Shown piece by piece: positions 1 through 64,000 of a DNA stretch of 64,000 nt. Position 1 is the stretch's first letter. Each line of letters starts with the position of its first letter. A model generated the notes under the pieces. The model ran no database searches. It was not told the DNA's origin and worked only from the letters and a program-made list of their open reading frames with translations. Source of the DNA: Pandoraea anhela (GTDB lineage: Bacteria > Pseudomonadota > Gammaproteobacteria > Burkholderiales > Burkholderiaceae); the NCBI RefSeq assembly GCF_902459655.1, contig NZ_CABPSB010000010.1, positions 1 to 64,000 of the forward strand, read 5' to 3'. A program made the translations under genes and the position numbers.

Positions 1-70
1 GGCTGCCACGCCCACCGTCTAGATATTCACGAACTGCACGGCGCTTGAACGCCTCGTCGTACTTCGTCAT
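1..70 (-). CDS. IS3-family transposase OrfA, N-terminal fragment
   Basis: Partial CDS running off the window start. The start ATG is at 70-68 and about 23 codons are visible, beginning MTKYDEAFKRRAVREYLDGG. This matches the start of the helix-turn-helix OrfA of IS3-family (IS150-like) elements, which binds the terminal repeats. The G-rich stretch before the start can serve as ribosome binding site but lies in the 3' arm of a strong hairpin (78-113). Whether the rest of the gene is intact is unknown. Confidence 0.7.
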   Translation of the reverse strand, partial: MTKYDEAFKRRAVREYLDGGRGS

Positions 71-77
71 GCAAAAA

Positions 78-113
78 CCCCCAAGGGTTGGATTTATGTC
101 CAACTCTTGGGGG
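78..113. repeat. 15-bp hairpin at the IS terminus, covering the transposase ribosome binding site
   Basis: CCCCCAAGGGTTGGA (78-92) pairs with TCCAACTCTTGGGGG (99-113) over 15 positions, with one G-T wobble and a six-base loop. On the transposase strand the G-run just upstream of the start codon is in the 3' arm. A transcript entering from flanking DNA could therefore fold and hide the ribosome binding site, as known for other IS elements; this role is inferred. Confidence 0.7.
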
Positions 114-204
114 TCAGTTCACCTTTGTGCGCCGGTTTCCGTTCAGAACCCTAACCGTCTCCAGCCGGGGCGTCTTCACAACGCCCAACCATATACCGAC
201 GGCC

Positions 205-465
205 ATGAAAAAGAAGATAGCGTTAGCCGCGTTTCTCGCAGTGCCCGGATCCTTCGCGATCCTCGCCCTCGCCTGCCTGCATCCCGTTCTGCGGCGAGAA
301 CTCGCCCGCGCCGCCGGCCTCGAACCTGTCCTGACCAATGTGTCGCGACAGGTCGTGCTGCTCGCCCTCGTCTACCACCTGAACATGCACCACCGCCATC
401 GCGAACGCGCCCTGCGCGCCTGCCTCGCGCGCGGCGGCGCCGATTGCGACGCCTTCGCGCAATAG
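205..465 (+). CDS. Small hypothetical exported or membrane-anchored protein
   Basis: An 86-aa frame starting MKKKIALAAFLAVPGSFAIL, i.e. a basic N-terminus followed by about 18 hydrophobic residues: a signal-anchor or signal peptide. The rest is Arg/Leu/Ala-rich with a His-rich patch near residue 60 and two late cysteines. I do not recognise a family. An in-frame upstream extension exists, but it would bury the hydrophobic segment, so the ATG at 205 was preferred; no strong ribosome binding site is visible. It sits between the IS end and the 3' end of nasS, on the opposite strand. It could be a chance frame in GC-rich DNA. Confidence 0.35.
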   Translation: MKKKIALAAFLAVPGSFAILALACLHPVLRRELARAAGLEPVLTNVSRQVVLLALVYHLNMHHRHRERALRACLARGGADCDAFAQ

Positions 466-515
466 CCTCGCGAACACGCCGTCACGATACGACGCCCGCT
501 ACCGGCCCATCCCAG

Positions 516-1715
516 CTAGCCCGCCGACTTCGCCCGAATCGCAAACCCGTCGACGTACGCCGCCAGATCAGCCGCCCTCGCGGCATTCCATGCATTGCCG
601 TCGCACAACACTTCGCTCGCCGGCGACGACACCACCGGCACCCCCTCCGCCCGCGCCGCGGCCTCGAACAGCGCCGTCTGATTCACCGCCGCCGCCGTGC
701 GTGCCGCCCCGGTAACCGCCTCGTCGCCGACCATCCCCCACCGGCGATACTGCGCGACGAACCACATGCCGTCCGACGGGTGCGGATAATTCACCACGCC
801 TTCGTCGAAGAAACTCACCGGCAGCAACGCATGCCGACCGGACAGACGTCCGAAATCTCCCAGCAACCGCGCAGCAATCAGGTCGCGCGGCGCACCGACC
901 CATGCCGGCTCCGCCAGCCACCCCGCCGCCTCCGCCCGATGCCCCGGCATGTCCAGCCACCGGCAGGCGCTCAGCAGCGTTCGCACCAGCGCCTGCGCCG
1001 TCTTCGGGTAGCGCGTGACGAAGTCCCGTCGGCAGGCCAGCACCTTCTCCGGATGATTCGGCCAGATGTCGCTCGACACCGCGACCGTACGCCCCAGCCC
1101 CCGGGCCTGCGCCACCGCATGCCACGGCTCGCCGCAGCAAAAGCCGTCCAGTCCGCCCTCCTCCATTGCCGCCACCATGTGCGCCGGTGGAATCACGATA
1201 CTGGCGATGTCCGCGAGCGGATCGATGCCCTGCGCCGCGAACCAGTAGTTCATGAACATCGCGTGAGTGCCCGTGGGAAACGTCTGCGCGAAAACCGGCC
1301 GGCGGCCCAACGACGCCAGCGCAGTACGCAGATCCCCGGTCTCGGTCATCGCGTCCGCCAGCGAGGGCGTCACCGTCACGGCCTGCCCGTTGCGGTTGAG
1401 CACCATGAGCACCGCCATGTCCTCGCGCGGACCGCCAATGCCGAGTTGCACGCCGTACACCAGACCATAGAGCGAATGCGCCGCGTCCAGCTCACCCGTG
1501 ATCAGCTTGTCGCGAATGGCCGCCCACGACGCTTCGCGACTCAACTCCAGCGTGAGTCCATGCTCGTGCCCCAGTTCCAGACGCTTCGCCACGACCAGCG
1601 GCGCCGCATCCGAGAGCGCGATGAACCCCACGCGCAAATGACGCTTCTCCGGCCCGGTGTCCGACATACCGTCGGACGATTGCGCGTCGGAAACCAACCT
1701 CGATGACGTCGACAT
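516..1715 (-). CDS. nasS: NasS, nitrate/nitrite sensor (NrtA-like, cytoplasmic)
   Basis: A 399-aa protein of the NrtA/CmpA substrate-binding fold: LRVGFIALSDAAPLVVAKRL near residue 27, FPTGTHAMFMNYWFAAQGID mid-protein, FCCGEPWHAVAQARGLG further on. It has no signal peptide or lipobox, unlike periplasmic NrtA, which fits the NasS group. In the known NasS-NasT pair, NasS binds NasT without nitrate and releases it when nitrate or nitrite binds. It is the last gene of the nirB-nirD-nasA-cobA-nasT-nasS operon, 9 nt after nasT. The adjacent ANTAR gene is the main reason for calling NasS and not a transporter component. Confidence 0.88.
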   Translation of the reverse strand: MSTSSRLVSDAQSSDGMSDTGPEKRHLRVGFIALSDAAPLVVAKRLELGHEHGLTLELSREASWAAIRDKLITGELDAAHSLYGLVYGVQLGIGGPREDMAVLMVLNRNGQAVTVTPSLADAMTETGDLRTALASLGRRPVFAQTFPTGTHAMFMNYWFAAQGIDPLADIASIVIPPAHMVAAMEEGGLDGFCCGEPWHAVAQARGLGRTVAVSSDIWPNHPEKVLACRRDFVTRYPKTAQALVRTLLSACRWLDMPGHRAEAAGWLAEPAWVGAPRDLIAARLLGDFGRLSGRHALLPVSFFDEGVVNYPHPSDGMWFVAQYRRWGMVGDEAVTGAARTAAAVNQTALFEAAARAEGVPVVSSPASEVLCDGNAWNAARAADLAAYVDGFAIRAKSAG

Positions 1716-1724
1716 GAGCAGTGT

Positions 1725-2300
1725 CTATCCCAATAATTCGGCAATCGAGACGAGCTGGCGCGCCACTTCGACGAGCTTCTCGCCCTGATCCATCGCCCGT
1801 TTGCGCAGAATGGCGTATGCCTCCTGCTCGGAAATCTTGCGCCGGTCCATGAGCAAGCGCTTGGCCCGGTCGATCAGCTTACGGTCGGCCAGTTCGCTCT
1901 CGGCCTTCGCCAGCCGGGCACGCAGCTTCTCTTCATGCGCGAAGCGCGCGAGCGCGACTTCGAGAATCGGCGCGAGACGGTCCGCCGCCAGCCCTTCGAC
2001 GGAGTACGCCGTCACCCCGGCGTCGACAGCGGCACGAATGCGCGACTGATTGCCGTCGGCGGAGAACATCAGCACCGGACGCGGCGCCGCCGCATTCATC
2101 ACCGCCAATTGTTCCAGCGTGTCGCGTGAGGGTGATTCGGTGTCGATGATGACCACGTCCGGCCGCTCGCTCTCGACCACACGCGGCAACGCCTGCGGCT
2201 TGGCGACCTCGGCCAGCATTTCGCAACCCAGACGCGCGAGCGCCGCGCGCAACTCCCCGATCGGCTTGTCCGTATCGGTGACGAGCAGCACGCGCAACAT
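1725..2300 (-). CDS. nasT: NasT, ANTAR-domain transcription antiterminator
   Basis: From the ATG at 2300 the protein has 191 aa, the usual NasT length. It starts MLRVLLVTDTDKPIGELRAA, a receiver-like domain over about residues 1-120, and ends with an ANTAR domain over about 130-190 (RAKRLLMDRRKISEQEAY, then EVARQLVSIAELL). ANTAR proteins bind paired hexaloop RNA hairpins and prevent terminator formation; such a leader is visible upstream of nirB (9184-9277). Longer in-frame starts exist at 2345 (ATG) and 2402 (TTG) but add residues unlike the family. Activity should be set by NasS, encoded next. Confidence 0.88.
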   Translation of the reverse strand: MLRVLLVTDTDKPIGELRAALARLGCEMLAEVAKPQALPRVVESERPDVVIIDTESPSRDTLEQLAVMNAAAPRPVLMFSADGNQSRIRAAVDAGVTAYSVEGLAADRLAPILEVALARFAHEEKLRARLAKAESELADRKLIDRAKRLLMDRRKISEQEAYAILRKRAMDQGEKLVEVARQLVSIAELLG

Positions 2301-2485
2301 GCCCTGCGCATCCGGCCCGCTCTCGGCAGACGCAGCGCCAGTCATCTTGCGGGAGGGGGCGGCCGGCGGATCGATATCCCCGGCATCCGGTGTTTTCGGC
2401 AAGTGTCGTGAGGGCCGACACAGTCGGCCAGTCAGTGAGAAAGAGGAAAAAGGGTATGCGTGCGTCGGTATGACGATACAACGAT

Positions 2486-3277
2486 TCAGGCAGCGCGGGC
2501 GATGACGGCCTCTCGGCCCACCTCGGCACCGACCGCCCCGACAGTGGCCTCACAGACCGGCCCTACAGTGGCCTCAGCGACCGCGCCGCCCACGAGCAGA
2601 ATCGTGGGACTGGCGTAGCCCCCGGCGCGCACGTCCGCCGCCAGCCGTGCGAGCGACGTCACCATGCGACGCTCTTGCGGCGTACCCGCCCACTGAACCG
2701 CGCCCGCCGGCGTGGCGGCATCGAGATGCGTCAGCAACGTCGCGCTCAATTCCTCGACCCGGTGCAGCCCCATGTAGATCGCCAGCGTGGTGCCCGTCGC
2801 GGCCAGCGCCGCCCAGTTGGGCGCACTGCCGTCCTGCCGGTGCGCAGTCACGAATGTCACCCCCGCGCAGTGATCGCGATGCGTGAGCGACATGCCGAGG
2901 CCGGCCGCCGCCGCGAAGGCCGCCGACACCCCGTTGACGATCTCGACCGGCACCCCCGCGCGCCGCAGCGCCGTCATCTCCTCGCCCGCTCGACCGAACA
3001 TCAGCGCGTCGCCGCCCTTGACCCGCACCACATGCGCGCCGCACTTCGCGAAACGGCACATCATCCGTTGGATAAAAGCCTGCGGCGTCGATCGACAACC
3101 GCCGCGCTTGCCTACGGCAATTACGCGCGCGTGCGGGGCAAGCGTGGCGATCTCGGGATTCGCCAGATCGTCGATGAGCAACACATCGGCCTCGCCCAGC
3201 ACGCGCGCCGCGCGCAACGTCAGCAGATCGAGAGCGCCGGGTCCGGCGCTGAGCAGCGTGACTTTGCCCTGTTTCAT
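2486..3277 (-). CDS. cobA: Uroporphyrinogen-III C-methyltransferase (SUMT) of the nas operon
   Basis: A 263-aa SAM-dependent methyltransferase that makes precorrin-2 from uroporphyrinogen III. Family features: LLSAGPGALDLLTLRAARVL at the N-terminus, VGKRGG near residue 57, VRVKGGDALMFGRAGEEM near 85, IVNGVSAAFAAAAGLGMSLT near 115. The motif reads GPGALDL in place of the textbook GPGDPEL. Precorrin-2 leads to siroheme, the NirB cofactor, which explains its place between nasA and nasT. A second SUMT, fused to CobE, lies in the cobalamin region (53533). The C-terminal tail repeats EATVGPV-like words and is not conserved. Confidence 0.88.
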   Translation of the reverse strand: MKQGKVTLLSAGPGALDLLTLRAARVLGEADVLLIDDLANPEIATLAPHARVIAVGKRGGCRSTPQAFIQRMMCRFAKCGAHVVRVKGGDALMFGRAGEEMTALRRAGVPVEIVNGVSAAFAAAAGLGMSLTHRDHCAGVTFVTAHRQDGSAPNWAALAATGTTLAIYMGLHRVEELSATLLTHLDAATPAGAVQWAGTPQERRMVTSLARLAADVRAGGYASPTILLVGGAVAEATVGPVCEATVGAVGAEVGREAVIARAA

Positions 3278-3400
3278 GATCGTTCTCCCGTGATTCCTGA
3301 ATGTTCTCTGCGCTCTCTGCCGTGTCTGCCCTGTCTGCCTTGTCTACCTTCTCTACGATCTCGCCGCCCTCGATGTTTCCGATGTCCCGCCAGCGCTCCC

Positions 3401-6148
3401 TCATGCGGCACTCGTCGCCATCGACACCCCGACGGCAGCCCCGACCGATGCCCCGGAGGCCCCGGAGGCCGCGCACATGCGCTGCAACTCCGGCACGCAG
3501 GAGCCGCAGACCGTGCCGCAACCGAGCTTTGCCTTGAGCTGAGCGACATCGGCGTCGGCACCCATCGTGGCAATCGCCGTGCCGATGCTCGATGCCGTGA
3601 CCGACCGGCACTGGCAGACGGTCCGGTCGCGCGGCAGCGCCGGGCCGCTATCGGCCACGAACACGGCATGACGGGCCCGCGTCCATGGCGACCCCTCACG
3701 CACGCGCGCGAGCAGCGACGTCGAGCCGGTCACATCCGCCTCACTGCCGGCCACCAGCACACCGTCGATCAGCGTGCCGCGCCACGCCACGCGTTTGGTC
3801 ATCGCGCGGCGCGCGTCGCGATACTCCAGCAACGACGCGTCGCGCGGCAATCCCAGCGCCGTATGCAGACGCTCCAGCCAAGCCGCGTCGGGCTGATCGT
3901 CGGCAGCCGTCACGACCACACGGTCATCGCCCTCCAGACGCACCGTCGCGAACCGTCGCTCGGCGAGCAACGGCTGCACCGCCGCATGCAGTTGAAGTGC
4001 ATTGCCACGGCGCACCGCCGCCACCCGCCACGGCAGCGTCAACGGATCGACGCGCACCGCCGCATGCTTCAACTCGGGCTGCTTCGAATACTTGTCGACA
4101 GCGCCCGTCGTGGTGTCGTTCACGCCCCCGCCGCCGAGAAACTGGCCGCTCCAATGCATCGGGACGAACACCGTGCCGGACGCCACGTCCTCGCTCATCG
4201 TCAGCATCAACACCCGCTCGCCACGACGACTCGACAGCCGCACGAAGTCCCCCGCGCGCAGGTTGCGACGCGCAGCATCCGCCGGATGCATCGTCAGCGC
4301 CGGCTCCGGCGCATGCTCGAACAACTGGCCCACCCGACCAGTGCGGCTCATACCGTGCCACTGGTCCCGCAAACGCCCGGTGATAAGGCGCAGCGGATGA
4401 CGCGCATTGATCGGCTCGGCGACCGGCCGATACTCGAACGCGTGGAATCTCGCGCGTCCATCGGCCGTCGCGAATACGCCGTCTTCGTAGCGGCGCGCCA
4501 CGCCGTGCGCAGCCCCCGCAGGGAACGGCCACTGCTGCGGCCCGCGCGCGGCCAGCAGGGGGTAATCGATGCCGCCGATGTCCAGATCGCGACCGACGGT
4601 CAGCGAGCGATGCTCGTCGAAGATCGTCTCGATGGACGAGAACACAAACGGCTGCGGCGACACGCCGAGCCTCGGCGCGAGCCGCCGCGCCACTTCGCTC
4701 GCGATCCACCAGTCGGCCCGGGCATTGCCCGGCGCAGGGACTGCCGCGCGCACGCGGGAAATCCGGCGCTCCGAGTTCGTGACGGTACCGGCCTTCTCGC
4801 CCCAACTGGTGGCGGGCAGCAGTACGTCGGCATACGGCACGGTGTCCGTCTGATGGAACGCTTCCTGCACGACGACGAATTCCGCCGTCGCCAGCGCCTC
4901 GCGAACCCGCGCGCTATCCGGCATCGAATGGACCGGGTTGGTGCACGCGATCCAGATCGCCTTGATGCGCCCGTCGCGAACGGCGTCGAACATCTCCACC
5001 GCAGGCAGCCCCGGCCTGTCCGACAGGTCCTGCACGCCCCAGAGCCGCTCGACCTCGGCCCGATGCGCCGCGTTGCCGATATCGCGATGCGCCGCGAGCA
5101 TGGTGGCCAGACCGCCGACTTCACGCCCGCCCATCGCGTTGGGTTGCCCCGTGAGCGAGAACGGTCCGGCGCCGGGGCGTCCGATCTGTCGCGTCGCCAG
5201 ATGCAGATGGATGAGCGCGAGGTTCTTCTCCGTGCCGTGGCTCGACTGATTCAACCCCATGCAATAGAGCGACAGCGCCGCCGGGCTTTCGCCGAACCAG
5301 TCTGCCGCCTGACGCAGCGCCGACTCGTCGATGCCGCAAATATCCGCGACGAGTTGCGGCGGATACGCCCGCAGCACCTGCTTGAGCGCATCGAACCCTT
5401 CGGTATGCGCGTCGATGTAACGACGGTCGATGCGCCCTTCCCAGATGAGGTGATGCAACATGCCGTGAAACAACGCGACGTCGGTGCCGGGCACGATCGG
5501 CAGATGCAGATCGGCCATCGCCGCCGTATCGGTGCGACGTGGATCGACCACGATCCAGCGAATCGACGGATCGGCCGCCTTCGCGGCTTCCAGGCGTCGA
5601 AACAGCACCGGATGCGCATACGCCATGTTGCTGCCGGCGAAGATCACCGTGCGGGCGGCTTCGAGATCGTCGTAACACGTGGGCGGACCGTCTGCGCCGA
5701 GCGCCATCTTGTACGCGCTCACGGCGCTGGACATGCACAGGCGCGAGTTCGTATCGATGTTGTTGGTGCGCACCAGCCCTTTGGCCAGCTTGTTGAAAAC
5801 GTAGTAGTCCTCGGTCAGCAACTGCCCGGAGACGTAGAACGCCACGGCGTCCGGGCCGTGACGGTCGATGACCTCGGCAAAGCGCGACGCCACCGTTTCA
5901 AGCGCGGCGTCCCACGTGGCAGGCGCACGTGCGGCCTCGCGAGAGGTGCGCATCTCGGGCATCAGCACGCGTCCGGCGAGCGACTGCGCGGTGAGCGGCA
6001 GCGTCATGCCCTTGCTGCACAGCCGCCCGTAGTTCGCCGGGTGCGCCGGGTCGCCCTGCACACCGACGATGCGCTCGCCGTCGCTCTCGACGAGCATGCC
6101 GCAACCGACACCGCAGTAGCAGCAGGTGGTTTGCGTAATGGTTGTCAT
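3401..6148 (-). CDS. nasA: Assimilatory nitrate reductase, catalytic molybdoprotein
   Basis: A 915-aa molybdopterin oxidoreductase reducing nitrate to nitrite in the cytoplasm. The N-terminus has the 4Fe-4S motif C9-x2-C12-x3-C16 and a fourth Cys in GRLCSKG. GSNMAYAHPVLFRR, WIVVDPRRTDTAAMADLHLP and ATSWGEKAGTVTNSERR are typical of the Nas/Nap branch. The last 80 residues add a BFD-like 2Fe-2S domain (VCQCRSVTASSI, then CGTVCGSC), as in NasA enzymes that accept electrons directly. No Tat signal is present. The ribosome binding site is CGGAG. It follows nirD by 35 nt, and the SUMT gene follows it. Confidence 0.93.
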   Translation of the reverse strand: MTTITQTTCCYCGVGCGMLVESDGERIVGVQGDPAHPANYGRLCSKGMTLPLTAQSLAGRVLMPEMRTSREAARAPATWDAALETVASRFAEVIDRHGPDAVAFYVSGQLLTEDYYVFNKLAKGLVRTNNIDTNSRLCMSSAVSAYKMALGADGPPTCYDDLEAARTVIFAGSNMAYAHPVLFRRLEAAKAADPSIRWIVVDPRRTDTAAMADLHLPIVPGTDVALFHGMLHHLIWEGRIDRRYIDAHTEGFDALKQVLRAYPPQLVADICGIDESALRQAADWFGESPAALSLYCMGLNQSSHGTEKNLALIHLHLATRQIGRPGAGPFSLTGQPNAMGGREVGGLATMLAAHRDIGNAAHRAEVERLWGVQDLSDRPGLPAVEMFDAVRDGRIKAIWIACTNPVHSMPDSARVREALATAEFVVVQEAFHQTDTVPYADVLLPATSWGEKAGTVTNSERRISRVRAAVPAPGNARADWWIASEVARRLAPRLGVSPQPFVFSSIETIFDEHRSLTVGRDLDIGGIDYPLLAARGPQQWPFPAGAAHGVARRYEDGVFATADGRARFHAFEYRPVAEPINARHPLRLITGRLRDQWHGMSRTGRVGQLFEHAPEPALTMHPADAARRNLRAGDFVRLSSRRGERVLMLTMSEDVASGTVFVPMHWSGQFLGGGGVNDTTTGAVDKYSKQPELKHAAVRVDPLTLPWRVAAVRRGNALQLHAAVQPLLAERRFATVRLEGDDRVVVTAADDQPDAAWLERLHTALGLPRDASLLEYRDARRAMTKRVAWRGTLIDGVLVAGSEADVTGSTSLLARVREGSPWTRARHAVFVADSGPALPRDRTVCQCRSVTASSIGTAIATMGADADVAQLKAKLGCGTVCGSCVPELQRMCAASGASGASVGAAVGVSMATSAA

Positions 6149-6183
6149 GGGGGGCTCCGACGATCGTTCAGGTCGCGGGGCGC

Positions 6184-6597
6184 TCAGGCCACCGCCGCGG
6201 CGCTCACGTCGCCCGCCTGGCCAGGGTCAGCGCTCACTGCCTCGTCGAACGACAGGTACACCTCGCCTGCGTCGATCCGCACCGGGAAACGTTGTGCGCA
6301 GCCCACGTCCGGCGCGCAGGCCTCGCCCGTGTTCAGATCGATGTTCCAGGCATGCAGCGGACACGTCACTTTCTCGCCGTGCACAATCCCTTGCGACAGC
6401 GCGCCGCCCTTGTGCGGGCATTTGTCGCGCAAGGCGAAGACGGTGTCGCTCTCGGTGCGAAACAGTGCGATGTCGCCGCCCGGATGGGTCAGCACGCGCG
6501 TGCCCAGACGCGGAATGGCGTTCACGTCGCATACATGCAGCCAGATCGGCCCGGATCGAAGCGATGATCGAAGCGATTCTTGAAGCGATTGCGTCAT
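6184..6597 (-). CDS. nirD: Nitrite reductase (NADH) small subunit
   Basis: A 137-aa Rieske-fold protein. Both ligand pairs are visible: CPHKGG near residue 58 and CPLHAWNIDLNTGEA near 78, i.e. the Cys-x-His ... Cys-x2-His arrangement (some NirD proteins lack it). It is the small partner of NirB in assimilatory NADH-dependent reduction of nitrite to ammonium. It starts 9 nt after the nirB stop and is read in the same operon. Confidence 0.93.
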   Translation of the reverse strand: MTQSLQESLRSSLRSGPIWLHVCDVNAIPRLGTRVLTHPGGDIALFRTESDTVFALRDKCPHKGGALSQGIVHGEKVTCPLHAWNIDLNTGEACAPDVGCAQRFPVRIDAGEVYLSFDEAVSADPGQAGDVSAAAVA

Positions 6598-6606
6598 GAC
6601 ATTCCC

Positions 6607-9078
6607 TCAGGCGGTCGTGGTTTCGGTGGACACGGCGTCGGCTGGCGCGCCGGCAACCGTCAGCGGACGATACTCGTTGGCCTGTGCCCCGTTGATGCGC
6701 GCCTGCCACGGGTCGGGCAGCCCGTCGAGCGAGAACAGCAACCGCTCGTACAGCGCACGACGATTGGCCGCATCGTTCACCACGCGCTGCTTGACGTAAT
6801 CGAGGCCCACGCGGTCGAGGTAGTGCACCGTGCGGTCGAGGTAATAGGCTTCTTCGCGATACAACTGGAGGAACGCGCCCGTGTACTCCTTGACCTCGTC
6901 GGCGGTCTTCACCTTGACGAGGAACTGCGCGACTTCGGTCTTGATGCCGCCGTTACCGCCCACATACAGCTCCCACCCCGAGTCGACGGCGATCACGCCC
7001 ACGTCCTTGATCCCGGCCTCGGCGCAGTTGCGCGGGCATCCCGACACTGCAAGCTTCACCTTGTGCGGCGACCACATGTTCGCGAGCATCGTCTCCAGAT
7101 CGATGCCCATCTGGGTGCTGTTCTGCGTGCCGAAGCGGCAGAACTCGCTGCCCACGCACGTCTTCACCGTGCGGATCGATTTACCGTACGCGTGCCCCGA
7201 CGGCATGCCCAGATCGCGCCAGACGTTCACCAGATCGTCCTTCTTCACGCCGAGCAAGTCGATACGCTGACCGCCCGTGACCTTGACCATCGGTATCTGA
7301 TACTTGTCGGCCACGTCGGCAATGCGGCGCAACTCGCTCGCATTCGTCACGCCGCCCTTCATCTGCGGAATGACGGAGAAGGTGTTGTCCTTCTGGATGT
7401 TGGCATGCACGCGTTCGTTGACGAAGCGGCTTTGCGGATCGTCCACCGCTTCTTTCGGCCACGTGCTGAGCATGTAGTAGTTCAGTGCCGGACGACACGT
7501 CGCGCAGCCATTGGGCGTTCGCCATTCGAGGAAATCGAAGGCGGCGCGGTGCGTGGTGAGACGATGCTCGCGCACGGCGCGGCGCACGTCCGCATGCGAC
7601 AGATCGGTGCAACCGCACACGGCCTTTTGCTTCGGTGTGGCGTCGTATGTCGTGCCGAGCGTGCTCATCAGAATCTGCTCGCACAACCCGGCGCAGGAAC
7701 CGCACGAACTGGCGGCCTTGGTGTGCTTCTTCACTTCGTCGAGCGTGAACAGGCCCTTCTCGGTGATCGCCTTGACGATGGTGCCCTTGCACACGCCGTT
7801 GCAACCACACACTTCGTCGCTGTCCGCCATGGCGGAGGCGCGGCTCTGGCCTTGCGTGCCGACGTCGCCCACGCTCGTCTCACCGAACATGATGGTGCTG
7901 CGCAGCTCGCCCAGTGCGCGCCCTTCGCGCAGCAGTTTGAAGTACCACGCACCGTCGGTCGTGTCGCCGTACAAGCACGCGCCGACGAGCTTGTCGTCGC
8001 GAATCACGAGCTTCTTGTAGACGCCGCTCGCCGGATCCGACAGCACGATTTCCTCGGTACCTTCGCCGCCGAGAAAATCGCCGGCCGAGAACAGATCGAT
8101 GCCCGTGACCTTGAGCTTCGTCGAGAGCACCGAGCCGCGATAGCTGCCGATGCCCATGAGCGCGAGGTGGTTGGCGCAAACCTTGGCCTGCTCGAACAGC
8201 GGGGCGACGAGACCATACGCCACACCGCGATGGCTCACACACTCGCCGACGGCGTAGATGCGCGGGTCGTAGGTTTGCAGCGTGTCCGACACCACGATGC
8301 CGCGTAGGCAGTGCAGCCCGGCGGCTTCGGCCAGCGCCGTGTTCGGACGGATACCGGCGGCCATCACCACGAGGTCCCCCGCGATTTCATCGCCGTTGGC
8401 GAACTTCACGGCGCGCACGCAGCCATGCGCATCACCGAGAATTTCCGACGTCTGGTGCGAGAGGCGGAACGCGAGACCGCGCGCTTCGAGCGACTGTTGC
8501 AGCAGCCTGCCGGCGGTGCTGTCGAGCTGACGTTCGAGCAGCGTGTCGGCAAGATGTACGACAGTGACGTCCATGCCGCGCAACTTCAGGCCGTTGGCCG
8601 CTTCCAGTCCAAGCAGCCCACCGCCGATCACGACCGCATGACGCTTCACGCGCGCCGTATCGATCATGATCTGCGTGTCGCGAATGTCCCGGTAGCTGAT
8701 GACGCCGTCGAGATCCTTGCCGGGCACGGGCAGGATGAACGGGCTGGAGCCGGTGGCGATCAGCAGGCGGTCGTACGGCGCTTCGGTGCCGTCGGCACAG
8801 CGCACGAGGCGACGCGGCCGGTCGATCTGCGTGACTTCCTTGCCCAGATGCAGCGTGATGCCCTTGTCCGCATACCAGTCGAGCGGATTGAGCACGATGT
8901 CCGTGAACGACTGCTCGCCAGCGAGCACCGGCGAGAGCAGGATGCGGTTGTAGTTCGGATGCGGCTCTGCGCCGAACACGGTGATGTCGTACTGATCCGG
9001 TGCGATCTCGAGCAGCTCTTCGAGCGTGCGGATGCCCGCCATGCCATTGCCGATGACGACCAGACGAGGTTTGCCCAT
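6607..9078 (-). CDS. nirB: Nitrite reductase (NADH) large subunit
   Basis: An 823-aa siroheme enzyme: N-terminal FAD/NAD oxidoreductase (MGKPRLVVIGNGMAGIRTLE), a BFD-type 2Fe-2S region near residues 420-475 (CGCNGVCKG, CGSCAGLC), then the sulfite/nitrite reductase half-domains. The 4Fe-4S/siroheme cysteines are in TCVGSEFCRFGTQ (about 638-650) and SGCPRNCAEAG (about 677-687). The ATG at 9078 was chosen for its strong AGGAGA ribosome binding site and family-like start; an in-frame extension reaches 9252 but would run through the leader terminator. It is the first gene of the nas operon, under the sigma-54 promoter and ANTAR leader upstream. Confidence 0.95.
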   Translation of the reverse strand: MGKPRLVVIGNGMAGIRTLEELLEIAPDQYDITVFGAEPHPNYNRILLSPVLAGEQSFTDIVLNPLDWYADKGITLHLGKEVTQIDRPRRLVRCADGTEAPYDRLLIATGSSPFILPVPGKDLDGVISYRDIRDTQIMIDTARVKRHAVVIGGGLLGLEAANGLKLRGMDVTVVHLADTLLERQLDSTAGRLLQQSLEARGLAFRLSHQTSEILGDAHGCVRAVKFANGDEIAGDLVVMAAGIRPNTALAEAAGLHCLRGIVVSDTLQTYDPRIYAVGECVSHRGVAYGLVAPLFEQAKVCANHLALMGIGSYRGSVLSTKLKVTGIDLFSAGDFLGGEGTEEIVLSDPASGVYKKLVIRDDKLVGACLYGDTTDGAWYFKLLREGRALGELRSTIMFGETSVGDVGTQGQSRASAMADSDEVCGCNGVCKGTIVKAITEKGLFTLDEVKKHTKAASSCGSCAGLCEQILMSTLGTTYDATPKQKAVCGCTDLSHADVRRAVREHRLTTHRAAFDFLEWRTPNGCATCRPALNYYMLSTWPKEAVDDPQSRFVNERVHANIQKDNTFSVIPQMKGGVTNASELRRIADVADKYQIPMVKVTGGQRIDLLGVKKDDLVNVWRDLGMPSGHAYGKSIRTVKTCVGSEFCRFGTQNSTQMGIDLETMLANMWSPHKVKLAVSGCPRNCAEAGIKDVGVIAVDSGWELYVGGNGGIKTEVAQFLVKVKTADEVKEYTGAFLQLYREEAYYLDRTVHYLDRVGLDYVKQRVVNDAANRRALYERLLFSLDGLPDPWQARINGAQANEYRPLTVAGAPADAVSTETTTA

Positions 9079-9152
9079 GTTGTCTTCTCCTGTTGCCGCG
9101 CGTTGCAGCGCCGAAATACAACTTCGAAGCACCGCTCCGAAGCGCAGCCCCG

Positions 9153-9200
9153 AAAAACAAAACGGCGTCCGTCCGTGCCGAAGCACAGAGGGACGCCGTT
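9153..9200 (-). terminator. Intrinsic terminator in the nirB leader (attenuator)
   Basis: On the minus strand AACGGCGTCC (9200-9191) pairs perfectly with GGACGCCGTT (9170-9161). Inside is a second perfect hairpin, GTGC-TTCG-GCAC. The outer stem is followed by TTGTTTTT. It lies about 75 nt before the nirB start codon, so it would stop transcription before the operon. Its 5' arm is shared with ANTAR hairpin P2, which makes the two structures mutually exclusive. Confidence 0.88.
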
Positions 9201-9277
9201 GTCCTGTGGGTACGTCGCAGGCTGTCCCGCCCGACGCCGCACCTGAATTCATTGCCGGCGACGCCTTTGCCGCTGGC
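9184..9277 (-). promoter_or_regulatory. ANTAR antiterminator leader: hairpins P1 and P2, likely NasT target
   Basis: P1 (9277-9254): arms GCCAGCGGC and GTCGCCGGC close a six-base loop AAAGGC, with one A-C mismatch and one G-T wobble. P2 (9208-9184): GGAC and GTCC close a six-base loop AACGGC, with an outer CACA/TGTG stem after a three-base bulge. Both loops have A at position 1 and G at position 4, the invariant bases of ANTAR RNA targets. P2 contains the 5' arm of the terminator at 9153-9200, so P2 formation blocks termination. The matching ANTAR protein, NasT, is encoded in the same operon. Confidence 0.82.
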
Positions 9278-9289
9278 GTTATGGCTAAC

Positions 9290-9304
9290 GCAACAAGCGT
9301 GCCA
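9290..9304 (-). promoter_or_regulatory. Sigma-54 promoter of the nirB operon
   Basis: The minus strand reads CTGGCACG-CTTG-TTGCG, matching the -24/-12 consensus (TGGCAC-N5-TTGC) with exact GG-N10-GC spacing. Counting the GC as -13/-12 puts the start site near 9278, so the transcript would begin directly at ANTAR hairpin P1 (9277). This agreement strengthens both calls. Nitrogen control through NtrC is expected. Confidence 0.85.
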
Positions 9305-9395
9305 GGGAACGCGGGATTACCGGCAAAGCGTTGCCGGACAAGGAGAAGATGTGAAGTTGTCTATGGGAAGCTTCCGATTCTTGCGCACCATCTGC

Positions 9396-9412
9396 TGCAC
9401 CGCACCAGTGCA
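9396..9412. promoter_or_regulatory. Possible NtrC (NR-I) binding site
   Basis: TGCACC-GCACC-AGTGCA matches the NtrC dyad TGCACC-N5-GGTGCA at 11 of 12 half-site positions. It lies about 118-134 bp upstream of the predicted sigma-54 start site, a normal enhancer distance. A second weaker dyad was not convincing. Confidence 0.6.
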
Positions 9413-9489
9413 CGGCAGGGTGCGCCCGCCCCGCGCGCACCATCATGATGCTTGCCTGCGGTGCGTCAGCCCCTCGGAAGCCGCTCACC

Positions 9490-10917
9490 TCATCGTGACG
9501 AGAATGGCGCGTGCCCGCTCACCTGCGCGCCGGCGTCGGCCGGCAAGCGAGCGCCGTCGAGCAGGGCGAGCAGCGCGATACCGGCCATGACGACGAACGT
9601 CCAGCGAAAGCTCGCCGTACTGAACGGCGTCGCCCCGGCGACTTCGGTGATCTTGAGCACGAGTGCGCCGAGTGCGATGCCCATGCCGGTCGTCATTTGC
9701 TGGAGTGCCGAGGACAACGTGCTGGCCCCGCTCATGTCGGCCGGCGGCACGTCGGCATAGGCCAGCGTCGCCAGCGTGGTGAACTGCACCGAACGGCAGA
9801 TGCCACCGAAGAGCAATACCAGCGCGATGATCCACAGCGGCGTGGTTGCCGAGAGCATCGCGCACAGGGCAAAGCCGACGGCGACGAGACCTCCGTTGCC
9901 CAGCAACACGCGACGGAAACCGAAGCGTCGCATGATCGGCGTGGTCGCCGGTTTGATGCCGAGGTTGCCCGCGAACAGCGCGAGCATCAGCAGACCGGAC
10001 GTCACCGCGCTCATGCCGAACGCCAGTTGAAACATCAGCGGCAGGAGAAACGGCGCGCTGCCGATGGCGATGCGAAACATCGAACCGCCCCACACCGTCA
10101 CGGCGAAGGTCTGCACACGCATCGCGCCGAGATGGATGAGCGGATGCGGCGTACGCGCGAAATGGCGAATCGCCCAAGCCATCGCCAGACCGCCAATGCC
10201 CAGACAACCGATCACGGTCGGCCAGTCCGCTGGCGTGCGGCTCGCGAGTTCGACGCCGAACATCAGCAGGCTGGCCCCGACGCCACTTGCGACGAATCCC
10301 GCCAGATCGAACGGCTTGCGCTGTCCCGGTGACGGCTTCACCAGCCATAGCGCTGCCACGAACGCCGCGATGCCCAGCGGCACGTTGATCAGAAAGATCC
10401 AGTGCCAACGCCACGTCGACGAGATAAAGCCGCCAAGCGCGGGACCGAGCACCGGTGCGGCGAGCCCGGGCCAGGTGATCGTCGCGATGGCGCGCACGAG
10501 GGCCGGCTTCGGCGTGCTGCGCAGCACGACCAGGCGCCCGACAGGCACCATCATCGCGCCGGCGAGCCCTTGCAACACACGGCACACGGTGAACATGTCG
10601 AGGCTCGTGCTCATCGCGCACAACACCGACGCCAGCGTGAACAGCGCAATCGCCGCCGGAAACACGCGACGCGGCCCCAGCCGGTCCGCCAGCCAGCCGC
10701 TCGCCGGAATGAACGCGGCAAGCGCGACCAGATAGGCCGACAGGCCGATCGATAGCTCAGAGGGTGCCACACCGAAGTCGCACGCCATCGCGGGCATCGA
10801 CGTCGTGATGATGGTCGCGTCGAGGTTCTCCATGAAGAATGTCGACGCAACGAGCAATGGCAACGCCATTTGCGACGCCATTTGCGACGCTTTCTGCGCG
10901 GAAGTCTGCACGTTCAT
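9490..10917 (-). CDS. MFS transporter, DHA2-like multidrug type
   Basis: A 475-aa major facilitator protein with many hydrophobic helices and the early signature ASGWLADRLGPRRVFPAAIA (motif A). The start MALPLLVASTFFMENLDATI-like region follows a short variable leader. VPVGRLVVLRSTPKPALVRA and GPALGGFISSTWRWHWIFL resemble motif C and the EmrB/DHA2 drug-H+ antiporters. It is not a NarK nitrate transporter: the NarK nitrate signatures are absent. The ATG at 10917 overlaps the TGA of the acyl-CoA dehydrogenase gene (ATGA), so the two are translationally coupled. The substrate is unknown. Confidence 0.82.
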   Translation of the reverse strand: MNVQTSAQKASQMASQMALPLLVASTFFMENLDATIITTSMPAMACDFGVAPSELSIGLSAYLVALAAFIPASGWLADRLGPRRVFPAAIALFTLASVLCAMSTSLDMFTVCRVLQGLAGAMMVPVGRLVVLRSTPKPALVRAIATITWPGLAAPVLGPALGGFISSTWRWHWIFLINVPLGIAAFVAALWLVKPSPGQRKPFDLAGFVASGVGASLLMFGVELASRTPADWPTVIGCLGIGGLAMAWAIRHFARTPHPLIHLGAMRVQTFAVTVWGGSMFRIAIGSAPFLLPLMFQLAFGMSAVTSGLLMLALFAGNLGIKPATTPIMRRFGFRRVLLGNGGLVAVGFALCAMLSATTPLWIIALVLLFGGICRSVQFTTLATLAYADVPPADMSGASTLSSALQQMTTGMGIALGALVLKITEVAGATPFSTASFRWTFVVMAGIALLALLDGARLPADAGAQVSGHAPFSSR

Positions 10918-12083
10918 TCGCCCTGCATCAGGGCGCGTCCGATGATGAGTTGCTGGATTTGCGTGGTGCCTTCGTACAGTCGCAGCAGGCGCACGTCGCG
11001 ATAAAAGCGCTCGACCTTGTACTCGTTGATGTAGCCCGCCCCGCCGTGCACCTGCACGCCGCGATCGGCCACCCGCCCGACCATCTCGGTGCAGAACAGC
11101 TTGGCGCACGATGCTCGCGTGCTGACGTCGGCGTCGCGCGTCCCGGCGGGTTTGGCGTCGTAGCGCACCGCACAGTCCTGCACCATCGACCATCCGGCAT
11201 AGAGTTCGGCCTGACTGTCGGCGAGCATCGCCTGCACCAGTTGGAAGTCGCCGATGCGCTGACCGAACTGCCTGCGCTCGCGCGCGTAAGCCACCGACTC
11301 GTCGAGGATACGCTGCGCCATGCCGCACGCGAGCGCCGCGACGTGCAGGCGGCCCCGGTCGAGCACTTTCATGGCCGTCTTGAAACCCTTGCCCGCTACG
11401 CCGCCGATGAGGTTCGCGGCCGGCACCCGCGCCCCTTGCAGCACGACGTCGCAGGTCTTGGTGCCGCGCTGGCCCATTTTCCTGTCCGGCTTGCCGAGCG
11501 ACAGACCCGGCGTGTCGGCAGGCACGATGAACGCCGAGATGCCGCCCGCGCCCTCTGCGCCGGTGCGTGCCATCAGCGTGAAGGCGCCAGCGCGCGGCGC
11601 GTTGGTGATGAAACGCTTCACGCCGTCGATCACATAGGTGTCGCCGTCCTGCACTGCGCGCGTCTTGAGCGCGGCAGGATCCGATCCGGCATCCGGCTCG
11701 GTCAGCGCAAACGACATGATCAGCTCGCCGCTCGCCACGCGCGGCAGAAGATCGCGCTTCTGGGCATCGGTGCCGTCCATCAGGATGCCCTGCGAGCCGA
11801 TGCCCACGTTCGTGCCGAAGACCGAGCGAAACGCCAGCGACGTCTGACCGAACTCGTACGCCACACGCACTTCCTGCGCCATCGACAGACCGATACCGCC
11901 GAATTCCTCGGGAATCGAGAGCCCGAACAGCCCCATTTCCTTCATTTCGTCGACGATGGCGCCCGGCACGTCGTCCTGCGCCTCGACCTCGTTCTCGGCG
12001 GGCATCAGCCGCTCGCGGATGAAACGTTGCACCGCCGCGAGCAGCAACGCGAACGATTCGCTATCCAGTCCCTTCGATGTCAT
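10914..12083 (-). CDS. Acyl-CoA dehydrogenase family protein
   Basis: A 389-aa flavoprotein of the acyl-CoA dehydrogenase fold: N-terminal helical domain (FIRERLMPAENEVEAQDDVP), FAD/substrate segment LIMSFALTEPDAGSDPAALK, KRFITNAPRAGAFTLMARTG, and C-terminal QVHGGAGYINEYKVERFYRD with LYEGTTQIQQLIIGR. Substrate chain length cannot be read from sequence. The ATG at 12083 has an AAAGGA ribosome binding site and a normal family start, so the longer frame (to 12242) was rejected. It is divergent from the marR gene and coupled to the downstream MFS gene, so a role in modifying or exporting one compound class is possible but unproven. Confidence 0.88.
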   Translation of the reverse strand: MTSKGLDSESFALLLAAVQRFIRERLMPAENEVEAQDDVPGAIVDEMKEMGLFGLSIPEEFGGIGLSMAQEVRVAYEFGQTSLAFRSVFGTNVGIGSQGILMDGTDAQKRDLLPRVASGELIMSFALTEPDAGSDPAALKTRAVQDGDTYVIDGVKRFITNAPRAGAFTLMARTGAEGAGGISAFIVPADTPGLSLGKPDRKMGQRGTKTCDVVLQGARVPAANLIGGVAGKGFKTAMKVLDRGRLHVAALACGMAQRILDESVAYARERRQFGQRIGDFQLVQAMLADSQAELYAGWSMVQDCAVRYDAKPAGTRDADVSTRASCAKLFCTEMVGRVADRGVQVHGGAGYINEYKVERFYRDVRLLRLYEGTTQIQQLIIGRALMQGE

Positions 12084-12260
12084 TGGGCGTCCTTTGAAAT
12101 ATGTCGTAATACATGCGTGCCGGTCGGCGCGCTCGGCGAATGCCGCCATGAGTGCCGCTATCTTACCCGGGCGAATCGTCGGGAGGCACGCCCCGTGTGC
12201 CTGCGCAAGCGATGCCGACACCAACCTTCCTATGATTGCCACGCCTGGCGCAACAGGCTA

Positions 12261-12295
12261 TTAACTAGCAACCTAATTATTAGTTAACATATAAT
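12261..12295 (+). promoter_or_regulatory. marR promoter with overlapping inverted repeat (candidate MarR operator)
   Basis: TTAACTA (12261-12267) and TAGTTAA (12281-12287) form an AT-rich inverted repeat centred between the divergent dehydrogenase and marR genes. A perfect -10 TATAAT lies at 12290-12295, although no good -35 is visible at 16-18 bp. The predicted start site (about 12302) is only 2 nt before the marR ATG, suggesting a leaderless mRNA. An operator here would allow autorepression. Confidence 0.5.
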
Positions 12296-12303
12296 CTTTC
12301 GCC

Positions 12304-12777
12304 ATGACCTCCCTTGAATCGCTCCGCTTCGTCTTCACCAGCCATCTGTTGCTGGCAGGCAAACAGTGGCGTCAGCTATCGCAGGGCGCGATCGTCGAAT
12401 ACGGCATTTCCGCGGCGAGCGCCGGCCCGTTGCTGTTCATCCGCCGTCTCGGCCAGGGTGTGCGTCAGGTCGAGCTTGCCGAGTATGTCGGGCTCGAAGG
12501 CGCGTCGCTCGTGCGCCTGCTCGATCAGTTGTGCGCCGCCGGTCTGGTCGTGCGCGAAGTCGACGCCAGCGACCGGCGCGCCAACGCGCTGCGGCTGACC
12601 GAGGCCGGCGAAACGCTCGCCGGGAAGCTCGAACACGAACTCAGCCAGCTGCGCGCCAAGGTATTCGCGAACCTCCCCCGAGAAGACTTCGAGGCGGTGC
12701 TGCGTGTATTCGAAACACTCAACCGCGCGGCCGACCCCGACGGGTCCATCCCCGCGATGGCGCTCCCCAAGCAGTAA
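12304..12777 (+). CDS. MarR-family transcriptional regulator
   Basis: A 157-aa winged-helix protein. The DNA-binding core is in LAEYVGLEGASLVRLLDQLC (recognition helix region) followed by the wing VREVDASDRRANALRLTEAG, both characteristic of MarR. MarR proteins usually repress adjacent efflux or catabolic genes and release DNA on binding phenolic ligands. It is the first gene of a unit followed after 3 nt by the FUSC permease, DUF1656, HlyD and outer-membrane-factor genes, and likely represses that unit and itself through the dyad at 12261-12287. Confidence 0.9.
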   Translation: MTSLESLRFVFTSHLLLAGKQWRQLSQGAIVEYGISAASAGPLLFIRRLGQGVRQVELAEYVGLEGASLVRLLDQLCAAGLVVREVDASDRRANALRLTEAGETLAGKLEHELSQLRAKVFANLPREDFEAVLRVFETLNRAADPDGSIPAMALPKQ

Positions 12778-12780
12778 ATC

Positions 12781-14796
12781 GTGCTTACCTGGCCATCGTC
12801 ACGCGACTGGATTTTTTCGATCAAGGCGTTCGTCGCCTCGATGCTGGCGCTCTACATCGCGCTCGCGCTGGGCCTGCCACGTCCCTACTGGGCCATGGCC
12901 ACGGTCTACATCGTCTCGCACCCGCTCACCGGCGCCACACGCTCCAAGGCGCTGTATCGCGTACTCGGCACACTGCTGGGGGCGGCGGCGTCCATTGCGT
13001 TCGTGCCCGCGCTGGTCGATACACCGGAATGGCTGATGGCCGCCGTCGGCCTGTGGACCGGCACGTTGCTCTATATCTCGTTGTTGCATCGCACGCCGCG
13101 CAGCTACGTCTTCCTGCTCGCGTCGTACACGCTGCCGCTGATCGCGCTGCCGGCCGTGAACACGCCGTCCGGCATTTTCGACATCGCCGTCGCCCGGGCC
13201 GAGGAGATCATTCTCGGGATCGTCTGCGCGAGTGTCGTCGGTGCGGTGATCCTGCCGACCAGCGTCGCCAGGGTGCTGCACGACCGCTCCACACGCTGGC
13301 TCACGGACGCGGCGCGCTGGACCACCGACATGCTCTCGGCAGACCCCGAGGGCAAAGCGACGCGTCATATGAGCCGCCACCGCATGGCGGCGGACATTCT
13401 GGCCCTGGACCAACTGATCAGCCAGTTGTCTTATGACGCCGACACGTCCGAGCGCGTGCGCGACGCGCAGGAGTTGCGCGGGCGCATGACGATGATGATG
13501 CCGGTACTCTCGACGGTCGCCTCGCTCGTGCGCACGTTGCGACTGCATCCGAAGGGCGCACCGCAAGCGCTCGAAGCCAGGATGGCCGAGGTGGTCGCGT
13601 GGCTGCGGCGCGGCGCGCCGTCGCCGGCGCCGGCGCATCTGCTCAGTCCGCCGCCGTCCGCCGGCGAAGCCGCCGACTGGTACGGCGCACTCGTCGCCGC
13701 GACCGAAGACCGTCTTCGCTCGCTCGTGCAGTTGTGGCAGGACTGTGCCTCGCTGCAACGCCGCTTCAGTCGGCAAGACAACGCCGACGCCGCCCACACC
13801 ACCGACTGGATACCCGCCTTCCCCTACTGGGAACTGGGCGGCGCACGCCACTACGACCACGGCCTGCTGCTGTTCTCGACGATCTCCGCCGCCCTGTGCA
13901 CGTTTCTTATGGGCATGGCATGGATCTACACGGGGTGGAACGACGGCGCCGCCGCCGTCTCGCTCGGGGCGGTCGCGTGCTGCTTCTTCGCGGCCATGGA
14001 CGAACCCGCGCCGTTCATCCGCTCGTTCTTCTGGGCAACAGCCGTGTGCGTGGCGTTCGCTGCCGTCTACGTTTTCTTCATGCTGACCAACGCCCACGAC
14101 TTCGGTCTGCTCGTCGCACTCTTTGCCGTGCCGTATCTGCTGCTCGGCACGTTCATCCCCCAGCCGCGCTTTACGATGGTGGCGATGCTCGTAGCGGTCA
14201 ATACCGCGAGCTTCGTGGGCATTCAGGGCGGCTACAGCGCCGACTTCCCGGCGTTCTTCAACAGCAATATCGCCGGTCTGGCCGGCGTGCTGTTCGCGCT
14301 GCTCTGGACGTTGCAGACACGTCCGTTCGGCACGCGCGTGGCCATGCGCCGCCTGATTCATTCAAGCTGGCGCGACATCGCGAAGAACGCCGTGGGCCGC
14401 TCCGTGAGCGAGCACAACCGCCTGCGGTCACGTCTGCTCGACCGGCTCGGGCAACTCGTGCCGCGTCTGGCGGCAAGCGAGAGCGAGACCTCGAGCGACG
14501 GCTTCACCGAAGTGCGCGTCGAACTCTCGGCGCTCGCCTTGCAGCGCGAATTGCCGCATCTGAATCCCTCGCAGCGCAGTGCCGTCGAAGCCGCGCTCAC
14601 CGACGTGGCGCGCTTCTACCAGTCGCGACTCGACGAACAGGTGAGCCGCCCGGACACCTCGCTGCAAGACAAATTGCTGGGCGCAGTGCGCTCGTTGGTT
14701 GCCCACAGCGATCAGGCGTCGCGCAGTGCGCGCGCCTCGCTCATGGATATCCACGTGGCGCTCTTCCCCGCCACCACTACCGGGAGCGCCCGATGA
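12781..14796 (+). CDS. FUSC-family (AaeB-like) efflux permease
   Basis: A 671-aa inner-membrane protein starting with GTG 3 nt after the marR stop. It has two hydrophobic blocks, about residues 15-170 (LALYIALALGLPRPYWAMAT) and 350-520 (FLMGMAWIYTGWNDGAAAVS), separated by a large soluble region: the FUSC/AaeB layout. Family members export aromatic carboxylates or fusaric acid with a periplasmic adaptor. The TGA overlaps the ATG of the DUF1656 gene. The true substrate is unknown; AaeB-type is the best guess. Confidence 0.88.
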   Translation: MLTWPSSRDWIFSIKAFVASMLALYIALALGLPRPYWAMATVYIVSHPLTGATRSKALYRVLGTLLGAAASIAFVPALVDTPEWLMAAVGLWTGTLLYISLLHRTPRSYVFLLASYTLPLIALPAVNTPSGIFDIAVARAEEIILGIVCASVVGAVILPTSVARVLHDRSTRWLTDAARWTTDMLSADPEGKATRHMSRHRMAADILALDQLISQLSYDADTSERVRDAQELRGRMTMMMPVLSTVASLVRTLRLHPKGAPQALEARMAEVVAWLRRGAPSPAPAHLLSPPPSAGEAADWYGALVAATEDRLRSLVQLWQDCASLQRRFSRQDNADAAHTTDWIPAFPYWELGGARHYDHGLLLFSTISAALCTFLMGMAWIYTGWNDGAAAVSLGAVACCFFAAMDEPAPFIRSFFWATAVCVAFAAVYVFFMLTNAHDFGLLVALFAVPYLLLGTFIPQPRFTMVAMLVAVNTASFVGIQGGYSADFPAFFNSNIAGLAGVLFALLWTLQTRPFGTRVAMRRLIHSSWRDIAKNAVGRSVSEHNRLRSRLLDRLGQLVPRLAASESETSSDGFTEVRVELSALALQRELPHLNPSQRSAVEAALTDVARFYQSRLDEQVSRPDTSLQDKLLGAVRSLVAHSDQASRSARASLMDIHVALFPATTTGSAR

Positions 14797-15002
14797 GCGG
14801 CGAAATCGACATCTACGGCGTATTCGTGCCGACGCTGCTGGCCCTGATGGTCGTGGCGTTCGTGCTGACGGGCGCATTGCGTTTCGTACTCGCGCGCATG
14901 GGCTTTTACCGGCTCGTGTGGCACCGTTCGTTATTCAACCTTGCTGTGTATATCATCGCGCTGGGCGGCGTTGTCGCCATCGCGCGCGCCTGTCAACCAT
15001 GA
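14793..15002 (+). CDS. DUF1656 family small membrane protein
   Basis: A 69-aa protein with two predicted transmembrane helices (VPTLLALMVVAFVLTGALRF and FNLAVYIIALGGVVAIARAC) and an intervening basic loop. DUF1656 (AaeX-like) proteins are regularly found between a FUSC permease and its HlyD adaptor, as here. It overlaps both neighbours by ATGA junctions. Its molecular role is not established. Confidence 0.9.
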   Translation: MSGEIDIYGVFVPTLLALMVVAFVLTGALRFVLARMGFYRLVWHRSLFNLAVYIIALGGVVAIARACQP

Positions 15003-15967
15003 AACTGAAACTTCGCTCCCTCGGTCCCGTCGTCCTGACGCTTGCCGTCTCTTGCGTCGCGATCTTCGTGCTGCTGCATCTGTGGGATTACTACACCGTC
15101 GCTCCGTGGACGCGCGACGGCCGCATTCGCGCCGATATCGTACAAGTCGCCCCCGACGTCTCCGGTCTCATCACCGATGTCGAAGTGAAGGACAACCAGC
15201 AAGTGCATCGCGGCGATCTGCTGTTCGTGATCGATCGCGACCGCTACACGCTCGCCTTGCAGCAAGCCGAAGCCACGGCCGCCGCGCAGCGCGCCACGCT
15301 GGCGCAGGCCCGCCGCGAGAACGCACGCAATCGTCAGTTGACGGAGGTCGTGGCCAGGGAAGTCGTGGAGGCCGGTCAGGCCAGGGTCGAAGCCGGCGAG
15401 GCTGCTGTGGCGCAGGCCGACGCCGCCGTGCGCATCGCCACGCTCAACCTCGAACGCACCCGTGTGCTCGCGCCCGCCGACGGCTATCTCAACGACCGCC
15501 TGCCGCGCGTGGGTGACTATGTCAGCACCGGGCGTCCGGTGCTCTCGATGGTCGATGCCGACTCGCTGCACGTCGAAGGCTATTTTGAAGAAACCAAGAT
15601 GCACGGCATCCACATCGGCGACAAAGTCGACATTCGACTCATGGGCGAGCATCAGGTACTGCACGGCCATGTGCAGAGCATCGTCGCCGGGATCGAGGAT
15701 CGCGACCGCACCAGCGGCGCATCGATGCTGCCGAACATCAATCCGACGTTCAATTGGGTACGCCTCGCCCAACGCATTCCGGTGCGCATCGCGCTCGACG
15801 ATGTGCCCAAGGACATGCGTCTCGTCGCCGGGCGCACCGCAACCGTCACCATCGTGGAAGGCCAAGGCACGTCGGCCACGCCCGCGACGCACAACGGCGC
15901 GACGACCACGTTTGCGTCCGCCTCCCGACCGGGTACGCCGGCGGCACAAGCGAGGGCTCGCCAGTGA
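14999..15967 (+). CDS. HlyD/EmrA-type periplasmic adaptor (membrane fusion protein)
   Basis: A 322-aa protein with one N-terminal membrane anchor (VVLTLAVSCVAIFVLLHLWD), a biotinyl-lipoyl half-domain (VAPDVSGLITDVEVKDNQQV), an alpha-helical hairpin rich in Ala/Gln/Arg (about residues 80-145) and the second lipoyl half (RVLAPADGYLNDRLPRVGDY). This is the AaeA/EmrA organisation, linking the inner-membrane permease to the outer-membrane factor. It overlaps DUF1656 by ATGA and its TGA overlaps the GTG of the next gene. Confidence 0.9.
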   Translation: MKLKLRSLGPVVLTLAVSCVAIFVLLHLWDYYTVAPWTRDGRIRADIVQVAPDVSGLITDVEVKDNQQVHRGDLLFVIDRDRYTLALQQAEATAAAQRATLAQARRENARNRQLTEVVAREVVEAGQARVEAGEAAVAQADAAVRIATLNLERTRVLAPADGYLNDRLPRVGDYVSTGRPVLSMVDADSLHVEGYFEETKMHGIHIGDKVDIRLMGEHQVLHGHVQSIVAGIEDRDRTSGASMLPNINPTFNWVRLAQRIPVRIALDDVPKDMRLVAGRTATVTIVEGQGTSATPATHNGATTTFASASRPGTPAAQARARQ

Positions 15968-17508
15968 GGTCCTGGAAAGCGCGTTTCCACGCGATGGGCG
16001 CGATGGGTGCCATGGCCGCAGCGGCTGCGCTCGTCGCCGGCTGCACGACGGTCGGCCCGGACTATCGCCTGCCAGAGCATTCCGCGATGCGCTCGCCCGA
16101 GGCGAACGGCGCGCTTGCCGATGCCTCGTTACGTGCCACGCACGCCGTCTCCATCGAAGCGGTGCCGCACGACTGGTGGCAGCTCTATGACGACCCGCAA
16201 CTCGACGCGCTCGTCAAAGAAACGCTCGCCGCCAACACGAATGTGCGCGTGGCGCTGGCGAATTTGCAGCGCGCGGTGGCGACATATCAGGAAGTGAAGT
16301 CGGAGAACCTGCCGCAGGGTGGCGTGCAAGCCGAGGCGCTACGCGCCCAGATCTCCGGCGAGAGTCTGCTCAAGGAAGAGAAGCTGCCGGTGGTGAACCT
16401 CGCCGTCGCCACGCTCGGCATCTCCTATCAGATCGATTTCTTCGGCAAACTCGCGCGGGCGGACGAAGCCGCAATGGCCGCCGCCGAAGCCAGTCAGGCC
16501 GCGCTCGACGTGACCCGCGTGAGCGTGGCGGCGCAAACCGTGCGCGCCTACGTCCAAGGCTGTGCCGCCAACCATGAATACGACATTGCCAACGAGCAAC
16601 TGAAGTTGCAGGAACGCAGCGTCTCCATTACCCGCAAACTCGTTGACGCCGGCCGCGATCAGCCGACCGATCTGCTGCGCGCTCAGGCGCAGGCCGACAC
16701 CCTGCGCGCCGCCTTGCCGCACTTCCAGGCGCAGCACGACGCCGCGACGTATCGCCTGGCCGTGATGCTCGGTAAGGTGCCCGGCACGCTCGACGCGCGC
16801 GTGACCCAATGCCGACGCATTCCGCAACTCACACAAGCGCTGCCGGTCGGCGACGGCACGGCGTTGCTCAAGCGTCGCCCCGACGTGCGTCAGGCCGAAC
16901 GCGAACTCGCGTCGGCCACCGCCAGGATCGGCGTGGCCACGGCAGACCTCTATCCGTCGATCCGCTTCGGCGCGTCGATCGGCGCGAACGGTGTGCTGGA
17001 ACACTTCGGACAGGGCCGCACGGAGCAGTGGACCGTCGGCCCGATGATCACGTGGTCGCTGCCGACCAACGGCGTGCGCGCGCACATCAAGGGGATGGAA
17101 GCCGGCGCCGACGCCGCGCTGGCGCATTTCGACGGCGTTGTGCTGAGGGCGGTGGAAGAAGCCAGAACGTCGCTCTCGGCGTATACGCGTGAATTGCAGC
17201 GCGACGACGCCCTGCGCGACGCCCGCGACAGGTCGCGCGCCGCCGCCGAGCAGAACCACAAGCTCTACGAGGCCGGTCGCGCACCGTACCTCACGAGTCT
17301 CGACGCCGAGCGCACGCACGCCAGCGCCGAAGCCGCGCTGGCGGCGTCGCAGACGCAAGTCGCGATGGATCAGATCAACCTGTTCCTCGCCTTAGGTGGC
17401 GGCTGGCAATCGAGCGTGGCGAGGGACACCGCCTCGCTGGCCGCATCGCATGGCACCGGCGACACCGCTCGGACCGGCCCAACCGGCCAAACCGGCGCCA
17501 CGCATTGA
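15964..17508 (+). CDS. RND-type outer membrane factor lipoprotein (NodT family)
   Basis: A 514-aa TolC-like outer membrane channel. A signal peptide with lipobox (AAAALVAGC) is followed by TTVGPDYRLPEHSA, then DWWQLYDDPQLDALVKETLA, the usual NodT start. A second structural repeat begins near residue 300 (LLKRRPDVRQAERELASATA). GTG at 15964 was chosen for the GAGGG ribosome binding site and the GTGA overlap with hlyD; ATG at 15994 is an alternative. It completes the marR-fusC-DUF1656-hlyD tripartite efflux unit. Confidence 0.88.
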   Translation: MRSWKARFHAMGAMGAMAAAAALVAGCTTVGPDYRLPEHSAMRSPEANGALADASLRATHAVSIEAVPHDWWQLYDDPQLDALVKETLAANTNVRVALANLQRAVATYQEVKSENLPQGGVQAEALRAQISGESLLKEEKLPVVNLAVATLGISYQIDFFGKLARADEAAMAAAEASQAALDVTRVSVAAQTVRAYVQGCAANHEYDIANEQLKLQERSVSITRKLVDAGRDQPTDLLRAQAQADTLRAALPHFQAQHDAATYRLAVMLGKVPGTLDARVTQCRRIPQLTQALPVGDGTALLKRRPDVRQAERELASATARIGVATADLYPSIRFGASIGANGVLEHFGQGRTEQWTVGPMITWSLPTNGVRAHIKGMEAGADAALAHFDGVVLRAVEEARTSLSAYTRELQRDDALRDARDRSRAAAEQNHKLYEAGRAPYLTSLDAERTHASAEAALAASQTQVAMDQINLFLALGGGWQSSVARDTASLAASHGTGDTARTGPTGQTGATH

Positions 17509-17580
17509 AACGACAAGCGTAGGGGCGACACCGCGTCGTCGTGAAACGTGGTCGTGACGTGGAGCCCTCAGAAACACACA

Positions 17581-17613
17581 AGCCCCGTCGGGAACGCATC
17601 CTCGCGCGGGGCT
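17581..17613 (+). terminator. Possible terminator-like hairpin after the efflux operon
   Basis: AGCCCCG (17581-17587) pairs with CGGGGCT (17607-17613) around a 19-base loop, 72 nt after the outer-membrane-factor stop. No T-run follows on the plus strand, so this is a weak call. Confidence 0.3.
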
Positions 17614-17784
17614 GTGGCAGGTGACACGCGGCGGTGTCGTGCAACGATTCGTGCGGCGGGGCGGGCCGTCTTCGCATCGCAGGTGAATCGAATGCGGATC
17701 TAATGCGGATCGGATGCGGCTGAGATGCCAGTCGATGACTGCGTTGACATTGGCTTCCTCGGTCTGCCGGCCGACCCTGCGGTC

Positions 17785-18048
17785 TTAGTTGGCCATCGGG
17801 GCTTGCGGCGCGGCACTGCGCTGAGCGGCTTCGATTTCCGCCGTGCGCTTTTGCAGTTGCACCGACTGCGCCAAGGTGTACGGAAAGTTGAATTCCGTCA
17901 CCGGCGAGAGGCCAAGCTCGCGCGCAGCTTGCAGTTCGGCACGCACATGCTCACGGGTCACACCGACAGACTGATCGGCAGCCATCGCCGAGCCGGCGGC
18001 AACCGTGAGGCTCACCAGCGCCACGGCAGTCAGCAGGTTCTTTTTCAT
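17785..18048 (-). CDS. DUF4148 domain-containing exported protein
   Basis: An 87-aa protein with a clear signal peptide (MKKNLLTAVALVSLTVAAGS, cleavage after AMA). A short mature part contains REHVRAELQAARELGLSPVT, the core of DUF4148, a family of small periplasmic proteins abundant in Burkholderiales. Function unknown. The ribosome binding site AAAGGAG sits 8 nt before the ATG, and a TATAAT lies about 80 bp upstream, so it is probably a single-gene transcript. Confidence 0.85.
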   Translation of the reverse strand: MKKNLLTAVALVSLTVAAGSAMAADQSVGVTREHVRAELQAARELGLSPVTEFNFPYTLAQSVQLQKRTAEIEAAQRSAAPQAPMAN

Positions 18049-18124
18049 GGAAAACTCCTTTTATCGTTCGTATCTGACTCATCGAAGCGAAAACCGCTAA
18101 CCAATCAGTTTTCGTCATGAGTAA

Positions 18125-18130
18125 ATTATA
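18125..18130 (-). promoter_or_regulatory. -10 element of the DUF4148 gene
   Basis: The minus strand reads TATAAT, about 77 bp before the ATG at 18048. No convincing -35 is present 16-18 bp upstream (TGGTTC is the nearest match), so an activator may be needed or the call may be wrong. Confidence 0.45.
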
Positions 18131-18377
18131 GTTTTCCCCTAGCAATGAACCAGCCGCAAAGCGACAACACACTGTTTCGGAAAAAGTGTGAAATCCGTCG
18201 AATTCGCGGTCAGAATGTCTCGAAGATGGCGGAAAGTTGTCGTGAAACAGACGACGCGACAATTGTGAAATAACGCACCTCTCTCGAAGCGCAAGTCATT
18301 TCATCCTGTGAAAACCAGAAGTAAAAGTTCAGAGAAAAAGCAGGCGCTAACGAAAAAAACGGCGAGCGAATCCCGCA

Positions 18378-18404
18378 CGTGAGCGCTGGAAAAAAGCGCT
18401 CACG
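18378..18404. terminator. Perfect 10-bp hairpin downstream of the luxR-type gene
   Basis: CGTGAGCGCT (18378-18387) and AGCGCTCACG (18395-18404) form a perfect stem with a seven-base loop GGAAAAA, starting 25 bp after the luxR-type stop. On the minus strand a T7 run follows only after about 19 nt, so it is an imperfect intrinsic terminator. It is too long and wrongly spaced for a lux box. Confidence 0.45.
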
Positions 18405-18428
18405 AGAAAGATATGAATTACGGAAAAT

Positions 18429-19196
18429 TCAGGGGGAAATCAAACCGGTGCTGATCGCCGCAGCAATTGCCTGATGGCGGTTGACGGCACCAAGCTTGCG
18501 TTTGGCGTTATTGATATGAAAAGTCACGGTGTGTTCCGATATCTTCAGAATCAATCCGATCTCCCATGCCGTTTTACCACGCGCCGCCCACAGCAGACTT
18601 TCAATCTCGCGCGGACTGAGCTTGCCATTGCTGCGACTCGCCACCCATTGCATATCGAGTTGCTGAATCGCCTGATGAAAGTACAACGCCGTCAGATAGA
18701 TTTCACCCACCATACGCGATTCGAGTTCGACCGATTCTTCCGGTGACTTTGCCGTTGCGGCACTGAAAATCGCGCGCTCGCCGGCGGCGCCGTAGATCGG
18801 GATCGATACGCCGCAGCCAAGGCCGTGAGCGCGCGCGTCGGCAAAGATCGGATGCGGCCGCCTCTGCGTCAGAAACGTGCGCCAGAGAATCGGCAGCGGC
18901 GACAGATTCGCAGCGACGAGCACCGGATCGACTTCCGCATAGCCCGCACTCTGATAACGCTCGATCCACGCCGGTGGAAATGTCGTGAAGATATGGCGAC
19001 TAGGCATTCCCTGGGCGGAAATGAGCTGATCGTCCATCTGAAACGCGGCGGCCTCTCGTTCGCGACGCGGCAATAACGGGGCATAGAACAATGCGTCGTA
19101 TTCCAGCGTTTGCGTCAGTTTCTGAAACTCGGCGTCCAGCGCCTCGACCGACCGGGCGCCAAGCAGCCCCTCATATCGATAAAGATTGTGATGCAT
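18429..19196 (-). CDS. LuxR-family quorum-sensing-type transcriptional regulator (orphan in this window)
   Basis: A 255-aa protein with an N-terminal autoinducer-binding domain: PAWIERYQSAGYAEVDPVLV carries the W-x3-Y-x3-Y-x3-DP signature, followed by W in LPILWRTFL and G in GLGCGVSIPIYG. The C-terminal LuxR helix-turn-helix is SPREIESLLWAARGKTAWEI to HTVTFHINNAKRKLGAVNRH. No luxI-like synthase is in the window, so it may be a solo or pair with a distant synthase. ATG at 19196 gives normal family length; a frame extending to 19337 adds an unrelated N-terminus. Neither start has a strong ribosome binding site. Confidence 0.85.
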   Translation of the reverse strand: MHHNLYRYEGLLGARSVEALDAEFQKLTQTLEYDALFYAPLLPRREREAAAFQMDDQLISAQGMPSRHIFTTFPPAWIERYQSAGYAEVDPVLVAANLSPLPILWRTFLTQRRPHPIFADARAHGLGCGVSIPIYGAAGERAIFSAATAKSPEESVELESRMVGEIYLTALYFHQAIQQLDMQWVASRSNGKLSPREIESLLWAARGKTAWEIGLILKISEHTVTFHINNAKRKLGAVNRHQAIAAAISTGLISP

Positions 19197-19343
19197 TGCG
19201 AATTGCACGTTCTCAATAATTGCCGGTGGATTGCCGATATTCGCGCATTGTAGTCTGAGCCTTGCGTTTTGCGGGGAGTAATTTTGCCCAATAAAACAAC
19301 TCTGCCATTTCGCGTGGAGTGCGAATGATTTTCGCATCGAATT

Positions 19344-20237
19344 TCACACCGCGCAGCCCAATGCCTCCAATGCCGACAAGACTTTTCGCAATCCCGGCGT
19401 GAGCGGTTTATCCTGGCGCACCACGATCGCAAGCGTTCTCGTTAACGCCGGTGTCAGCGTGGATATACGCAATCCGCGTCTGTGATGAACCGCATTGACC
19501 GACATGCGCGGCACAATGCTGTAGCCCAATCCCGCCGCGACCATTTCCTTGATGGCCTCGATGCTGCCCAGCGCCATTCCCGGCCGCACACGAAGCCCCG
19601 CCTGCAAGAACCACTCATCAATCAGCAACCGCGTGCTGCTGCCGGATTCGAAAGCGACCATCGGCGCTGCGGCAAGCGCATGCGGCGTGACCTCTTGCGC
19701 CCATTCGCGATCGCTTGCCGGGGCAATGGCAACGAACTCGTCGCGCAGCACGGGGGTGATTTGCAGGCTGCGCCCGGTCGCGGGCAGGGTCACGAGGCCA
19801 ATGTCGAGCCGGTTCTCGGTCACCGCCGTGACGACATCGTCGGTATTGCCGGTACTCACGCGGATATCGAGCATTGGATGACGTTTGCGCATAGCGCGCA
19901 GCATCGGAGGCAGCAAATGAATGCACGCCGTTGCGCCCGTGCCGATAGCGACCTCGCCCGCCACGCCGCGTGCATGGCTCGACAGCGCCTGCATGGCGTC
20001 TTCGACGGCGACGTCGATACGGCGCGCGTGTTCCAGCAGGGTCACGCCCGCCGAGGTCGGCTTCAGGCGCTTGCCGACCCGCTCGATGAGCCGGACGTTC
20101 AGGCGCTGTTCCAACTGGCGAACCTGAAGGCTCACGGCGGGTTGCGACAGATCGAGACGTGCGGCGGCCGCAGAGAAGCTGCCGGCGTCGATCACCTCCG
20201 AAAACGTGCGAAGCTGGTCCAGATTCAGACGGCGCAT
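19344..20237 (-). CDS. LysR-family transcriptional regulator
   Basis: A 297-aa LTTR: N-terminal helix-turn-helix (LRTFSEVIDAGSFSAAAARL, SQPAVSLQVRQLEQRLNVRL) followed by the two-lobed effector domain from about residue 90 (GEVAIGTGATACIHLLPPML). ATG at 20237 gives the standard length and has an AAGGAAA ribosome binding site. It is divergent from the MFS gene at 20442, the likely target, with a 204-bp shared control region. Confidence 0.9.
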   Translation of the reverse strand: MRRLNLDQLRTFSEVIDAGSFSAAAARLDLSQPAVSLQVRQLEQRLNVRLIERVGKRLKPTSAGVTLLEHARRIDVAVEDAMQALSSHARGVAGEVAIGTGATACIHLLPPMLRAMRKRHPMLDIRVSTGNTDDVVTAVTENRLDIGLVTLPATGRSLQITPVLRDEFVAIAPASDREWAQEVTPHALAAAPMVAFESGSSTRLLIDEWFLQAGLRVRPGMALGSIEAIKEMVAAGLGYSIVPRMSVNAVHHRRGLRISTLTPALTRTLAIVVRQDKPLTPGLRKVLSALEALGCAV

Positions 20238-20441
20238 CTCAAAGTTTTCCTTATGAACCGAATAAGATGCCAAGACTTTACCAAGAGATGCCGCTGGCGC
20301 ACCATGCCGGTAACGGACGGATGCCGGCTGGCAGATTCGGCAGATTCGTCGAATTCGCCCGATTGGCGACATTCGCCACGGGTCCGGCCTCCGCCACCGT
20401 CATTCACGCATCCATCATCGCGCTACCGCCCGCTCCGCGTT

Positions 20442-21617
20442 ATGCCCATCGTTCTCAGGCTCGGTCTTGCACAACTCATCAACTGGGGAGTGAACTTCTA
20501 TCTGCCGGGCGCCTTTGCCTGGCGCATTGCCCGCGATACGGGCTGGGCGCAGACGTGGGTGTACGCGGGGCCGTCGCTCGCCATGCTGGTGATGGCGGCC
20601 GTCTCGCCGCTGTCCGGCCGCTGGCTCGAACGTCTGGGCGGACGCCGCGTCATGTGCGCGGGCACGCTCGTGTGCGTCGTCGGCTGCGTCGTGCTGGCCA
20701 CCGCCACCACACTGACGCAGTTCTACGCCGCGTGGTGCCTGCTCGGCATCGGCATGCGGCTCTGCCTGTACGACGCCGCCTTCGCCACGCTCGCCGTGCT
20801 CTATGGCGCCAACGCCCGGCGTCCGATGACGCAGATCACGCTGATCGGCGGGCTGGCGACGACCGTTTTCTGGCCGCTGGGCAACTGGCTTGGCGATGGC
20901 TGGGGGTGGCGCACAGGCGTGTTCGTCTACAGCGCCATCGGGCTCGTCGCCTGGGCGCTGCTACGCAGTCTGCCACCCACACCGCCCCGCATGCCGGCGA
21001 CAGGCGATGCAGGCGGTTCTCGTGCCTCGTTGCCATGGACACCCGCGCTGCTCTACGGCGCGATCATGGCGCTGGTCTCGGTCCTGTCATCGGGACTGGC
21101 GGCACACCTCACGTCGCTGCTGAGCACGCGCGGGCTGCCCGTCGGGCTCGCCGCCACGTGGGGCCTCGGACAAGTCTGTGCGCGGATGCTGGAATGGCTT
21201 CAGCCCCGGCAGGCGAGCGCCGTCAAACTCAACGTCGTGGTCGGTTGCGGCCTGCCGGTCTGCTTTGCGTTGGGGCTGGCGGGCATGTCGTCGCCGCTCG
21301 CGGCCGGCGTCTTCATCTTCTTTTACGGGGCGCTCAACGGGCTGGCGACGCTGCTGCGCGCCAGCCTCCCGCTCGAACTCTTTGCGCGCGATGCCTATGC
21401 CCGGGCGCTGGGCACATTGCTCGCCCCGGCGTTCGCCGTCTCGGCGGTGGCGCCCTGGGGATACGCCTTCGCCCGGGAACACTGGGGCGACGATGCGATC
21501 CTCTGGGTGTCGCTCGTCATCGGCCTGCTGATCGCAGCCTCGGCGCTATCGCTGCGGCGGCTGGCGCCGCACGCGCCTGCTCCGCTAACGCTCGAAGACA
21601 CGCGATCCGCGTCTTGA
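20442..21617 (+). CDS. MFS transporter divergent from LysR
   Basis: A 391-aa major facilitator with about 11-12 hydrophobic segments. The start LRLGLAQLINWGVNFYLPGA and the motif A-like loop SGRWLERLGGRRVMCAGTLV place it in an MFS group often annotated only as putative permease. Substrate unknown. It is probably controlled by the adjacent LysR regulator. The protein ends with a short basic/acidic tail. Confidence 0.82.
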   Translation: MPIVLRLGLAQLINWGVNFYLPGAFAWRIARDTGWAQTWVYAGPSLAMLVMAAVSPLSGRWLERLGGRRVMCAGTLVCVVGCVVLATATTLTQFYAAWCLLGIGMRLCLYDAAFATLAVLYGANARRPMTQITLIGGLATTVFWPLGNWLGDGWGWRTGVFVYSAIGLVAWALLRSLPPTPPRMPATGDAGGSRASLPWTPALLYGAIMALVSVLSSGLAAHLTSLLSTRGLPVGLAATWGLGQVCARMLEWLQPRQASAVKLNVVVGCGLPVCFALGLAGMSSPLAAGVFIFFYGALNGLATLLRASLPLELFARDAYARALGTLLAPAFAVSAVAPWGYAFAREHWGDDAILWVSLVIGLLIAASALSLRRLAPHAPAPLTLEDTRSAS

Positions 21618-21946
21618 CCGTCGCGCCGAGATACCGCCGCGCGCCCCACACACCGCCCCGACGTCCGCTCCCCTGCCATTGCAGCATCGTCATGTCGGAC
21701 GCGCGCCGCGCCGGTGACGCCCTCTCCCGTGACGCCCTCGCCATTAGCAACCGGCAAGAAAATCCGCATTTCCTGTCAGGGGTTCTCGACGCAGGATAAT
21801 CGCGCCCCGTTATATGCACGTGCGGCGATATTGGTTGGGATCGGGCAATGCGTGCACTATCGTTGAAATCCGCTCAGGCTTGCCTGCCCCCGACATGTCG
21901 GCTTAGCGCCGACGTGAAGCCATATTTTTGCCGACGAAACATTCGC
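21618..21946. other. 329-bp intergenic region before the nitroreductase gene
   Basis: Several short frames are present but none is protein-like. An AT-rich patch (GTTATATGCACG near 21811) may hold the nitroreductase promoter, but no clear -35/-10 pair was found. No repeat or RNA gene seen. Confidence 0.4.
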
Positions 21947-22546
21947 ATGACCGATCTCAATACCCGTCAAGCCGACCATCCGATCGACCCCCAATTCGTG
22001 GCCCGCTGGTCGCCGCGCGTGTTCAAGGATGAACCGATTCCCGAAGCGACCCTGCTGTCGTTCCTCGAAGCGGCCCGCTGGGCCCCCTCGGCGTATAACG
22101 CACAACCCTGGCGCTTCGTCTATGCGCGCCGTGGCACGCCGCACTGGGAGCCGTTCGTCGGCTTTCTCAACGAATTCAACCAGCGCTGGGCCAGGCACGC
22201 CGCCGCGCTCGTGCTGGTGATCTCGAAGTCGACGTTCACGCCACCGGGCAGCGACAAGGAAGTGCCCGCACCGACGCATAGCTTCGACGCCGGTTCGGCA
22301 TGGGCTTACCTTGCGTTGCAAGCCTCGCTCTCGGGCTGGGCGACGCACGGTATGGCCGGCATCGAACACGACAGGATCCGCAACGCGCTCGACCTGTCGC
22401 CGGAATACAAGATCGAAGCCGCCATCGCGATCGGCCGCCCGGGTGGCGACTTGAGCGCGCTGCCCGAAGGGCTGCGCGCTCGCGAACTACCGAGCCAGCG
22501 CGAGCCGCTGGCGAAGATCGCCTCGGAAGGCCGTTTCGCATTCTGA
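21947..22546 (+). CDS. Nitroreductase family protein (FMN-dependent)
   Basis: A 199-aa single-domain protein. RWSPRVFKDEPIPEATLLSF and ARWAPSAYNAQPWRFVYARR are the FMN-binding start of the nitroreductase fold (R-S-x-R-x-F and PS-x-x-N-x-QPW). The C-terminal AIAIGRPGGDLSALPEGLRA is also family-like. It probably uses NAD(P)H and FMN; substrate unknown. Single gene, ending 43 bp before a strong bidirectional terminator. Confidence 0.88.
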   Translation: MTDLNTRQADHPIDPQFVARWSPRVFKDEPIPEATLLSFLEAARWAPSAYNAQPWRFVYARRGTPHWEPFVGFLNEFNQRWARHAAALVLVISKSTFTPPGSDKEVPAPTHSFDAGSAWAYLALQASLSGWATHGMAGIEHDRIRNALDLSPEYKIEAAIAIGRPGGDLSALPEGLRARELPSQREPLAKIASEGRFAF

Positions 22547-22589
22547 CGCTCGCGCATCACGGCTTCACGCGGCGCCGCCGCATGAAAAA

Positions 22590-22619
22590 CCCCCGCCGGT
22601 TCGCGAGACCCGGCGGGGG
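22590..22619. terminator. Bidirectional terminator between nitroreductase and RND operon
   Basis: CCCCCGCCGG (22590-22599) and CCGGCGGGGG (22610-22619) form a perfect 10-bp GC stem with a 10-base loop. AAAAA precedes it (T-run on the minus strand) and TTTT follows within 6 nt on the plus strand. It separates two convergent units. Confidence 0.85.
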
Positions 22620-22687
22620 ATGTTTTGCCTCGCATACGCGACTTCGGCACGGACGGCACGTCATCGCCGACGGCGCGTCACCTGTGC

Positions 22688-24151
22688 TCAGGAAGGCTCG
22701 ACATGCGGCGTCCAGCCGCCGCCCAACGCGCGATACAGCGCCACGTGATTGACCAGCACGCGCTGCTTCACGTCGATCAGCTGTTGCGCCGCCTGAAAGT
22801 CGCTGCGCTGCGCGTCGAGCAGCTCCAGATAGCTCGCCACCCCATTCGCATAACGACGCTCGGCCAGTCGCAGCCGCTCGCGCTCGCCATCCGACACACG
22901 CTGTTGCGCCTGGAGCTGACGCGTCAGCCATTGCTGCGACGAAAGCGCGTCGTTGACCTCGGTGAAAGCGGTCTGAATGGCACGCTCGTACGAGACGACC
23001 GCCATCTCCTTGCGCACGTTCGCCAGATCCAGCCCCTGCATGTTGCGTCCGCCGTCGAAGATCGGCACGGTGATCTGCGGCATGAACGACCAGACACCGG
23101 TGCCCGCGCTGAACAGATCGGTGATGCGCGAACTGGCCGTACCGATGTCGGTCGTCAACCGGATCGACGGGAAGAAGGCGGCCCGGGCGGCGCCGATATT
23201 CGCGTTCGCGCCGCGCAATTGTGCTTCCGCCTGCCGGATGTCCGGGCGTCGCATCAGCAACGACGACGGCAATCCCGCCGCGACCGGTACCACGAAGGCA
23301 CTGTCGAGCGCCGCCTCGGACGAGGGCCGTGTCGCCACGTCACCGGTCAGCACCTGCAAGACGTGCGCGATCTCGCTGCGCTGGCGCTCACGCTCGGCGA
23401 ATGCCGCGCGCGCCACTTCGACCTGCGTCGTCTCGGTGTTCAGATCGAGGCCGTCGACGAGCCCTCGCTCGGCGCGCAGGCGAATGACCTGCATGCCCGC
23501 CTCACGCGCGGCCAGCACCTTGGCCGCATAGGCGCGCTGCTCGTTGGCGGCAACGAGTCCGATGTAGGCCGTCGCCACTTCGGCCACGAGACTGACCTGC
23601 GCCGCGCGCTGCGCCTCTTCGCTTGCGAGATACGTCTGTAAAGCGGCGTCGCGCAAGCTGCGCACGCGTCCGAAGAAATCGAGCTCGAATGCGCTCACGC
23701 CGACCATTGCCCGAACATCGTTGGCGACATAGCCGCCCGGCGTACTGCTGCCGCCCTCGGGCAGTCCGGCGGAACCCGAATAGCGCTGACGGGAGAACGA
23801 GCCTCCTGCCTGCACGGTCGGCAACAGGTTGGCGCCTTCGATACCGTAAAGTGCGCGGGCTTCCTGCACGCGTAACGACGCCAGACGCAAATCGCGGTTC
23901 TGTGCGAGCGCCTTGCGAATCAGTGCCTGCAACGCCGGATCGGTGAAGACGTCGGCCCAGTCGGCGTCGCCCGTGAGCGGCGCGGCGAGCGCGCGTTGCA
24001 CGTCGCCACCCGCCGGCGCCGCTTCATACGTCGTGGGCATCGGCGCGGCGGGTCGCTCGTACGTGGGCGCCATCGTGCATCCGGCGAGCAACGCAAAACA
24101 GCCTGTCGCGGCCAAGGTCATCCCGCGAAGGCGGGGTCGAAACATCGTCAT
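22688..24151 (-). CDS. Outer membrane factor of an RND efflux pump (OprM/NodT type)
   Basis: A 487-aa TolC-like lipoprotein: signal peptide with lipobox (CFALLAGC), then TMAPTYERPAAPMPTTY, a first repeat with LRLASLRVQEARALYGIEGA and a second with LLMRRPDIRQAEAQLRGANA. QITVPIFDGGRNMQGLDLAN is typical of OprM/AdeK-like channels. ATG at 24151 overlaps the pump gene's TGA. It forms a complete tripartite pump with the two upstream genes. Confidence 0.92.
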   Translation of the reverse strand: MTMFRPRLRGMTLAATGCFALLAGCTMAPTYERPAAPMPTTYEAAPAGGDVQRALAAPLTGDADWADVFTDPALQALIRKALAQNRDLRLASLRVQEARALYGIEGANLLPTVQAGGSFSRQRYSGSAGLPEGGSSTPGGYVANDVRAMVGVSAFELDFFGRVRSLRDAALQTYLASEEAQRAAQVSLVAEVATAYIGLVAANEQRAYAAKVLAAREAGMQVIRLRAERGLVDGLDLNTETTQVEVARAAFAERERQRSEIAHVLQVLTGDVATRPSSEAALDSAFVVPVAAGLPSSLLMRRPDIRQAEAQLRGANANIGAARAAFFPSIRLTTDIGTASSRITDLFSAGTGVWSFMPQITVPIFDGGRNMQGLDLANVRKEMAVVSYERAIQTAFTEVNDALSSQQWLTRQLQAQQRVSDGERERLRLAERRYANGVASYLELLDAQRSDFQAAQQLIDVKQRVLVNHVALYRALGGGWTPHVEPS

Positions 24152-27100
24152 ACTTTCCCCTCGACGGCGGGCGCGGCGTCTGCCTGCGCAGCCTTGCCGT
24201 CATTGTGTGAGCGACGCACGAAGCGACCGACCGTCAGGAAAAACACCGGCACCAGAAAAATCGCCAGCACCGTCGCCGTGACGATCCCGCCGAGCACGGC
24301 GACACCGATCGCGCGCTGCGCGCCCGACGCCGGTCCCGACGCAATCGCCAGCGGCACCACGCCGAAACCGAACGCCAGCGAGGTCATCATGATCGGACGT
24401 AGACGCAGGCGCGCCGCTTCCACGGTGGCGTCGAGCCATGCCATGCCTTGTCTGGTCAGATCGTTGGCGACCTCCACGATCAGAATGGCGTTCTTCGCCG
24501 ACAGACCGATGGTCGCGATCAATCCCACCTTGAAGTAGATGTCGTTGGGCATCCCCAGCAGGCTCACCGCGCCCAGCGCACCGATCACGCCGAGCGGCAC
24601 CACCATGATGACCGCCGCCGGAATCGCCCAACTCTCGTAGAGCGCCGCGAGCGCAAGGAACACTACCAGCACCGACAACGCGAAGAGAATCGGCGCCTGC
24701 GCCCCCGAGTCGCGCTCTTCCAGCGACTGCCCGCTCCACTCGTGCCCGATGCCTGCCGGCAACGCCTTCATCAGTTCCTCCATGCGCGCCATGGCCTCGC
24801 CACTGCTCTTGCCCGGCGCGGATTCGCCCTGAATCGTGAACGACGGATAGCCGTTGTATCGCGTGAGCTGCGGCGACCCGAGCTTCCACTTGAGCGCAAC
24901 GAAAGCCGAGAGCGGCACCATCTCGCCATTGGCGTTACGCACGCGCAGATTGCCGATGTCTTCCGGCGACACGCGCCGACGGCCGTCCGACTGCACGAGC
25001 ACGCGACGACTCTCCGCGCCCAGCATGAAGTCGCCCACGTAGTCCGAACCGAACATGGTGGCGAGCGTCGTGTTCACGTCGTCCATATTCACCTTGAGCG
25101 CTTCCATCTTGCGACGGTCGAGGCTCACGTCGACCTGCGGCACATCGCCCTGACCGGCGAAGATCACGTTCTTGAGCACCGGGTCCTGCGCCGCTTTGTG
25201 AAGCAGGTCGTCACGCGCCGCAGTGAAAACGTCCCTGCCCACGCCTGCGCGGTCCTGCAAGCGCAGATTGAAGCCGTTGGACGAGCCCAGCTCCGGCAGC
25301 GCCGGGCTGTTCATCGCGATCATCATGCGATCCGGCTGCCCCATGAACTTCTCGTTCACGCGCTCGACGATGGCGTTCACACCGTCGTGCTTCGAGGTGC
25401 GTTCGTGCCAGTCCTTGAGCGTGACGTACAACATGCCGCCGCCCGGCCCCGCGCCGAACTCGTTCCAGCCACCCAGCACGAACACGTGCTTGACCGGCTC
25501 GTTTTGCATCAGATAGCGCTCGATGCGCCCCAGCGCCGTCATCGCCTCAGGCAGCGTCGCGCCCCGCGGCTCGGACGCCATCACCATGAAGCTGCCCGTG
25601 TCTTCCTCCGGAATGAAGGCCGTCGGCAAGCGCATGAACGCCAGCGGCACCGCGACGAGCACGAGCCCGTACACCAGCAGCGCGCGCCACGGATGCCGCA
25701 ACGTCTTGTCGACGGTGCGCGTGTAGCGTTCGGTGCCCAGCGCGAACGTGCGGTTGAACCATCCGAAGAAGCCGCGCTTCTCGTGGTGTTCGTGCGAGAC
25801 CGGGCGCAACAGGGTGGCGCACAGCGCCGGCGTGAGCGAGAGCGCGAGGAACGCCGAGAAGCCGATGGACACCGCGAGCGTGATCGCGAACTGACGGTAG
25901 ATGTTGCCCACGGCGCCCGAGAAGAACGCCATCGGCACGAAAACCGTCACGAGCACCACCGTGATGCCCACGATGGCCCCACTGATCTGCTGCATCGCCT
26001 TGACCGTGGCCGCGTAAGGGGACAGCCCCTCCTCGACCATGATCCGCTCGGTGTTCTCGACAACGACGATGGCGTCGTCCACGAGAATGCCGATAGCGAG
26101 CACCATGCCGAACATTGTCAACGTGTTGATCGAGTAACCCAGTCCCAGCAACACGCCGAACGTACCGAGCAAGGCGACCGGCACCACGAGCGTCGGGATC
26201 AGCGTCGCACGCAGGTTCTGCATGAACAGATACATCACCAGGAACACGAGCACGATGGCTTCGAGCAGCGTCGTCACGACTTTCTGGATCGAGACCTTTA
26301 CGAACGACGCCGTCTCGTAAGGCATCTGGTACTCGACCCCAGCCGGGAACAGCTTCGCCTGCTCGTTCATCACCTGACGCACGGCCTTCATGACTTCAAC
26401 GGCATTCGATCCGGCCGCCAGCTTGATGCCCATTGCCGTGGCCGGCAGTCCGTCGACACGCGACGAGTAGTTGTAGTCCGACGCGCCCAGCTCCACGCGC
26501 GCCACATCCCCCAGGCGGATGGCCGATCCATCCGAGCGCACGCGCAGCGGAATGTCGGCGAAGGCTTCCGGCGTGGACAACGCGCTGTCGGACACGACGT
26601 TCGCGTTGATCGGCGCGGACGTCGGCGTCGCCCCCGCGCCAAGATCCCCGATGGTCACGCGCGCGTTGTAGGCGCGCACCTTGGAGACGATGTCCGTGGC
26701 GGTGAGATCGAGCGCGACGAGTCTGGCCGGATCCGGCCAGATACGAATCGCTTTCTCCGTGCCCCAGAACTGCACCTGACCAACGCCGGGCACGCGCTTG
26801 AGCTGGTTCATGACCTGCGAGGCCGCGATTTCTCCCAGATCGAATTCGTTGACCGCCGGATTGCGCGACGACAGCGTGACGACCATGTGGATGTTGTCGG
26901 CCGCGCGCTCGACCTTTACGCCGTAGCGACGCACGACCTCCGGCAGGCGCGACTCGACCGTCTTCAGGCGGTTCTGCACTTCCACCGCCGCCAGATCGAG
27001 ACTGGTGCCCTGACGGAACGTCAGGTTGACCGACGACTCGCCGTTACCGCTCGTGGCGGACGTGTACGTCAGTCCCGGCGCGCCGTTCATCTGACGTTCG

Positions 27101-27294
27101 ATGATGGCAGTGACCGAGTCTTCGACGACTTTCGCCGACGCGCCGGGATAGCTGCTCCACACACTGACCATCGGCGGGGCGATGTCGGGGTACTGCGCGA
27201 CGGGCAGCGCCCGGATCGCGAGCACGCCGATCAGCGTGATCAACAGGGAGATCACCCAGGCAAAGACCGGGCGATCGATAAAGAAACGGGCCAT
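24148..27294 (-). CDS. RND multidrug efflux transporter, inner-membrane pump (HAE1, AcrB/MexB type)
   Basis: A 1048-aa RND protein starting MARFFIDRPVFAWVISLLIT. Twelve helices are expected; the proton-relay aspartates are in GILVDDAIVVVENTERIM (near residue 405), and the periplasmic porter loops fill 40-330 and 560-870. Length and motifs match AcrB/MexB/AmrB. It exports hydrophobic drugs driven by the proton gradient, together with the adaptor (upstream, 2-nt gap) and the outer-membrane factor (ATGA overlap). Substrates cannot be inferred. Confidence 0.95.
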   Translation of the reverse strand: MARFFIDRPVFAWVISLLITLIGVLAIRALPVAQYPDIAPPMVSVWSSYPGASAKVVEDSVTAIIERQMNGAPGLTYTSATSGNGESSVNLTFRQGTSLDLAAVEVQNRLKTVESRLPEVVRRYGVKVERAADNIHMVVTLSSRNPAVNEFDLGEIAASQVMNQLKRVPGVGQVQFWGTEKAIRIWPDPARLVALDLTATDIVSKVRAYNARVTIGDLGAGATPTSAPINANVVSDSALSTPEAFADIPLRVRSDGSAIRLGDVARVELGASDYNYSSRVDGLPATAMGIKLAAGSNAVEVMKAVRQVMNEQAKLFPAGVEYQMPYETASFVKVSIQKVVTTLLEAIVLVFLVMYLFMQNLRATLIPTLVVPVALLGTFGVLLGLGYSINTLTMFGMVLAIGILVDDAIVVVENTERIMVEEGLSPYAATVKAMQQISGAIVGITVVLVTVFVPMAFFSGAVGNIYRQFAITLAVSIGFSAFLALSLTPALCATLLRPVSHEHHEKRGFFGWFNRTFALGTERYTRTVDKTLRHPWRALLVYGLVLVAVPLAFMRLPTAFIPEEDTGSFMVMASEPRGATLPEAMTALGRIERYLMQNEPVKHVFVLGGWNEFGAGPGGGMLYVTLKDWHERTSKHDGVNAIVERVNEKFMGQPDRMMIAMNSPALPELGSSNGFNLRLQDRAGVGRDVFTAARDDLLHKAAQDPVLKNVIFAGQGDVPQVDVSLDRRKMEALKVNMDDVNTTLATMFGSDYVGDFMLGAESRRVLVQSDGRRRVSPEDIGNLRVRNANGEMVPLSAFVALKWKLGSPQLTRYNGYPSFTIQGESAPGKSSGEAMARMEELMKALPAGIGHEWSGQSLEERDSGAQAPILFALSVLVVFLALAALYESWAIPAAVIMVVPLGVIGALGAVSLLGMPNDIYFKVGLIATIGLSAKNAILIVEVANDLTRQGMAWLDATVEAARLRLRPIMMTSLAFGFGVVPLAIASGPASGAQRAIGVAVLGGIVTATVLAIFLVPVFFLTVGRFVRRSHNDGKAAQADAAPAVEGKV

Positions 27295-27296
27295 GG

Positions 27297-28496
27297 TTAA
27301 TGCGTCTCCGCTGAGGTGGCCTGAGCGGCCATCGCGGTGGCGTCTGCCCTGGTTTTGACCTGCATGCCGTCGGAGAACTGCGCGACGTTCTGCACGATCA
27401 CGTGCTCACCGCCCTTGAGGCCGTCCGTCACGAGCCAGTCACGACCGTCGATCGCCTCGGCGCGCACGGACTTGTCGTGCACCTTGCCCTGCGCATCGAC
27501 CACGCGCACGATAGCGCCCTCAGCGGTGCGGGTGAGCGATTCGCGCGGCACGCGAACGACATTCGGATTGACCGCCCCCTGCATGCGCACCTGCACGAAC
27601 GCGCCGGGCAGCAGCACGCCGTCCGGGTTCGGCAGCAGCGCACGCATGGCGATGGTGTCCGTGCCGGGGTCGACGGCCAGATCCGTGAAGAGCAACTTGC
27701 CCGGCAGCGCGTATTCACGGCCGTCAGGCAGCGTCACATGCACCTGCGGTGCAGCGGCGCCTTCGCCTTGCTGCAACTTGCCCGCGCGCAGGTCGCGCGT
27801 CATGGCGTAGACCTCGGCCGCCGGCTGCGAGAAATTCACGTAGATCGGATCGATCTGCTCCACACGCGTGAGCAACGTGGGCGAGTCGAGGCCGACGAGC
27901 GCGCCCTCCGTAACTTCGGCACGGCGAACGCGTCCCGCGATGGGCGAGACAACGCTCGTGTAGCCGAGATTGAGTTCGGCCTTGCGGACTTCCGCGCGTG
28001 CGGCCAGCACTTCCGCACGGGTACGGGCTTCGGCGGCGCGGGACTCTGCGTCTTCGCGCGCACTGATGGCGTGCGAATCGAGCAGGCCACGGTAGCGCTC
28101 GATCTTGTCGCGCGCGGAATCGTGCTCGGCCTGCGCTTTGGCCAGCGCACCGCGTGCGGCGTCGAGCGCGGCGGACAGCGGCTGCGGGTCGATGCGGAAC
28201 AGCACCTCGCCCCTGGCGACCTTCTGCCCCTCCTGATACTTGCGCTCGATGACCACACCGCCAGCCCGCGCGCGCACGTCGGCACTGCGGTACGCCTCCA
28301 GACGTCCCGGCTGCTCGGTCGTGAGCGGCTCGGCGCGACGCTCGACCGTGCGCACGACGGCTTCGGGTGTGGCATCCGCCGTCTCATTTTTGCCACGGTC
28401 CGAGCATGCAGCCAGCAGAAGAACGCAGGCGACCACGCTGGCGGACACACCCGTCAGCACTCCGAAACGGGTTCGGTAAACGATTTTCGATGACAT
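27297..28496 (-). CDS. RND efflux periplasmic adaptor lipoprotein (AcrA/MexA type)
   Basis: A 399-aa membrane fusion protein: lipobox VLLLAAC, lipoyl half-motif (RARAGGVVIERKYQEGQKVA), a helical hairpin about residues 100-165, the second lipoyl half (VVSPIAGRVRRAEVTEGALV) and the beta-barrel domain. ATG at 28496 was used; another in-frame ATG at 28520 adds eight residues and cannot be excluded, since neither has a clear ribosome binding site. It is the first gene of the pump operon and divergent from a LysR gene. Confidence 0.9.
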   Translation of the reverse strand: MSSKIVYRTRFGVLTGVSASVVACVLLLAACSDRGKNETADATPEAVVRTVERRAEPLTTEQPGRLEAYRSADVRARAGGVVIERKYQEGQKVARGEVLFRIDPQPLSAALDAARGALAKAQAEHDSARDKIERYRGLLDSHAISAREDAESRAAEARTRAEVLAARAEVRKAELNLGYTSVVSPIAGRVRRAEVTEGALVGLDSPTLLTRVEQIDPIYVNFSQPAAEVYAMTRDLRAGKLQQGEGAAAPQVHVTLPDGREYALPGKLLFTDLAVDPGTDTIAMRALLPNPDGVLLPGAFVQVRMQGAVNPNVVRVPRESLTRTAEGAIVRVVDAQGKVHDKSVRAEAIDGRDWLVTDGLKGGEHVIVQNVAQFSDGMQVKTRADATAMAAQATSAETH

Positions 28497-28724
28497 GTAA
28501 GCACGTTTGATTGACGACATCCGGTCGACGGTGTCGAGGCTGCGTTCGGTGCGCGGCGTCGAGCGAGAGCCGGTGCGCCATGCACCGGCGATGGGGGAAA
28601 CCGGGAGCCCGCATCTCTCCAGGGGCGCCGTGGGTGGCAGGTGCGCGTTGCGCTGAGGAAGTCTGTGCCTGAGACTGCCGGACCGGCGATCCGGTCGTCT
28701 GCCGCCTCGCCTATGCTGGCGTTT

Positions 28725-28744
28725 CAATCTGGCGTTTTAGATTG
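28725..28744. promoter_or_regulatory. Inverted repeat between RND operon and lysR (candidate LysR operator)
   Basis: CAATCT (28725-28730) and AGATTG (28739-28744) form a perfect dyad with an 8-bp spacer; it includes the T-N11-A-type spacing common for LysR sites. It overlaps two direct copies of CTGGCGTTT. It lies 67 bp before the lysR start in the 314-bp divergent intergenic region, which otherwise shows no gene. Confidence 0.4.
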
Positions 28745-28810
28745 GAGAAACGCGATTTTGCCGTGAAAAACATGTTAGAAAAAGTTGGAACCTATCTATA
28801 AAATGAATGG

Positions 28811-29683
28811 ATGAACTGGACAATCGAACAATTGCGCTACTTTGTGGCGGCAGCGGAGGCTGGCTCGATATCCGCTGCCGCCCGTCGTCTGGGCAAAGCC
28901 CAGTCTGCGGTGAGTACGGCGATTGCGTTGCTCGAAGCGGATTTGGGATTTGAACTATTCGATCGCAGTCGCCGCAACGCCCGCCTCACCGATCAGGGTG
29001 AGGTGATGCTGCTCGAAGCCAAGGAGTTGCTGCGCCAGGCGGAGGGCCTGAATCATCGCGCCAACGCGCTGGCGTTCGGGGAGCAGCCGCAGTTGTCGCT
29101 GGCGCTGGACGAAGCGCTGCCCTATCAGGCCGTGAGCGAGTTGGTGCGCGACCTCGCGCATCAGTTCGCTTATCTGGAACTGACGCTGCTCAACGGCACA
29201 TCGACCGAAGTCGCCGATTACGTGGAGAAGCAGCGTGCGGACATCGGCTTTCACGTGGATCGCGGCGCGATCTCGTCGGCACTCGGCCACAAGTACGTCG
29301 GCTCGGCCGTGCAGGGCGTTTTCGTCGCGGGCGACCATCCGCTGGCGTACCGCGATCAGGTCACGCGCGGCGATCTGGCGAAGTACCGTCAGATTCTGTT
29401 GCAGATGGACGACATCATGCCGCTGCAACTCAGCCCGTCGATCTGGCGTGTGGACAGTTCCTACGTCATTGCCAGCATGGTCGTCGACAAGCTCGGCTGG
29501 GCGGTCCTGCCGATCGATATTGCGGAGTACGAGGATTTGCACGAACTTCGCTGCGACGATCTCGGACTGCCGCAATTGCCCGTGCGTATGTTGTGGCGTT
29601 TCGGTCGCGAGCCGAACGATGTGATGCGCTGGTGCGAGGCGCGTTTTGCCGAGCTGTTGCGTGCCGGCACCAACCAGACATGA
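28811..29683 (+). CDS. LysR-family regulator divergent from the RND pump
   Basis: A 290-aa LTTR. The N-terminal helix-turn-helix is complete (LRYFVAAAEAGSISAAARRL, KAQSAVSTAIALLEADLGFE, LFDRSRRNARLTDQGEVMLL), and an effector domain follows from residue 92. It probably controls the divergent adaptor-pump-channel operon, by neighbourhood only. A TATAAA sits 15 bp before the ATG, so the mRNA leader would be very short. Confidence 0.9.
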   Translation: MNWTIEQLRYFVAAAEAGSISAAARRLGKAQSAVSTAIALLEADLGFELFDRSRRNARLTDQGEVMLLEAKELLRQAEGLNHRANALAFGEQPQLSLALDEALPYQAVSELVRDLAHQFAYLELTLLNGTSTEVADYVEKQRADIGFHVDRGAISSALGHKYVGSAVQGVFVAGDHPLAYRDQVTRGDLAKYRQILLQMDDIMPLQLSPSIWRVDSSYVIASMVVDKLGWAVLPIDIAEYEDLHELRCDDLGLPQLPVRMLWRFGREPNDVMRWCEARFAELLRAGTNQT

Positions 29684-29730
29684 CACTCCCCGCAGGCGCT
29701 GCCGCACGTCTTGAATCGCGTGCGCGCCGC

Positions 29731-30189
29731 TCAGGGCGACGGTTTGCGTCGACGCGCAAGAAAACGATCCAGCTCGCCGGCGAATGCCTTGCTGTCGCGC
29801 GGGCTGAACGGTGCGGGTCCACCAGTCTCGATGCCCGCCGTGCGCAGTTGCTCCATCATGTCTCGCACCGACAGGCGCTCCTTGATGTTCTCGGGTGTGA
29901 ACCAGTTGCCGCGCGGGTCCAGCGCATGGCCGCCTTTGTCGATCACCGCAGCGGCCAGCGGAATATCGGCCGTAATCACCAGATCTCCTGCCTCGACCAT
30001 CTCGACGATGCGCGCGTCCGCCACGTCGAACCCCGACGGGACCTGAATCGCCTTGATGAACGGCGACGGCGGCGTACGCAGGCACTGATTCGCCACCAGC
30101 GTCACCGGCATGGATTCGCGTCGGGCGGCACGAAACAAGATTTCCTTGATGGCGGCGGGGCAGGCGTCCGCGTCGACTAGCACTTGCAT
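29731..30189 (-). CDS. UPF0178 (YaiI/YqxD) family protein
   Basis: A 152-aa protein matching the UPF0178 family: [60 protein letters not shown] and [18 protein letters not shown] are family hallmarks. The conserved early Asp residues and NYN/PIN-like layout suggest a nuclease-like fold, but no function is established. Single gene; no clear operon partner. Confidence 0.92.
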
Positions 30190-30353
30190 TTCGGGTGGTC
30201 TCTTTGACGGAGGCGCCCATCATACGGCAAGCCGTGCCCCGCGCTATCGCGCCGGGGCCGATGCACGGCGAAGCGCTCCCCCACCGCCCCCTCAGGAAAT
30301 ACAGGACATACCGGATATACCGGATATATCCGATACATAGAACCTAACGCCGC

Positions 30354-31727
30354 TCAGCCCGAGACCGTCTCCAACTGCATCCCCATTGTCTCGACACCGT
30401 AACGCCACACGCACAACGCGGCGATCCCGAAACAGATCGCGCCGAAGAGAAACACCGCATCGCTCGTGGACCACGTCACGATGGCGCCAACGAGCGTGGG
30501 CCCCAGCAATGCCCCGATCCGGCCACAGAACGACGCGTAGCCACACCCGGTCGCACGGGCGCGCGAAGGAAACAACTCCGGCGTGTAGGCGTACAGCACC
30601 GCCCACATGCCGAACGCGAAGAATTGCATGCTCGCGCCAGTCGCATAGATCGACCACTGGGGGGCACCGGCGAGCAGCACCTGACCGAACGCGTAGGTCG
30701 CGCACGCCCCACCAACGAGCGTCCCCACGCAGGTCAGCTTTCGACCCAATCGCTCGACGGACCACGCCGCGCACAGAAATCCCGGAATCCCCCCTAGCGA
30801 GATGCACACCGTGAAGAGCACCGACTTCGTGACCACGATCCCTGCCGCCTGCTGGAGCGCCCCCAGCCAGGTGTTCAACCCGTAAAAGCCGAGCAAGGCA
30901 AAGAACCACAACGCACCGACCATCAGGGCGCGCCGACGATAACCGGCAGACCAGATCACGCGCATGCCGCGGGCGTCGCGTTGATTCTCCTGTGTATCGG
31001 GCGCAAGCGAAGGCAACGACGTCAGCCCGAGGCGGCGCATGACCGACGCCTCCGCCGCGCCGACGATCGCGTCAGCCGCCTCATAACGCCCCTGCGACTC
31101 CAACCAGCGGGGGGATTCCGGCACATAGCGTCGAATGACGAACAGAAACAGGGCAGGTATCGCCTCCAGCGCGAACAGCATGCGCCAGTCGTGATGGGCG
31201 AGCACGACGTAGGACAACAGCCCTGCACTGATGAAGGCGAGCGGCCAGTTGCCATCCATCAACGCGAGATACTTGCCCCGTCGGTGCGTCGGAATGAACT
31301 CGGAGAGCAGCGTTTGCGCGAGTGGCAACTCCATCCCCATGCCAATACCCAGCAACACGCGATACGCGCCCAGCTCCGCCGGCCCCGAGGCCATGGCGCA
31401 CATCACGCTGCCCACGCCCCACACCATCATGCTGATCTGAAACACCGGCTTTCGTCCGAAGCGGTCGGCCGCCATACCCGAGCCGATCGCGCCGATCGCC
31501 ATGCCGACGAAACTCGCGCTCCCGATCAGACCTGCCTGCATGTTGGAGAGCGCGAATTCCGTCTTGATCGAACCGAGCACGAACGTCATGGTCGCCAGGT
31601 CGATGTTATCGAAGAAAAATGCCAGGGAAATCACGAGAAACAACCATCGGTGATACCCGCAAACGGGCAGCCGTTCCAGTCGCTGCGCCGCCGTTGTCCG
31701 GTCCACCTCAATCGAATGCATTTTCAT
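30354..31727 (-). CDS. MFS transporter, metabolite:H+ symporter type (NiaP/aromatic-acid-like)
   Basis: A 457-aa major facilitator of the sugar/aromatic-acid type: FDNIDLATMTFVLGSIKTEF at helix 1, SGMAADRFGRKPVFQISMMV (motif A), RRYVPESPRWLESQGRYEAA (PESPRWL loop typical of the SP/AAHS group), and SVERLGRKLTC in the second half. It imports, or less likely exports, a small organic acid. The ribosome binding site GGAGG lies 8 nt before the ATG at 31727. It lies downstream of the RidA-PurA-like-PNPOx genes on the same strand after a 203-bp gap and may belong to that cluster. Confidence 0.85.
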   Translation of the reverse strand: MKMHSIEVDRTTAAQRLERLPVCGYHRWLFLVISLAFFFDNIDLATMTFVLGSIKTEFALSNMQAGLIGSASFVGMAIGAIGSGMAADRFGRKPVFQISMMVWGVGSVMCAMASGPAELGAYRVLLGIGMGMELPLAQTLLSEFIPTHRRGKYLALMDGNWPLAFISAGLLSYVVLAHHDWRMLFALEAIPALFLFVIRRYVPESPRWLESQGRYEAADAIVGAAEASVMRRLGLTSLPSLAPDTQENQRDARGMRVIWSAGYRRRALMVGALWFFALLGFYGLNTWLGALQQAAGIVVTKSVLFTVCISLGGIPGFLCAAWSVERLGRKLTCVGTLVGGACATYAFGQVLLAGAPQWSIYATGASMQFFAFGMWAVLYAYTPELFPSRARATGCGYASFCGRIGALLGPTLVGAIVTWSTSDAVFLFGAICFGIAALCVWRYGVETMGMQLETVSG

Positions 31728-31930
31728 ACACCGCTCCTCCGTTTCGACCTATCCCGTTGAATACACCGGCACCGCGAATCGGTACCGGCTGCATCAATAT
31801 CGGGCGCCAAAACCAGCGCGGCGCGCGGGAAAATGTCGTGCACAATCGGAGTTACGCCAAGATGCGACGTCGCGTGCTCGTCGCCATCTCGCCTCGCCGG
31901 CGCCCGTGCACGGGCAATCGATGTCGGCGC

Positions 31931-32554
31931 TTAAAACTGCTTGCGACGAAAACGTTGCGGATCGAACGCGTCTTCGGGCAAGCCGGACACGGCCGCTCCG
32001 CGCTCGAACGGATAACGCAGATAAGGCGCCTGTGGCTGTCCCGGCGGCGAATACTGACCGTCCGCGAGAATCCGCTTCTTGGCGCTGAGGCTTTCGATCC
32101 GACAACGAATGGCCACGATCTGATTCGCGGCCCCCGGCTCGATGGGGGTGTAATCCTTCTCGGGACGGAACTTCTCCAGCGCCTCGTTCTGGTGCGCGAT
32201 GACGTCGTGCGTTTGCTCGCGGGTCATCGCTTCGCAGCGGGCGATCACGCTGTAGTACTCCAGGCTGGTGTTCTGTCCCTTGGGCGCTTTGAGCAGGGCA
32301 ACCGGGCGGTCCACGACGATGGTGACGTGCGGATTCTCGCGCAGCAAACGCGAGAATCGACCGAAGCGAGAACAGTGAATGAGAAACGCATCGCCGACGA
32401 ACGTGAAGCTTTGCGGCACGACATAGGGAAACGGCACGTCGTTCACGGCGACGCGACAGATCAGTTCGTCGCGCAAGAAAGCCTCGATAGCCGGCCAATC
32501 GGTCCATGCCAGATCGGCACGGCGCATTTCTGAGTCGAGATAATCAGGCGTCAT
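31931..32554 (-). CDS. Pyridoxamine 5'-phosphate oxidase-like FMN-binding protein
   Basis: A 207-aa split-barrel protein: FLRDELICRVAVNDVPFPYV, VPQSFTFVGDAFLIHCSRFG and RLLRENPHVTIVVDRPVALL follow the PNPOx/flavin-reductase-like order of small FMN-binding proteins (NimA-like). Residues beyond 120 diverge and end in a basic tail. It is not a canonical PdxH. The start ATG at 32554 overlaps the end of the PurA-like gene by 11 nt, so both are co-translated. It probably catalyses a redox step in the cluster; substrate unknown. Confidence 0.7.
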   Translation of the reverse strand: MTPDYLDSEMRRADLAWTDWPAIEAFLRDELICRVAVNDVPFPYVVPQSFTFVGDAFLIHCSRFGRFSRLLRENPHVTIVVDRPVALLKAPKGQNTSLEYYSVIARCEAMTREQTHDVIAHQNEALEKFRPEKDYTPIEPGAANQIVAIRCRIESLSAKKRILADGQYSPPGQPQAPYLRYPFERGAAVSGLPEDAFDPQRFRRKQF

Positions 32555-33935
32555 CGTTGACGGTCTCTTCGGAAAGGATGAGTAACTGCTCGCGGCGGGG
32601 GCCGACCCCGATGCCGGCAATGCGGCATGCGGTTGCTGCCTGCAATGCCGAGACGAACGCTCGAAGCGGCAAGGGCAACCGGGCCGCATCGGTCGTATCG
32701 CCGGAAAGCTCGCCAAATGCGGGAAAGCGATACATCGTCGTGGCGTTCGCACCGCCCTCGGCATTCGGCATGAGCACCGGAATCGCGCCCTCACGCGTGC
32801 CGGAGAAAAGCGACAGGCAGTCGCACTTGTTGAGATACCACTCGTCCACGCCGTGGCGCCGTATGACCTCGGCAAGCCCGGCGACGTCGAGCCGTCCCAA
32901 CCGCCGCGGGCGGCCACTGCCGGTGCCGTACTCGTACGTCAGCATGCGCAGCGCTATGCCGACATCGAACTCGTCTTCCGACATCAGCAGCGCTTTCGGA
33001 TCGAAGCGATCCCGCTCCTCGCGCCAGCCGATCCCGCGCAGCGCGGCGTCGGCGCAGTACCGGGAAGAGCGCTGCGCACCGAATTCCGTGCGAAACGGGC
33101 CCGCGCCGACGCGCGATGCAATTGCCTTCGCCACGCCGATCGTCTTGCGGTGATATCGAACGGGAAGATCGCCACCGACAAAAGCGAACGCCGGCGCCGT
33201 ATGACTGGAGGTCACATAGGGCTGCTGTCCGCCGGTCACGTCCAACAGCACCGACTGCGCTCCCTCGAAAAGCACACGTGCACCGCGCTGCACGCGCTGC
33301 GTCATCCACAGCGCATCCACCACCTCGACCGTTTGTCCGAGCCTCGCCCATGCCGCACGCATGTCTGCGATGGCCGCCGCTGTCGCCGCTCGGGCATCCG
33401 GAGCGGCGTGGGGCGTCTCGGCATAGCGGGCCATCTGGTCGAACGCACCCGCCTCGTCGGCGACCAGATCGCGAAGCTGTACGACGGTTCGTGTGCCGCC
33501 CTGCCACCGCAGCGACAAATCGGCATAGCACGGCCCAACGCCATTGCCTGTCGTGCCGATCTGCGCGCCGTGTCTGGCATCGAAGTCCAGATGCCGGGGC
33601 TGTATGACAGCACATTGCTCGCTCACATAAAGCCGCCCCTTCAGCGAGACGCCGATGCTGCGCAACGCGTCGATTTCATTGGCCAGCTTGACAAGACTGA
33701 CGACGCAGCCCGACCCGATGTACATCAGCGTATGCGCATGGAAAACCCCTGAGGGTACCTGCGCCAACCGGGCGTCTCCGGAAGGCGTCGACACCGTGTG
33801 CCCCGCATTCGCACCGCCATTGAAGCGGGCGACGATGTCGTAATTCACCGACAGCCTGTCGACGATCTTGGCCTTTCCTTCGTCACCGTATTGCAGACCG
33901 ACGAGGACGTCGGCATATCCGGCGCGCGCGTTCAT
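32544..33935 (-). CDS. PurA paralogue (adenylosuccinate synthetase-like GTP-dependent ligase)
   Basis: A 463-aa protein with the PurA core: VGLQYGDEGKAKIVD (GTP-site Asp18 and Lys21), GGANAGHT (catalytic His46), QIGTTGNGVGPCYADL (IMP loop), EGAQSVLLDVTGGQQPYVTS and SRVGAGPFRTEF. The aspartate loop reads TGSGRPRRLG in place of the usual TTGRRRR. The residue matching E. coli Asp13 is kept, so it is not a PurZ type. Its setting (RidA, FMN protein, AraC, permease) is not that of a housekeeping purA. It may couple an amine donor to a nucleotide-like or other acceptor in a special pathway. ATG at 33935 overlaps the RidA TGA. Confidence 0.8.
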   Translation of the reverse strand: MNARAGYADVLVGLQYGDEGKAKIVDRLSVNYDIVARFNGGANAGHTVSTPSGDARLAQVPSGVFHAHTLMYIGSGCVVSLVKLANEIDALRSIGVSLKGRLYVSEQCAVIQPRHLDFDARHGAQIGTTGNGVGPCYADLSLRWQGGTRTVVQLRDLVADEAGAFDQMARYAETPHAAPDARAATAAAIADMRAAWARLGQTVEVVDALWMTQRVQRGARVLFEGAQSVLLDVTGGQQPYVTSSHTAPAFAFVGGDLPVRYHRKTIGVAKAIASRVGAGPFRTEFGAQRSSRYCADAALRGIGWREERDRFDPKALLMSEDEFDVGIALRMLTYEYGTGSGRPRRLGRLDVAGLAEVIRRHGVDEWYLNKCDCLSLFSGTREGAIPVLMPNAEGGANATTMYRFPAFGELSGDTTDAARLPLPLRAFVSALQAATACRIAGIGVGPRREQLLILSEETVNDDA

Positions 33936-34396
33936 GATGCGAGTGCAAAAGTGGCTTCGACTTCGACCGGCGCGTTCAGCGGCAAACTCGCGACACCGAT
34001 GGCAATACGGGCATGCTCGCCCGGTTGTCCAAAGATCTGCGTCAGCAGCTCCGACGCCGCGTTGATGATTGACGGCGCGTCGGCAAACCCCTCCGAGGTG
34101 GCGACGAAACCGCCGACCCGCAACACACTCTCGATGCGGTCGAGTTGACCGTGTGTCGCCAGATGCGCCCAACCCAGCACGTTCATGACGCACAGGCGTG
34201 CGGCATGCCGGGCATCGTCGATCGACACGTCGGACGGCACCTTGCCGGTCCACACAGGCGCGCCGGCACGCACGGGCAACTGTCCCGAAACGATGAGCGT
34301 ATTGCCATGAACCTTGAAGGGCCGAAAAGCCGCCGGCGTCACTTTGAGGTCCGGCAATTCCAGCGCTGCGGCCGCGATACGTTCGTAAATATTCAT
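33932..34396 (-). CDS. RidA-family (YjgF/YER057c/UK114) protein
   Basis: A 154-aa RidA-like protein: FKVHGNTLIVSGQLPVRAGA early, ARLCVMNVLGWAHLATHGQL mid, RVGGFVATSEGFADAPSIIN and ARIAIGVASLPLNAPVEVEA at the end. The family's Arg in ARIAIG is present, so imine or enamine deamination is plausible. ATG at 34396 has GGAG 8 nt upstream. First enzyme gene of the cluster, coupled by ATGA to the PurA-like gene; RidA proteins often remove reactive imines made by neighbouring enzymes. Confidence 0.85.
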   Translation of the reverse strand: MNIYERIAAAALELPDLKVTPAAFRPFKVHGNTLIVSGQLPVRAGAPVWTGKVPSDVSIDDARHAARLCVMNVLGWAHLATHGQLDRIESVLRVGGFVATSEGFADAPSIINAASELLTQIFGQPGEHARIAIGVASLPLNAPVEVEATFALAS

Positions 34397-34507
34397 GTCA
34401 TCTCCATCATGAAGCCGCCACGGCGGCGGTGCATTCATTCTGGAGGATCGGGCGCGACCCGCATGTCGAGCTCAGGCAAACGTATGTCGCGATAACGCCA
34501 ATCGGGC

Positions 34508-35290
34508 TCAGGTGTCTTTCGGCCTGAAGAATTCGGTCGGCGCGCAGCCGAGCGCCTTGCGGAACATGGCGCTGAACGCGCTGGTGCTGTCGTACCCGAG
34601 CGACGATGCGATATCCGTCACCGGGCGCTGTGCGCTCAACATCTGCACCGCGACGAGCAACCTCGCCTGCTGCCGCCAGCGCGTAAACGTCATCCCGGTT
34701 TGCTCGGGAAACAACCGGATGATGGTGCGCTCGCTGGCGCCGACAACTTTGCTCCACGCGCAAACCGATGTCTCTTCCGCCGGGTTCGCGAGAATCCACC
34801 GGCAAATGCGCGCGATACGTTCGTCCGAGGGCATGGGGAGGTGAAGCGGTTCGATGGCGAGCGGGCGGATCTCGTGAAACAACAGATCGACGACGGCGGC
34901 ATCCCGGCCCCCCAACGCATATTCGACAGGCATGCGCGCGACCGCAGAAATGAGTTCGCGCAGCAACGGAGACACGGAGACGACACAACAGTCGCTCGTG
35001 TGTAAAGGCAGCCGATCCGCGTCGAAATAGAGCGTGCGCATCTCGATGGCGCCAACGGCCTGCATGCAGTGCCTGACGCCCGGCGGCACCCAGACGGCAC
35101 GCAGCGGCGGCACGACCCACGTGCCCTTGGACGTCGTGACGACAATAGCGCCGGTGATCGCATAAATGAGTTGTCCGCGAACATGCTCGTGATAGTCGAT
35201 GAAGAATCGATCCGGCAAATCGCGCGCCATGCCGCCGACCGGCCGCGCAATCTGCTGATAATCGTCCCGGTCCTCACTCTTCCCGAACAT
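34508..35290 (-). CDS. AraC-family regulator of the RidA/PurA-like cluster
   Basis: A 260-aa protein with a cupin-type sensor domain (GQLIYAITGAIVVTTSKGTW, VVPPLRAVWVPPGVRHCMQA) and a C-terminal AraC double helix-turn-helix (RWILANPAEETSVCAWSKVV, ARLLVAVQMLSAQRPVTDIA, SLGYDSTSAFSAMFRKALG). ATG at 35290 was chosen over an in-frame start at 35359 because it has GAGG upstream and normal family length. It lies between the ridA-type gene (same strand) and the divergent hydrolase, so it probably controls both. Confidence 0.88.
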   Translation of the reverse strand: MFGKSEDRDDYQQIARPVGGMARDLPDRFFIDYHEHVRGQLIYAITGAIVVTTSKGTWVVPPLRAVWVPPGVRHCMQAVGAIEMRTLYFDADRLPLHTSDCCVVSVSPLLRELISAVARMPVEYALGGRDAAVVDLLFHEIRPLAIEPLHLPMPSDERIARICRWILANPAEETSVCAWSKVVGASERTIIRLFPEQTGMTFTRWRQQARLLVAVQMLSAQRPVTDIASSLGYDSTSAFSAMFRKALGCAPTEFFRPKDT

Positions 35291-35415
35291 GGCGTAACCT
35301 CGGCATACGTTGTCACTTGTGCGCGCGCCGCTTCGCGGCGCCTCTCTTACATTCGGCATTTGCGTCGCGACACGGCGACGTGAAATCGTTTTCCATTCCG
35401 ATGAGTGAGGCTAGC

Positions 35416-36282
35416 ATGCCGGTTTACCGTTCGTTTGATCAAGAGGCACTGGATCAGCAATACAACGTTCGCGCGGGGATTCCCGATCATCTCGCTATTT
35501 TTTCGCGCTGGGCTCGCACCGGCGAGGCCTTTCGTCGCGCCAACGCGTTCAGAGAAGACATTGCGTACGGCGAAGACGCAAAACAGACCTATGACCTGTT
35601 TCCCGCAAAGCACGCAGGGCGCCCCACGCTCGTCTTCATTCACGGCGGCTACTGGCAATCGCTGGACAAATCCGACTTCAGTTCACTGGCGGGGCTGTAT
35701 CAGACGAACGACATCAACTTCGTCGTGGTGAACTATCGGCTCGCGCCGGAGGTGCGCATGGGCGACATCGTCGAGGACAATCGCCAGGCCGTGCTGCATC
35801 TTTATCGCAACGCCGCGTCGCTCGGCATCGACCGTGACGCCATTTTTGTCTGTGGCAGTTCGGCGGGCGGACATCTGACGGCGGCACTCGCCGGCACGGA
35901 TTGGGTCGCGTACGATGCGCCCGCCAATCTGATCAAAGGTGCGTGCGCCATCAGCGGCCTGTACGACCTTGAGCCCATTCGCCTGTGTTATCTGAACAAG
36001 GCGGTTCGGCTCGACCGTGACGAGGTCATGCATTTCAGCCCCATTCACCACCTTCCCAAAGTGCCGCTGCCGTATATCCTCAGCGTGGGCGGCGACGAGT
36101 CGGACGAATTCCATCGGCTTCAGGCGCAGTTCCAGACGCTTCTCAACGACCATGGACTGAACGTCAGAATCGCCCGGCAACGCGACGGACATCATTTCGA
36201 CGCCGTCGACCGCGTGGGTCAGGCGGGCAACGCATTGTCTGCCGCGATTCTGGAGATGATCGGGGAGACGGCTCGCCGATAA
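35416..36282 (+). CDS. Alpha/beta hydrolase, arylformamidase/carboxylesterase-like
   Basis: A 288-aa alpha/beta hydrolase: oxyanion motif TLVFIHGGYWQSLDKSDF, nucleophile elbow FVCGSSAGGH (G-x-S-x-G), Asp in SVGGDESDEFHRL and His in RQRDGHHFDAVD. The layout resembles the kynurenine-formamidase-like/HSL group that acts on N-formyl or ester substrates. ATG at 35416 has GTGAGG 9 nt upstream; an in-frame ATG at 35401 has none. It is divergent from the AraC gene and probably part of the same cluster. Confidence 0.82.
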   Translation: MPVYRSFDQEALDQQYNVRAGIPDHLAIFSRWARTGEAFRRANAFREDIAYGEDAKQTYDLFPAKHAGRPTLVFIHGGYWQSLDKSDFSSLAGLYQTNDINFVVVNYRLAPEVRMGDIVEDNRQAVLHLYRNAASLGIDRDAIFVCGSSAGGHLTAALAGTDWVAYDAPANLIKGACAISGLYDLEPIRLCYLNKAVRLDRDEVMHFSPIHHLPKVPLPYILSVGGDESDEFHRLQAQFQTLLNDHGLNVRIARQRDGHHFDAVDRVGQAGNALSAAILEMIGETARR

Positions 36283-36396
36283 CGCCCGCCCCGGCGTTTT
36301 ATGGATGTCCCGGGAGTCGCGAAGGCGCAAACGCCCCCTTGCGCCTTCGGTGCCGACGAACTCGCGTCATCCCGTGCGCCCGGCGTCGGGCGAGCG

Positions 36397-37164
36397 TCAT
36401 TGCGTGCGTCGGCGCAGCAAATACGTGTCCATGATCCAGCCATGCGTGCGGCGTGCCTCGTCGCGCACGCGCTCGATGTCGTGCATCACGTCGCACAGGC
36501 GGCCGGAGATCAGGATTTCGTCGGGCGTGCCGACATATGCGCCCCAGAAGATGTCGAGGTCTTCATGCGCGAGATGCTTGTACGAGTGCTTCGAATCGAG
36601 CATGACGACCACGGTATCCACGTGCTTCGGAAAGCCGTCGACGATGCCGCGTCCATTGGTGATTTCGATCGACCGCCCGATCTGGTTCAGCGGAATGCGA
36701 TGTTGCGCGGCCAGCGCCTGCACACTGCTGATGCCCGGGATCACGTCGAACGCGAACGTATCGTTGCCCCCGGCGCGAATGGCGTCGAGGATTCGGATCG
36801 TGCTGTCGTACAGCGACGGATCGCCCCACACGAGAAACGCCCCGACTTCGCCGTCTTTCAGTTCGTCGGCAATCAGACGCTCGAAAATGCGCTGCTTGTC
36901 GCGGTTCAGTTCGTCGACGGCGGTGCGGTAGTCGGCATCCGACGCGTCGGGCCGACGCTCGGGACTCGTGGCTTCGGCAATCCGGTACTCGCGATGCGTT
37001 ACGAACCGTTCGATGATGAGCCGGCGCAGCGCAATCAGCTTCTCCTTGGCCACGCCTTTGTCCATCACGAAAAACACGTCGGCGCGATTGAGCGCGTCGA
37101 TCGCCTGAACCGTCAGGTAATCGGGATTGCCCGCACCGATACCGATGATCAGGATCTGCTTCAT
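36397..37164 (-). CDS. cobF: Precorrin-6A synthase (deacetylating)
   Basis: A 255-aa tetrapyrrole methyltransferase: MKQILIIGIGAGNPDYLTVQ, VWGDPSLYDSTIRILDAIRA, FDVIPGISSVQALAAQHRIP and FWGAYVGTPDEILISGRLCD match CobF. It methylates C1 of precorrin-5 and releases the acetyl group, a step specific to the aerobic pathway. ATGA overlap with cobM. Last gene of cobL-cobK-cobM-cobF. Confidence 0.93.
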   Translation of the reverse strand: MKQILIIGIGAGNPDYLTVQAIDALNRADVFFVMDKGVAKEKLIALRRLIIERFVTHREYRIAEATSPERRPDASDADYRTAVDELNRDKQRIFERLIADELKDGEVGAFLVWGDPSLYDSTIRILDAIRAGGNDTFAFDVIPGISSVQALAAQHRIPLNQIGRSIEITNGRGIVDGFPKHVDTVVVMLDSKHSYKHLAHEDLDIFWGAYVGTPDEILISGRLCDVMHDIERVRDEARRTHGWIMDTYLLRRRTQ

Positions 37165-37919
37165 GCCTCGATCTCCCGATGCGGGAGCGTCGCCCCCGAT
37201 GAGGCGTAGAGCGACGAGTCCGCGAACCCTTCGGCGGCGAGCACCCGGCCAACCAGAATGAGCGCGGTGCGCTCGATGCCCGTCTGTCCGACCTTCGCTT
37301 CGATATCCGCCAGCGTGCCGGTCACGCGCATCTCGTCGGGCCAACTGGCACGATAGACGACCGCAATCGGACATGCGTCGCCGTAATGCGGTTTGAGTTC
37401 TGCGACGATGCGCGCGAGATGCCGCACGCCCAAGTGAATCGCCATCGTCGCCCGGTGACGCGCCAGATCGCCCAGCGCCTCGCCCTCCGGCATGACCGTC
37501 TTGGTCGCGTAACGCGTGAGAATGAGCGTCTGGGAAATGCCCGGAAGCGTGAGTTCGCAGCCGAGCGTCGCCGCGCACGCCGCCGTGGCGGTCACCCCCG
37601 GCACGATCTCGTAGGGAATCTGCAATGCACGAAGCCGGCGAATCTGTTCGCCGATCGCCCCGTACAGCGACGGGTCGCCCGAGTGCACGCGCGCGACATC
37701 CTCTCCCCTGGCGTGCGCCTCGCAGAGCAGCGCGACGATGGCGTCGAGATCGAGGTCTGCGGTGTTGACCACGCGCCCGGCCGTGTGACCGGCGAGCACG
37801 GCGTCCGGGACCAGCGACCCTGCGTAGAGAATCACCGGACAGTTGCGAATCAGACGCTGCCCTTTGACCGTGATCAGATCAGGGTCGCCCGGCCCGGCGC
37901 CAATAAAATAGACCGTCAT
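37161..37919 (-). CDS. cobM: Precorrin-4 C(11)-methyltransferase
   Basis: A 252-aa SAM methyltransferase: [80 protein letters not shown] and GISQTLILTRYATKTVMPEG are CobM/CbiF signatures. It converts precorrin-4 to precorrin-5. ATG at 37919 overlaps the cobK TGA; a TTG at 37937 adds six residues and was rejected. Confidence 0.95.
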   Translation of the reverse strand: MTVYFIGAGPGDPDLITVKGQRLIRNCPVILYAGSLVPDAVLAGHTAGRVVNTADLDLDAIVALLCEAHARGEDVARVHSGDPSLYGAIGEQIRRLRALQIPYEIVPGVTATAACAATLGCELTLPGISQTLILTRYATKTVMPEGEALGDLARHRATMAIHLGVRHLARIVAELKPHYGDACPIAVVYRASWPDEMRVTGTLADIEAKVGQTGIERTALILVGRVLAAEGFADSSLYASSGATLPHREIEA

Positions 37920-38698
37920 ACTTCGTTCCCTCTCCAAGAGGTCTGGATGTTACGGACACGCGCCTCGGCCCGCAATGCACCGAGCGCCGCCAGCAACGCG
38001 GCCCCGCTCTCGAACGTGCGCTCCGGTGCGATGCCCTGCTGCGCCTCGGGCCGCGTCAGCATCACCACCGGCAAGCCGCGCTCGCGCGCCACGTCGAGCT
38101 TCGCTTCGGTCGCGGCGCCGCCACTATTCTTGCTGACGACAACATCGATCTCATACTGCGCGAACAACGCGCGTTCGCTCTCATGCGTGAATGGGCCGCG
38201 GGCGCCGATCACGACAGCTTGCGCGTTACCCGGATGCGCGTCGAGACAGCGCACGACCCAGCGCTGATGCGCCGCAATGGTATCGAGATGATCGAGCGGC
38301 GCGCGTCCGAGGGTGAACAACGGACGGGAGAAGCTCGTGAGCGCTTTGCACACGGCACGCCAGTCGGACACGACACGCCAGTCGTCGCCCGGCCGGGGCT
38401 GCCACGGCGCACGGCGCAGCGCCCACACCGTCACCGCCGCACGCTGTGCAGCGGTGAGCGCATTCGCGCTGATCTGCGCGGCGTAGGGGTGCGTGGCATC
38501 GATCAGCAGGTCGATGCCCTCGGCGTCGAGATACTGTGCGAGTCCGTCGCTGCCGCCGAAGCCGCCCACCCGGACCGCGCACGGCAAGTCGTCGGGCACG
38601 CGACCCAGCCCGGCCAGACTGTAGATGTCCTGCGGCGTCAGTTGACGCGCGATCTTCAGCGCGTCGCCGGTGCCGCCGAGCAGCAGGACCCGCGTCAC
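37916..38698 (-). CDS. cobK: Precorrin-6A reductase
   Basis: A 260-aa protein starting with GTG at 38698 ([20 protein letters not shown], the nucleotide-binding start of CobK/CbiJ). [20 protein letters not shown] and [20 protein letters not shown] are family motifs. It reduces precorrin-6A to 6B with NADPH. The GTG overlaps the cobL TGA (GTGA). A longer in-frame extension to 38941 lies inside cobL and is not supported. Confidence 0.92.
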
Positions 38699-39957
38699 GA
38701 GGCACCTCCGTCGCGAAGTTCGCCGGCGGCGTGATCGCCCGATGGCTTGGTCGCTTCCAGCATCGTGATGGGCAGTGCGGCTCGCCACGTGTCGAATCCG
38801 CCGAGCGGACGGACTTCGCTGATCGCCAGACGCGTCAACGCACCGCCGTGCCGCTCGCGCCAGTCGACCAGCGCCGCCTCGCTTTGCAGCGTCACCGCGT
38901 TTGCGACGAGGCGCCCGCCGGGGCGCAACCGCGACCAGCATGCGTCGAGCACGCCCGGGATCGTCACGCCCCCGCCGATGAAGATGGCGTCCGGCGCGGC
39001 CAGTCCCTGCAAGGCGTCGGGCGCACGGCCCGCGACCAGTTCCAGTCCGGGCACACCCAGCGCCTCCCGGTTATGCGCAATAAACGCCTGACGTTCCGGG
39101 GACGATTCGATCGCGATGGCGCGACACGCCGGGTGCGCGCGCATCCATTCGATGCCGATGGAGCCGCATCCCGCACCGACATCCCAAAGCAACGCGCCCG
39201 GCAGCGGCGCCAGACGCGCCAGCGTGATTGCGCGCACATCGCGCTTGGTCAACTGGCCGTCGTTGAGAAACGCATCGTCGGGCAGACCGACGGTCAATGG
39301 CAGCGAACGCGCCGTATCGGCACGGCAGGTGAGCGCGATGAGATTGAGCGCCTCGACCTGCCGGTCGCCCCACGCCCTGGCGACGGCATCGATGCGATGC
39401 TCGCGGGGTCCGCCGAGCGCTTCGAACACGTGCATGGACGTCGCACCGAAACCGCCGCCGCACAGCAAAGCGGCGACGTCGGCCGGCGACGCGCCGTCGC
39501 GACTGAGCACCAGCAGCCTGGCGCCGTCACGCACATACGCATTGAGGGTGGCGAGCGGCCGTCCGACCAGCCAGACGGCCTGTACGTCCTGCAACGCCCA
39601 CCCGAGCCGGGCGGCGGCCAGCGACAGCGACGACGGCGCACCGATCACGTGCATCTCGTCGGACGGGACGCGGCGCGCCAGCGTCGCACCCACGCCGAAC
39701 AGCATCGGATCGCCGCTGGCGAGCACGCAGACCCGGTGAGCGCGCCACCCCAGCAGCGGCTCGACGTCGAACGGGCTGGGCCACGGTTCGCGCCGCGCCC
39801 GGATGCGCGTCGGGAGCATCGACAGATGGCGCGGGGCGCCGGTCACGATCTCGGCGTCGAGCAGCGCACGACGGGCGTTTCTGCCCAGACCGGCAAACCC
39901 GTCTTCCCCTATGCCGATCACCGTCAGCCAGGGTGTCATCGCATCGCCGGTCGTCAT
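38695..39957 (-). CDS. cobL: Precorrin-6B C(5,15)-methyltransferase, decarboxylating (CbiE-CbiT fusion)
   Basis: A 420-aa two-domain enzyme: CbiE-type domain ([57 protein letters not shown]) in residues 1-205, then a CbiT-type SAM methyltransferase ([58 protein letters not shown]). It methylates C5 and C15 and decarboxylates. ATG at 39957 has a GAGAGGA ribosome binding site; ATG at 39939 is possible. First gene of the minus cob unit, divergent from cobG. Confidence 0.94.
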
Positions 39958-40103
39958 TCTCGATCCTCTCCCCATCCGTCGCTCACGGCCCGTAAAATCG
40001 CGGCCGGAAACCGCAAAGCAGGCATAATACCGCTTTGCCGAAGCCCTCCGGGGCCGTATCTGCCACGGCGGCAGGCACGACAGCCCGCACAGACGGCCGT
40101 GCC

Positions 40104-41591
40104 ATGGCCGCGCCTGCCATTCATCGAACCTTGGATCACGTCTCCTTTTCCTCCCTGCGGCCGTCGGCCTGCCCGGCGCTCGGACGCATCGTGGCCAGCC
40201 GCGACGGCGGGTTGTGCCGGGTAAAACTGCCCGGCGGGAGACTGAGCGCGGCACAAGCCATCGCGATTGCCGACGCCGCGCAGACGTTCGCCAGCGGCGT
40301 CGTCGAACTGACGAACCGCGCCAATCTTCAACTGCGCGGCGTGCGTGACGGCGCGCAAGCCGCGCTCACGCAGCAACTGCTCGACGCGGGGTTAGGCCCT
40401 CGCGTTCAGCACACCGCCGACGCGCGAGACGGCGCTCACACGCTTGCCGACGCCCAGGATCTTGCCCGGCAAACCGCCATTGCCGACGACGTGCGCAACC
40501 TCATGCTCAGCGCCACCGCAGGCTGCGACGCCGGTGCGCTGTACGACACGACCTCGCTCGCCGGTCCGATCCTCTCCCGACTGGAGAACGAACCGCGTTT
40601 CGCCGCGCTGTCGCCCAAATTCTCGGTGCTGCTCGACGGCGGCGAGCATCTTGCCGCGCTCGATCATCCGCATGACGTCTGGCTATCGCCGATGACCGCC
40701 GGCGCGGGTGAGGAATCGATGTTCGCATTCGGCCTTGCCGGCCACCCGACATCCCACCCCGGCGGCGCAATTGCCGCAGTGCGCGCCGGCGACGTGCCGG
40801 CGCTGGTGCATGCGTTGCTGAACACCTTCCTCGATCTGGCCACGCACGACCATCGCCGCATGCGCGATTTGCTCGGGGCGCGCCGCGCCGACGACGTGGC
40901 CGACCGGGCCGCCGCGTCGGCAGGGGTCGCGCTGCATCGCAACGCTGCGGTGAACGACTGGCGACGTACGCCCGCCAATCCATTGCGGCGGTTCGGGGCA
41001 TGGCCGCAACGCAACGCAGGGATGTGGCACGTCGGCGCACAGGCGCCGCTCGGACGCATCGACGCGCCCACGCTGCGCGCCGTCGCCCAGCTCTGCCGGT
41101 CGTCCGCGCCAGACGGTTTTCGTGTCACGCCATGGCAAGGTCTTTTGATACCGGATGTCGCCGGGCCCGATGTGCCTCGGATCGAACGGGCGCTCGACCG
41201 TCTCGGTATGATTCGCAGCCCGCAGGCGCCGCTGGGCCGCATGATCGCCTGCGCGGGGTCGACGGGTTGCGCCAGGGCGCTTGCCGACACGAAAGCCGAC
41301 GCGCGCGAGCTGGCCGCACGCCTGCAAGCCGGGGTCGAAGTCCATCTGAGCGGCTGCATACGCTCGTGCGCTGCGGCGCATCGCGCGCCATGGACGTTGC
41401 TCGCCGTCGCCCCGGGACATTACGACCTGTACCGGCACACGGCGGCGAACGCCACCCCCGACGCTACCGGCCTTTGCCGGGACGATGTATCGCGCTTCGG
41501 CAAGCGTATCGCCACCCATATGACACTCGAAGCGATTGCGCTTCGACTCAACTCGCAAGACAACTCGCAAGACCGGATTGCCCAGCCATGA
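40104..41591 (+). CDS. cobG: Precorrin-3B synthase
   Basis: A 495-aa member of the nitrite/sulfite reductase fold: [54 protein letters not shown], and the iron-sulfur cysteines in [18 protein letters not shown] and [18 protein letters not shown]. CobG uses oxygen to form precorrin-3B, so this marks the aerobic route. The frame stays open to a TTG at 40035; ATG at 40104 was preferred and lies about 70 nt after a CATAAT (40023-40028). ATGA overlap with cobH. Confidence 0.88.
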
Positions 41592-42214
41592 TTGATTACG
41601 TCCGCGACGGACAGGCCATCTACCGCGAATCGTTCGCCACGATCCGCGCCGAAGCCGACCTTTCGCGCATTCCCGCCGACCTCGAAAAGCTCGCGGTTCG
41701 CGTTATCCACGCGTGCGGCATGGTCGATATCGTCGACGCCCTGCAATTCTCGGAAGACGCCGGCACCGCCGGACGCAACGCCCTGCGCGCCGGCGCGCCG
41801 ATCCTGTGCGACGCCAACATGGTCGCGCACGGCGTGACCCGCGCCCGCTTGCCCGCCGCGAACGAAGTCGTGTGCACCCTCACCGACCCCGCCGTGCCGG
41901 ACCTCGCCCGATCGATGGGCAACACGCGTTCGGCGGCTGCGCTCGAACTGTGGCGCCCGAAGCTCGCGGGCAGCGTCGTCGCCATCGGCAACGCGCCCAC
42001 TGCGCTGTTCCATCTGCTCGATATGCTCGATCAGGGGGCACCGCGTCCCGCGCTGATCCTCGGCTTCCCGGTCGGCTTCGTCGGCGCGGCCGAATCGAAG
42101 GCGATGCTGGCCGCCGACAGTCGCGGCGTGCCGTACGTGATCGTCTCGGGCCGCCGTGGCGGCAGCGCCATGGCCGCCGCCGCCATCAACGCTCTGGCAT
42201 CGGAGATCGAATAA
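41588..42214 (+). CDS. cobH: Precorrin-8X methylmutase
   Basis: A 208-aa CobH/CbiC protein: [40 protein letters not shown] (catalytic His), [35 protein letters not shown] and [20 protein letters not shown]. It moves the C11 methyl to C12, giving hydrogenobyrinate. It overlaps cobG by ATGA and cobI by one base (TAATG). Confidence 0.96.
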
Positions 42215-42945
42215 TGACAACCTCCGGAAAACTTTTCGGCATCGGCGTCGGCCCGGGCGACCCCGAGTTGCTCACGCTCAAAGGCCTGCGTCTGCTGCAA
42301 GCGGCCCCGGTCGTCGCGTACTTCGTGGCAAAAGGGAAAAAAGGCAACGCGTTCGGCATCATCGAAGGCCATTTGCTGGACTCGCAGACACGCATGCCGC
42401 TCGTCTATCCGGTGACGACCGAAGCGCTCGAACCGCCGCTGTCGTACGAAACGATCATTGCCGACTTCTACGACACGGCGGCAGCCCTCATCGGCGGGCA
42501 TCTCGAGGCGGGACGCGACGTTGCGGTGGTCTGCGAGGGCGATCCGTTCTTCTATGGCTCCTACATGTATCTGCACGACCGGCTGGCCACACGCTTTGCG
42601 GTCGAAGTCGTGCCCGGCGTATGCTCGATGCTCGGTGGCGCGGCTGTGCTGGGCACGCCGCTCGTCTATCGCAATCAGAGCCTGTCGGTGCTCTCGGGCG
42701 TGATGCCGGAGAGCGAACTGCGCCGCAAGCTCGCCGACACGGACGCCGCCGTCATCATGAAGCTCGGACGCAACTTCGATAAGGTACGCCGCGTGCTCGA
42801 CGACCTGGGACTGGCGAGCCGCTCCCTCTATGTCGAGCGGGCAACGATGGCGAACCAGCGCATCGTGCCGCTCGCAGACGTGGATCCGAGCGCATCGCCA
42901 TATTTCTCGTTGCTGGTCGTGCCGGGGCAGAAATGGCAGGGATGA
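42214..42945 (+). CDS. cobI: Precorrin-2 C(20)-methyltransferase
   Basis: A 243-aa SAM methyltransferase: [80 protein letters not shown] and [20 protein letters not shown] are CobI signatures. It converts precorrin-2 to precorrin-3A. One-base overlap with cobH and 13-base overlap with cobJ. Confidence 0.96.
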
Positions 42946-44771
42946 ACGCAACGACCACGCAGGCGCCGGCCATCGTCGTGCTCGGGCGCAGCGCGCTCGA
43001 CACTGCGCGCCGGATTCAGGCCACGCTCCCAGGTTCGCTCGTGCACGGACTGGAGACGCGCGTAGGCCACGACGCCGACGTGGCGTTTACCCAGCTCGGG
43101 GACCATCTTCAGGCGCTGTATGCGCGCGGCGCCCCCATCGTTGCGCTCTGTGCAGCGGGCATCGTCATCCGGTGCGTCGCCCCGATGCTGAACAACAAGG
43201 GGACGGAACCGCCGGTGCTGGCCGTGGCGGAAGACGGCAGCGCGGTGGTGCCGCTGCTGGGCGGACTCGCAGGCGTGAATGTGCTGGCGCGCCGTATTGC
43301 GCGCGCATTGGATATCGTCCCCGCCATCACGACCAGCGGCGAACTGCGCTTCGGCACGTGCCTGCTGAACCCGCCCGCCGGCTATGTGCTTGCCGATCTG
43401 GCGCAAAGCAAGCACTTCGTGTCGGATCTGCTGGCCGGCGAGACGGTGCGCGTCGAGGGCGACGCCCCCTGGCTCGACGATGCCGACCTCCCCACATCGG
43501 ACGACGCAGCGTTGACGATTCGTATCACACCGTTTGTCGGCGACAGGCATCGCGACGCGCTGGTGATTTATCCGCGCAGTGTACTCGCCGTGCTCACGCG
43601 CCCGGCAAGCCTCGGGCCACCGCCGGTGCGGGCGCTGCTCGCGAAGCACGCCCTGTCGTCGCAGGCGTTGGCCGCCGTGCTCGCTCCCATCTCGCGAATG
43701 GGAGACGCCGACCTGCAAGCCACTGCGGACGAACTCGGCGTACCGCTGCGCTTTGCGGACTTCGATGCCCTCAATGTCCCCCATGCCCCCGATGCTCCCG
43801 ATGCTTCCGATGCTCCCGATGGGCTCGATAGGGACAACGCCAATCGTGCGAAGTCCCCCACCGATGCGCGCAACGTGGCGGACTGGCTGAGGACGACACT
43901 CGGTCCCGACGTCGAAATACGCCATGACGATCAGGGCGATTGCGGCATCGTGCTCGCGCGCACCGTCGCCCCGATCGACGTCGCGCGCATCGGTCAGGCG
44001 CGCGGCACGCTGACCGTCATCGGCCTGGGTCCCGGCGACGCCGAACTGCGCGTGCCGCTCGCCACCGCCGCACTGGCGCGGGCGACCGACATTCTCGGTT
44101 ACGCCACTTATGTCGCGATGGCCGGCCCGTTGCGCGACGACCAGCAAGTGCACGCGACCGACAATCGCGAGGAATTGATGCGCGCGCGTCACGCGTTCGA
44201 ACTCGCGAGTGCGGGCCGGCATGTCGTGGTCGTGTCGTCGGGCGATCCGGGGGTGTTCGCCATGGCAAGCGCCGTGTTCGAAGCGCTGGACGCCAGTGAA
44301 AATCCACGCTGGAAGGCTGTCGACCTGCGCATCGTGCCGGGCATTTCGGCCGCAATGGCAACCGCTGCCGTTGCCGGCGCGCCGCTCGGTCACGATTTTT
44401 GCGTGCTATCGCTCTCCGACAATCTCAAACCCTGGGACGTCATCCGCGAGCGCTTGCGGCACGCTGCGCAGGCGGATCTGGTCATGGCGTTCTACAACCC
44501 GATCTCGCGGGCGCGTCCGTGGCAACTCGGCGAAGCGCTCGATATCGTGCGCGAATGGCGTGCACCGGACACGCGCGTGGTGCTGGGGCGCGACATCGGT
44601 CGCCCCGGCGCCACGCTCACCCACACCACGCTGGGCGCGCTGCACCCCGGGCAGGTCGACATGCGCACGATGGTCATCGTCGGCTCGTCGACCACGCGCG
44701 GCATCGATGGCGGCCCGCACGGCGAGTGGATCTACACCCCCCGCTGGTACGGCGAGCCGCCGAAACGCTGA
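42933..44771 (+). CDS. cobJ: CbiG_N-CobJ fusion: precorrin-3B C(17)-methyltransferase
   Basis: A 612-aa fusion. Residues about 10-240 are CbiG-like ([58 protein letters not shown]). A linker near 278-300 is encoded by five 9-nt repeats. Residues 355-612 are CobJ ([84 protein letters not shown]). CobJ methylates C17 with ring contraction. The CbiG part belongs to the anaerobic lactone-opening step; its role here is unclear. ATG at 42933 has GGGGCAG upstream; an ATG at 42942 is close. Confidence 0.92.
43782..43826 (+). repeat. Five 9-bp tandem repeats in the cobJ interdomain linker
   Basis: Units CATGCCCCC, GATGCTCCC, GATGCTTCC, GATGCTCCC and GATGGGCTC follow one another in frame and encode a flexible (D/H)AP-type linker between the CbiG-like and CobJ domains. 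The 9-bp period keeps the frame, so copy number can vary harmlessly. Confidence 0.8.
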
Positions 44772-44806
44772 GGACCGACAGCAAGACCGGCCGGCATGAC
44801 CCTGCA

Positions 44807-45871
44807 CTACGCGAGTTCGGTCGGCTCGGCCGGCCCGAGCTTGTCGTAGCCCTTGAGGCGATAGACGACGAACGAGAGCAGCCACGACAGGATGAACACG
44901 CCGATGATGGCGAAGCCGAGGTTGTTGAAGTTCTCGTTGAGCTCGGCGATCGCCTCCCAGAACCCGCCCGTGAGTTCGTACTTGGCCTGGAACATGCCGA
45001 GCGTTTCGATGCCGCCGATCAGCACGGCGACGAGCACCGATACCAGCGTGATCGTCAGGTTGTAGTAGAGCTTACGAATCGGACGAACGAAGGCCCATTC
45101 GTAGGCGCCGAGCATGAGAATGCCGTCGGTCGTATCGACCAGCGTCATGCCCGCGGCGAACAGCGCCGGGAACACCAGCACCGTGCCGATCGACAGGCCA
45201 TGCGCCGCATGACTGGCCGACAGCGCGAGCAGACTCACCTCCGTCGCCGTATCGAATCCGAGACCGAACAGGAACCCCAGCGGCAGCATCCACGCCGGGT
45301 GCGACACCAAACGAAACATCGGACGGAACAGGCGCGACACGAAACCCCGGTTGTTGAGCAGGATGTCGAGGTCGTTGTTGTCGTACGGCAACCCGCGACG
45401 CACCTTGTTGAACGCCCGCCACACGCCGCGCAGGATGAAGATGTTCATCGCCGCGATCAGAAACAGGAACGTTGCCGAGATGCTGGTGGAGATGACACCG
45501 CCGACACCACGCCATTCCTCCAGGTGGTTTTGCAACGCCACCGCCGCAATCGCCACCCCGGCCGCCACGATCAGCACCACGGCCGAATGCCCCAGCGCGA
45601 AGAAGAAACCCACCGAGACGGGACGCTGTCCGTCCTGCATCAGCTTGCGCGTCACGTTGTCGATGGCGGCGATGTGATCGGCATCGACCGCGTGGCGCAG
45701 GCCAAAGCCCCATGCCAGCAGGCCGGTGCTCAGCAGCAGCGGGTCGCCGTGAAACGCGATGAACGCCCAGACCCACGCGCCGATATTGAAGGCCGCGAGC
45801 AGGGCGTACATGCCGCCGACACGGGTACGCAAGCGCCCCGCCGGGGCGGTGGGGAGAAGAGACATGGACAT
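44807..45871 (-). CDS. NiCoT-family nickel/cobalt transporter
   Basis: A 354-aa membrane protein with the NiCoT signature GLRHAVDADHIAAIDNVTRK (H-A-x-D-A-D-H, starting at His60), plus VGFFFALGHSAVVLIVA, LGFLFGLGFDTATEVSLLAL and LFAAGMTLVDTTDGILMLGA, with about eight helices. It imports Ni2+ or Co2+. As the last gene of the riboswitch-controlled cobW-cobN-chlD unit, cobalt is the likely substrate. An AAGGA ribosome binding site lies inside the end of the chlD VWA frame, 12 nt away. Confidence 0.92.
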   Translation of the reverse strand: MSMSLLPTAPAGRLRTRVGGMYALLAAFNIGAWVWAFIAFHGDPLLLSTGLLAWGFGLRHAVDADHIAAIDNVTRKLMQDGQRPVSVGFFFALGHSAVVLIVAAGVAIAAVALQNHLEEWRGVGGVISTSISATFLFLIAAMNIFILRGVWRAFNKVRRGLPYDNNDLDILLNNRGFVSRLFRPMFRLVSHPAWMLPLGFLFGLGFDTATEVSLLALSASHAAHGLSIGTVLVFPALFAAGMTLVDTTDGILMLGAYEWAFVRPIRKLYYNLTITLVSVLVAVLIGGIETLGMFQAKYELTGGFWEAIAELNENFNNLGFAIIGVFILSWLLSFVVYRLKGYDKLGPAEPTELA

Positions 45872-45883
45872 ACGGTCGATCCT

Positions 45884-46645
45884 TCAATCAAGTGAGTCCT
45901 GGCAACGGAAATACGCCTGGACGCGCGGGGCAATCTCGTCCAGACGAATACATTCGGCGTCCCACGCGCGCGCGAGACGTTCGCAACCGCGCGGTGCCAC
46001 GAGCGACGCGACACCCAGGCCGAGGCGGGCGGGTTCGCAATCGATCACGACGGCGCGATCGAGCGCCGGGGGCCTCGACGGCGTCTCGGCGGTGCGCCCG
46101 TCCGTGAGCAGCCACAACACCTTCACTTGCGACGCATGCCGCCCTCTCGCGCGTTCGGCCCGCGCGAGCAGTCGCGACGCCGCCGCGATACCGGCCGCCA
46201 GCGGCGTGCCGCCACCGCCGCCGATGGGTTCGATCCAGCGCTCGTTCCACCAACGCGGTATGGCGGGGCCGAACAGCACCTCGGCGCGCTCGCCGCCAAA
46301 GCGGATCAGCGCGACGTCGGATCGTGCGCGCGCCAACCGGTCGAAGCTGTCGAGCAACCAGCCCTTCGCCTGCGCGAGACTGCCGAGCATCGATGCCGAA
46401 CCGTCGAGCACGAACACATGCAGTTCGCCGCGCGGCGCGTTGTCCACCGCGTAGCGCAGATGTGTCCTGTTCAACCGTTGCGGGCCTTTGCGCAGTAGCG
46501 TCTCGCCCCAGTCGATGCGCGTCGGCGCGAGCGTCCCGACGCGAGGTTTCGCTCGCCGGATCGTTCGTCCGACCAGCCCTGCACCGCGTAACCACCGGGA
46601 TCCGCCGGACGAGCCGACGGAGGCGCGCGCCCGGTGGCTCAGCGT
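45884..46645 (-). CDS. chlD: ChlD VWA domain, -1 frame extension of the chlI-like gene
   Basis: This frame has no ATG or GTG start: it is open without interruption from the A7 run at 46645-46651 to the TGA at 45884. It encodes a basic linker, then RIDWGETLLRKGPQRLNRTH, the usual ChlD lead-in, and a von Willebrand A domain with the MIDAS motif VFVLDGSASML. GGGGGTPLAAGIAAASRLLA and VLWLLTDGRTAE follow. Joined by a -1 shift to the ChlI-like frame it gives a 627-aa ChlD, normal for the medium subunit of chelatases. A TTG at 46474 could give only a truncated VWA protein. It is probably the CobT-like partner of CobN. Confidence 0.82.
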   Translation of the reverse strand, partial: TLSHRARASVGSSGGSRWLRGAGLVGRTIRRAKPRVGTLAPTRIDWGETLLRKGPQRLNRTHLRYAVDNAPRGELHVFVLDGSASMLGSLAQAKGWLLDSFDRLARARSDVALIRFGGERAEVLFGPAIPRWWNERWIEPIGGGGGTPLAAGIAAASRLLARAERARGRHASQVKVLWLLTDGRTAETPSRPPALDRAVVIDCEPARLGLGVASLVAPRGCERLARAWDAECIRLDEIAPRVQAYFRCQDSLD

Positions 46646-46651
46646 TTTTTT
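46592..46651 (-). promoter_or_regulatory. Programmed -1 ribosomal frameshift signal in chlD
   Basis: On the minus strand the 0 frame reads TCA AAA AAA CGC TGA, giving a perfect X-XXY-YYZ heptamer A-AAA-AAA at 46651-46645, two codons before the stop. Seven nt further, CCACCGGG (46637-46630) pairs perfectly with CCCGGTGG (46599-46592), with extra pairing inside (CGCC/GGCG). Slippery site, 7-nt spacer and stem form the standard -1 frameshift arrangement and lead into the open VWA frame. Confidence 0.82.
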
Positions 46652-47766
46652 GACGACAGGGGGACCACGCCCTTCACGCGTGTCGTTCCGGTCGGCTCAG
46701 GCGGCAGATACCCCCAATCGGAAGTGTCGCGGCCCGACGCTCCGGCGCTCTGCGCCGACTTTCCTGCCTCTCCGGCCTGCCCTGCCTGCCCTGCCTCTGC
46801 GACTTCCGATGCCCCCGGTTTCGCGCTGCCCGCCTGCCCCGACGCACTTGCGGACGACGACGCCTGCGGTTGCCCATGGCGGCGGTGCCGCAGCACGGCC
46901 GGTGAGACGCGCTCGACGTGCCCGCGCGTGAGCACCGGCGACGCCTCGAGCGCCGCCAGTGCACGCGCCGCGCGCAGCATCACGAGGTCCGCGCGCATGC
47001 CGTCCACCCGGGCTTCGATACACAGCGCGCTCACCGCGTCGTGCACCTCGTCGCCGATCGCGACGCCGGGCAAGGCCTCACGGGCGTCGAGAATACGTCG
47101 ACGAAGCTCGGCCTGCGCCTGCGCATACTGCGCGTGAAACGCCGCCGGATCGAGATCGAACGCCAGACGCGTCTTCACGATTTTCTGACGCACTTGCGGA
47201 TCGAAGCAGTTTTCCAGCTCGACCATCAGCCCGAAACGATCCAGCAACTGGGGCCGCAATTCGCCCTCTTCCGGATTCATCGTGCCGACCAGCATGAAAT
47301 GCGCGGCATGCCGATGCGATACACCGTCGCGCTCCACGACATTGATGCCGCTCGCGGCCACGTCCAGCACCACGTCGACGAGCCCGTCGGGCAGCAGATT
47401 CACTTCGTCGACATACAACACGCCCTGATGCGCTTGCGCGAGCAGCCCCGGCGAGAACTTCACCCCACCGCCGCGCAGCGCTTCGTCGATGTCGAGCGTG
47501 CCGATGAGGCGCGCTTCGCTCGCGCCCAACGGCAGCGTGACGAAGGGGCAATCGGGCAACAGATCCGCGAGCGAGCGCGCCGCCGTCGATTTCGCGGTGC
47601 CGCGCGGGCCGCTCACCAGCACACCGCCGATCGAGGGATCCACCGCGATGAGCAGCAGCGCTTCGCGCAACGGCGTCTGAGCGACGAGCGCCGTCAGCGG
47701 GAACGGCGGCGGCAGCGGGGAAGCCGGGGAAGCCGTGGATGCGGCCAATTCGGTGTTCGATGTCAC
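46639..47766 (-). CDS. chlD: ChlI-like AAA+ ATPase, 0-frame product of chlD (cobaltochelatase small subunit)
   Basis: A 375-aa AAA+ protein: Walker A VSGPRGTAKST near residue 53, LIGTLDIDEALRGG, Walker B GVLYVDEVNLLPDGLVDVVL, VGTMNPEEGELRPQLLDRFG (sensor/Arg region), DLVMLRAARALAALEASPV. After residue 300 it becomes a low-complexity Ala/Gly/Gln/Ser linker. It resembles BchI/ChlI of Mg-chelatase, but the neighbours (cobN, cobW, NiCoT) indicate cobalt chelation. GTG at 47766 overlaps the cobN TGA (GTGA). Normal termination at 46639 gives the small subunit; a -1 shift at A7 yields the full ChlD. Confidence 0.88.
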   Translation of the reverse strand: MTSNTELAASTASPASPLPPPFPLTALVAQTPLREALLLIAVDPSIGGVLVSGPRGTAKSTAARSLADLLPDCPFVTLPLGASEARLIGTLDIDEALRGGGVKFSPGLLAQAHQGVLYVDEVNLLPDGLVDVVLDVAASGINVVERDGVSHRHAAHFMLVGTMNPEEGELRPQLLDRFGLMVELENCFDPQVRQKIVKTRLAFDLDPAAFHAQYAQAQAELRRRILDAREALPGVAIGDEVHDAVSALCIEARVDGMRADLVMLRAARALAALEASPVLTRGHVERVSPAVLRHRRHGQPQASSSASASGQAGSAKPGASEVAEAGQAGQAGEAGKSAQSAGASGRDTSDWGYLPPEPTGTTRVKGVVPLSSKKR

Positions 47767-50700
47767 GACGCTCTCCGTTCGATTTCGTGCCCGGCGGCCA
47801 ACAGATGACTTTCGATCTGCTCGCGATAAGCGCCGGGCGATTGCCACAGCCCCCGGCCAATCGCTTCGAGCAGGCGTTCGCACACGCCACGCAGCGCGTG
47901 CGGGTTATGACGCTGCATGAACTCGCGCGTGTCGGCGTCGTTCAGGCAGGCGTCGGTCACGAGTCCGTACTGATGGTCCGACACCACGCGGGCGGTCGCG
48001 TCATATCCGAACAGGTAATCGACCGTGGCCGCGATTTCCGCCGCGCCCTTGTAGCCGTGACGCTTCACCCCGTCGAGCCATTTCGGATTGACGACGCGCG
48101 AGCGGATCACGCGCGCGATTTCTTCCGTCAGCGGGCGCACGCTCGGCGCGTCCGCTCGGCTATGGTCTGCGTGATACACCTCGGGTTGTTGCCCCGAGAA
48201 ATGCCGCACGGCAGCGGTCATGCCGCCCTGAAACTGGTAGTAATCGTTGGAGTCGAGCACGTCGTGCTCGCGATTGTCCTGACTCTGCAAAACGACATCG
48301 ATGCTCGCCAGACGCGTCGCAAACACGCCATAAGCCTGCTCGCCGGCGCTGGCCTGCGCATAGGCGTAACCGCCGGATTCTCGATAGGCGTTTGCGAGAT
48401 CCTCGTCGGTCTGCCACAAGCCGTTGTCGATCATCTCCTGCAGGCCCGCCCCATAGGTGCCGGGACGCGAACTGAAGACCCGCCAGCCCGCGCGCTTACG
48501 CGCTTCGTCGGCGTCGAGTCCACGGGCGATCCACGCGTCGCGCTCGCGCAGCACACGCGCGCGGATCGGGTTGATGTCCTCCGGCTCGTCGAGCGCCGCC
48601 ACGGCCTGCACGGCGGCGTCGAACAGATGCATGACGTTCGGGAAGGCATCGCGGAAGAAGCCCGACACGCGCAACGTGACGTCGATACGGGGTCGCTCCA
48701 TGCCGCCCGGCGGCAGAATTTCGAAGTCCGTGACCCGATGACTGCCCGGCGCCCATTTGGGACGCACCCCCAGCAGCGCAAACGCCTGCGCGATATCGTC
48801 GCCGCCGGTGCGCATCGTGGCGGTGCCCCACACGGACAGGCCAATGGCGCGTGGGTAATCGCCGTGATCCTGCAAGTGACGCTCGATCAACTGACGCGCC
48901 GATTTCACGCCCAGCGCCCATGCCGTCTGCGTGGGAATCGCACGTGTGTCGACGGAGTAGAAGTTGCGGCCCGTGGGCAGCACGTCAGGTCGCCCGCGCG
49001 AGGGCGCGCCGCTCGGCCCCGGCGGCACGAAACGGCCTTCCAGACCGCGCCGCAGGTGGCGCAACTCCTCACTGCCGCAGGCGTCCAGCGATGGCAGGAC
49101 GTCGTCTCTCGCGCGCGTCAGCACGTCGCGCGTCGCAGGCAAGTGCTGCGTCTTGCCGTCGAGCGACGCGGCGTCTTCGCCGGTCAGCGTCTCCAGCAGG
49201 CTCGCCCCCAGCAACTCCAAACGTTCGCGCGTATCGCCCTGATGACGCCACGGCGCATCGCTTACCTGTGCGAGCAACGCCGGACGCGGCCCGTCCCACG
49301 GCGTCGACCATTCGGCTTTGAGCGGGTCGAACCGATCGTCGATGTGCAAGTCTCTCGCGAGTGCGTCAATGAGGCTGGCATCGCGCCCCTGGCCGCCGCG
49401 CACCGGAAAGCGCATCAGCGCGAGCAGCGTGTCGCGGCGTTCGCGCCCGGCCGGCGAGCGGCCGAAGATGTGCAGACCGTCGCGAATCTGCGTCTCTTTC
49501 AGCTCGCATAGCCACGTGTCCACACGCGTGAGCAGTTCGTCTTCCGCATCGGTATCGCTCGGGGCGGACAGGCTCAGCTCTTCGTGCAGACGGTGACGCA
49601 CGATGGTCTCGAGAATCGTGCTGCGCAGCAGTTTGGCGCGGCGCGCGTCGACCATCAGCGCTTCGTAATACTCGTCGACCTGCCGCTCCAGATCCTGAAG
49701 CGGACCATACGATTCGGCCCGCGTGAGCGGGGGCATCAGGTGATCGATGATCACGGCCTGGGCGCGACGCTTCGCCTGACTGCCCTCGCCCGGATCGTTG
49801 ACGATGAACGGGTAAAGGTGCGGCAGCGGCCCGAGCGTCAGGTCAGGCCAGCAACTGTCGGACAGCGCCACGCTCTTGCCGGGCAGCCATTCGAGGCTGC
49901 CGTGTTTGCCGACATGCACGACGGCATCGACATCGACCGTGTGACGCAGCCAGAAATAGAACGCGAGATAGGCATGCGGCGGGACCAGTTCGGCATCGTG
50001 ATAGCTGGCGTAATCGCCGTCGACACGCGAGCGCGAGGGCTGGATGCCGATGAACACGTTGCCGCAGCGCCAACCGGCGATCATGAAGCGCCCCTGCCGC
50101 AGCGTCGGGTCCTGATGCGCCGGCCCCCAACGCTCGTTGAGCGCATCACGCACGTCGGTCGGCAGTGTTGCGAAGGCGGCGAGATAGTCGTCGAGCGCGT
50201 AACTCTGAAAGGCCGGACGCAACGCGCGCATCTCGGGATCGTTCGTCACGCCGCGCGTCAGACGCGCCATGAGCGCGCCGCCGTCGTCCGGCAGGTCGTC
50301 GACGCGATAGCCTTCGTCCCGCAGCATCGTGAGGATCTCGACGACGGACGCCGGCGTGTCGAGTCCGACGCCGTTGCCGATGCGCCCCTCGCTCGCCGGA
50401 TAGTTCGCCAGCACCAGCGCAAGCCGCTTCTGCGCGTTGGGTTTGGTGCGCAGCAGACACCAGCGACGGCTGAGTTCCGCCACGAACGCGACGCGCTCCC
50501 TGTCCGGCTGATACCGCACGACATCCACTTCGGTGCGCGGGCAGCGATAGTCGAGGCCCTTGAAGCTGATCGCCCGCGTGATGATGCGGCCGTCGACCTC
50601 CGGCAGCGCCACGTGCATCGCGATGTCGCGGGAATTGAGGCCCTGATTGTCCTTGACCCAGTCGTCGCGATTGCCCCCGCTCAGAATCACCTGCAACACC

Positions 50701-51578
50701 GGTGCGTCGCTGCCGAAGATTTGCGACTGGCGCGGATCGTCCGGCGTCGAGGTGGAAAAGGCCGTGGTGTTGAGCACCAGCGAGACGTCGTGCGCGTCGC
50801 AGAGTTGCTGCACGACATCACGGCTGAGCGCGTCCTTGAGCGATGTGATCGCAATCGGCAACGGATTCAGCCCGCGCACGTGCAACGCGTCGATCAGGGT
50901 ATCGAAGACCCCCGTATTCGCCGCCTGCAAGTGCGCGCGGTAGAACAGGATCGCCACGACGGGCGCGCCGGCATGCCAACTGGCTTGCCAATCGTCCATC
51001 GTCGCGTTGCGGGTGTGCGATTGGGGATTGGGATGGTACAGCGTGGCGTTGGGCACCGCGACCGGCAGCGGCGGCTCGTCGCCCCAGCCGAGTGCGTGCC
51101 AGGCGATAGCGCGCAAGAACGCCTCGGCATTGACGGCCCCCCCCTGACGCAGGTAGCGCCACAGGCGCGTGCAGAACTCGGGGCTTGCCGTGCTCAGCGC
51201 GGTCAGATTCGGGTCTTCCTGCAAGTCGCCGGAGAACATCACCAGCATCTGGCCGCGACGCTGCGCCAACGCGACGATCTGCTCGATGCCGTAAGGCCAG
51301 TAAGCTTCGCCGCCGAGGTGATCGACCACCACGACGCGGGCATGTTGCAAGACGTCGTCGACATAGAAGTCGACCGACGCCGGCTGCCGCAGGTACGTGA
51401 CGTTGGCGAGCCGCAGACTCGGGAAATCGTCGCCCAGGCGCTCGACCACGCTCGCGAGCAACGACAGGGTCGTGTCGGCCGAGCTCAGCACGACGATGTC
51501 GGCGGGCTGCTGATCGATGCGGATGACGCCGGCGGCGTCGTCGACAAAACCGCCGGGGACTGTCCGTAACAGGTGCAT
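47763..51578 (-). CDS. cobN: Cobaltochelatase large subunit
   Basis: A 1271-aa CobN/BchH-type chelatase subunit: VVVVDHLGGEAYWPYGIEQI, AIAWHALGWGDEPPLPVAVP, VDAVVHVGKHGSLEWLPGKS, HLYPFIVNDPGEGSQAKRRA and FQGGMTAAVRHFSGQQPEVY are characteristic. It inserts Co2+ into hydrogenobyrinate a,c-diamide, with an ATPase pair that here seems to be the ChlD frameshift products. Length matches CobN (about 1250-1300 aa). It follows cobW by 19 nt and overlaps the chlI-like start. Confidence 0.95.
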   Translation of the reverse strand: MHLLRTVPGGFVDDAAGVIRIDQQPADIVVLSSADTTLSLLASVVERLGDDFPSLRLANVTYLRQPASVDFYVDDVLQHARVVVVDHLGGEAYWPYGIEQIVALAQRRGQMLVMFSGDLQEDPNLTALSTASPEFCTRLWRYLRQGGAVNAEAFLRAIAWHALGWGDEPPLPVAVPNATLYHPNPQSHTRNATMDDWQASWHAGAPVVAILFYRAHLQAANTGVFDTLIDALHVRGLNPLPIAITSLKDALSRDVVQQLCDAHDVSLVLNTTAFSTSTPDDPRQSQIFGSDAPVLQVILSGGNRDDWVKDNQGLNSRDIAMHVALPEVDGRIITRAISFKGLDYRCPRTEVDVVRYQPDRERVAFVAELSRRWCLLRTKPNAQKRLALVLANYPASEGRIGNGVGLDTPASVVEILTMLRDEGYRVDDLPDDGGALMARLTRGVTNDPEMRALRPAFQSYALDDYLAAFATLPTDVRDALNERWGPAHQDPTLRQGRFMIAGWRCGNVFIGIQPSRSRVDGDYASYHDAELVPPHAYLAFYFWLRHTVDVDAVVHVGKHGSLEWLPGKSVALSDSCWPDLTLGPLPHLYPFIVNDPGEGSQAKRRAQAVIIDHLMPPLTRAESYGPLQDLERQVDEYYEALMVDARRAKLLRSTILETIVRHRLHEELSLSAPSDTDAEDELLTRVDTWLCELKETQIRDGLHIFGRSPAGRERRDTLLALMRFPVRGGQGRDASLIDALARDLHIDDRFDPLKAEWSTPWDGPRPALLAQVSDAPWRHQGDTRERLELLGASLLETLTGEDAASLDGKTQHLPATRDVLTRARDDVLPSLDACGSEELRHLRRGLEGRFVPPGPSGAPSRGRPDVLPTGRNFYSVDTRAIPTQTAWALGVKSARQLIERHLQDHGDYPRAIGLSVWGTATMRTGGDDIAQAFALLGVRPKWAPGSHRVTDFEILPPGGMERPRIDVTLRVSGFFRDAFPNVMHLFDAAVQAVAALDEPEDINPIRARVLRERDAWIARGLDADEARKRAGWRVFSSRPGTYGAGLQEMIDNGLWQTDEDLANAYRESGGYAYAQASAGEQAYGVFATRLASIDVVLQSQDNREHDVLDSNDYYQFQGGMTAAVRHFSGQQPEVYHADHSRADAPSVRPLTEEIARVIRSRVVNPKWLDGVKRHGYKGAAEIAATVDYLFGYDATARVVSDHQYGLVTDACLNDADTREFMQRHNPHALRGVCERLLEAIGRGLWQSPGAYREQIESHLLAAGHEIERRAS

Positions 51579-51597
51579 GCGACGCGGCTTCCCGGAA

Positions 51598-52707
51598 TCA
51601 GACCGATGCGATGGCCGATGACGCCGATGACACCGAGGCGCCGAGCGCCACGTCGAACGCGCGCTGAAGCTCGTTGGCGTCCAGGTCCTCGCCGATCAGC
51701 ACGAAGCGGCTGTCGCGCGCTTCGCCATCGCGCCAGTGACGATCGAAATAACTGTCGAAACGCTTGCCGACGCCCTGAATCACGAGCCGCATCGGCGCGC
51801 CCGGCAATGCGGCAAAGCCCTTGGCGCGGTAAATCGTGTGGTTTCGCACCAATTCGCTCAACGCCGCGATGACCGTCTCGCGCGACGCCGCGCCCGCGAG
51901 CGAGGCCGACACCATGACCGAGTCGAACTCGTCGTGGTGGTGATCGGCGTCGTCTGCCGAGCCGTGATGGTCGTGACGCTGGTCGATGGTCTCCTCGGAG
52001 GCCGAGTTCAGGCCGAGCAGCACGCTCAGGTCGAGGTTGCCGTTGCTCGCCGGCACGATCTTCACGTGGGCGGGCAGTTCCTCGCGGATCAGCGCCGACA
52101 CGCTGGCCTGCGCCGCATCGTCGAGCAGATCGGTCTTGTTGAGAATGACCAGATCCGCCGCGCTCAACTGGTCTTCGAACAGTTCGTGCAGCGGCGATTC
52201 GTGGTCGAGATTCGGGTCGGCCTTGCGTTGCTCGTCGACCGCTTCGGGGTTCTCGGCGAATTGCCCGGCGGCGGTGGCGGGACCGTCGACCACGGTGATC
52301 ACGGCGTCGACGGTGAAGCTGTTGCGAATCGACGGCCAGTTGAACGCCTGCACCAGCGGCTTGGGCAGCGCCAGCCCGGACGTCTCGATGAGCACGTGGT
52401 CGATCCGGTCGCGGCGCTCCACCAATGCTTCCATCACGGGGAAGAACTCTTCCTGCACCGTGCAGCACAGGCAGCCATTGGCCAGTTCGTACAGCTGGCC
52501 CTCGGTCTCCTGACCGTTTTCGTCACAGCCGATGCCGCAACCCTTGAGGATTTCACCGTCGATGCCCAACTCGCCGAATTCGTTGACGATGACCGCGACG
52601 CGCAGACCGTTGGTGTTGGACAGAATGTGACGCAGCAGCGTGGTCTTACCGCTGCCGAGGAAGCCCGTAATCACGGTCACGGGGATCTTGCGCATGGAAG
52701 TCGACAT
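51598..52707 (-). CDS. cobW: CobW, G3E-family GTPase for cobalt delivery
   Basis: A 369-aa protein: Walker A TVITGFLGSGKTTLLRHIL, the metal-binding ANGCLCCTVQEEFFPVMEAL (CxCC), ETSGLALPKPLVQAFNWPSI, VILNKTDLLDDAAQASV, and a His/Asp-rich segment (DHHGSADDADHHHDE), as in metallochaperones. The C-terminal CobW_C domain ends near 350. CobW is thought to load cobalt into CobN. ATG at 52707 was used; ATG at 52695 and TTG at 52719 are alternatives and none has a clear ribosome binding site. First gene after the riboswitch. Confidence 0.93.
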   Translation of the reverse strand: MSTSMRKIPVTVITGFLGSGKTTLLRHILSNTNGLRVAVIVNEFGELGIDGEILKGCGIGCDENGQETEGQLYELANGCLCCTVQEEFFPVMEALVERRDRIDHVLIETSGLALPKPLVQAFNWPSIRNSFTVDAVITVVDGPATAAGQFAENPEAVDEQRKADPNLDHESPLHELFEDQLSAADLVILNKTDLLDDAAQASVSALIREELPAHVKIVPASNGNLDLSVLLGLNSASEETIDQRHDHHGSADDADHHHDEFDSVMVSASLAGAASRETVIAALSELVRNHTIYRAKGFAALPGAPMRLVIQGVGKRFDSYFDRHWRDGEARDSRFVLIGEDLDANELQRAFDVALGASVSSASSAIASV

Positions 52708-52907
52708 GGAAAAAAGCAAAGCGTGGTGGCACGCGTCGTCCGGCCGGTCGCATCATCGGTAAAGTCGGTGTCGCCGGCATGACCGTTCGACCTGCCAGGC
52801 AGGGAACGACCGCGCCGCCGGTGACGGCTGCATCGGGAAAGCGGAGCCAACGTGGCAAAACTGAAGGGGTGACTGCACACCGCCTACCCGCAGTGCCAAT
52901 CGTCTTC

Positions 52908-53164
52908 TCCGGCCGGTATCCGGGCTGACGAAATGGCCGCTTCACCTTCCCACGCCGCCATCACAGGCTTGAGCGCAGTGGTCTCGCCCCGCAAAACGCA
53001 TGCGGGGTTGAAGTCGGCCTGGCGTCGCATCACTGCGGCGCCTTCGTTTCACCGTTGCGGGGGCAGCACAGGCTGGGGCGTCGCGTCGCACCCATGGTGG
53101 GGGGCGCGCCGCCCGTCTGTTTCCCGTTTAACTGCGCACGCCTGAACGTGTGCGCGAGCACCAG
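52908..53164 (-). ncRNA. Cobalamin (B12) riboswitch upstream of cobW
   Basis: On the minus strand the ordered conserved blocks are: GGTGCTCG (53162-53155), AACGGGAA (53128-53121), GCTGCCCCCGCAACGGTGA (53067-53049), CCACTG (52981-52976), GGGAAGGTG (52951-52943) and AGCCCGGATACCGGCC (52926-52911). These match the AdoCbl-aptamer core including the B12 box. It lies 200 nt before cobW and should lower expression of cobW-cobN-chlD-NiCoT when cobalamin is high. Ends are approximate. The expression platform (52720-52907) shows no clear T-run terminator, so translational control is likely. Confidence 0.92.
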
Positions 53165-53174
53165 ATTAGCCGCG

Positions 53175-53203
53175 AGTGTAGGTGCCGGATACCGCCCCGT
53201 CAA
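53175..53203 (-). promoter_or_regulatory. Sigma-70 promoter of the riboswitch-cobW unit
   Basis: The minus strand has -35 TTGACG (53203-53198), a 17-bp spacer, and -10 TACACT (53180-53175). Transcription should start near 53167, a few nt before the first conserved riboswitch block. The position supports the riboswitch boundary. Confidence 0.78.
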
Positions 53204-53532
53204 GGCGACACGAGGGGGAACGCGCCGGCGCTCGACGGACGGCGGGCGGGCAGCGAGCCGCACAATGCCTGTGGTATGCTCGCCACCAAATTTTTTGGTC
53301 CCCCGGTTCTCTCGACGAGGGCGTTGCAGCGCATTCGTTCGCCCCCCATGGCGCTGAGCGCGCAGGCCCTCCTCCCCGTTGTCCCGCCTATGAGTCATCG
53401 TCATGCCCCGGTCCCGGTGGCGCGCTGTCGCCCGTTGAAGCGTCCCACGTCGCTTGCCACACCGGGCGCCGTTTTAGTCCCGTGCAGCGCCACCGCCGCG
53501 CGCCGCGCCCTGCAAGGCGTGCGGAGGGTGCA
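53204..53532. other. Upstream region of the cobA/E operon, 329 bp without a gene
   Basis: Contains an AT patch with ACCAAA and TTTGGT inverted copies (53284-53298) and a possible plus-strand -10 TATGCT at 53274-53279 without a clear -35. No second B12 box or riboswitch core was found on the plus strand. No coding frame is convincing. Confidence 0.4.
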
Positions 53533-54738
53533 ATGAGCCGCGCATGGCTGATCGGCGCGGGCCCCGGCGACCCCGAACTCATGACCGTCAAGGCGATGCG
53601 CGCCCTTGCCGTGGCGGATGTCGTGCTGGTCGACGACCTCGTGAACCCCGAGATCCTGCGCATGGCCGGGCCGCAAGCGCAGATCGTCCATGTCGGCAAG
53701 CGCGGCGGGCACGCGTCCACGCCGCAGCGCGAGATCGTGGCGCTGATGCTGATGCATCTGCGTGCCGGTCGCAGCGTGGCGCGCCTCAAAGGCGGCGACC
53801 CCTTCGTCTTCGGACGCGGCGGCGAGGAACTGCAAGCGTTACAGGCGCAGGGTGTGCCGGTCGAGATCGTCAACGGTATTACCGCCGGCATTGCCGCGCC
53901 GACGACGCTCGGCATCCCGGTCACGCACCGCGGACTCACGCAAGGCGCGATCTTCGTCACGGGGCACGGCGCCGGCGACGACGAACCGGACTGGCGGGCG
54001 CTCGCTGCTACGGGCCTGACGCTCGTCGTCTACATGGGCATTCGCCGTCTGGAAGACATCGCCGCGCAACTGCTGCAAGCGGGCATGTCGCCGCACACGC
54101 CCTGCGCAGCCATCGAATCGGCCACACTTTCGACACAGCGTCAGGTGATCGCCCCGCTGAGTACACTGCCCGCCGAGGTGCGCGCCGCTGCCATCGGTTC
54201 GCCGTCGATCATCGTGATCGGTGATGTGGTTTCGCTGGCGCATCCGCCCGGAACGGCCGCACCGACGCACGTGCCCGAGCGCCCCGCGCCGCCACGCATG
54301 CTGAGCGTGGGTATCGGCTTCCGACAAGGCGTGACGGCCGACCAGATCGAAGCGGCGGTGCGCGCGGCGCTGGGGCCGCATTCGCTCGCCGAGGTCGCCG
54401 CGATGGCGACGCTCGACAGAAAGGCCGACGACCCGGCGCTCGTGCGTTTCTGCGAGCGTCACGCCATTGCCTTGGTACGATGCGCACCTGCGCAAATCGA
54501 GGCGTGTCTCGCCGCTCATCCCCGCTTGCCACGCTCGGACACGGTATATGCCCACACGGGGGTGCATGCGGTATGCGAGCCTTGCGCATTGCTCGCCTCC
54601 CCCGGCAGTACCTCGCTCGCGCAGAAATATGCCGGCGACGGCATTACGGTGGCCATCGCGGTCATGCCGGGCGCCGCTACGAAAGACAACCTTCAGCACG
54701 ACGCTCAACCGGAGTCACGAAACGATGAAGACCGATAA
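53533..54738 (+). CDS. cobA: CobA-CobE fusion: uroporphyrinogen-III C-methyltransferase with CbiG_C/CobE domain
   Basis: A 401-aa fusion. Residues 1-245 are SUMT: RAWLIGAGPGDPELMTVKAM, VGKRGGHASTPQREIVALML, VARLKGGDPFVFGRGGEELQ, IVNGITAGIAAPTTLGIPVT, VVYMGIRRLEDIAAQLLQ. Residues about 262-385 match CobE/CbiG_C (LSVGIGFRQGVTADQIEAAV, LAEVAAMATLDRKADDPALV). Unlike the nas-operon SUMT (2486) it has the canonical GPGDPEL motif, so it likely feeds cobalamin. The ribosome binding site GGAGGG lies 6 nt before the ATG. It overlaps cobO by 14 nt. Confidence 0.92.
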   Translation: MSRAWLIGAGPGDPELMTVKAMRALAVADVVLVDDLVNPEILRMAGPQAQIVHVGKRGGHASTPQREIVALMLMHLRAGRSVARLKGGDPFVFGRGGEELQALQAQGVPVEIVNGITAGIAAPTTLGIPVTHRGLTQGAIFVTGHGAGDDEPDWRALAATGLTLVVYMGIRRLEDIAAQLLQAGMSPHTPCAAIESATLSTQRQVIAPLSTLPAEVRAAAIGSPSIIVIGDVVSLAHPPGTAAPTHVPERPAPPRMLSVGIGFRQGVTADQIEAAVRAALGPHSLAEVAAMATLDRKADDPALVRFCERHAIALVRCAPAQIEACLAAHPRLPRSDTVYAHTGVHAVCEPCALLASPGSTSLAQKYAGDGITVAIAVMPGAATKDNLQHDAQPESRNDEDR

Positions 54739-55327
54739 CGAATCCCACCTTCGCATGACACAGCGACGTCGCGAAGGTCACGAGAAGAAGCAGGCCGCCG
54801 CGACCACCGAGAAGGGGCTGCTGATCGTGCACACGGGCAACGGCAAAGGCAAGAGCACGGCAGCCTTCGGCATGGCCGTGCGCATGCTCGGTCACGACCA
54901 GCGCATCGGTGTCGTGCAGTTCATCAAGGGTGCGCTGCATACGTCCGAGCGCGATTTTCTCGGCAGCCACCCGCAGTGCGACTTCATCACGATGGGCGAC
55001 GGCTACACCTGGAACACGCAAAACCGCGACGCCGATATCGCTACGGCCCGCAAAGGCTGGCAAGCCGCCGTCGACATGATCGGGAGCGGCGACTACCGCA
55101 TGGTGATTCTCGACGAACTGAACACCGTGCTGAAGTACGAGTATCTGCCGCTCGACGAAGTGCTCGGGGTGCTCACCGCGCGCGGCGAGATGCAGCACGT
55201 GGTAGTCACCGGGCGTCATGCGCCGGACGAACTCATCGAAGCCGCGGACCTTGTCACCGAAATGCGGCTGGTCAAGCATCCGTACCGCGAGCAGGGCGTG
55301 AAGGCACAACAGGGCGTCGAGTTCTGA
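54725..55327 (+). CDS. cobO: Cob(I)yrinic acid a,c-diamide adenosyltransferase
   Basis: A 200-aa CobO/BtuR/CobA-type ATP:corrinoid adenosyltransferase: P-loop LLIVHTGNGKGKSTAAFGMA near residue 32, VVQFIKGALHTSERDFL, MVILDELNTVLKYEYLPLDE and VVVTGRHAPDELIEAADLVT. It attaches the adenosyl group to cobalt. It overlaps the end of the CobA-CobE gene and is 2 nt from cobB. Confidence 0.96.
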   Translation: MKTDNESHLRMTQRRREGHEKKQAAATTEKGLLIVHTGNGKGKSTAAFGMAVRMLGHDQRIGVVQFIKGALHTSERDFLGSHPQCDFITMGDGYTWNTQNRDADIATARKGWQAAVDMIGSGDYRMVILDELNTVLKYEYLPLDEVLGVLTARGEMQHVVVTGRHAPDELIEAADLVTEMRLVKHPYREQGVKAQQGVEF

Positions 55328-55329
55328 TC

Positions 55330-56646
55330 ATGGCGTCGTGCCCGGCGTTGTTCATCAGCGCGCCCGCGTCAGGTCAGGGCAAGACCACGGTCACGGCCGG
55401 TCTGGCGCAATGGCACCGCGAGCAGGGACGCACGGTCCGCGTCTTCAAGACCGGCCCCGACTTTCTCGACCCGAAGATTCTCGAGCGGGCCAGCGGTGCG
55501 CCCGTGCTAACGCTCGATCTCTGGATGGTCGGCGAGGCGTCGTGTCGTCGACTGCTCGCCGAAGCGGCGCAGCAGGCCGACCTGATCCTCATCGAAGGCG
55601 TGATGGGATTGTTCGACGGCACCCCCAGCAGCGCGGATCTGGCGATGACGTTCGGCGTGCCGGTCGTTACCGTCATTTCCGCCCGGTCGATGGCGCAGAC
55701 GTTCGGCGCCATCGCCTCGGGTCTCGCGCACTACCGGCGCGGGTTGCCGATACACGGTGTGCTCGCGAATCACGTGAGTTCGCCACGTCATGCGCAGTTG
55801 TTGCAGGAAGGCATGCCCCCGGATCTGCGATGGCTCGGCCATCTGGCGACATCGGATCGGATGACGTTGCCTGCACGGCATCTCGGCCTGCATCAGGCCG
55901 ACGAGATCGATCGGCTCGAAGCCCGCATTGCGGCCACCGCGCAGGCGCTGGCCGACACTGCGCTGGTCGAACTCCCGCCCCCGGTCAGCTTCGACGTGCC
56001 GCCGTCCACGGCGATGCCGGAGGTCCCGAAGTGGCTGGACGGTAAGCGAATCGCCGTGGCCCGCGACGCCGCCTTCTCGTTCATCTATCCGGAAAACATG
56101 CGTCTGCTGGAGGCGATGGGCGCACGCGTGACGTATTTCTCGCCGCTCGCGAACGAAGCGCTTCCCGAGGCGAGCGACGCCCTCTTCCTGCCCGGCGGCT
56201 ATCCCGAATTGCATGCGGCGCAGTTGGCGACGCAGACATGCAGCGCACACAGCGTGCGCGCCCACGCGGCGGCGGGCAAGCCGATCGTGGCCGAGTGCGG
56301 CGGCATGCTGTATCTGCTGGAAAGCCTGACGGACGCGGCAGGCGTATCGACGCCGATGCTCGGCGTCCTGCCCGGGCACGCGACGCTGCAAAAGCGTCTC
56401 GCCGGCCTCGGCATGCAGTCGCTGTCCACTTCGCACGGCACACTGACCGGCCACACCTTCCACTACACGCACATGGCGACGCCGATGACGCCGGTCTGTC
56501 GTGCGACACGGCCGGGCAGCGCCGCCGACGCAGCGACGGGCGAGCCGGTGTACCGTCATGGCGCAATCGTCGCAAGCTATCTGCACGGCTACTGGCCGTC
56601 GAACCCGGCGCTTACCGCGGCACTCTTTCATGGCACAGCCTTTTAG
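55330..56646 (+). CDS. cobB: Hydrogenobyrinic acid a,c-diamide synthase
   Basis: A 438-aa CobB/CbiA amidotransferase: N-terminal ATP domain (LFISAPASGQGKTTVTAGLA, GVMGLFDGTPSSADLAMTFG, VPVVTVISARSMAQTFGAIA) and C-terminal type-1 glutamine amidotransferase (FLPGGYPELHAAQLATQ, then the Cys nucleophile in KPIVAECGGMLYLLES, and SYLHGYWPSNPALTAALFHG). It amidates the a and c side chains before cobalt insertion. It overlaps bluB by 17 nt. Confidence 0.95.
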   Translation: MASCPALFISAPASGQGKTTVTAGLAQWHREQGRTVRVFKTGPDFLDPKILERASGAPVLTLDLWMVGEASCRRLLAEAAQQADLILIEGVMGLFDGTPSSADLAMTFGVPVVTVISARSMAQTFGAIASGLAHYRRGLPIHGVLANHVSSPRHAQLLQEGMPPDLRWLGHLATSDRMTLPARHLGLHQADEIDRLEARIAATAQALADTALVELPPPVSFDVPPSTAMPEVPKWLDGKRIAVARDAAFSFIYPENMRLLEAMGARVTYFSPLANEALPEASDALFLPGGYPELHAAQLATQTCSAHSVRAHAAAGKPIVAECGGMLYLLESLTDAAGVSTPMLGVLPGHATLQKRLAGLGMQSLSTSHGTLTGHTFHYTHMATPMTPVCRATRPGSAADAATGEPVYRHGAIVASYLHGYWPSNPALTAALFHGTAF

Positions 56647-57295
56647 CGACCCCGAACGCGCCGCCGTCTATCGCGCGATCTACGAGCGGCGCGACATGCG
56701 TCATTTCGTGCCGACGCCCGTCGATCCCGAAGTGCTCGCCCGACTGCTCGACGCTGCGCATCACGCACCGAGCGTCGGCTTCATGCAACCGTGGCGCATG
56801 GTGCGTGTCACCTCGCCCACCTTGCGTGCGGCGTTGCACGAGGCGGTCGAGCGGGAGCGACTGAAAACGGCGGACGCCCTCGGCGCTCGCCGCGACGCAT
56901 TCATGAAGCTGAAGGTCGAGGGCATGCAGCAGTGCGCCGAGATTCTGGTGATGGCGCTCATGGACGGCCGCGAGCGTCACGTGTTCGGCCGTCGTACCAT
57001 GCCGGAGATGGACCTGGCGTCGGTGTCCTGCGCGATCCAGAACCTCTGGCTGGCCGCCCGTGCGGAAGGCCTGGGTATGGGATGGGTGTCGATTTTCGAT
57101 CCCGACGACGTCGCACAACTGCTGCAAATGCCCGCCGGTGCAAAGCCTGTCGCCATTCTCTGCCTCGGCCACGTTACCGAGTTCTACGACGCGCCGATGC
57201 TGGCGCAGGAAGGCTGGGCCTCGCGTGCCCCGCTGGACGACTGCGTGTTCGAAAACACATGGCCGTCGCCGTCGGGCACGGACGCATCTGCCTGA
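56630..57295 (+). CDS. bluB: 5,6-dimethylbenzimidazole synthase
   Basis: A 221-aa nitroreductase-fold protein with BluB signatures: AAVYRAIYERRDMRHFVPTP, AAHHAPSVGFMQPWRMVRVT, RRTMPEMDLASVSCAIQNLW, LAARAEGLGMGWVSIFDPDD and PVAILCLGHVTEFYDAPMLA. BluB converts FMNH2 with oxygen into the lower ligand of B12, in line with an aerobic pathway. Last gene of the cobA/E-cobO-cobB-bluB unit. Confidence 0.95.
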   Translation: MAQPFSDPERAAVYRAIYERRDMRHFVPTPVDPEVLARLLDAAHHAPSVGFMQPWRMVRVTSPTLRAALHEAVERERLKTADALGARRDAFMKLKVEGMQQCAEILVMALMDGRERHVFGRRTMPEMDLASVSCAIQNLWLAARAEGLGMGWVSIFDPDDVAQLLQMPAGAKPVAILCLGHVTEFYDAPMLAQEGWASRAPLDDCVFENTWPSPSGTDASA

Positions 57296-57612
57296 GCGAG
57301 GACGACGCTCGTCGGTTCGAAAACACGTCCCGTCCGCCCACGACGTTTGACCGGCCCTCGCAGAACAGCGCCAGTGAGCACGTCGTAAAGTTCGTCTGCG
57401 TCCTCTACCGTCCTCTACCGCCCTCCCCCCCCTCGCCCGTCTGGCGACGCGCAACGTCGGTGTCCCAAACACCGCGTTTGGCTCAAAAGGTCGGATGACA
57501 GGACAGCGGGGGCGGCTTCGGGGGAATCGATGATGTAAGGCGGCTTGCGCCGATATCGCAATGTATGGATGCGTTGCGCGCCGAGAAATGTCGTGGATTC
57601 GTTTGCGGCAGC
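57296..57612. other. 317-bp intergenic region after bluB
   Basis: Holds two direct copies of GTCCTCTACC (near 57400-57420) and C-rich sequence, but no convincing terminator, promoter or coding frame. Confidence 0.4.
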
Positions 57613-57689
57613 TGGCCTGCCCAGAGGGATTCGAACCCCCGACCGTCGGCTTAGAAGGCCGATGCTCTATCCAACTGAGCTATGGGCAG
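57613..57689 (-). tRNA. tRNA-Arg (anticodon TCT)
   Basis: The minus strand folds as a complete 77-nt cloverleaf: acceptor arms CTGCCCA and TGGGCAG, D arm GCTC-AGTTGGATA-GAGC, anticodon arm TCGGC-CTTCTAA-GCCGA with anticodon TCT, T arm GGGGG-TTCGAAT-CCCTC, discriminator G and encoded CCA. It reads AGA codons. Confidence 0.97.
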
Positions 57690-57775
57690 TGCAAGTACAC
57701 GATGCTGGCGGCGATCTGATATCGCTGCCGGAGCGCCCGGATGCAACGCCATACGCTTCATCCGGGTAGTCGGCG

Positions 57776-57781
57776 ATTATA
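57776..57781 (-). promoter_or_regulatory. -10 element of the tRNA-Arg gene
   Basis: The minus strand reads TATAAT about 87 bp before the mature tRNA 5' end, with a weak TGAAAT at 16-bp spacing as -35. The leader between them contains a perfect 8-bp hairpin (57736-57766). Confidence 0.5.
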
Positions 57782-57831
57782 GCGCACGTGCATGCCAATT
57801 TCATTGGCGTCGGTTCGGGAGTTCTCCCCCT

Positions 57832-57860
57832 TTGCGTGCCAACGCGTTCGCATCTAGACT
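57832..57860 (+). promoter_or_regulatory. Putative sigma-70 promoter of rocD
   Basis: TTGCGT (57832-57837), a 17-bp spacer and TAGACT (57855-57860). The start site would fall near 57867, 16 nt before the ATG and just ahead of the GGAGGAA ribosome binding site. Confidence 0.5.
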
Positions 57861-57882
57861 TCAGACGTGGAGGAACGCGCTC

Positions 57883-59088
57883 ATGAACGAGATCGAACGC
57901 GAACAACGCTTTGGTGCGCACAACTATGCCCCCCTGCCCGTCGTGCTCTCGCATGCCAAGGGGGTCTGGGTCTGGGACGTCGAAGGCAACCGCTATCTCG
58001 ACATGATGAGCGCCTATTCCGCTGTCAGCCACGGGCATGCGCATCCGCGTCTCGTGGCCGCGCTCACCGCACAGGCACAACGTCTCGCCGTCGTCTCCCG
58101 CGCGTTCTACACCGACCGGCTCGGCGCCTTTCTCGAACGTCTGTGCGACCTCACCACGCTCGGCGGCGCACTGCCCATGAATACCGGCGCGGAGGCCGTC
58201 GAAACCGCGATCAAGGCCGCGCGGCGCTGGGGATACAGCGTCAAGCGTATCCCGGCCGAGAAGGCCGAAATCATCGTGGCCGACGGCAACTTCCACGGCC
58301 GCACCACCACCCTCGTCGGCTTCTCCTCCGAGCCCGCCTATCGCGCCGATTTCGGGCCGTTCGCGCCCGGTTTCGTACGCGTGCCTTACGGCGACCTCGA
58401 CGCCGTGCGCACCGCTATCACCCCCAACACCTGCGCCGTCCTCTTCGAGACGATTCAGGGCGAAGGCGGTATCGTCGTGCCCCCCGACGGCTTTCTGCGC
58501 GGCCTGCGTCAGCTCTGCACCGAGCAGAACGTGCTGATGCTGCTCGACGAAATCCAGTCCGGACTCGGACGCACCGGCCGGTGGTTCGCGTATCAGCACG
58601 AGGGGGTCGTGCCGGACGGCCTCATGCTCGGCAAAGCCCTCGGCGGTGGCCTGCTGCCGGTGTCGGCCTTCGTCGCGCGACGTGACATCATCGATCTGTT
58701 CGAGCCCGGCAGCCACGGCTCGACGTTCGGCGGCAACGCCCTCGCCGCCACCGTCGCGCTCGAAGCGCTCGATGTCATGGCGGACGAAGACCTGCCGGGC
58801 AGAAGTGCGGAAATGGGGGAGTATCTGCTCTCGCGCTTGCACGCGATTCACTCGCCGCTCATTCGGGAAGTGCGCGGACGCGGACTGTGGGCGGGCATCG
58901 AAATCCATCCGGCGCGCGCCGACGCACACGATCTCTCGATGCGCATGCTGCGACGACACGTGCTCGCGAAGGAAACCCGCTCGACCGTGCTGCGCCTCGC
59001 GCCGCCGCTCGTCATCGAACGCGCCGAGATCGATGCCTGCATCTCGGCGCTCAAGGCCGTACTCGCGGAAGCGGAACACGACGGCTGA
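57883..59088 (+). CDS. rocD: Ornithine aminotransferase
   Basis: A 401-aa class-III PLP aminotransferase: FGAHNYAPLPVVLSHAKGVW, LDMMSAYSAVSHGHAHPRLV, LPMNTGAEAVETAIKAARRW, VLFETIQGEGGIVVPPDGFL, LLDEIQSGLGRTGRWFAYQH and the PLP lysine in LMLGKALGGGLLPVSAFVAR. These are typical of ornithine-oxoacid aminotransferase, which makes glutamate semialdehyde in ornithine/arginine breakdown. The ribosome binding site GGAGGAA is strong. No other arginine genes are adjacent. Confidence 0.92.
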   Translation: MNEIEREQRFGAHNYAPLPVVLSHAKGVWVWDVEGNRYLDMMSAYSAVSHGHAHPRLVAALTAQAQRLAVVSRAFYTDRLGAFLERLCDLTTLGGALPMNTGAEAVETAIKAARRWGYSVKRIPAEKAEIIVADGNFHGRTTTLVGFSSEPAYRADFGPFAPGFVRVPYGDLDAVRTAITPNTCAVLFETIQGEGGIVVPPDGFLRGLRQLCTEQNVLMLLDEIQSGLGRTGRWFAYQHEGVVPDGLMLGKALGGGLLPVSAFVARRDIIDLFEPGSHGSTFGGNALAATVALEALDVMADEDLPGRSAEMGEYLLSRLHAIHSPLIREVRGRGLWAGIEIHPARADAHDLSMRMLRRHVLAKETRSTVLRLAPPLVIERAEIDACISALKAVLAEAEHDG

Positions 59089-59191
59089 GGCGGCGGCGAC
59101 GCAACCGCGACTCGCCTACCCGGCGCTTCGCCGCACCGGCAGCCGCCTGCGCGCAATCGCGCGCCCCCTGATACCGCGATGCCCCGATGCC

Positions 59192-59521
59192 TCAGTGCAC
59201 CGACGACTTGGACCAGAGATTCATCACCAGCACGCCCGCGATGATCAGCGCCATGCCGAGGATGGCCGGCGCATCGAGCTTCTGACCGAACAACACGCGC
59301 GACGCTATCGAGATCAGCACGATGCCCAGTCCCGACCACATCGCGTAAGCAATGCCCACGGGAATCGTGCGCAGCGTGAGCGAGAGCATGTAGAACGCAA
59401 TACCGTAACCCGCGACGACCAGCGCCACCGGACCGCCGCGCGTGAAACCCTCCGACGCTTTCAGTGCGGACGTCGCAATCACCTCCGCCACGATTGCCAC
59501 CAGCAGGTACAGATAGGCCAT
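59192..59521 (-). CDS. SMR-family multidrug/guanidinium exporter (EmrE/Gdx-like)
   Basis: A 109-aa four-helix protein: [20 protein letters not shown] with the essential Glu13, [20 protein letters not shown], then [20 protein letters not shown]. The helix-3 [11 protein letters not shown] motif and Glu13 place it with EmrE/QacE-type exporters of cationic drugs. ATG at 59521 has AAAGGAG 8 nt upstream; the longer frame to 59599 is unsupported. It is convergent with rocD and divergent from the next aminotransferase. Confidence 0.92.
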
Positions 59522-59606
59522 CGACACTCCTTTCACTCGAACTCGCGCAAACGCGTGGGCGCCCATCTTAACCGACGCCCTCGCGCTCGCGCGCTGCAAA
59601 AATCGC

Positions 59607-59636
59607 TTGCGTAAGCGTTCACCGTCGCGCTACAGT
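59607..59636 (+). promoter_or_regulatory. Putative sigma-70 promoter of the alaC-type gene
   Basis: TTGCGT (59607-59612), an 18-bp spacer and TACAGT (59631-59636). The start site would be near 59643, about 65 nt before the ATG at 59708. Confidence 0.5.
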
Positions 59637-59707
59637 CGCCGTCACGGTGTGGCCAGCACACCGGCGTCGCTCGGACGGTTCCGGGCGCTTACGTTCCAGG
59701 ATTTCTC

Positions 59708-60925
59708 ATGTCCAGCTCTCAGGGCTCGCGCAGCTTTGCGCGCATCAATCGTCTTCCCCCGTACGTTTTCAACATCACCGCCGAGCTGAAGATGGCGGCA
59801 CGCCGTCGTGGCGAGGACATCATCGACCTGTCGATGGGCAACCCCGACGGCGCGACACCGCCGCATATCGTCAGCAAGCTCGTCGAAGTCGCCCAGCGCC
59901 CCGATACGCACGGCTACTCGACCTCGCGCGGCATTCCCCGCCTGCGTCGCGCCATCACCCGCTGGTACAAGGATCGTTACGACGTCGAACTCGATCCCGA
60001 ACGCGAGGCGATCGTCACCATCGGCTCGAAGGAGGGCCTCGCCCACCTGATGCTCGCCACGCTGGATCAGGGCGACACGGTGCTGGTGCCGAACCCGTCG
60101 TACCCGATTCATATCTACGGGGCGGTCATCGCGGGCGCGAACATCCGCTCCGTGCCGATGACGCCCGGCATCGACTTCTTCACCGAACTCGAACGCGGCA
60201 TTCGCGAGAGTCATCCGAAGCCGAAGATGGTGATTCTCGGCTTCCCGTCGAACCCCACGGCGCAATGTGTCGAACTCGAATTCTTCGAGCGGGTCGTCGA
60301 TCTCGCGCGCAAGCACGACATTCTCGTGGTGCACGACCTGGCCTACGCCGACATCGTCTATGACGGCTACAAGGCGCCTTCGATCATGCAGGTGCCCGGC
60401 GCGCAGGACGTCGCGGTCGAGTTCTTCACGCTGTCGAAGAGCTACAACATGGCCGGGTGGCGCATCGGCTTCATGGTCGGCAACCCCGAGCTGGTCGCCG
60501 CCCTCGCGCGCATCAAGAGCTATCACGACTACGGCACCTTCACGCCGGTGCAGGTCGCTGCCATCGCCGCGCTCGAAGGGGATCAGACCTGCGTCGAGGC
60601 AATTCGCGAGCAATACCAGCGCCGCCGCGACGTGCTTTACAAGGGGCTCACGGAGGCGGGCTGGACGGTCGATCTGCCGAAAGCGTCGATGTACATCTGG
60701 GCGCGCATTCCGGAACCGTATCGCGCCCTCGGCTCGCTCGAATTCGCCAAGAAGCTGCTCGCGCAGGCCAGGGTGTCGGTCTCGCCGGGCATCGGCTTCG
60801 GGGAGTACGGCGACGAGTACGTGCGCTTCGCGCTGATCGAGAACGAGTCGCGCATCCGGCAAGCCGTGCGCGGCATCAAGCAGATGTTCCGCGAAGACGG
60901 ACTGGTGCAGCCGACGGTGGCGTAA
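59708..60925 (+). CDS. alaC: AlaC-type glutamate-pyruvate aminotransferase (class I PLP)
   Basis: A 405-aa fold-type I aminotransferase: [94 protein letters not shown] and the PLP lysine in [20 protein letters not shown]. These match AlaC (YfdZ), which makes alanine from pyruvate and glutamate; the related MalY/DapL-like enzymes are less similar. A strong terminator follows. Confidence 0.9.
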
Positions 60926-60958
60926 GGCGTCGCTGCGGACACAGCCCGCAACGTGACA

Positions 60959-60984
60959 GGGGCGCCTCGACGGCGCCCCTTTTT
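60959..60984 (+). terminator. Intrinsic terminator of the alaC-type gene
   Basis: GGGGCGCC (60959-60966) pairs perfectly with GGCGCCCC (60972-60979) around a five-base loop, followed by TTTTT. It lies 34 nt after the stop codon. It is followed by two copies of GGTCGCTCT of no obvious function. Confidence 0.92.
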
Positions 60985-61068
60985 GTTGTGGTCGCTCTGG
61001 TCGCTCTGGTCGTTGTGGTCATCCCGAGCCGGCTCAGGGATGCAACCCCGAACGAGCGATGGCGTCAT

Positions 61069-61854
61069 CTAAGCGATGGCGAGATAGCGGCTCGGCGCGT
61101 CGCCCAGCACCCGGCGAAACGCCGCAGTGAACGCGCTCGGGCTGCCGTAACCGAGATCCAGTGCGACACGCGTGACCGATTGCCCGTCGCTGAGCCGCTC
61201 GACCGCCGCCAACAAGCACACCTGCTGCCGCCATTGCGCGAAGCTCACGCCCGTCGCCTCGCGAAAACGACGCGTGAACGTGCGCCGGCTCATCGACGCC
61301 ATCGTCGCCACGAGGTCCAGATCCATCGTCATCGACGGGGTCGCAAACACATTCCTGCAAACGCGCGCGAGCACGGCATCGTCGGGCAACGGTGCATGCA
61401 ACGACAGACGCCGGACAGCCGCCATTGCCGCCATTTCCGCGAGCAACAACGCCATGAGCTTGCCGTCGCGCGCCTGCTCGTCGTACATCGGCGGCAGATC
61501 GACGGCGTCGTCCAGCAAGCGACGCAACAACGGCGAGACGCCGCACACGCAGCATCGGTCGGGCAATCCGGCAGACACCGACGCCTCAGACGTGACGAAC
61601 GCGTTGAGCATCGTCACCGGCCCGCTCATCGTCATCTCGTGCGAGACACCCGCCGGCACCCAGCAGGCGCGCTGCGGCGGCACGAACCACCGCCCCTGCG
61701 GCGTCGACACCGTGATCATGCCGCGCGATGCGAACGCAAATTGCCCGCTCGCGTGGGCGTGTACCGGGAAGGTGAGCCCCGCCGGATAGTCGTTGGCGGT
61801 GACGACAATGCTGCGCGGCAGCGGCTCGTAGGGGTCGATCAACGTATTTCGCAT
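61069..61854 (-). CDS. AraC-family transcriptional regulator
   Basis: A 261-aa protein with a cupin-like sensor (GLTFPVHAHASGQFAFASRG, WFVPPQRACWVPAGVSHEMT) and a C-terminal AraC DNA-binding domain (LVATMASMSRRTFTRRFREA, VTRVALDLGYGSPSAFTAAF). ATG at 61854 gives standard length. It resembles the AraC regulator at 34508 in layout. It is divergent from the alpha/beta hydrolase at 61959, its likely target. Confidence 0.9.
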   Translation of the reverse strand: MRNTLIDPYEPLPRSIVVTANDYPAGLTFPVHAHASGQFAFASRGMITVSTPQGRWFVPPQRACWVPAGVSHEMTMSGPVTMLNAFVTSEASVSAGLPDRCCVCGVSPLLRRLLDDAVDLPPMYDEQARDGKLMALLLAEMAAMAAVRRLSLHAPLPDDAVLARVCRNVFATPSMTMDLDLVATMASMSRRTFTRRFREATGVSFAQWRQQVCLLAAVERLSDGQSVTRVALDLGYGSPSAFTAAFRRVLGDAPSRYLAIA

Positions 61855-61958
61855 GGCCCAAATTCTACATTGAACGACCCACCATCGACGGCGGGCACAT
61901 GCGAGCATCTTTACGATGCGTGTGCTGAAGGTTCTCGATGCTCCCCACAGGAATGGAA

Positions 61959-62729
61959 ATGCCAGATCACATGCCCCATACGTTTCACCGGGTCGGCTGC
62001 GGCCCGCACGCCGTCATCGCGCTACATGGCTGGTTCGGCCACGCCCACGCGTTTTCCGATTGCGAGCCGTGGTTCTCTCGCGACGATTTCAGCTACTTCT
62101 TCATGGACTATCGCGGCTACGGCGGCATGCGCGACGCCGCTGGGGCGTACACCATCGCGGAAATCGCGCAGGACGTTATCGCACTGGCCGACACCCTCGA
62201 TCTCGCGAGCTTCAGCCTCATCGGCCACTCGATGGGCGGTATGGCGATCGAGAAGGTCGCCGCGCTCGCGCCGCAGCGCGTGCGCAAGCTCGTCGCGCTG
62301 GCCCCCGTGCCATGTGGCGGCGTAGCGTTCGACGCCGCCCGCCGCGCCCTGTTCGAGAGCGCCGCCACGTCGCTGGAGGCCCGCAAGGCCATCATCGACC
62401 GCAGTACCGGCCATCGGCTGCCGTCGTCATGGATCGACCACAAGGCGAACGACTCGGCGGCGCATTCGGCGCCACACGCCTTCGCCGCGTACTTTCACGC
62501 ATGGGCCGACACGGACTTCAGCCGCGACATCAACGCCGCCGTGCCGGTCAACGTGCTCGTCGGCGAGCATGACCCGGTGTTCACCACCGAACTGATGGCG
62601 CAGACGTACGGGCAACGCTACGCGCGCGTCAGCGTCGACGTGCTCCGCAACGCCGGCCACTATCCGATGAACGAAACACCGCTCGCGCTGGTGCATGCCA
62701 TCGAATCGTTCCTTCGCGACGAGGTGTGA
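61959..62729 (+). CDS. Alpha/beta hydrolase family protein
   Basis: A 256-aa hydrolase: VIALHGWFGHAHAFSDCEPW, DYRGYGGMRDAAGAYTIAEI, nucleophile elbow SLIGHSMGGMAIEKVAALAP (G-x-S-x-G), acid in VLVGEHDPVFTTELM and His in VLRNAGHYPMNETP. Substrate unknown. Start codons at 61938 and 61953 are also in frame; 61959 was chosen because AGGA lies at a normal distance. Single gene, ending 19 bp before a hairpin. Confidence 0.85.
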   Translation: MPDHMPHTFHRVGCGPHAVIALHGWFGHAHAFSDCEPWFSRDDFSYFFMDYRGYGGMRDAAGAYTIAEIAQDVIALADTLDLASFSLIGHSMGGMAIEKVAALAPQRVRKLVALAPVPCGGVAFDAARRALFESAATSLEARKAIIDRSTGHRLPSSWIDHKANDSAAHSAPHAFAAYFHAWADTDFSRDINAAVPVNVLVGEHDPVFTTELMAQTYGQRYARVSVDVLRNAGHYPMNETPLALVHAIESFLRDEV

Positions 62730-62748
62730 GTCGTGTGCGCAAAGGCAA

Positions 62749-62772
62749 ATGGGGAGCCCGAAGACTCCCCAT
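62749..62772. terminator. Perfect 8-bp hairpin between convergent genes
   Basis: ATGGGGAG (62749-62756) pairs with CTCCCCAT (62765-62772) around an eight-base loop. It lies between the convergent hydrolase and PPC-domain genes. T-runs are absent on both sides, so terminator function is a guess from position. Confidence 0.45.
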
Positions 62773-62807
62773 GCGCTCTCAACGTGTGCCGACGATCCGT
62801 ACGTTCG

Positions 62808-62836
62808 TATGTTCGTACGTCCTTATGTTCGTACGT
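62808..62836. repeat. Two 13-bp direct repeats, period 16
   Basis: TATGTTCGTACGT occurs at 62808-62820 and 62824-62836, preceded by a partial copy (TACGTTCG at 62800). Each contains the palindrome ACGT/TACG. It lies in the 137-bp gap between convergent genes. Function unknown. Confidence 0.7.
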
Positions 62837-62866
62837 TCTTGAGTCCGAACGTCGGGCCACGTCGCA

Positions 62867-63280
62867 TCAGGCGGGCAACCACTCCTGCAACGTGACCTCG
62901 ATGGTGATGAACGAGAGGTTGCCGCCACGCACGAAGCGCCCGGCGAACATGCGTCCGTTGGTGTCGGCCACCATGCCGTGCAGCATGGGCAGCGCGCTCG
63001 CGGCACCGGGCCTGGCGTCGACCTCACCGAACACATTGAGGATCTCCACGCCGGGCCCGCTCACCAACTGCTCGCGCCAGCCGTCTCCGGCACGGAAGGC
63101 GAGCCGCGCATCGATCAGACTCCCGACGGCCCCGCGCACAATGGCGCGCGCGATCGCATGCTCGGCGCACAATGCCTCGATGCTCTCCGTCAGATCCTGA
63201 TTCGGTTTGAGACGTGCCACGACCAGCCTGCCGAGCGTGCCGTTCTCGATGGCCACAGGAACATCCAGCGCGACGCTCAT
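62867..63280 (-). CDS. PPC (DUF296) domain protein, copy 2
   Basis: A 137-aa single-domain protein: LVVARLKPNQDLTESIEALC, ARAIVRGAVGSLIDARLAFR, GPGVEILNVFGEVDARPGAA, LPMLHGMVADTNGRMFAGRF and FITIEVTLQEWLPA follow the bacterial PPC/DUF296 pattern, a small trimer-forming fold of unclear role. The ribosome binding site GGGAGG is strong. ATGA overlap with the preceding PPC gene, so both are co-translated behind an acyl-CoA ligase gene. Confidence 0.85.
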   Translation of the reverse strand: MSVALDVPVAIENGTLGRLVVARLKPNQDLTESIEALCAEHAIARAIVRGAVGSLIDARLAFRAGDGWREQLVSGPGVEILNVFGEVDARPGAASALPMLHGMVADTNGRMFAGRFVRGGNLSFITIEVTLQEWLPA

Positions 63281-63813
63281 GAGAGACCTCCCGCCACCGG
63301 ACGCAGCAGATGAAACCGCGTCTCCTCGTCGTCCCCCGTCACGTATCCGCCATGTTCGAACAGACACAGGCGAATCACCACCGGCTCGTCGCCGGCCCAC
63401 GTGTGGTCGAGAATCAGATGCCCGCCGTGCAACTCGCCGCTCGGATCGGAGAACCCCGCATGACAGTGCAGCAAGGTGGCGCCGTCGGCCGTGCGGCCCA
63501 CGGTGAGCGCCCCGCCGATCAGGTCGACCTCGCGGGTCTCGTCGACCGGCGCACCATACCCGAAGGGACGCTCCACATCGGTCGTGTTCTCGATCATGTG
63601 ATACCGCAGCCCTCGCGCGGTCCCCCCACAGAAACGCCCGACGCCGCCACCGTACGCATAGCGGGATAACGCCGCGCGTAAGGACTCGCCGAGATTCGCA
63701 CCAGACCGGATCGTGACGCGCAGTTCGTGCTGCCCGCTCAACACGCAGTCTTCCACACGGGGTAACGTGGGGACGCCGGCATGCCGATAGACCCGTGAAA
63801 GCGCAGGTTTCAT
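63277..63813 (-). CDS. PPC (DUF296)-like domain protein, copy 1
   Basis: A 178-aa divergent relative of the next gene's product: VTIRSGANLGESLRAALSRY, GGVGRFCGGTARGLRYHMIE, REVDLIGGALTVGRTADGAT, LLHCHAGFSDPSGELHGGHL and VVIRLCLFEHGGYVTGDDEE. The LHCHAGFSD...HGGHL region matches the PPC core where His residues cluster. Function unknown. ATG at 63813 overlaps the stop of the acyl-CoA ligase gene. Confidence 0.8.
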   Translation of the reverse strand: MKPALSRVYRHAGVPTLPRVEDCVLSGQHELRVTIRSGANLGESLRAALSRYAYGGGVGRFCGGTARGLRYHMIENTTDVERPFGYGAPVDETREVDLIGGALTVGRTADGATLLHCHAGFSDPSGELHGGHLILDHTWAGDEPVVIRLCLFEHGGYVTGDDEETRFHLLRPVAGGLS

Positions 63814-64000
63814 AGTCGATAGTCTCCTTGCTCTTCGAGCATCGTCTTGATTTGCTTTTTCACGATCTTGCCGTAGCCCGATTTGGGCATGGCACTCCAG
63901 AACACGAAGCGACGCGGCCACTTATAGCGGGCGATACGCGCTTCGAGATGTCCGAGCAGTTCATCGGCCTGTGCGGCCATGCCTTCCCGGGCGACCACTA
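63810..64000 (-). CDS. AMP-dependent acyl-CoA synthetase/ligase, C-terminal fragment
   Basis: Partial CDS running off the window end. The last 62-63 residues contain ARYKWPRRFVFWSAMPKSGY, GKIVKKQIKTMLEEQG, the AMP-binding_C domain with the conserved catalytic lysine region (G-K-I-V-K-K). Substrate cannot be inferred. It ends by overlapping the first PPC gene (ATGA), forming one operon. Confidence 0.85.
   Translation of the reverse strand, partial: VVAREGMAAQADELLGHLEARIARYKWPRRFVFWSAMPKSGYGKIVKKQIKTMLEEQGDYRL

Follow-up and report, generated by a model that had tools for sequence, protein, structure and literature searches.

A single gene of Pandoraea anhela very probably makes both CobN helper subunits for cobalt insertion. 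The gene, fs-chlD, lies on the minus strand of the window, which is the whole 64,000-nucleotide stretch of DNA analysed here. From the comparison of its sequence with those of its relatives, it is highly likely that a -1 slip on the heptamer A_AAA_AAA, aided by a downstream hairpin, gives rise to a small ATPase as well as a longer subunit carrying a von Willebrand factor A (VWA) domain, both acting as partners of CobN. The original prediction had proposed such programmed -1 frameshifting into ChlI-like and ChlD-like subunits for CobN, and this is the best-supported reading, in that the slippery heptamer is conserved and the stem shows covariation among the relatives whose alignment had been suggested as a check.

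Two reading frames beside cobN

The relevant features of the window are the following.

46639..47766, minus strand: 0-frame of fs-chlD, coding for a 375-aa ChlI-type AAA+ ATPase (small subunit), with a presumed GTG start that overlaps the cobN stop
45884..46645, minus strand: -1-frame part of fs-chlD, coding for a linker and a VWA domain and completing the 627-aa medium subunit
46645..46651, minus strand: slippery heptamer A_AAA_AAA
46639..46641, minus strand: 0-frame stop TGA, within the spacer and one codon past the heptamer
47763..51578, minus strand: cobN, large cobaltochelatase subunit, directly upstream (TIGR02257, 1589.4 bits, cut-off 822.05)
52894..53180, minus strand: cobalamin riboswitch (RF00174, 42.8 bits, gathering threshold 31.5)
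57616..57689, minus strand: tRNA gene (RF00005, 70.8 bits)

Read on the minus strand from the GTG at 47766, the first frame runs for 375 codons and ends with TCA-AAA-AAA-CGC-TGA, as originally described, and the A7 run at 46651-46645 is in the right phase for a -1 slip. Re-reading of one base at this run leaves the frame open to 45884, and the product lengths of 375 and 627 aa are both confirmed from the frames. The 0-frame half matches PF01078, PF07728 and PF17863 in Pfam, together with TIGR02442 and TIGR02030, which identifies it as a ChlI-type AAA+ ATPase, and the -1 half contains a Pfam VWA domain. For the 627-aa product as a whole, TIGR02442 (NCBIfam Cob-chelat-sub, an equivalog) is the best family match, at 468.8 bits, which is under the curated cut-off of 779.45.

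A cobW-type GTPase is situated upstream of fs-chlD on the same strand, along with cobN and the riboswitch, and a NicO nickel/cobalt transporter lies downstream. Because the RF00174 riboswitch precedes cobW, cobN, fs-chlD and NicO on one strand, these genes are probably B12-controlled as a set. The organism's own genome (an assembly of 61 contigs) shows no match to CobS, and the ATPase half has just three other matches there, all weak, with E between 2e-7 and 2e-5 and 31-32% identity. Among 32 Pandoraea genomes, cobN and the chlD VWA half occur in an identical set of five, the window's included, and neither is present in the other 27; this patchy spread suggests that the B12 set is gained or lost as a block.

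The site in related bacteria

From a larger group, 398 Burkholderiaceae genomes were taken for the survey, and at least 226 of them match the C-terminal part of chlD. From the better-scoring of the matches listed, 84 family loci were taken which, with 20 named loci and the window, give 105 loci with both halves. The VWA half is in the -1 frame in 103 of these, in the +1 frame in none and in the same frame in two. One of the latter (L018) has a run of N in its contig between the site and the VWA domain, and the other (L021) is a distant metagenome-assembled genome with one intact frame. Of the 103 loci of the -1 type, 11 are repeats whose genomes are present in two collections, and without these 92 distinct loci remain.

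Among the 92, the heptamer is A_AAA_AAA in 91 and A_AAA_AAG in the remaining one (L005), and in every case a single codon separates it from a stop (90 TGA, 2 TAG). Runs of six or eight A, either of which the original prediction had held to speak against it, are found in none, and the single A6G variant leaves a usable heptamer. The lysine codons of the slip site are AAA in 183 of 184 instances, compared to 164 AAA and 296 AAG in the upstream part of the frame (up to 1 kb) in the same 92 genes, these sequences being related and not independent. Judged by this codon usage, the A run in the family is far from codon chance.

Beyond the 84 family loci, 25 further family genomes were inspected. In fifteen of them (genera g3, g7, g15 and one genome of g11) the A7 heptamer recurs with a stop one codon beyond it, and a hairpin can be made out by eye. 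The remaining ten (genera g9, g12, g16, g17, g24) have a single frame of 600-831 aa whose identity to the query is 29-37%. Outside the family there are 17 class-level matches besides the window, of which 14 were fetched: four loci (L136-L139) are of the -1 type, with A_AAA_AAG in three and an A10 site in one, and ten are single-frame or separate-gene homologues. The locus with A10 at its frame junction instead of A7 is L139, from another family of the class.

Relatives with an intact frame or a separate VWA gene had likewise been named as contrary evidence. No intact single frame is found among the 103 frame-shifted loci, yet single-frame and separate-gene forms do exist, and only in distant homologues with approximately 28-42% identity in the VWA half; L136-L139 are of similar identity yet frame-shifted. 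Open -1 frames of about 685 aa were also considered as intact fusions and were rejected as such, the ones fetched (L053-L062 and L093) all having the heptamer and the 0-frame stop.

The hairpin and a candidate third helix

Downstream of the heptamer, the RNA can form a hairpin in two tiers, termed S1 and S3.

46630..46638, minus strand: outer stem S1, 5' arm, pairing with 46591-46599; the outermost pair is G.U
46591..46599, minus strand: outer stem S1, 3' arm
46614..46621, minus strand: inner stem S3, 5' arm, pairing with 46601-46608
46601..46608, minus strand: inner stem S3, 3' arm

The 8-bp stem first described (46637-46630 with 46599-46592) is present, yet an additional G.U pair (46638/46591) is possible, which would shorten the 7-nt spacer to 6 nt. 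The inner pairing announced with it corresponds to an 8-bp helix, 46621-46614 with 46608-46601. Across the family the hairpin begins 6-7 nt past the heptamer, the 5' bulge measures 7-11 nt in most members, and S3 is set against the 3' arm.

Pairing was assessed in an alignment of 68 of the 92 sequences (64 distinct rows), leaving out 22 loci of genus g10, which have a longer outer stem and another bulge register, as well as L049 and L052, which have a long insert. In these 68 sequences 93.4% of the S1 cells and 91.8% of the S3 cells are paired, and all slid registers remain under 54%; the cells changed on both sides number 80 for S1 and 97 for S3. On a tree built from the protein outside the signal, 12 same-branch compensatory changes are counted for S1 and 7 for S3. 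When codons are resampled with the -1-frame protein fixed, only 68.8% (S1) and 61.7% (S3) are paired, versus 93.2% and 91.7% observed, and because the resampled sequences pair far less, the pairing of both stems looks selected at the RNA level.

The evidence for the structure is from the family and not from a single-sequence fold. The window's own fold does not stand out from shuffled sequences, with z at 0.24 over 121 nt and at -1.21 over 54 nt. Over 54 nt, the family mean z is -2.89 at the site versus -0.13 at a control 300 nt on (92 sequences each), and the site is the most stable of 51 windows in its gene in 16 of the 92. No Rfam model matches the signal; between 46400 and 46900, at E<=1, there is only a sub-threshold microRNA family on the opposite strand. 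A covariance model (R1) finds the window's site, which is one of its training members, and nothing else in the 64 kb at E<=1. It generalises weakly, since it matched 15 of 29 other loci with a best E of 0.002 and mostly above 0.01. In L123 (g15), the bulged two-tier form is replaced by a very long, near-continuous hairpin of about 20 bp by eye, just past the heptamer, so that by its sequence the outer fold is kept and its construction is different.

A third helix, S2, may be formed between the bulge and the strand 3' of the hairpin. Its two candidate sides, both suggestive, are these.

46622..46626, minus strand: candidate helix S2, 5' side, GCGCC in the bulge
46581..46585, minus strand: candidate helix S2, 3' side, GGTGC

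The bulge segment 46626-46622 can pair with 46585-46581, with one G.U pair. It is proposed, tentatively and at somewhat less than even chances, that a local pseudoknot of three helices drives chlD frameshifting in Pandoraea, Paraburkholderia, Trinickia and the genus g11 (presumably Burkholderia), the bulge being paired with a strand about 5 nt beyond the hairpin (8-11 nt in some). The outer hairpin would then be family-wide, and the bulge pairing a clade-specific addition.

Support for S2 is split, and the helix is best called suggestive. In the fixed register 79.1% of its cells pair, versus 31-41% in slid registers and 70.3% after shuffling (none of 500 shuffles reaches the observed value), and the covariation score is 0.228 versus 0.091. 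With the protein fixed and codons resampled, all five pairs are formed in 29 of the 68 sequences versus 4.3 (sd 1.8) expected, and in 41 of the 68 versus 7.2 (sd 2.4) when the partner may lie 0, 3 or 6 nt further; among seven control registers an excess appears in one (9.4 points) and none in the other six. Variant forms include GAGCC/GGCTC (L005), GGCCC/GGGCC (L006) and GGGCC/GGTCC (L038); in two more, ATGCC/GGCAT (L046-L048) and GGACC/GGTCC (L036), the partner lies another 3 nt downstream.

Against this stand the tree-based count, three of the five Pandoraea loci and other genera. The tree gives three same-branch compensatory changes, while the best of 75 registers, a wrong one, gives six; moreover, only three S2 pairs are changed on both sides, which is no excess over shuffles (189 of 500 reach that number). 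Of the five Pandoraea loci, only the window and L002 have S2 in register, whereas L003, L023 and L024 have one to three of the five pairs in register and at best four of five at other offsets. Genus g10 has a different S2 register or none that is clear, and the bulge of the g3 loci appears by eye to be too short. A 5-nt link past a 9-10-bp stem would also be sterically tight. An early test of bulge-tail pairing, in which there was hardly any excess, if any, over permuted tails and none when compared with a far tail, was invalid because the motif search had misplaced the 3' arm in many sequences; the arm was later placed by complementarity, which still misplaced L049 and L052, both absent from the alignment of 68. 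A search of the literature by titles and abstract openings, which is not proof of absence in print, found no description of such bulge-tail pairing. If S2 is real, the frameshift yield, and hence the ratio of small to medium subunit, could be tuned apart from the hairpin.

Mechanism, alternatives and known systems

From what is observed directly, namely the frames, the site, the domains, their conservation and covariation, and the gene neighbourhood, we infer the slip itself, its yield, the small:medium ratio and the assembly of the enzyme. Most ribosomes would read AAA-AAA-CGC and halt at the UGA, giving the small ATPase subunit as the commoner product; because the stop sits within the spacer, those that do not slip would add one residue and then stop. 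A minority, with the two lysine codons in the P and A sites, would be stalled by the hairpin at the mRNA entry, 6-7 nt downstream, and would slip back one base on A_AAA_AAA into the -1 frame, giving the longer and rarer subunit with its VWA domain. Both products contain the AAA+ domain and, in the role of CobS and CobT, may form the complex with which CobN inserts cobalt during the aerobic synthesis of B12. Against this reading it counts that the one-sequence fold is no better than shuffles, that the 627-aa product falls short of the TIGR02442 cut-off, and that a separate VWA protein might in principle be started from TTG 46474 or GTG 46447.

The same 627-aa product would result from transcriptional slippage, in which some transcripts gain an A when RNA polymerase copies the A7 run, and at a homopolymer run the junction is identical either way. 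The A10 run of the distant relative L139 would make this a better rival at that locus. For the gene studied here it is improbable: polymerase slippage has its usual run-length limits and the run is of seven A in 91 of the 92 loci, the one exception, A6G, has fewer A in a row and is still a ribosomal heptamer, A_AAA_AAG is likewise the site in three distant loci, and a polymerase needs no covarying hairpin at ribosomal spacing.

It is very improbable that the VWA part is instead self-starting, by internal initiation or by coupling to the upstream stop, with no frameshift involved. The original prediction allowed this frame neither an ATG nor a GTG start. Indeed no ATG precedes the VWA metal site, yet TTG 46474 and GTG 46447 lie in the -1 frame just before the VWA core, ahead of the Pfam match, and among the 92 loci an ATG occurs between the site and the metal site in 26 and a GTG in 87. 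Except for a GTG inside a VWA strand (71/92), however, no start codon column is common to more than 24 of the 92 loci. The residues W..TL..K, over 90% conserved in the family's -1 frame, are upstream of both 46474 and 46447, and a separate start would not account for the fixed heptamer and the hairpin. Some sequencing methods are prone to errors at homopolymers, but a sequencing error in the A run, a decayed gene or a recent mutation is barely credible and is already contradicted, because phase, heptamer and stop are identical in 92 distinct loci from separate genomes and the -1 protein is conserved. Sequencing error, internal initiation and transcriptional slippage are all rejected as explanations of the family pattern.

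As the original prediction stated, the mechanism of frameshifted chlD genes is already published, and the Pandoraea gene is an added case. Antonov, in Mol Biol Evol in 2020, reportedly treated frameshifted chlD genes. The signal can also be compared with dnaX of enterobacteria which, as generally described, likewise combines an A-rich heptamer with a downstream hairpin and yields short and long AAA+ ATPase products from one gene. It differs in having an upstream Shine-Dalgarno-like stimulator; no such stimulator is found for fs-chlD, since the share of the 92 sequences that bind the anti-Shine-Dalgarno sequence below -5 kcal/mol never exceeds 10% across the 40 spacings tried. Unlike in dnaX, moreover, the shifted product of fs-chlD is the long one. 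The ALIL pseudoknots of IS3-family signals, as commonly understood, resemble the proposed S2 in that an unpaired internal stretch of the stimulatory hairpin takes part in a second pairing, yet their partner is an apical loop, whereas in S2 the bulge would pair with single-stranded RNA on the 3' side of the hairpin.

Published fs-chlD genes share with this one a ChlI-like ATPase half in frame 0 ahead of a -1-frame VWA half, an in-phase A-rich heptamer closing the first frame (here kept in relatives), a downstream RNA structure (here seen by family comparison), and a cobN partner with no separate small-subunit gene, ChlI- or CobS-like, found in the genome (here of 61 contigs). The 2013 magnesium-chelatase cluster reported in PMC3711429 includes 23 such genes with a -1 shift, from Pseudomonas, Burkholderia, Delftia, Herpetosiphon, Methanocaldococcus and Methanococcus; the same source gives frameshifting in E. 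coli of 63, 40 and 10% for cassettes of 11, 9 and 7 A, the 7-A cassette being one of this family. According to PMC9227772, fs-chlD supplies both subunits for CobN; the name Pandoraea is absent from the available text of that article. PMC5009743, in its accessible part, describes a strong potential for structure with weakly conserved sequence, whereas here two helices are kept with compensatory changes within the family, plus a possible third.

In the fs-chlD-bearing Burkholderiaceae loci examined, the frameshift is a fixed trait of the cobN neighbourhood and no oddity. RefSeq annotated the halves of the cluster genes as two genes (PMC3711429), and such annotation would conceal the supply of both CobN partners by a single gene. 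Across the related bacteria examined the RNA signal is, by its sequence, closely conserved; its less familiar part is the candidate third helix. Together, the covarying hairpin and this candidate helix offer about 90 natural variants in which to study how a cellular bacterial frameshift signal sets the ratio of its subunits.
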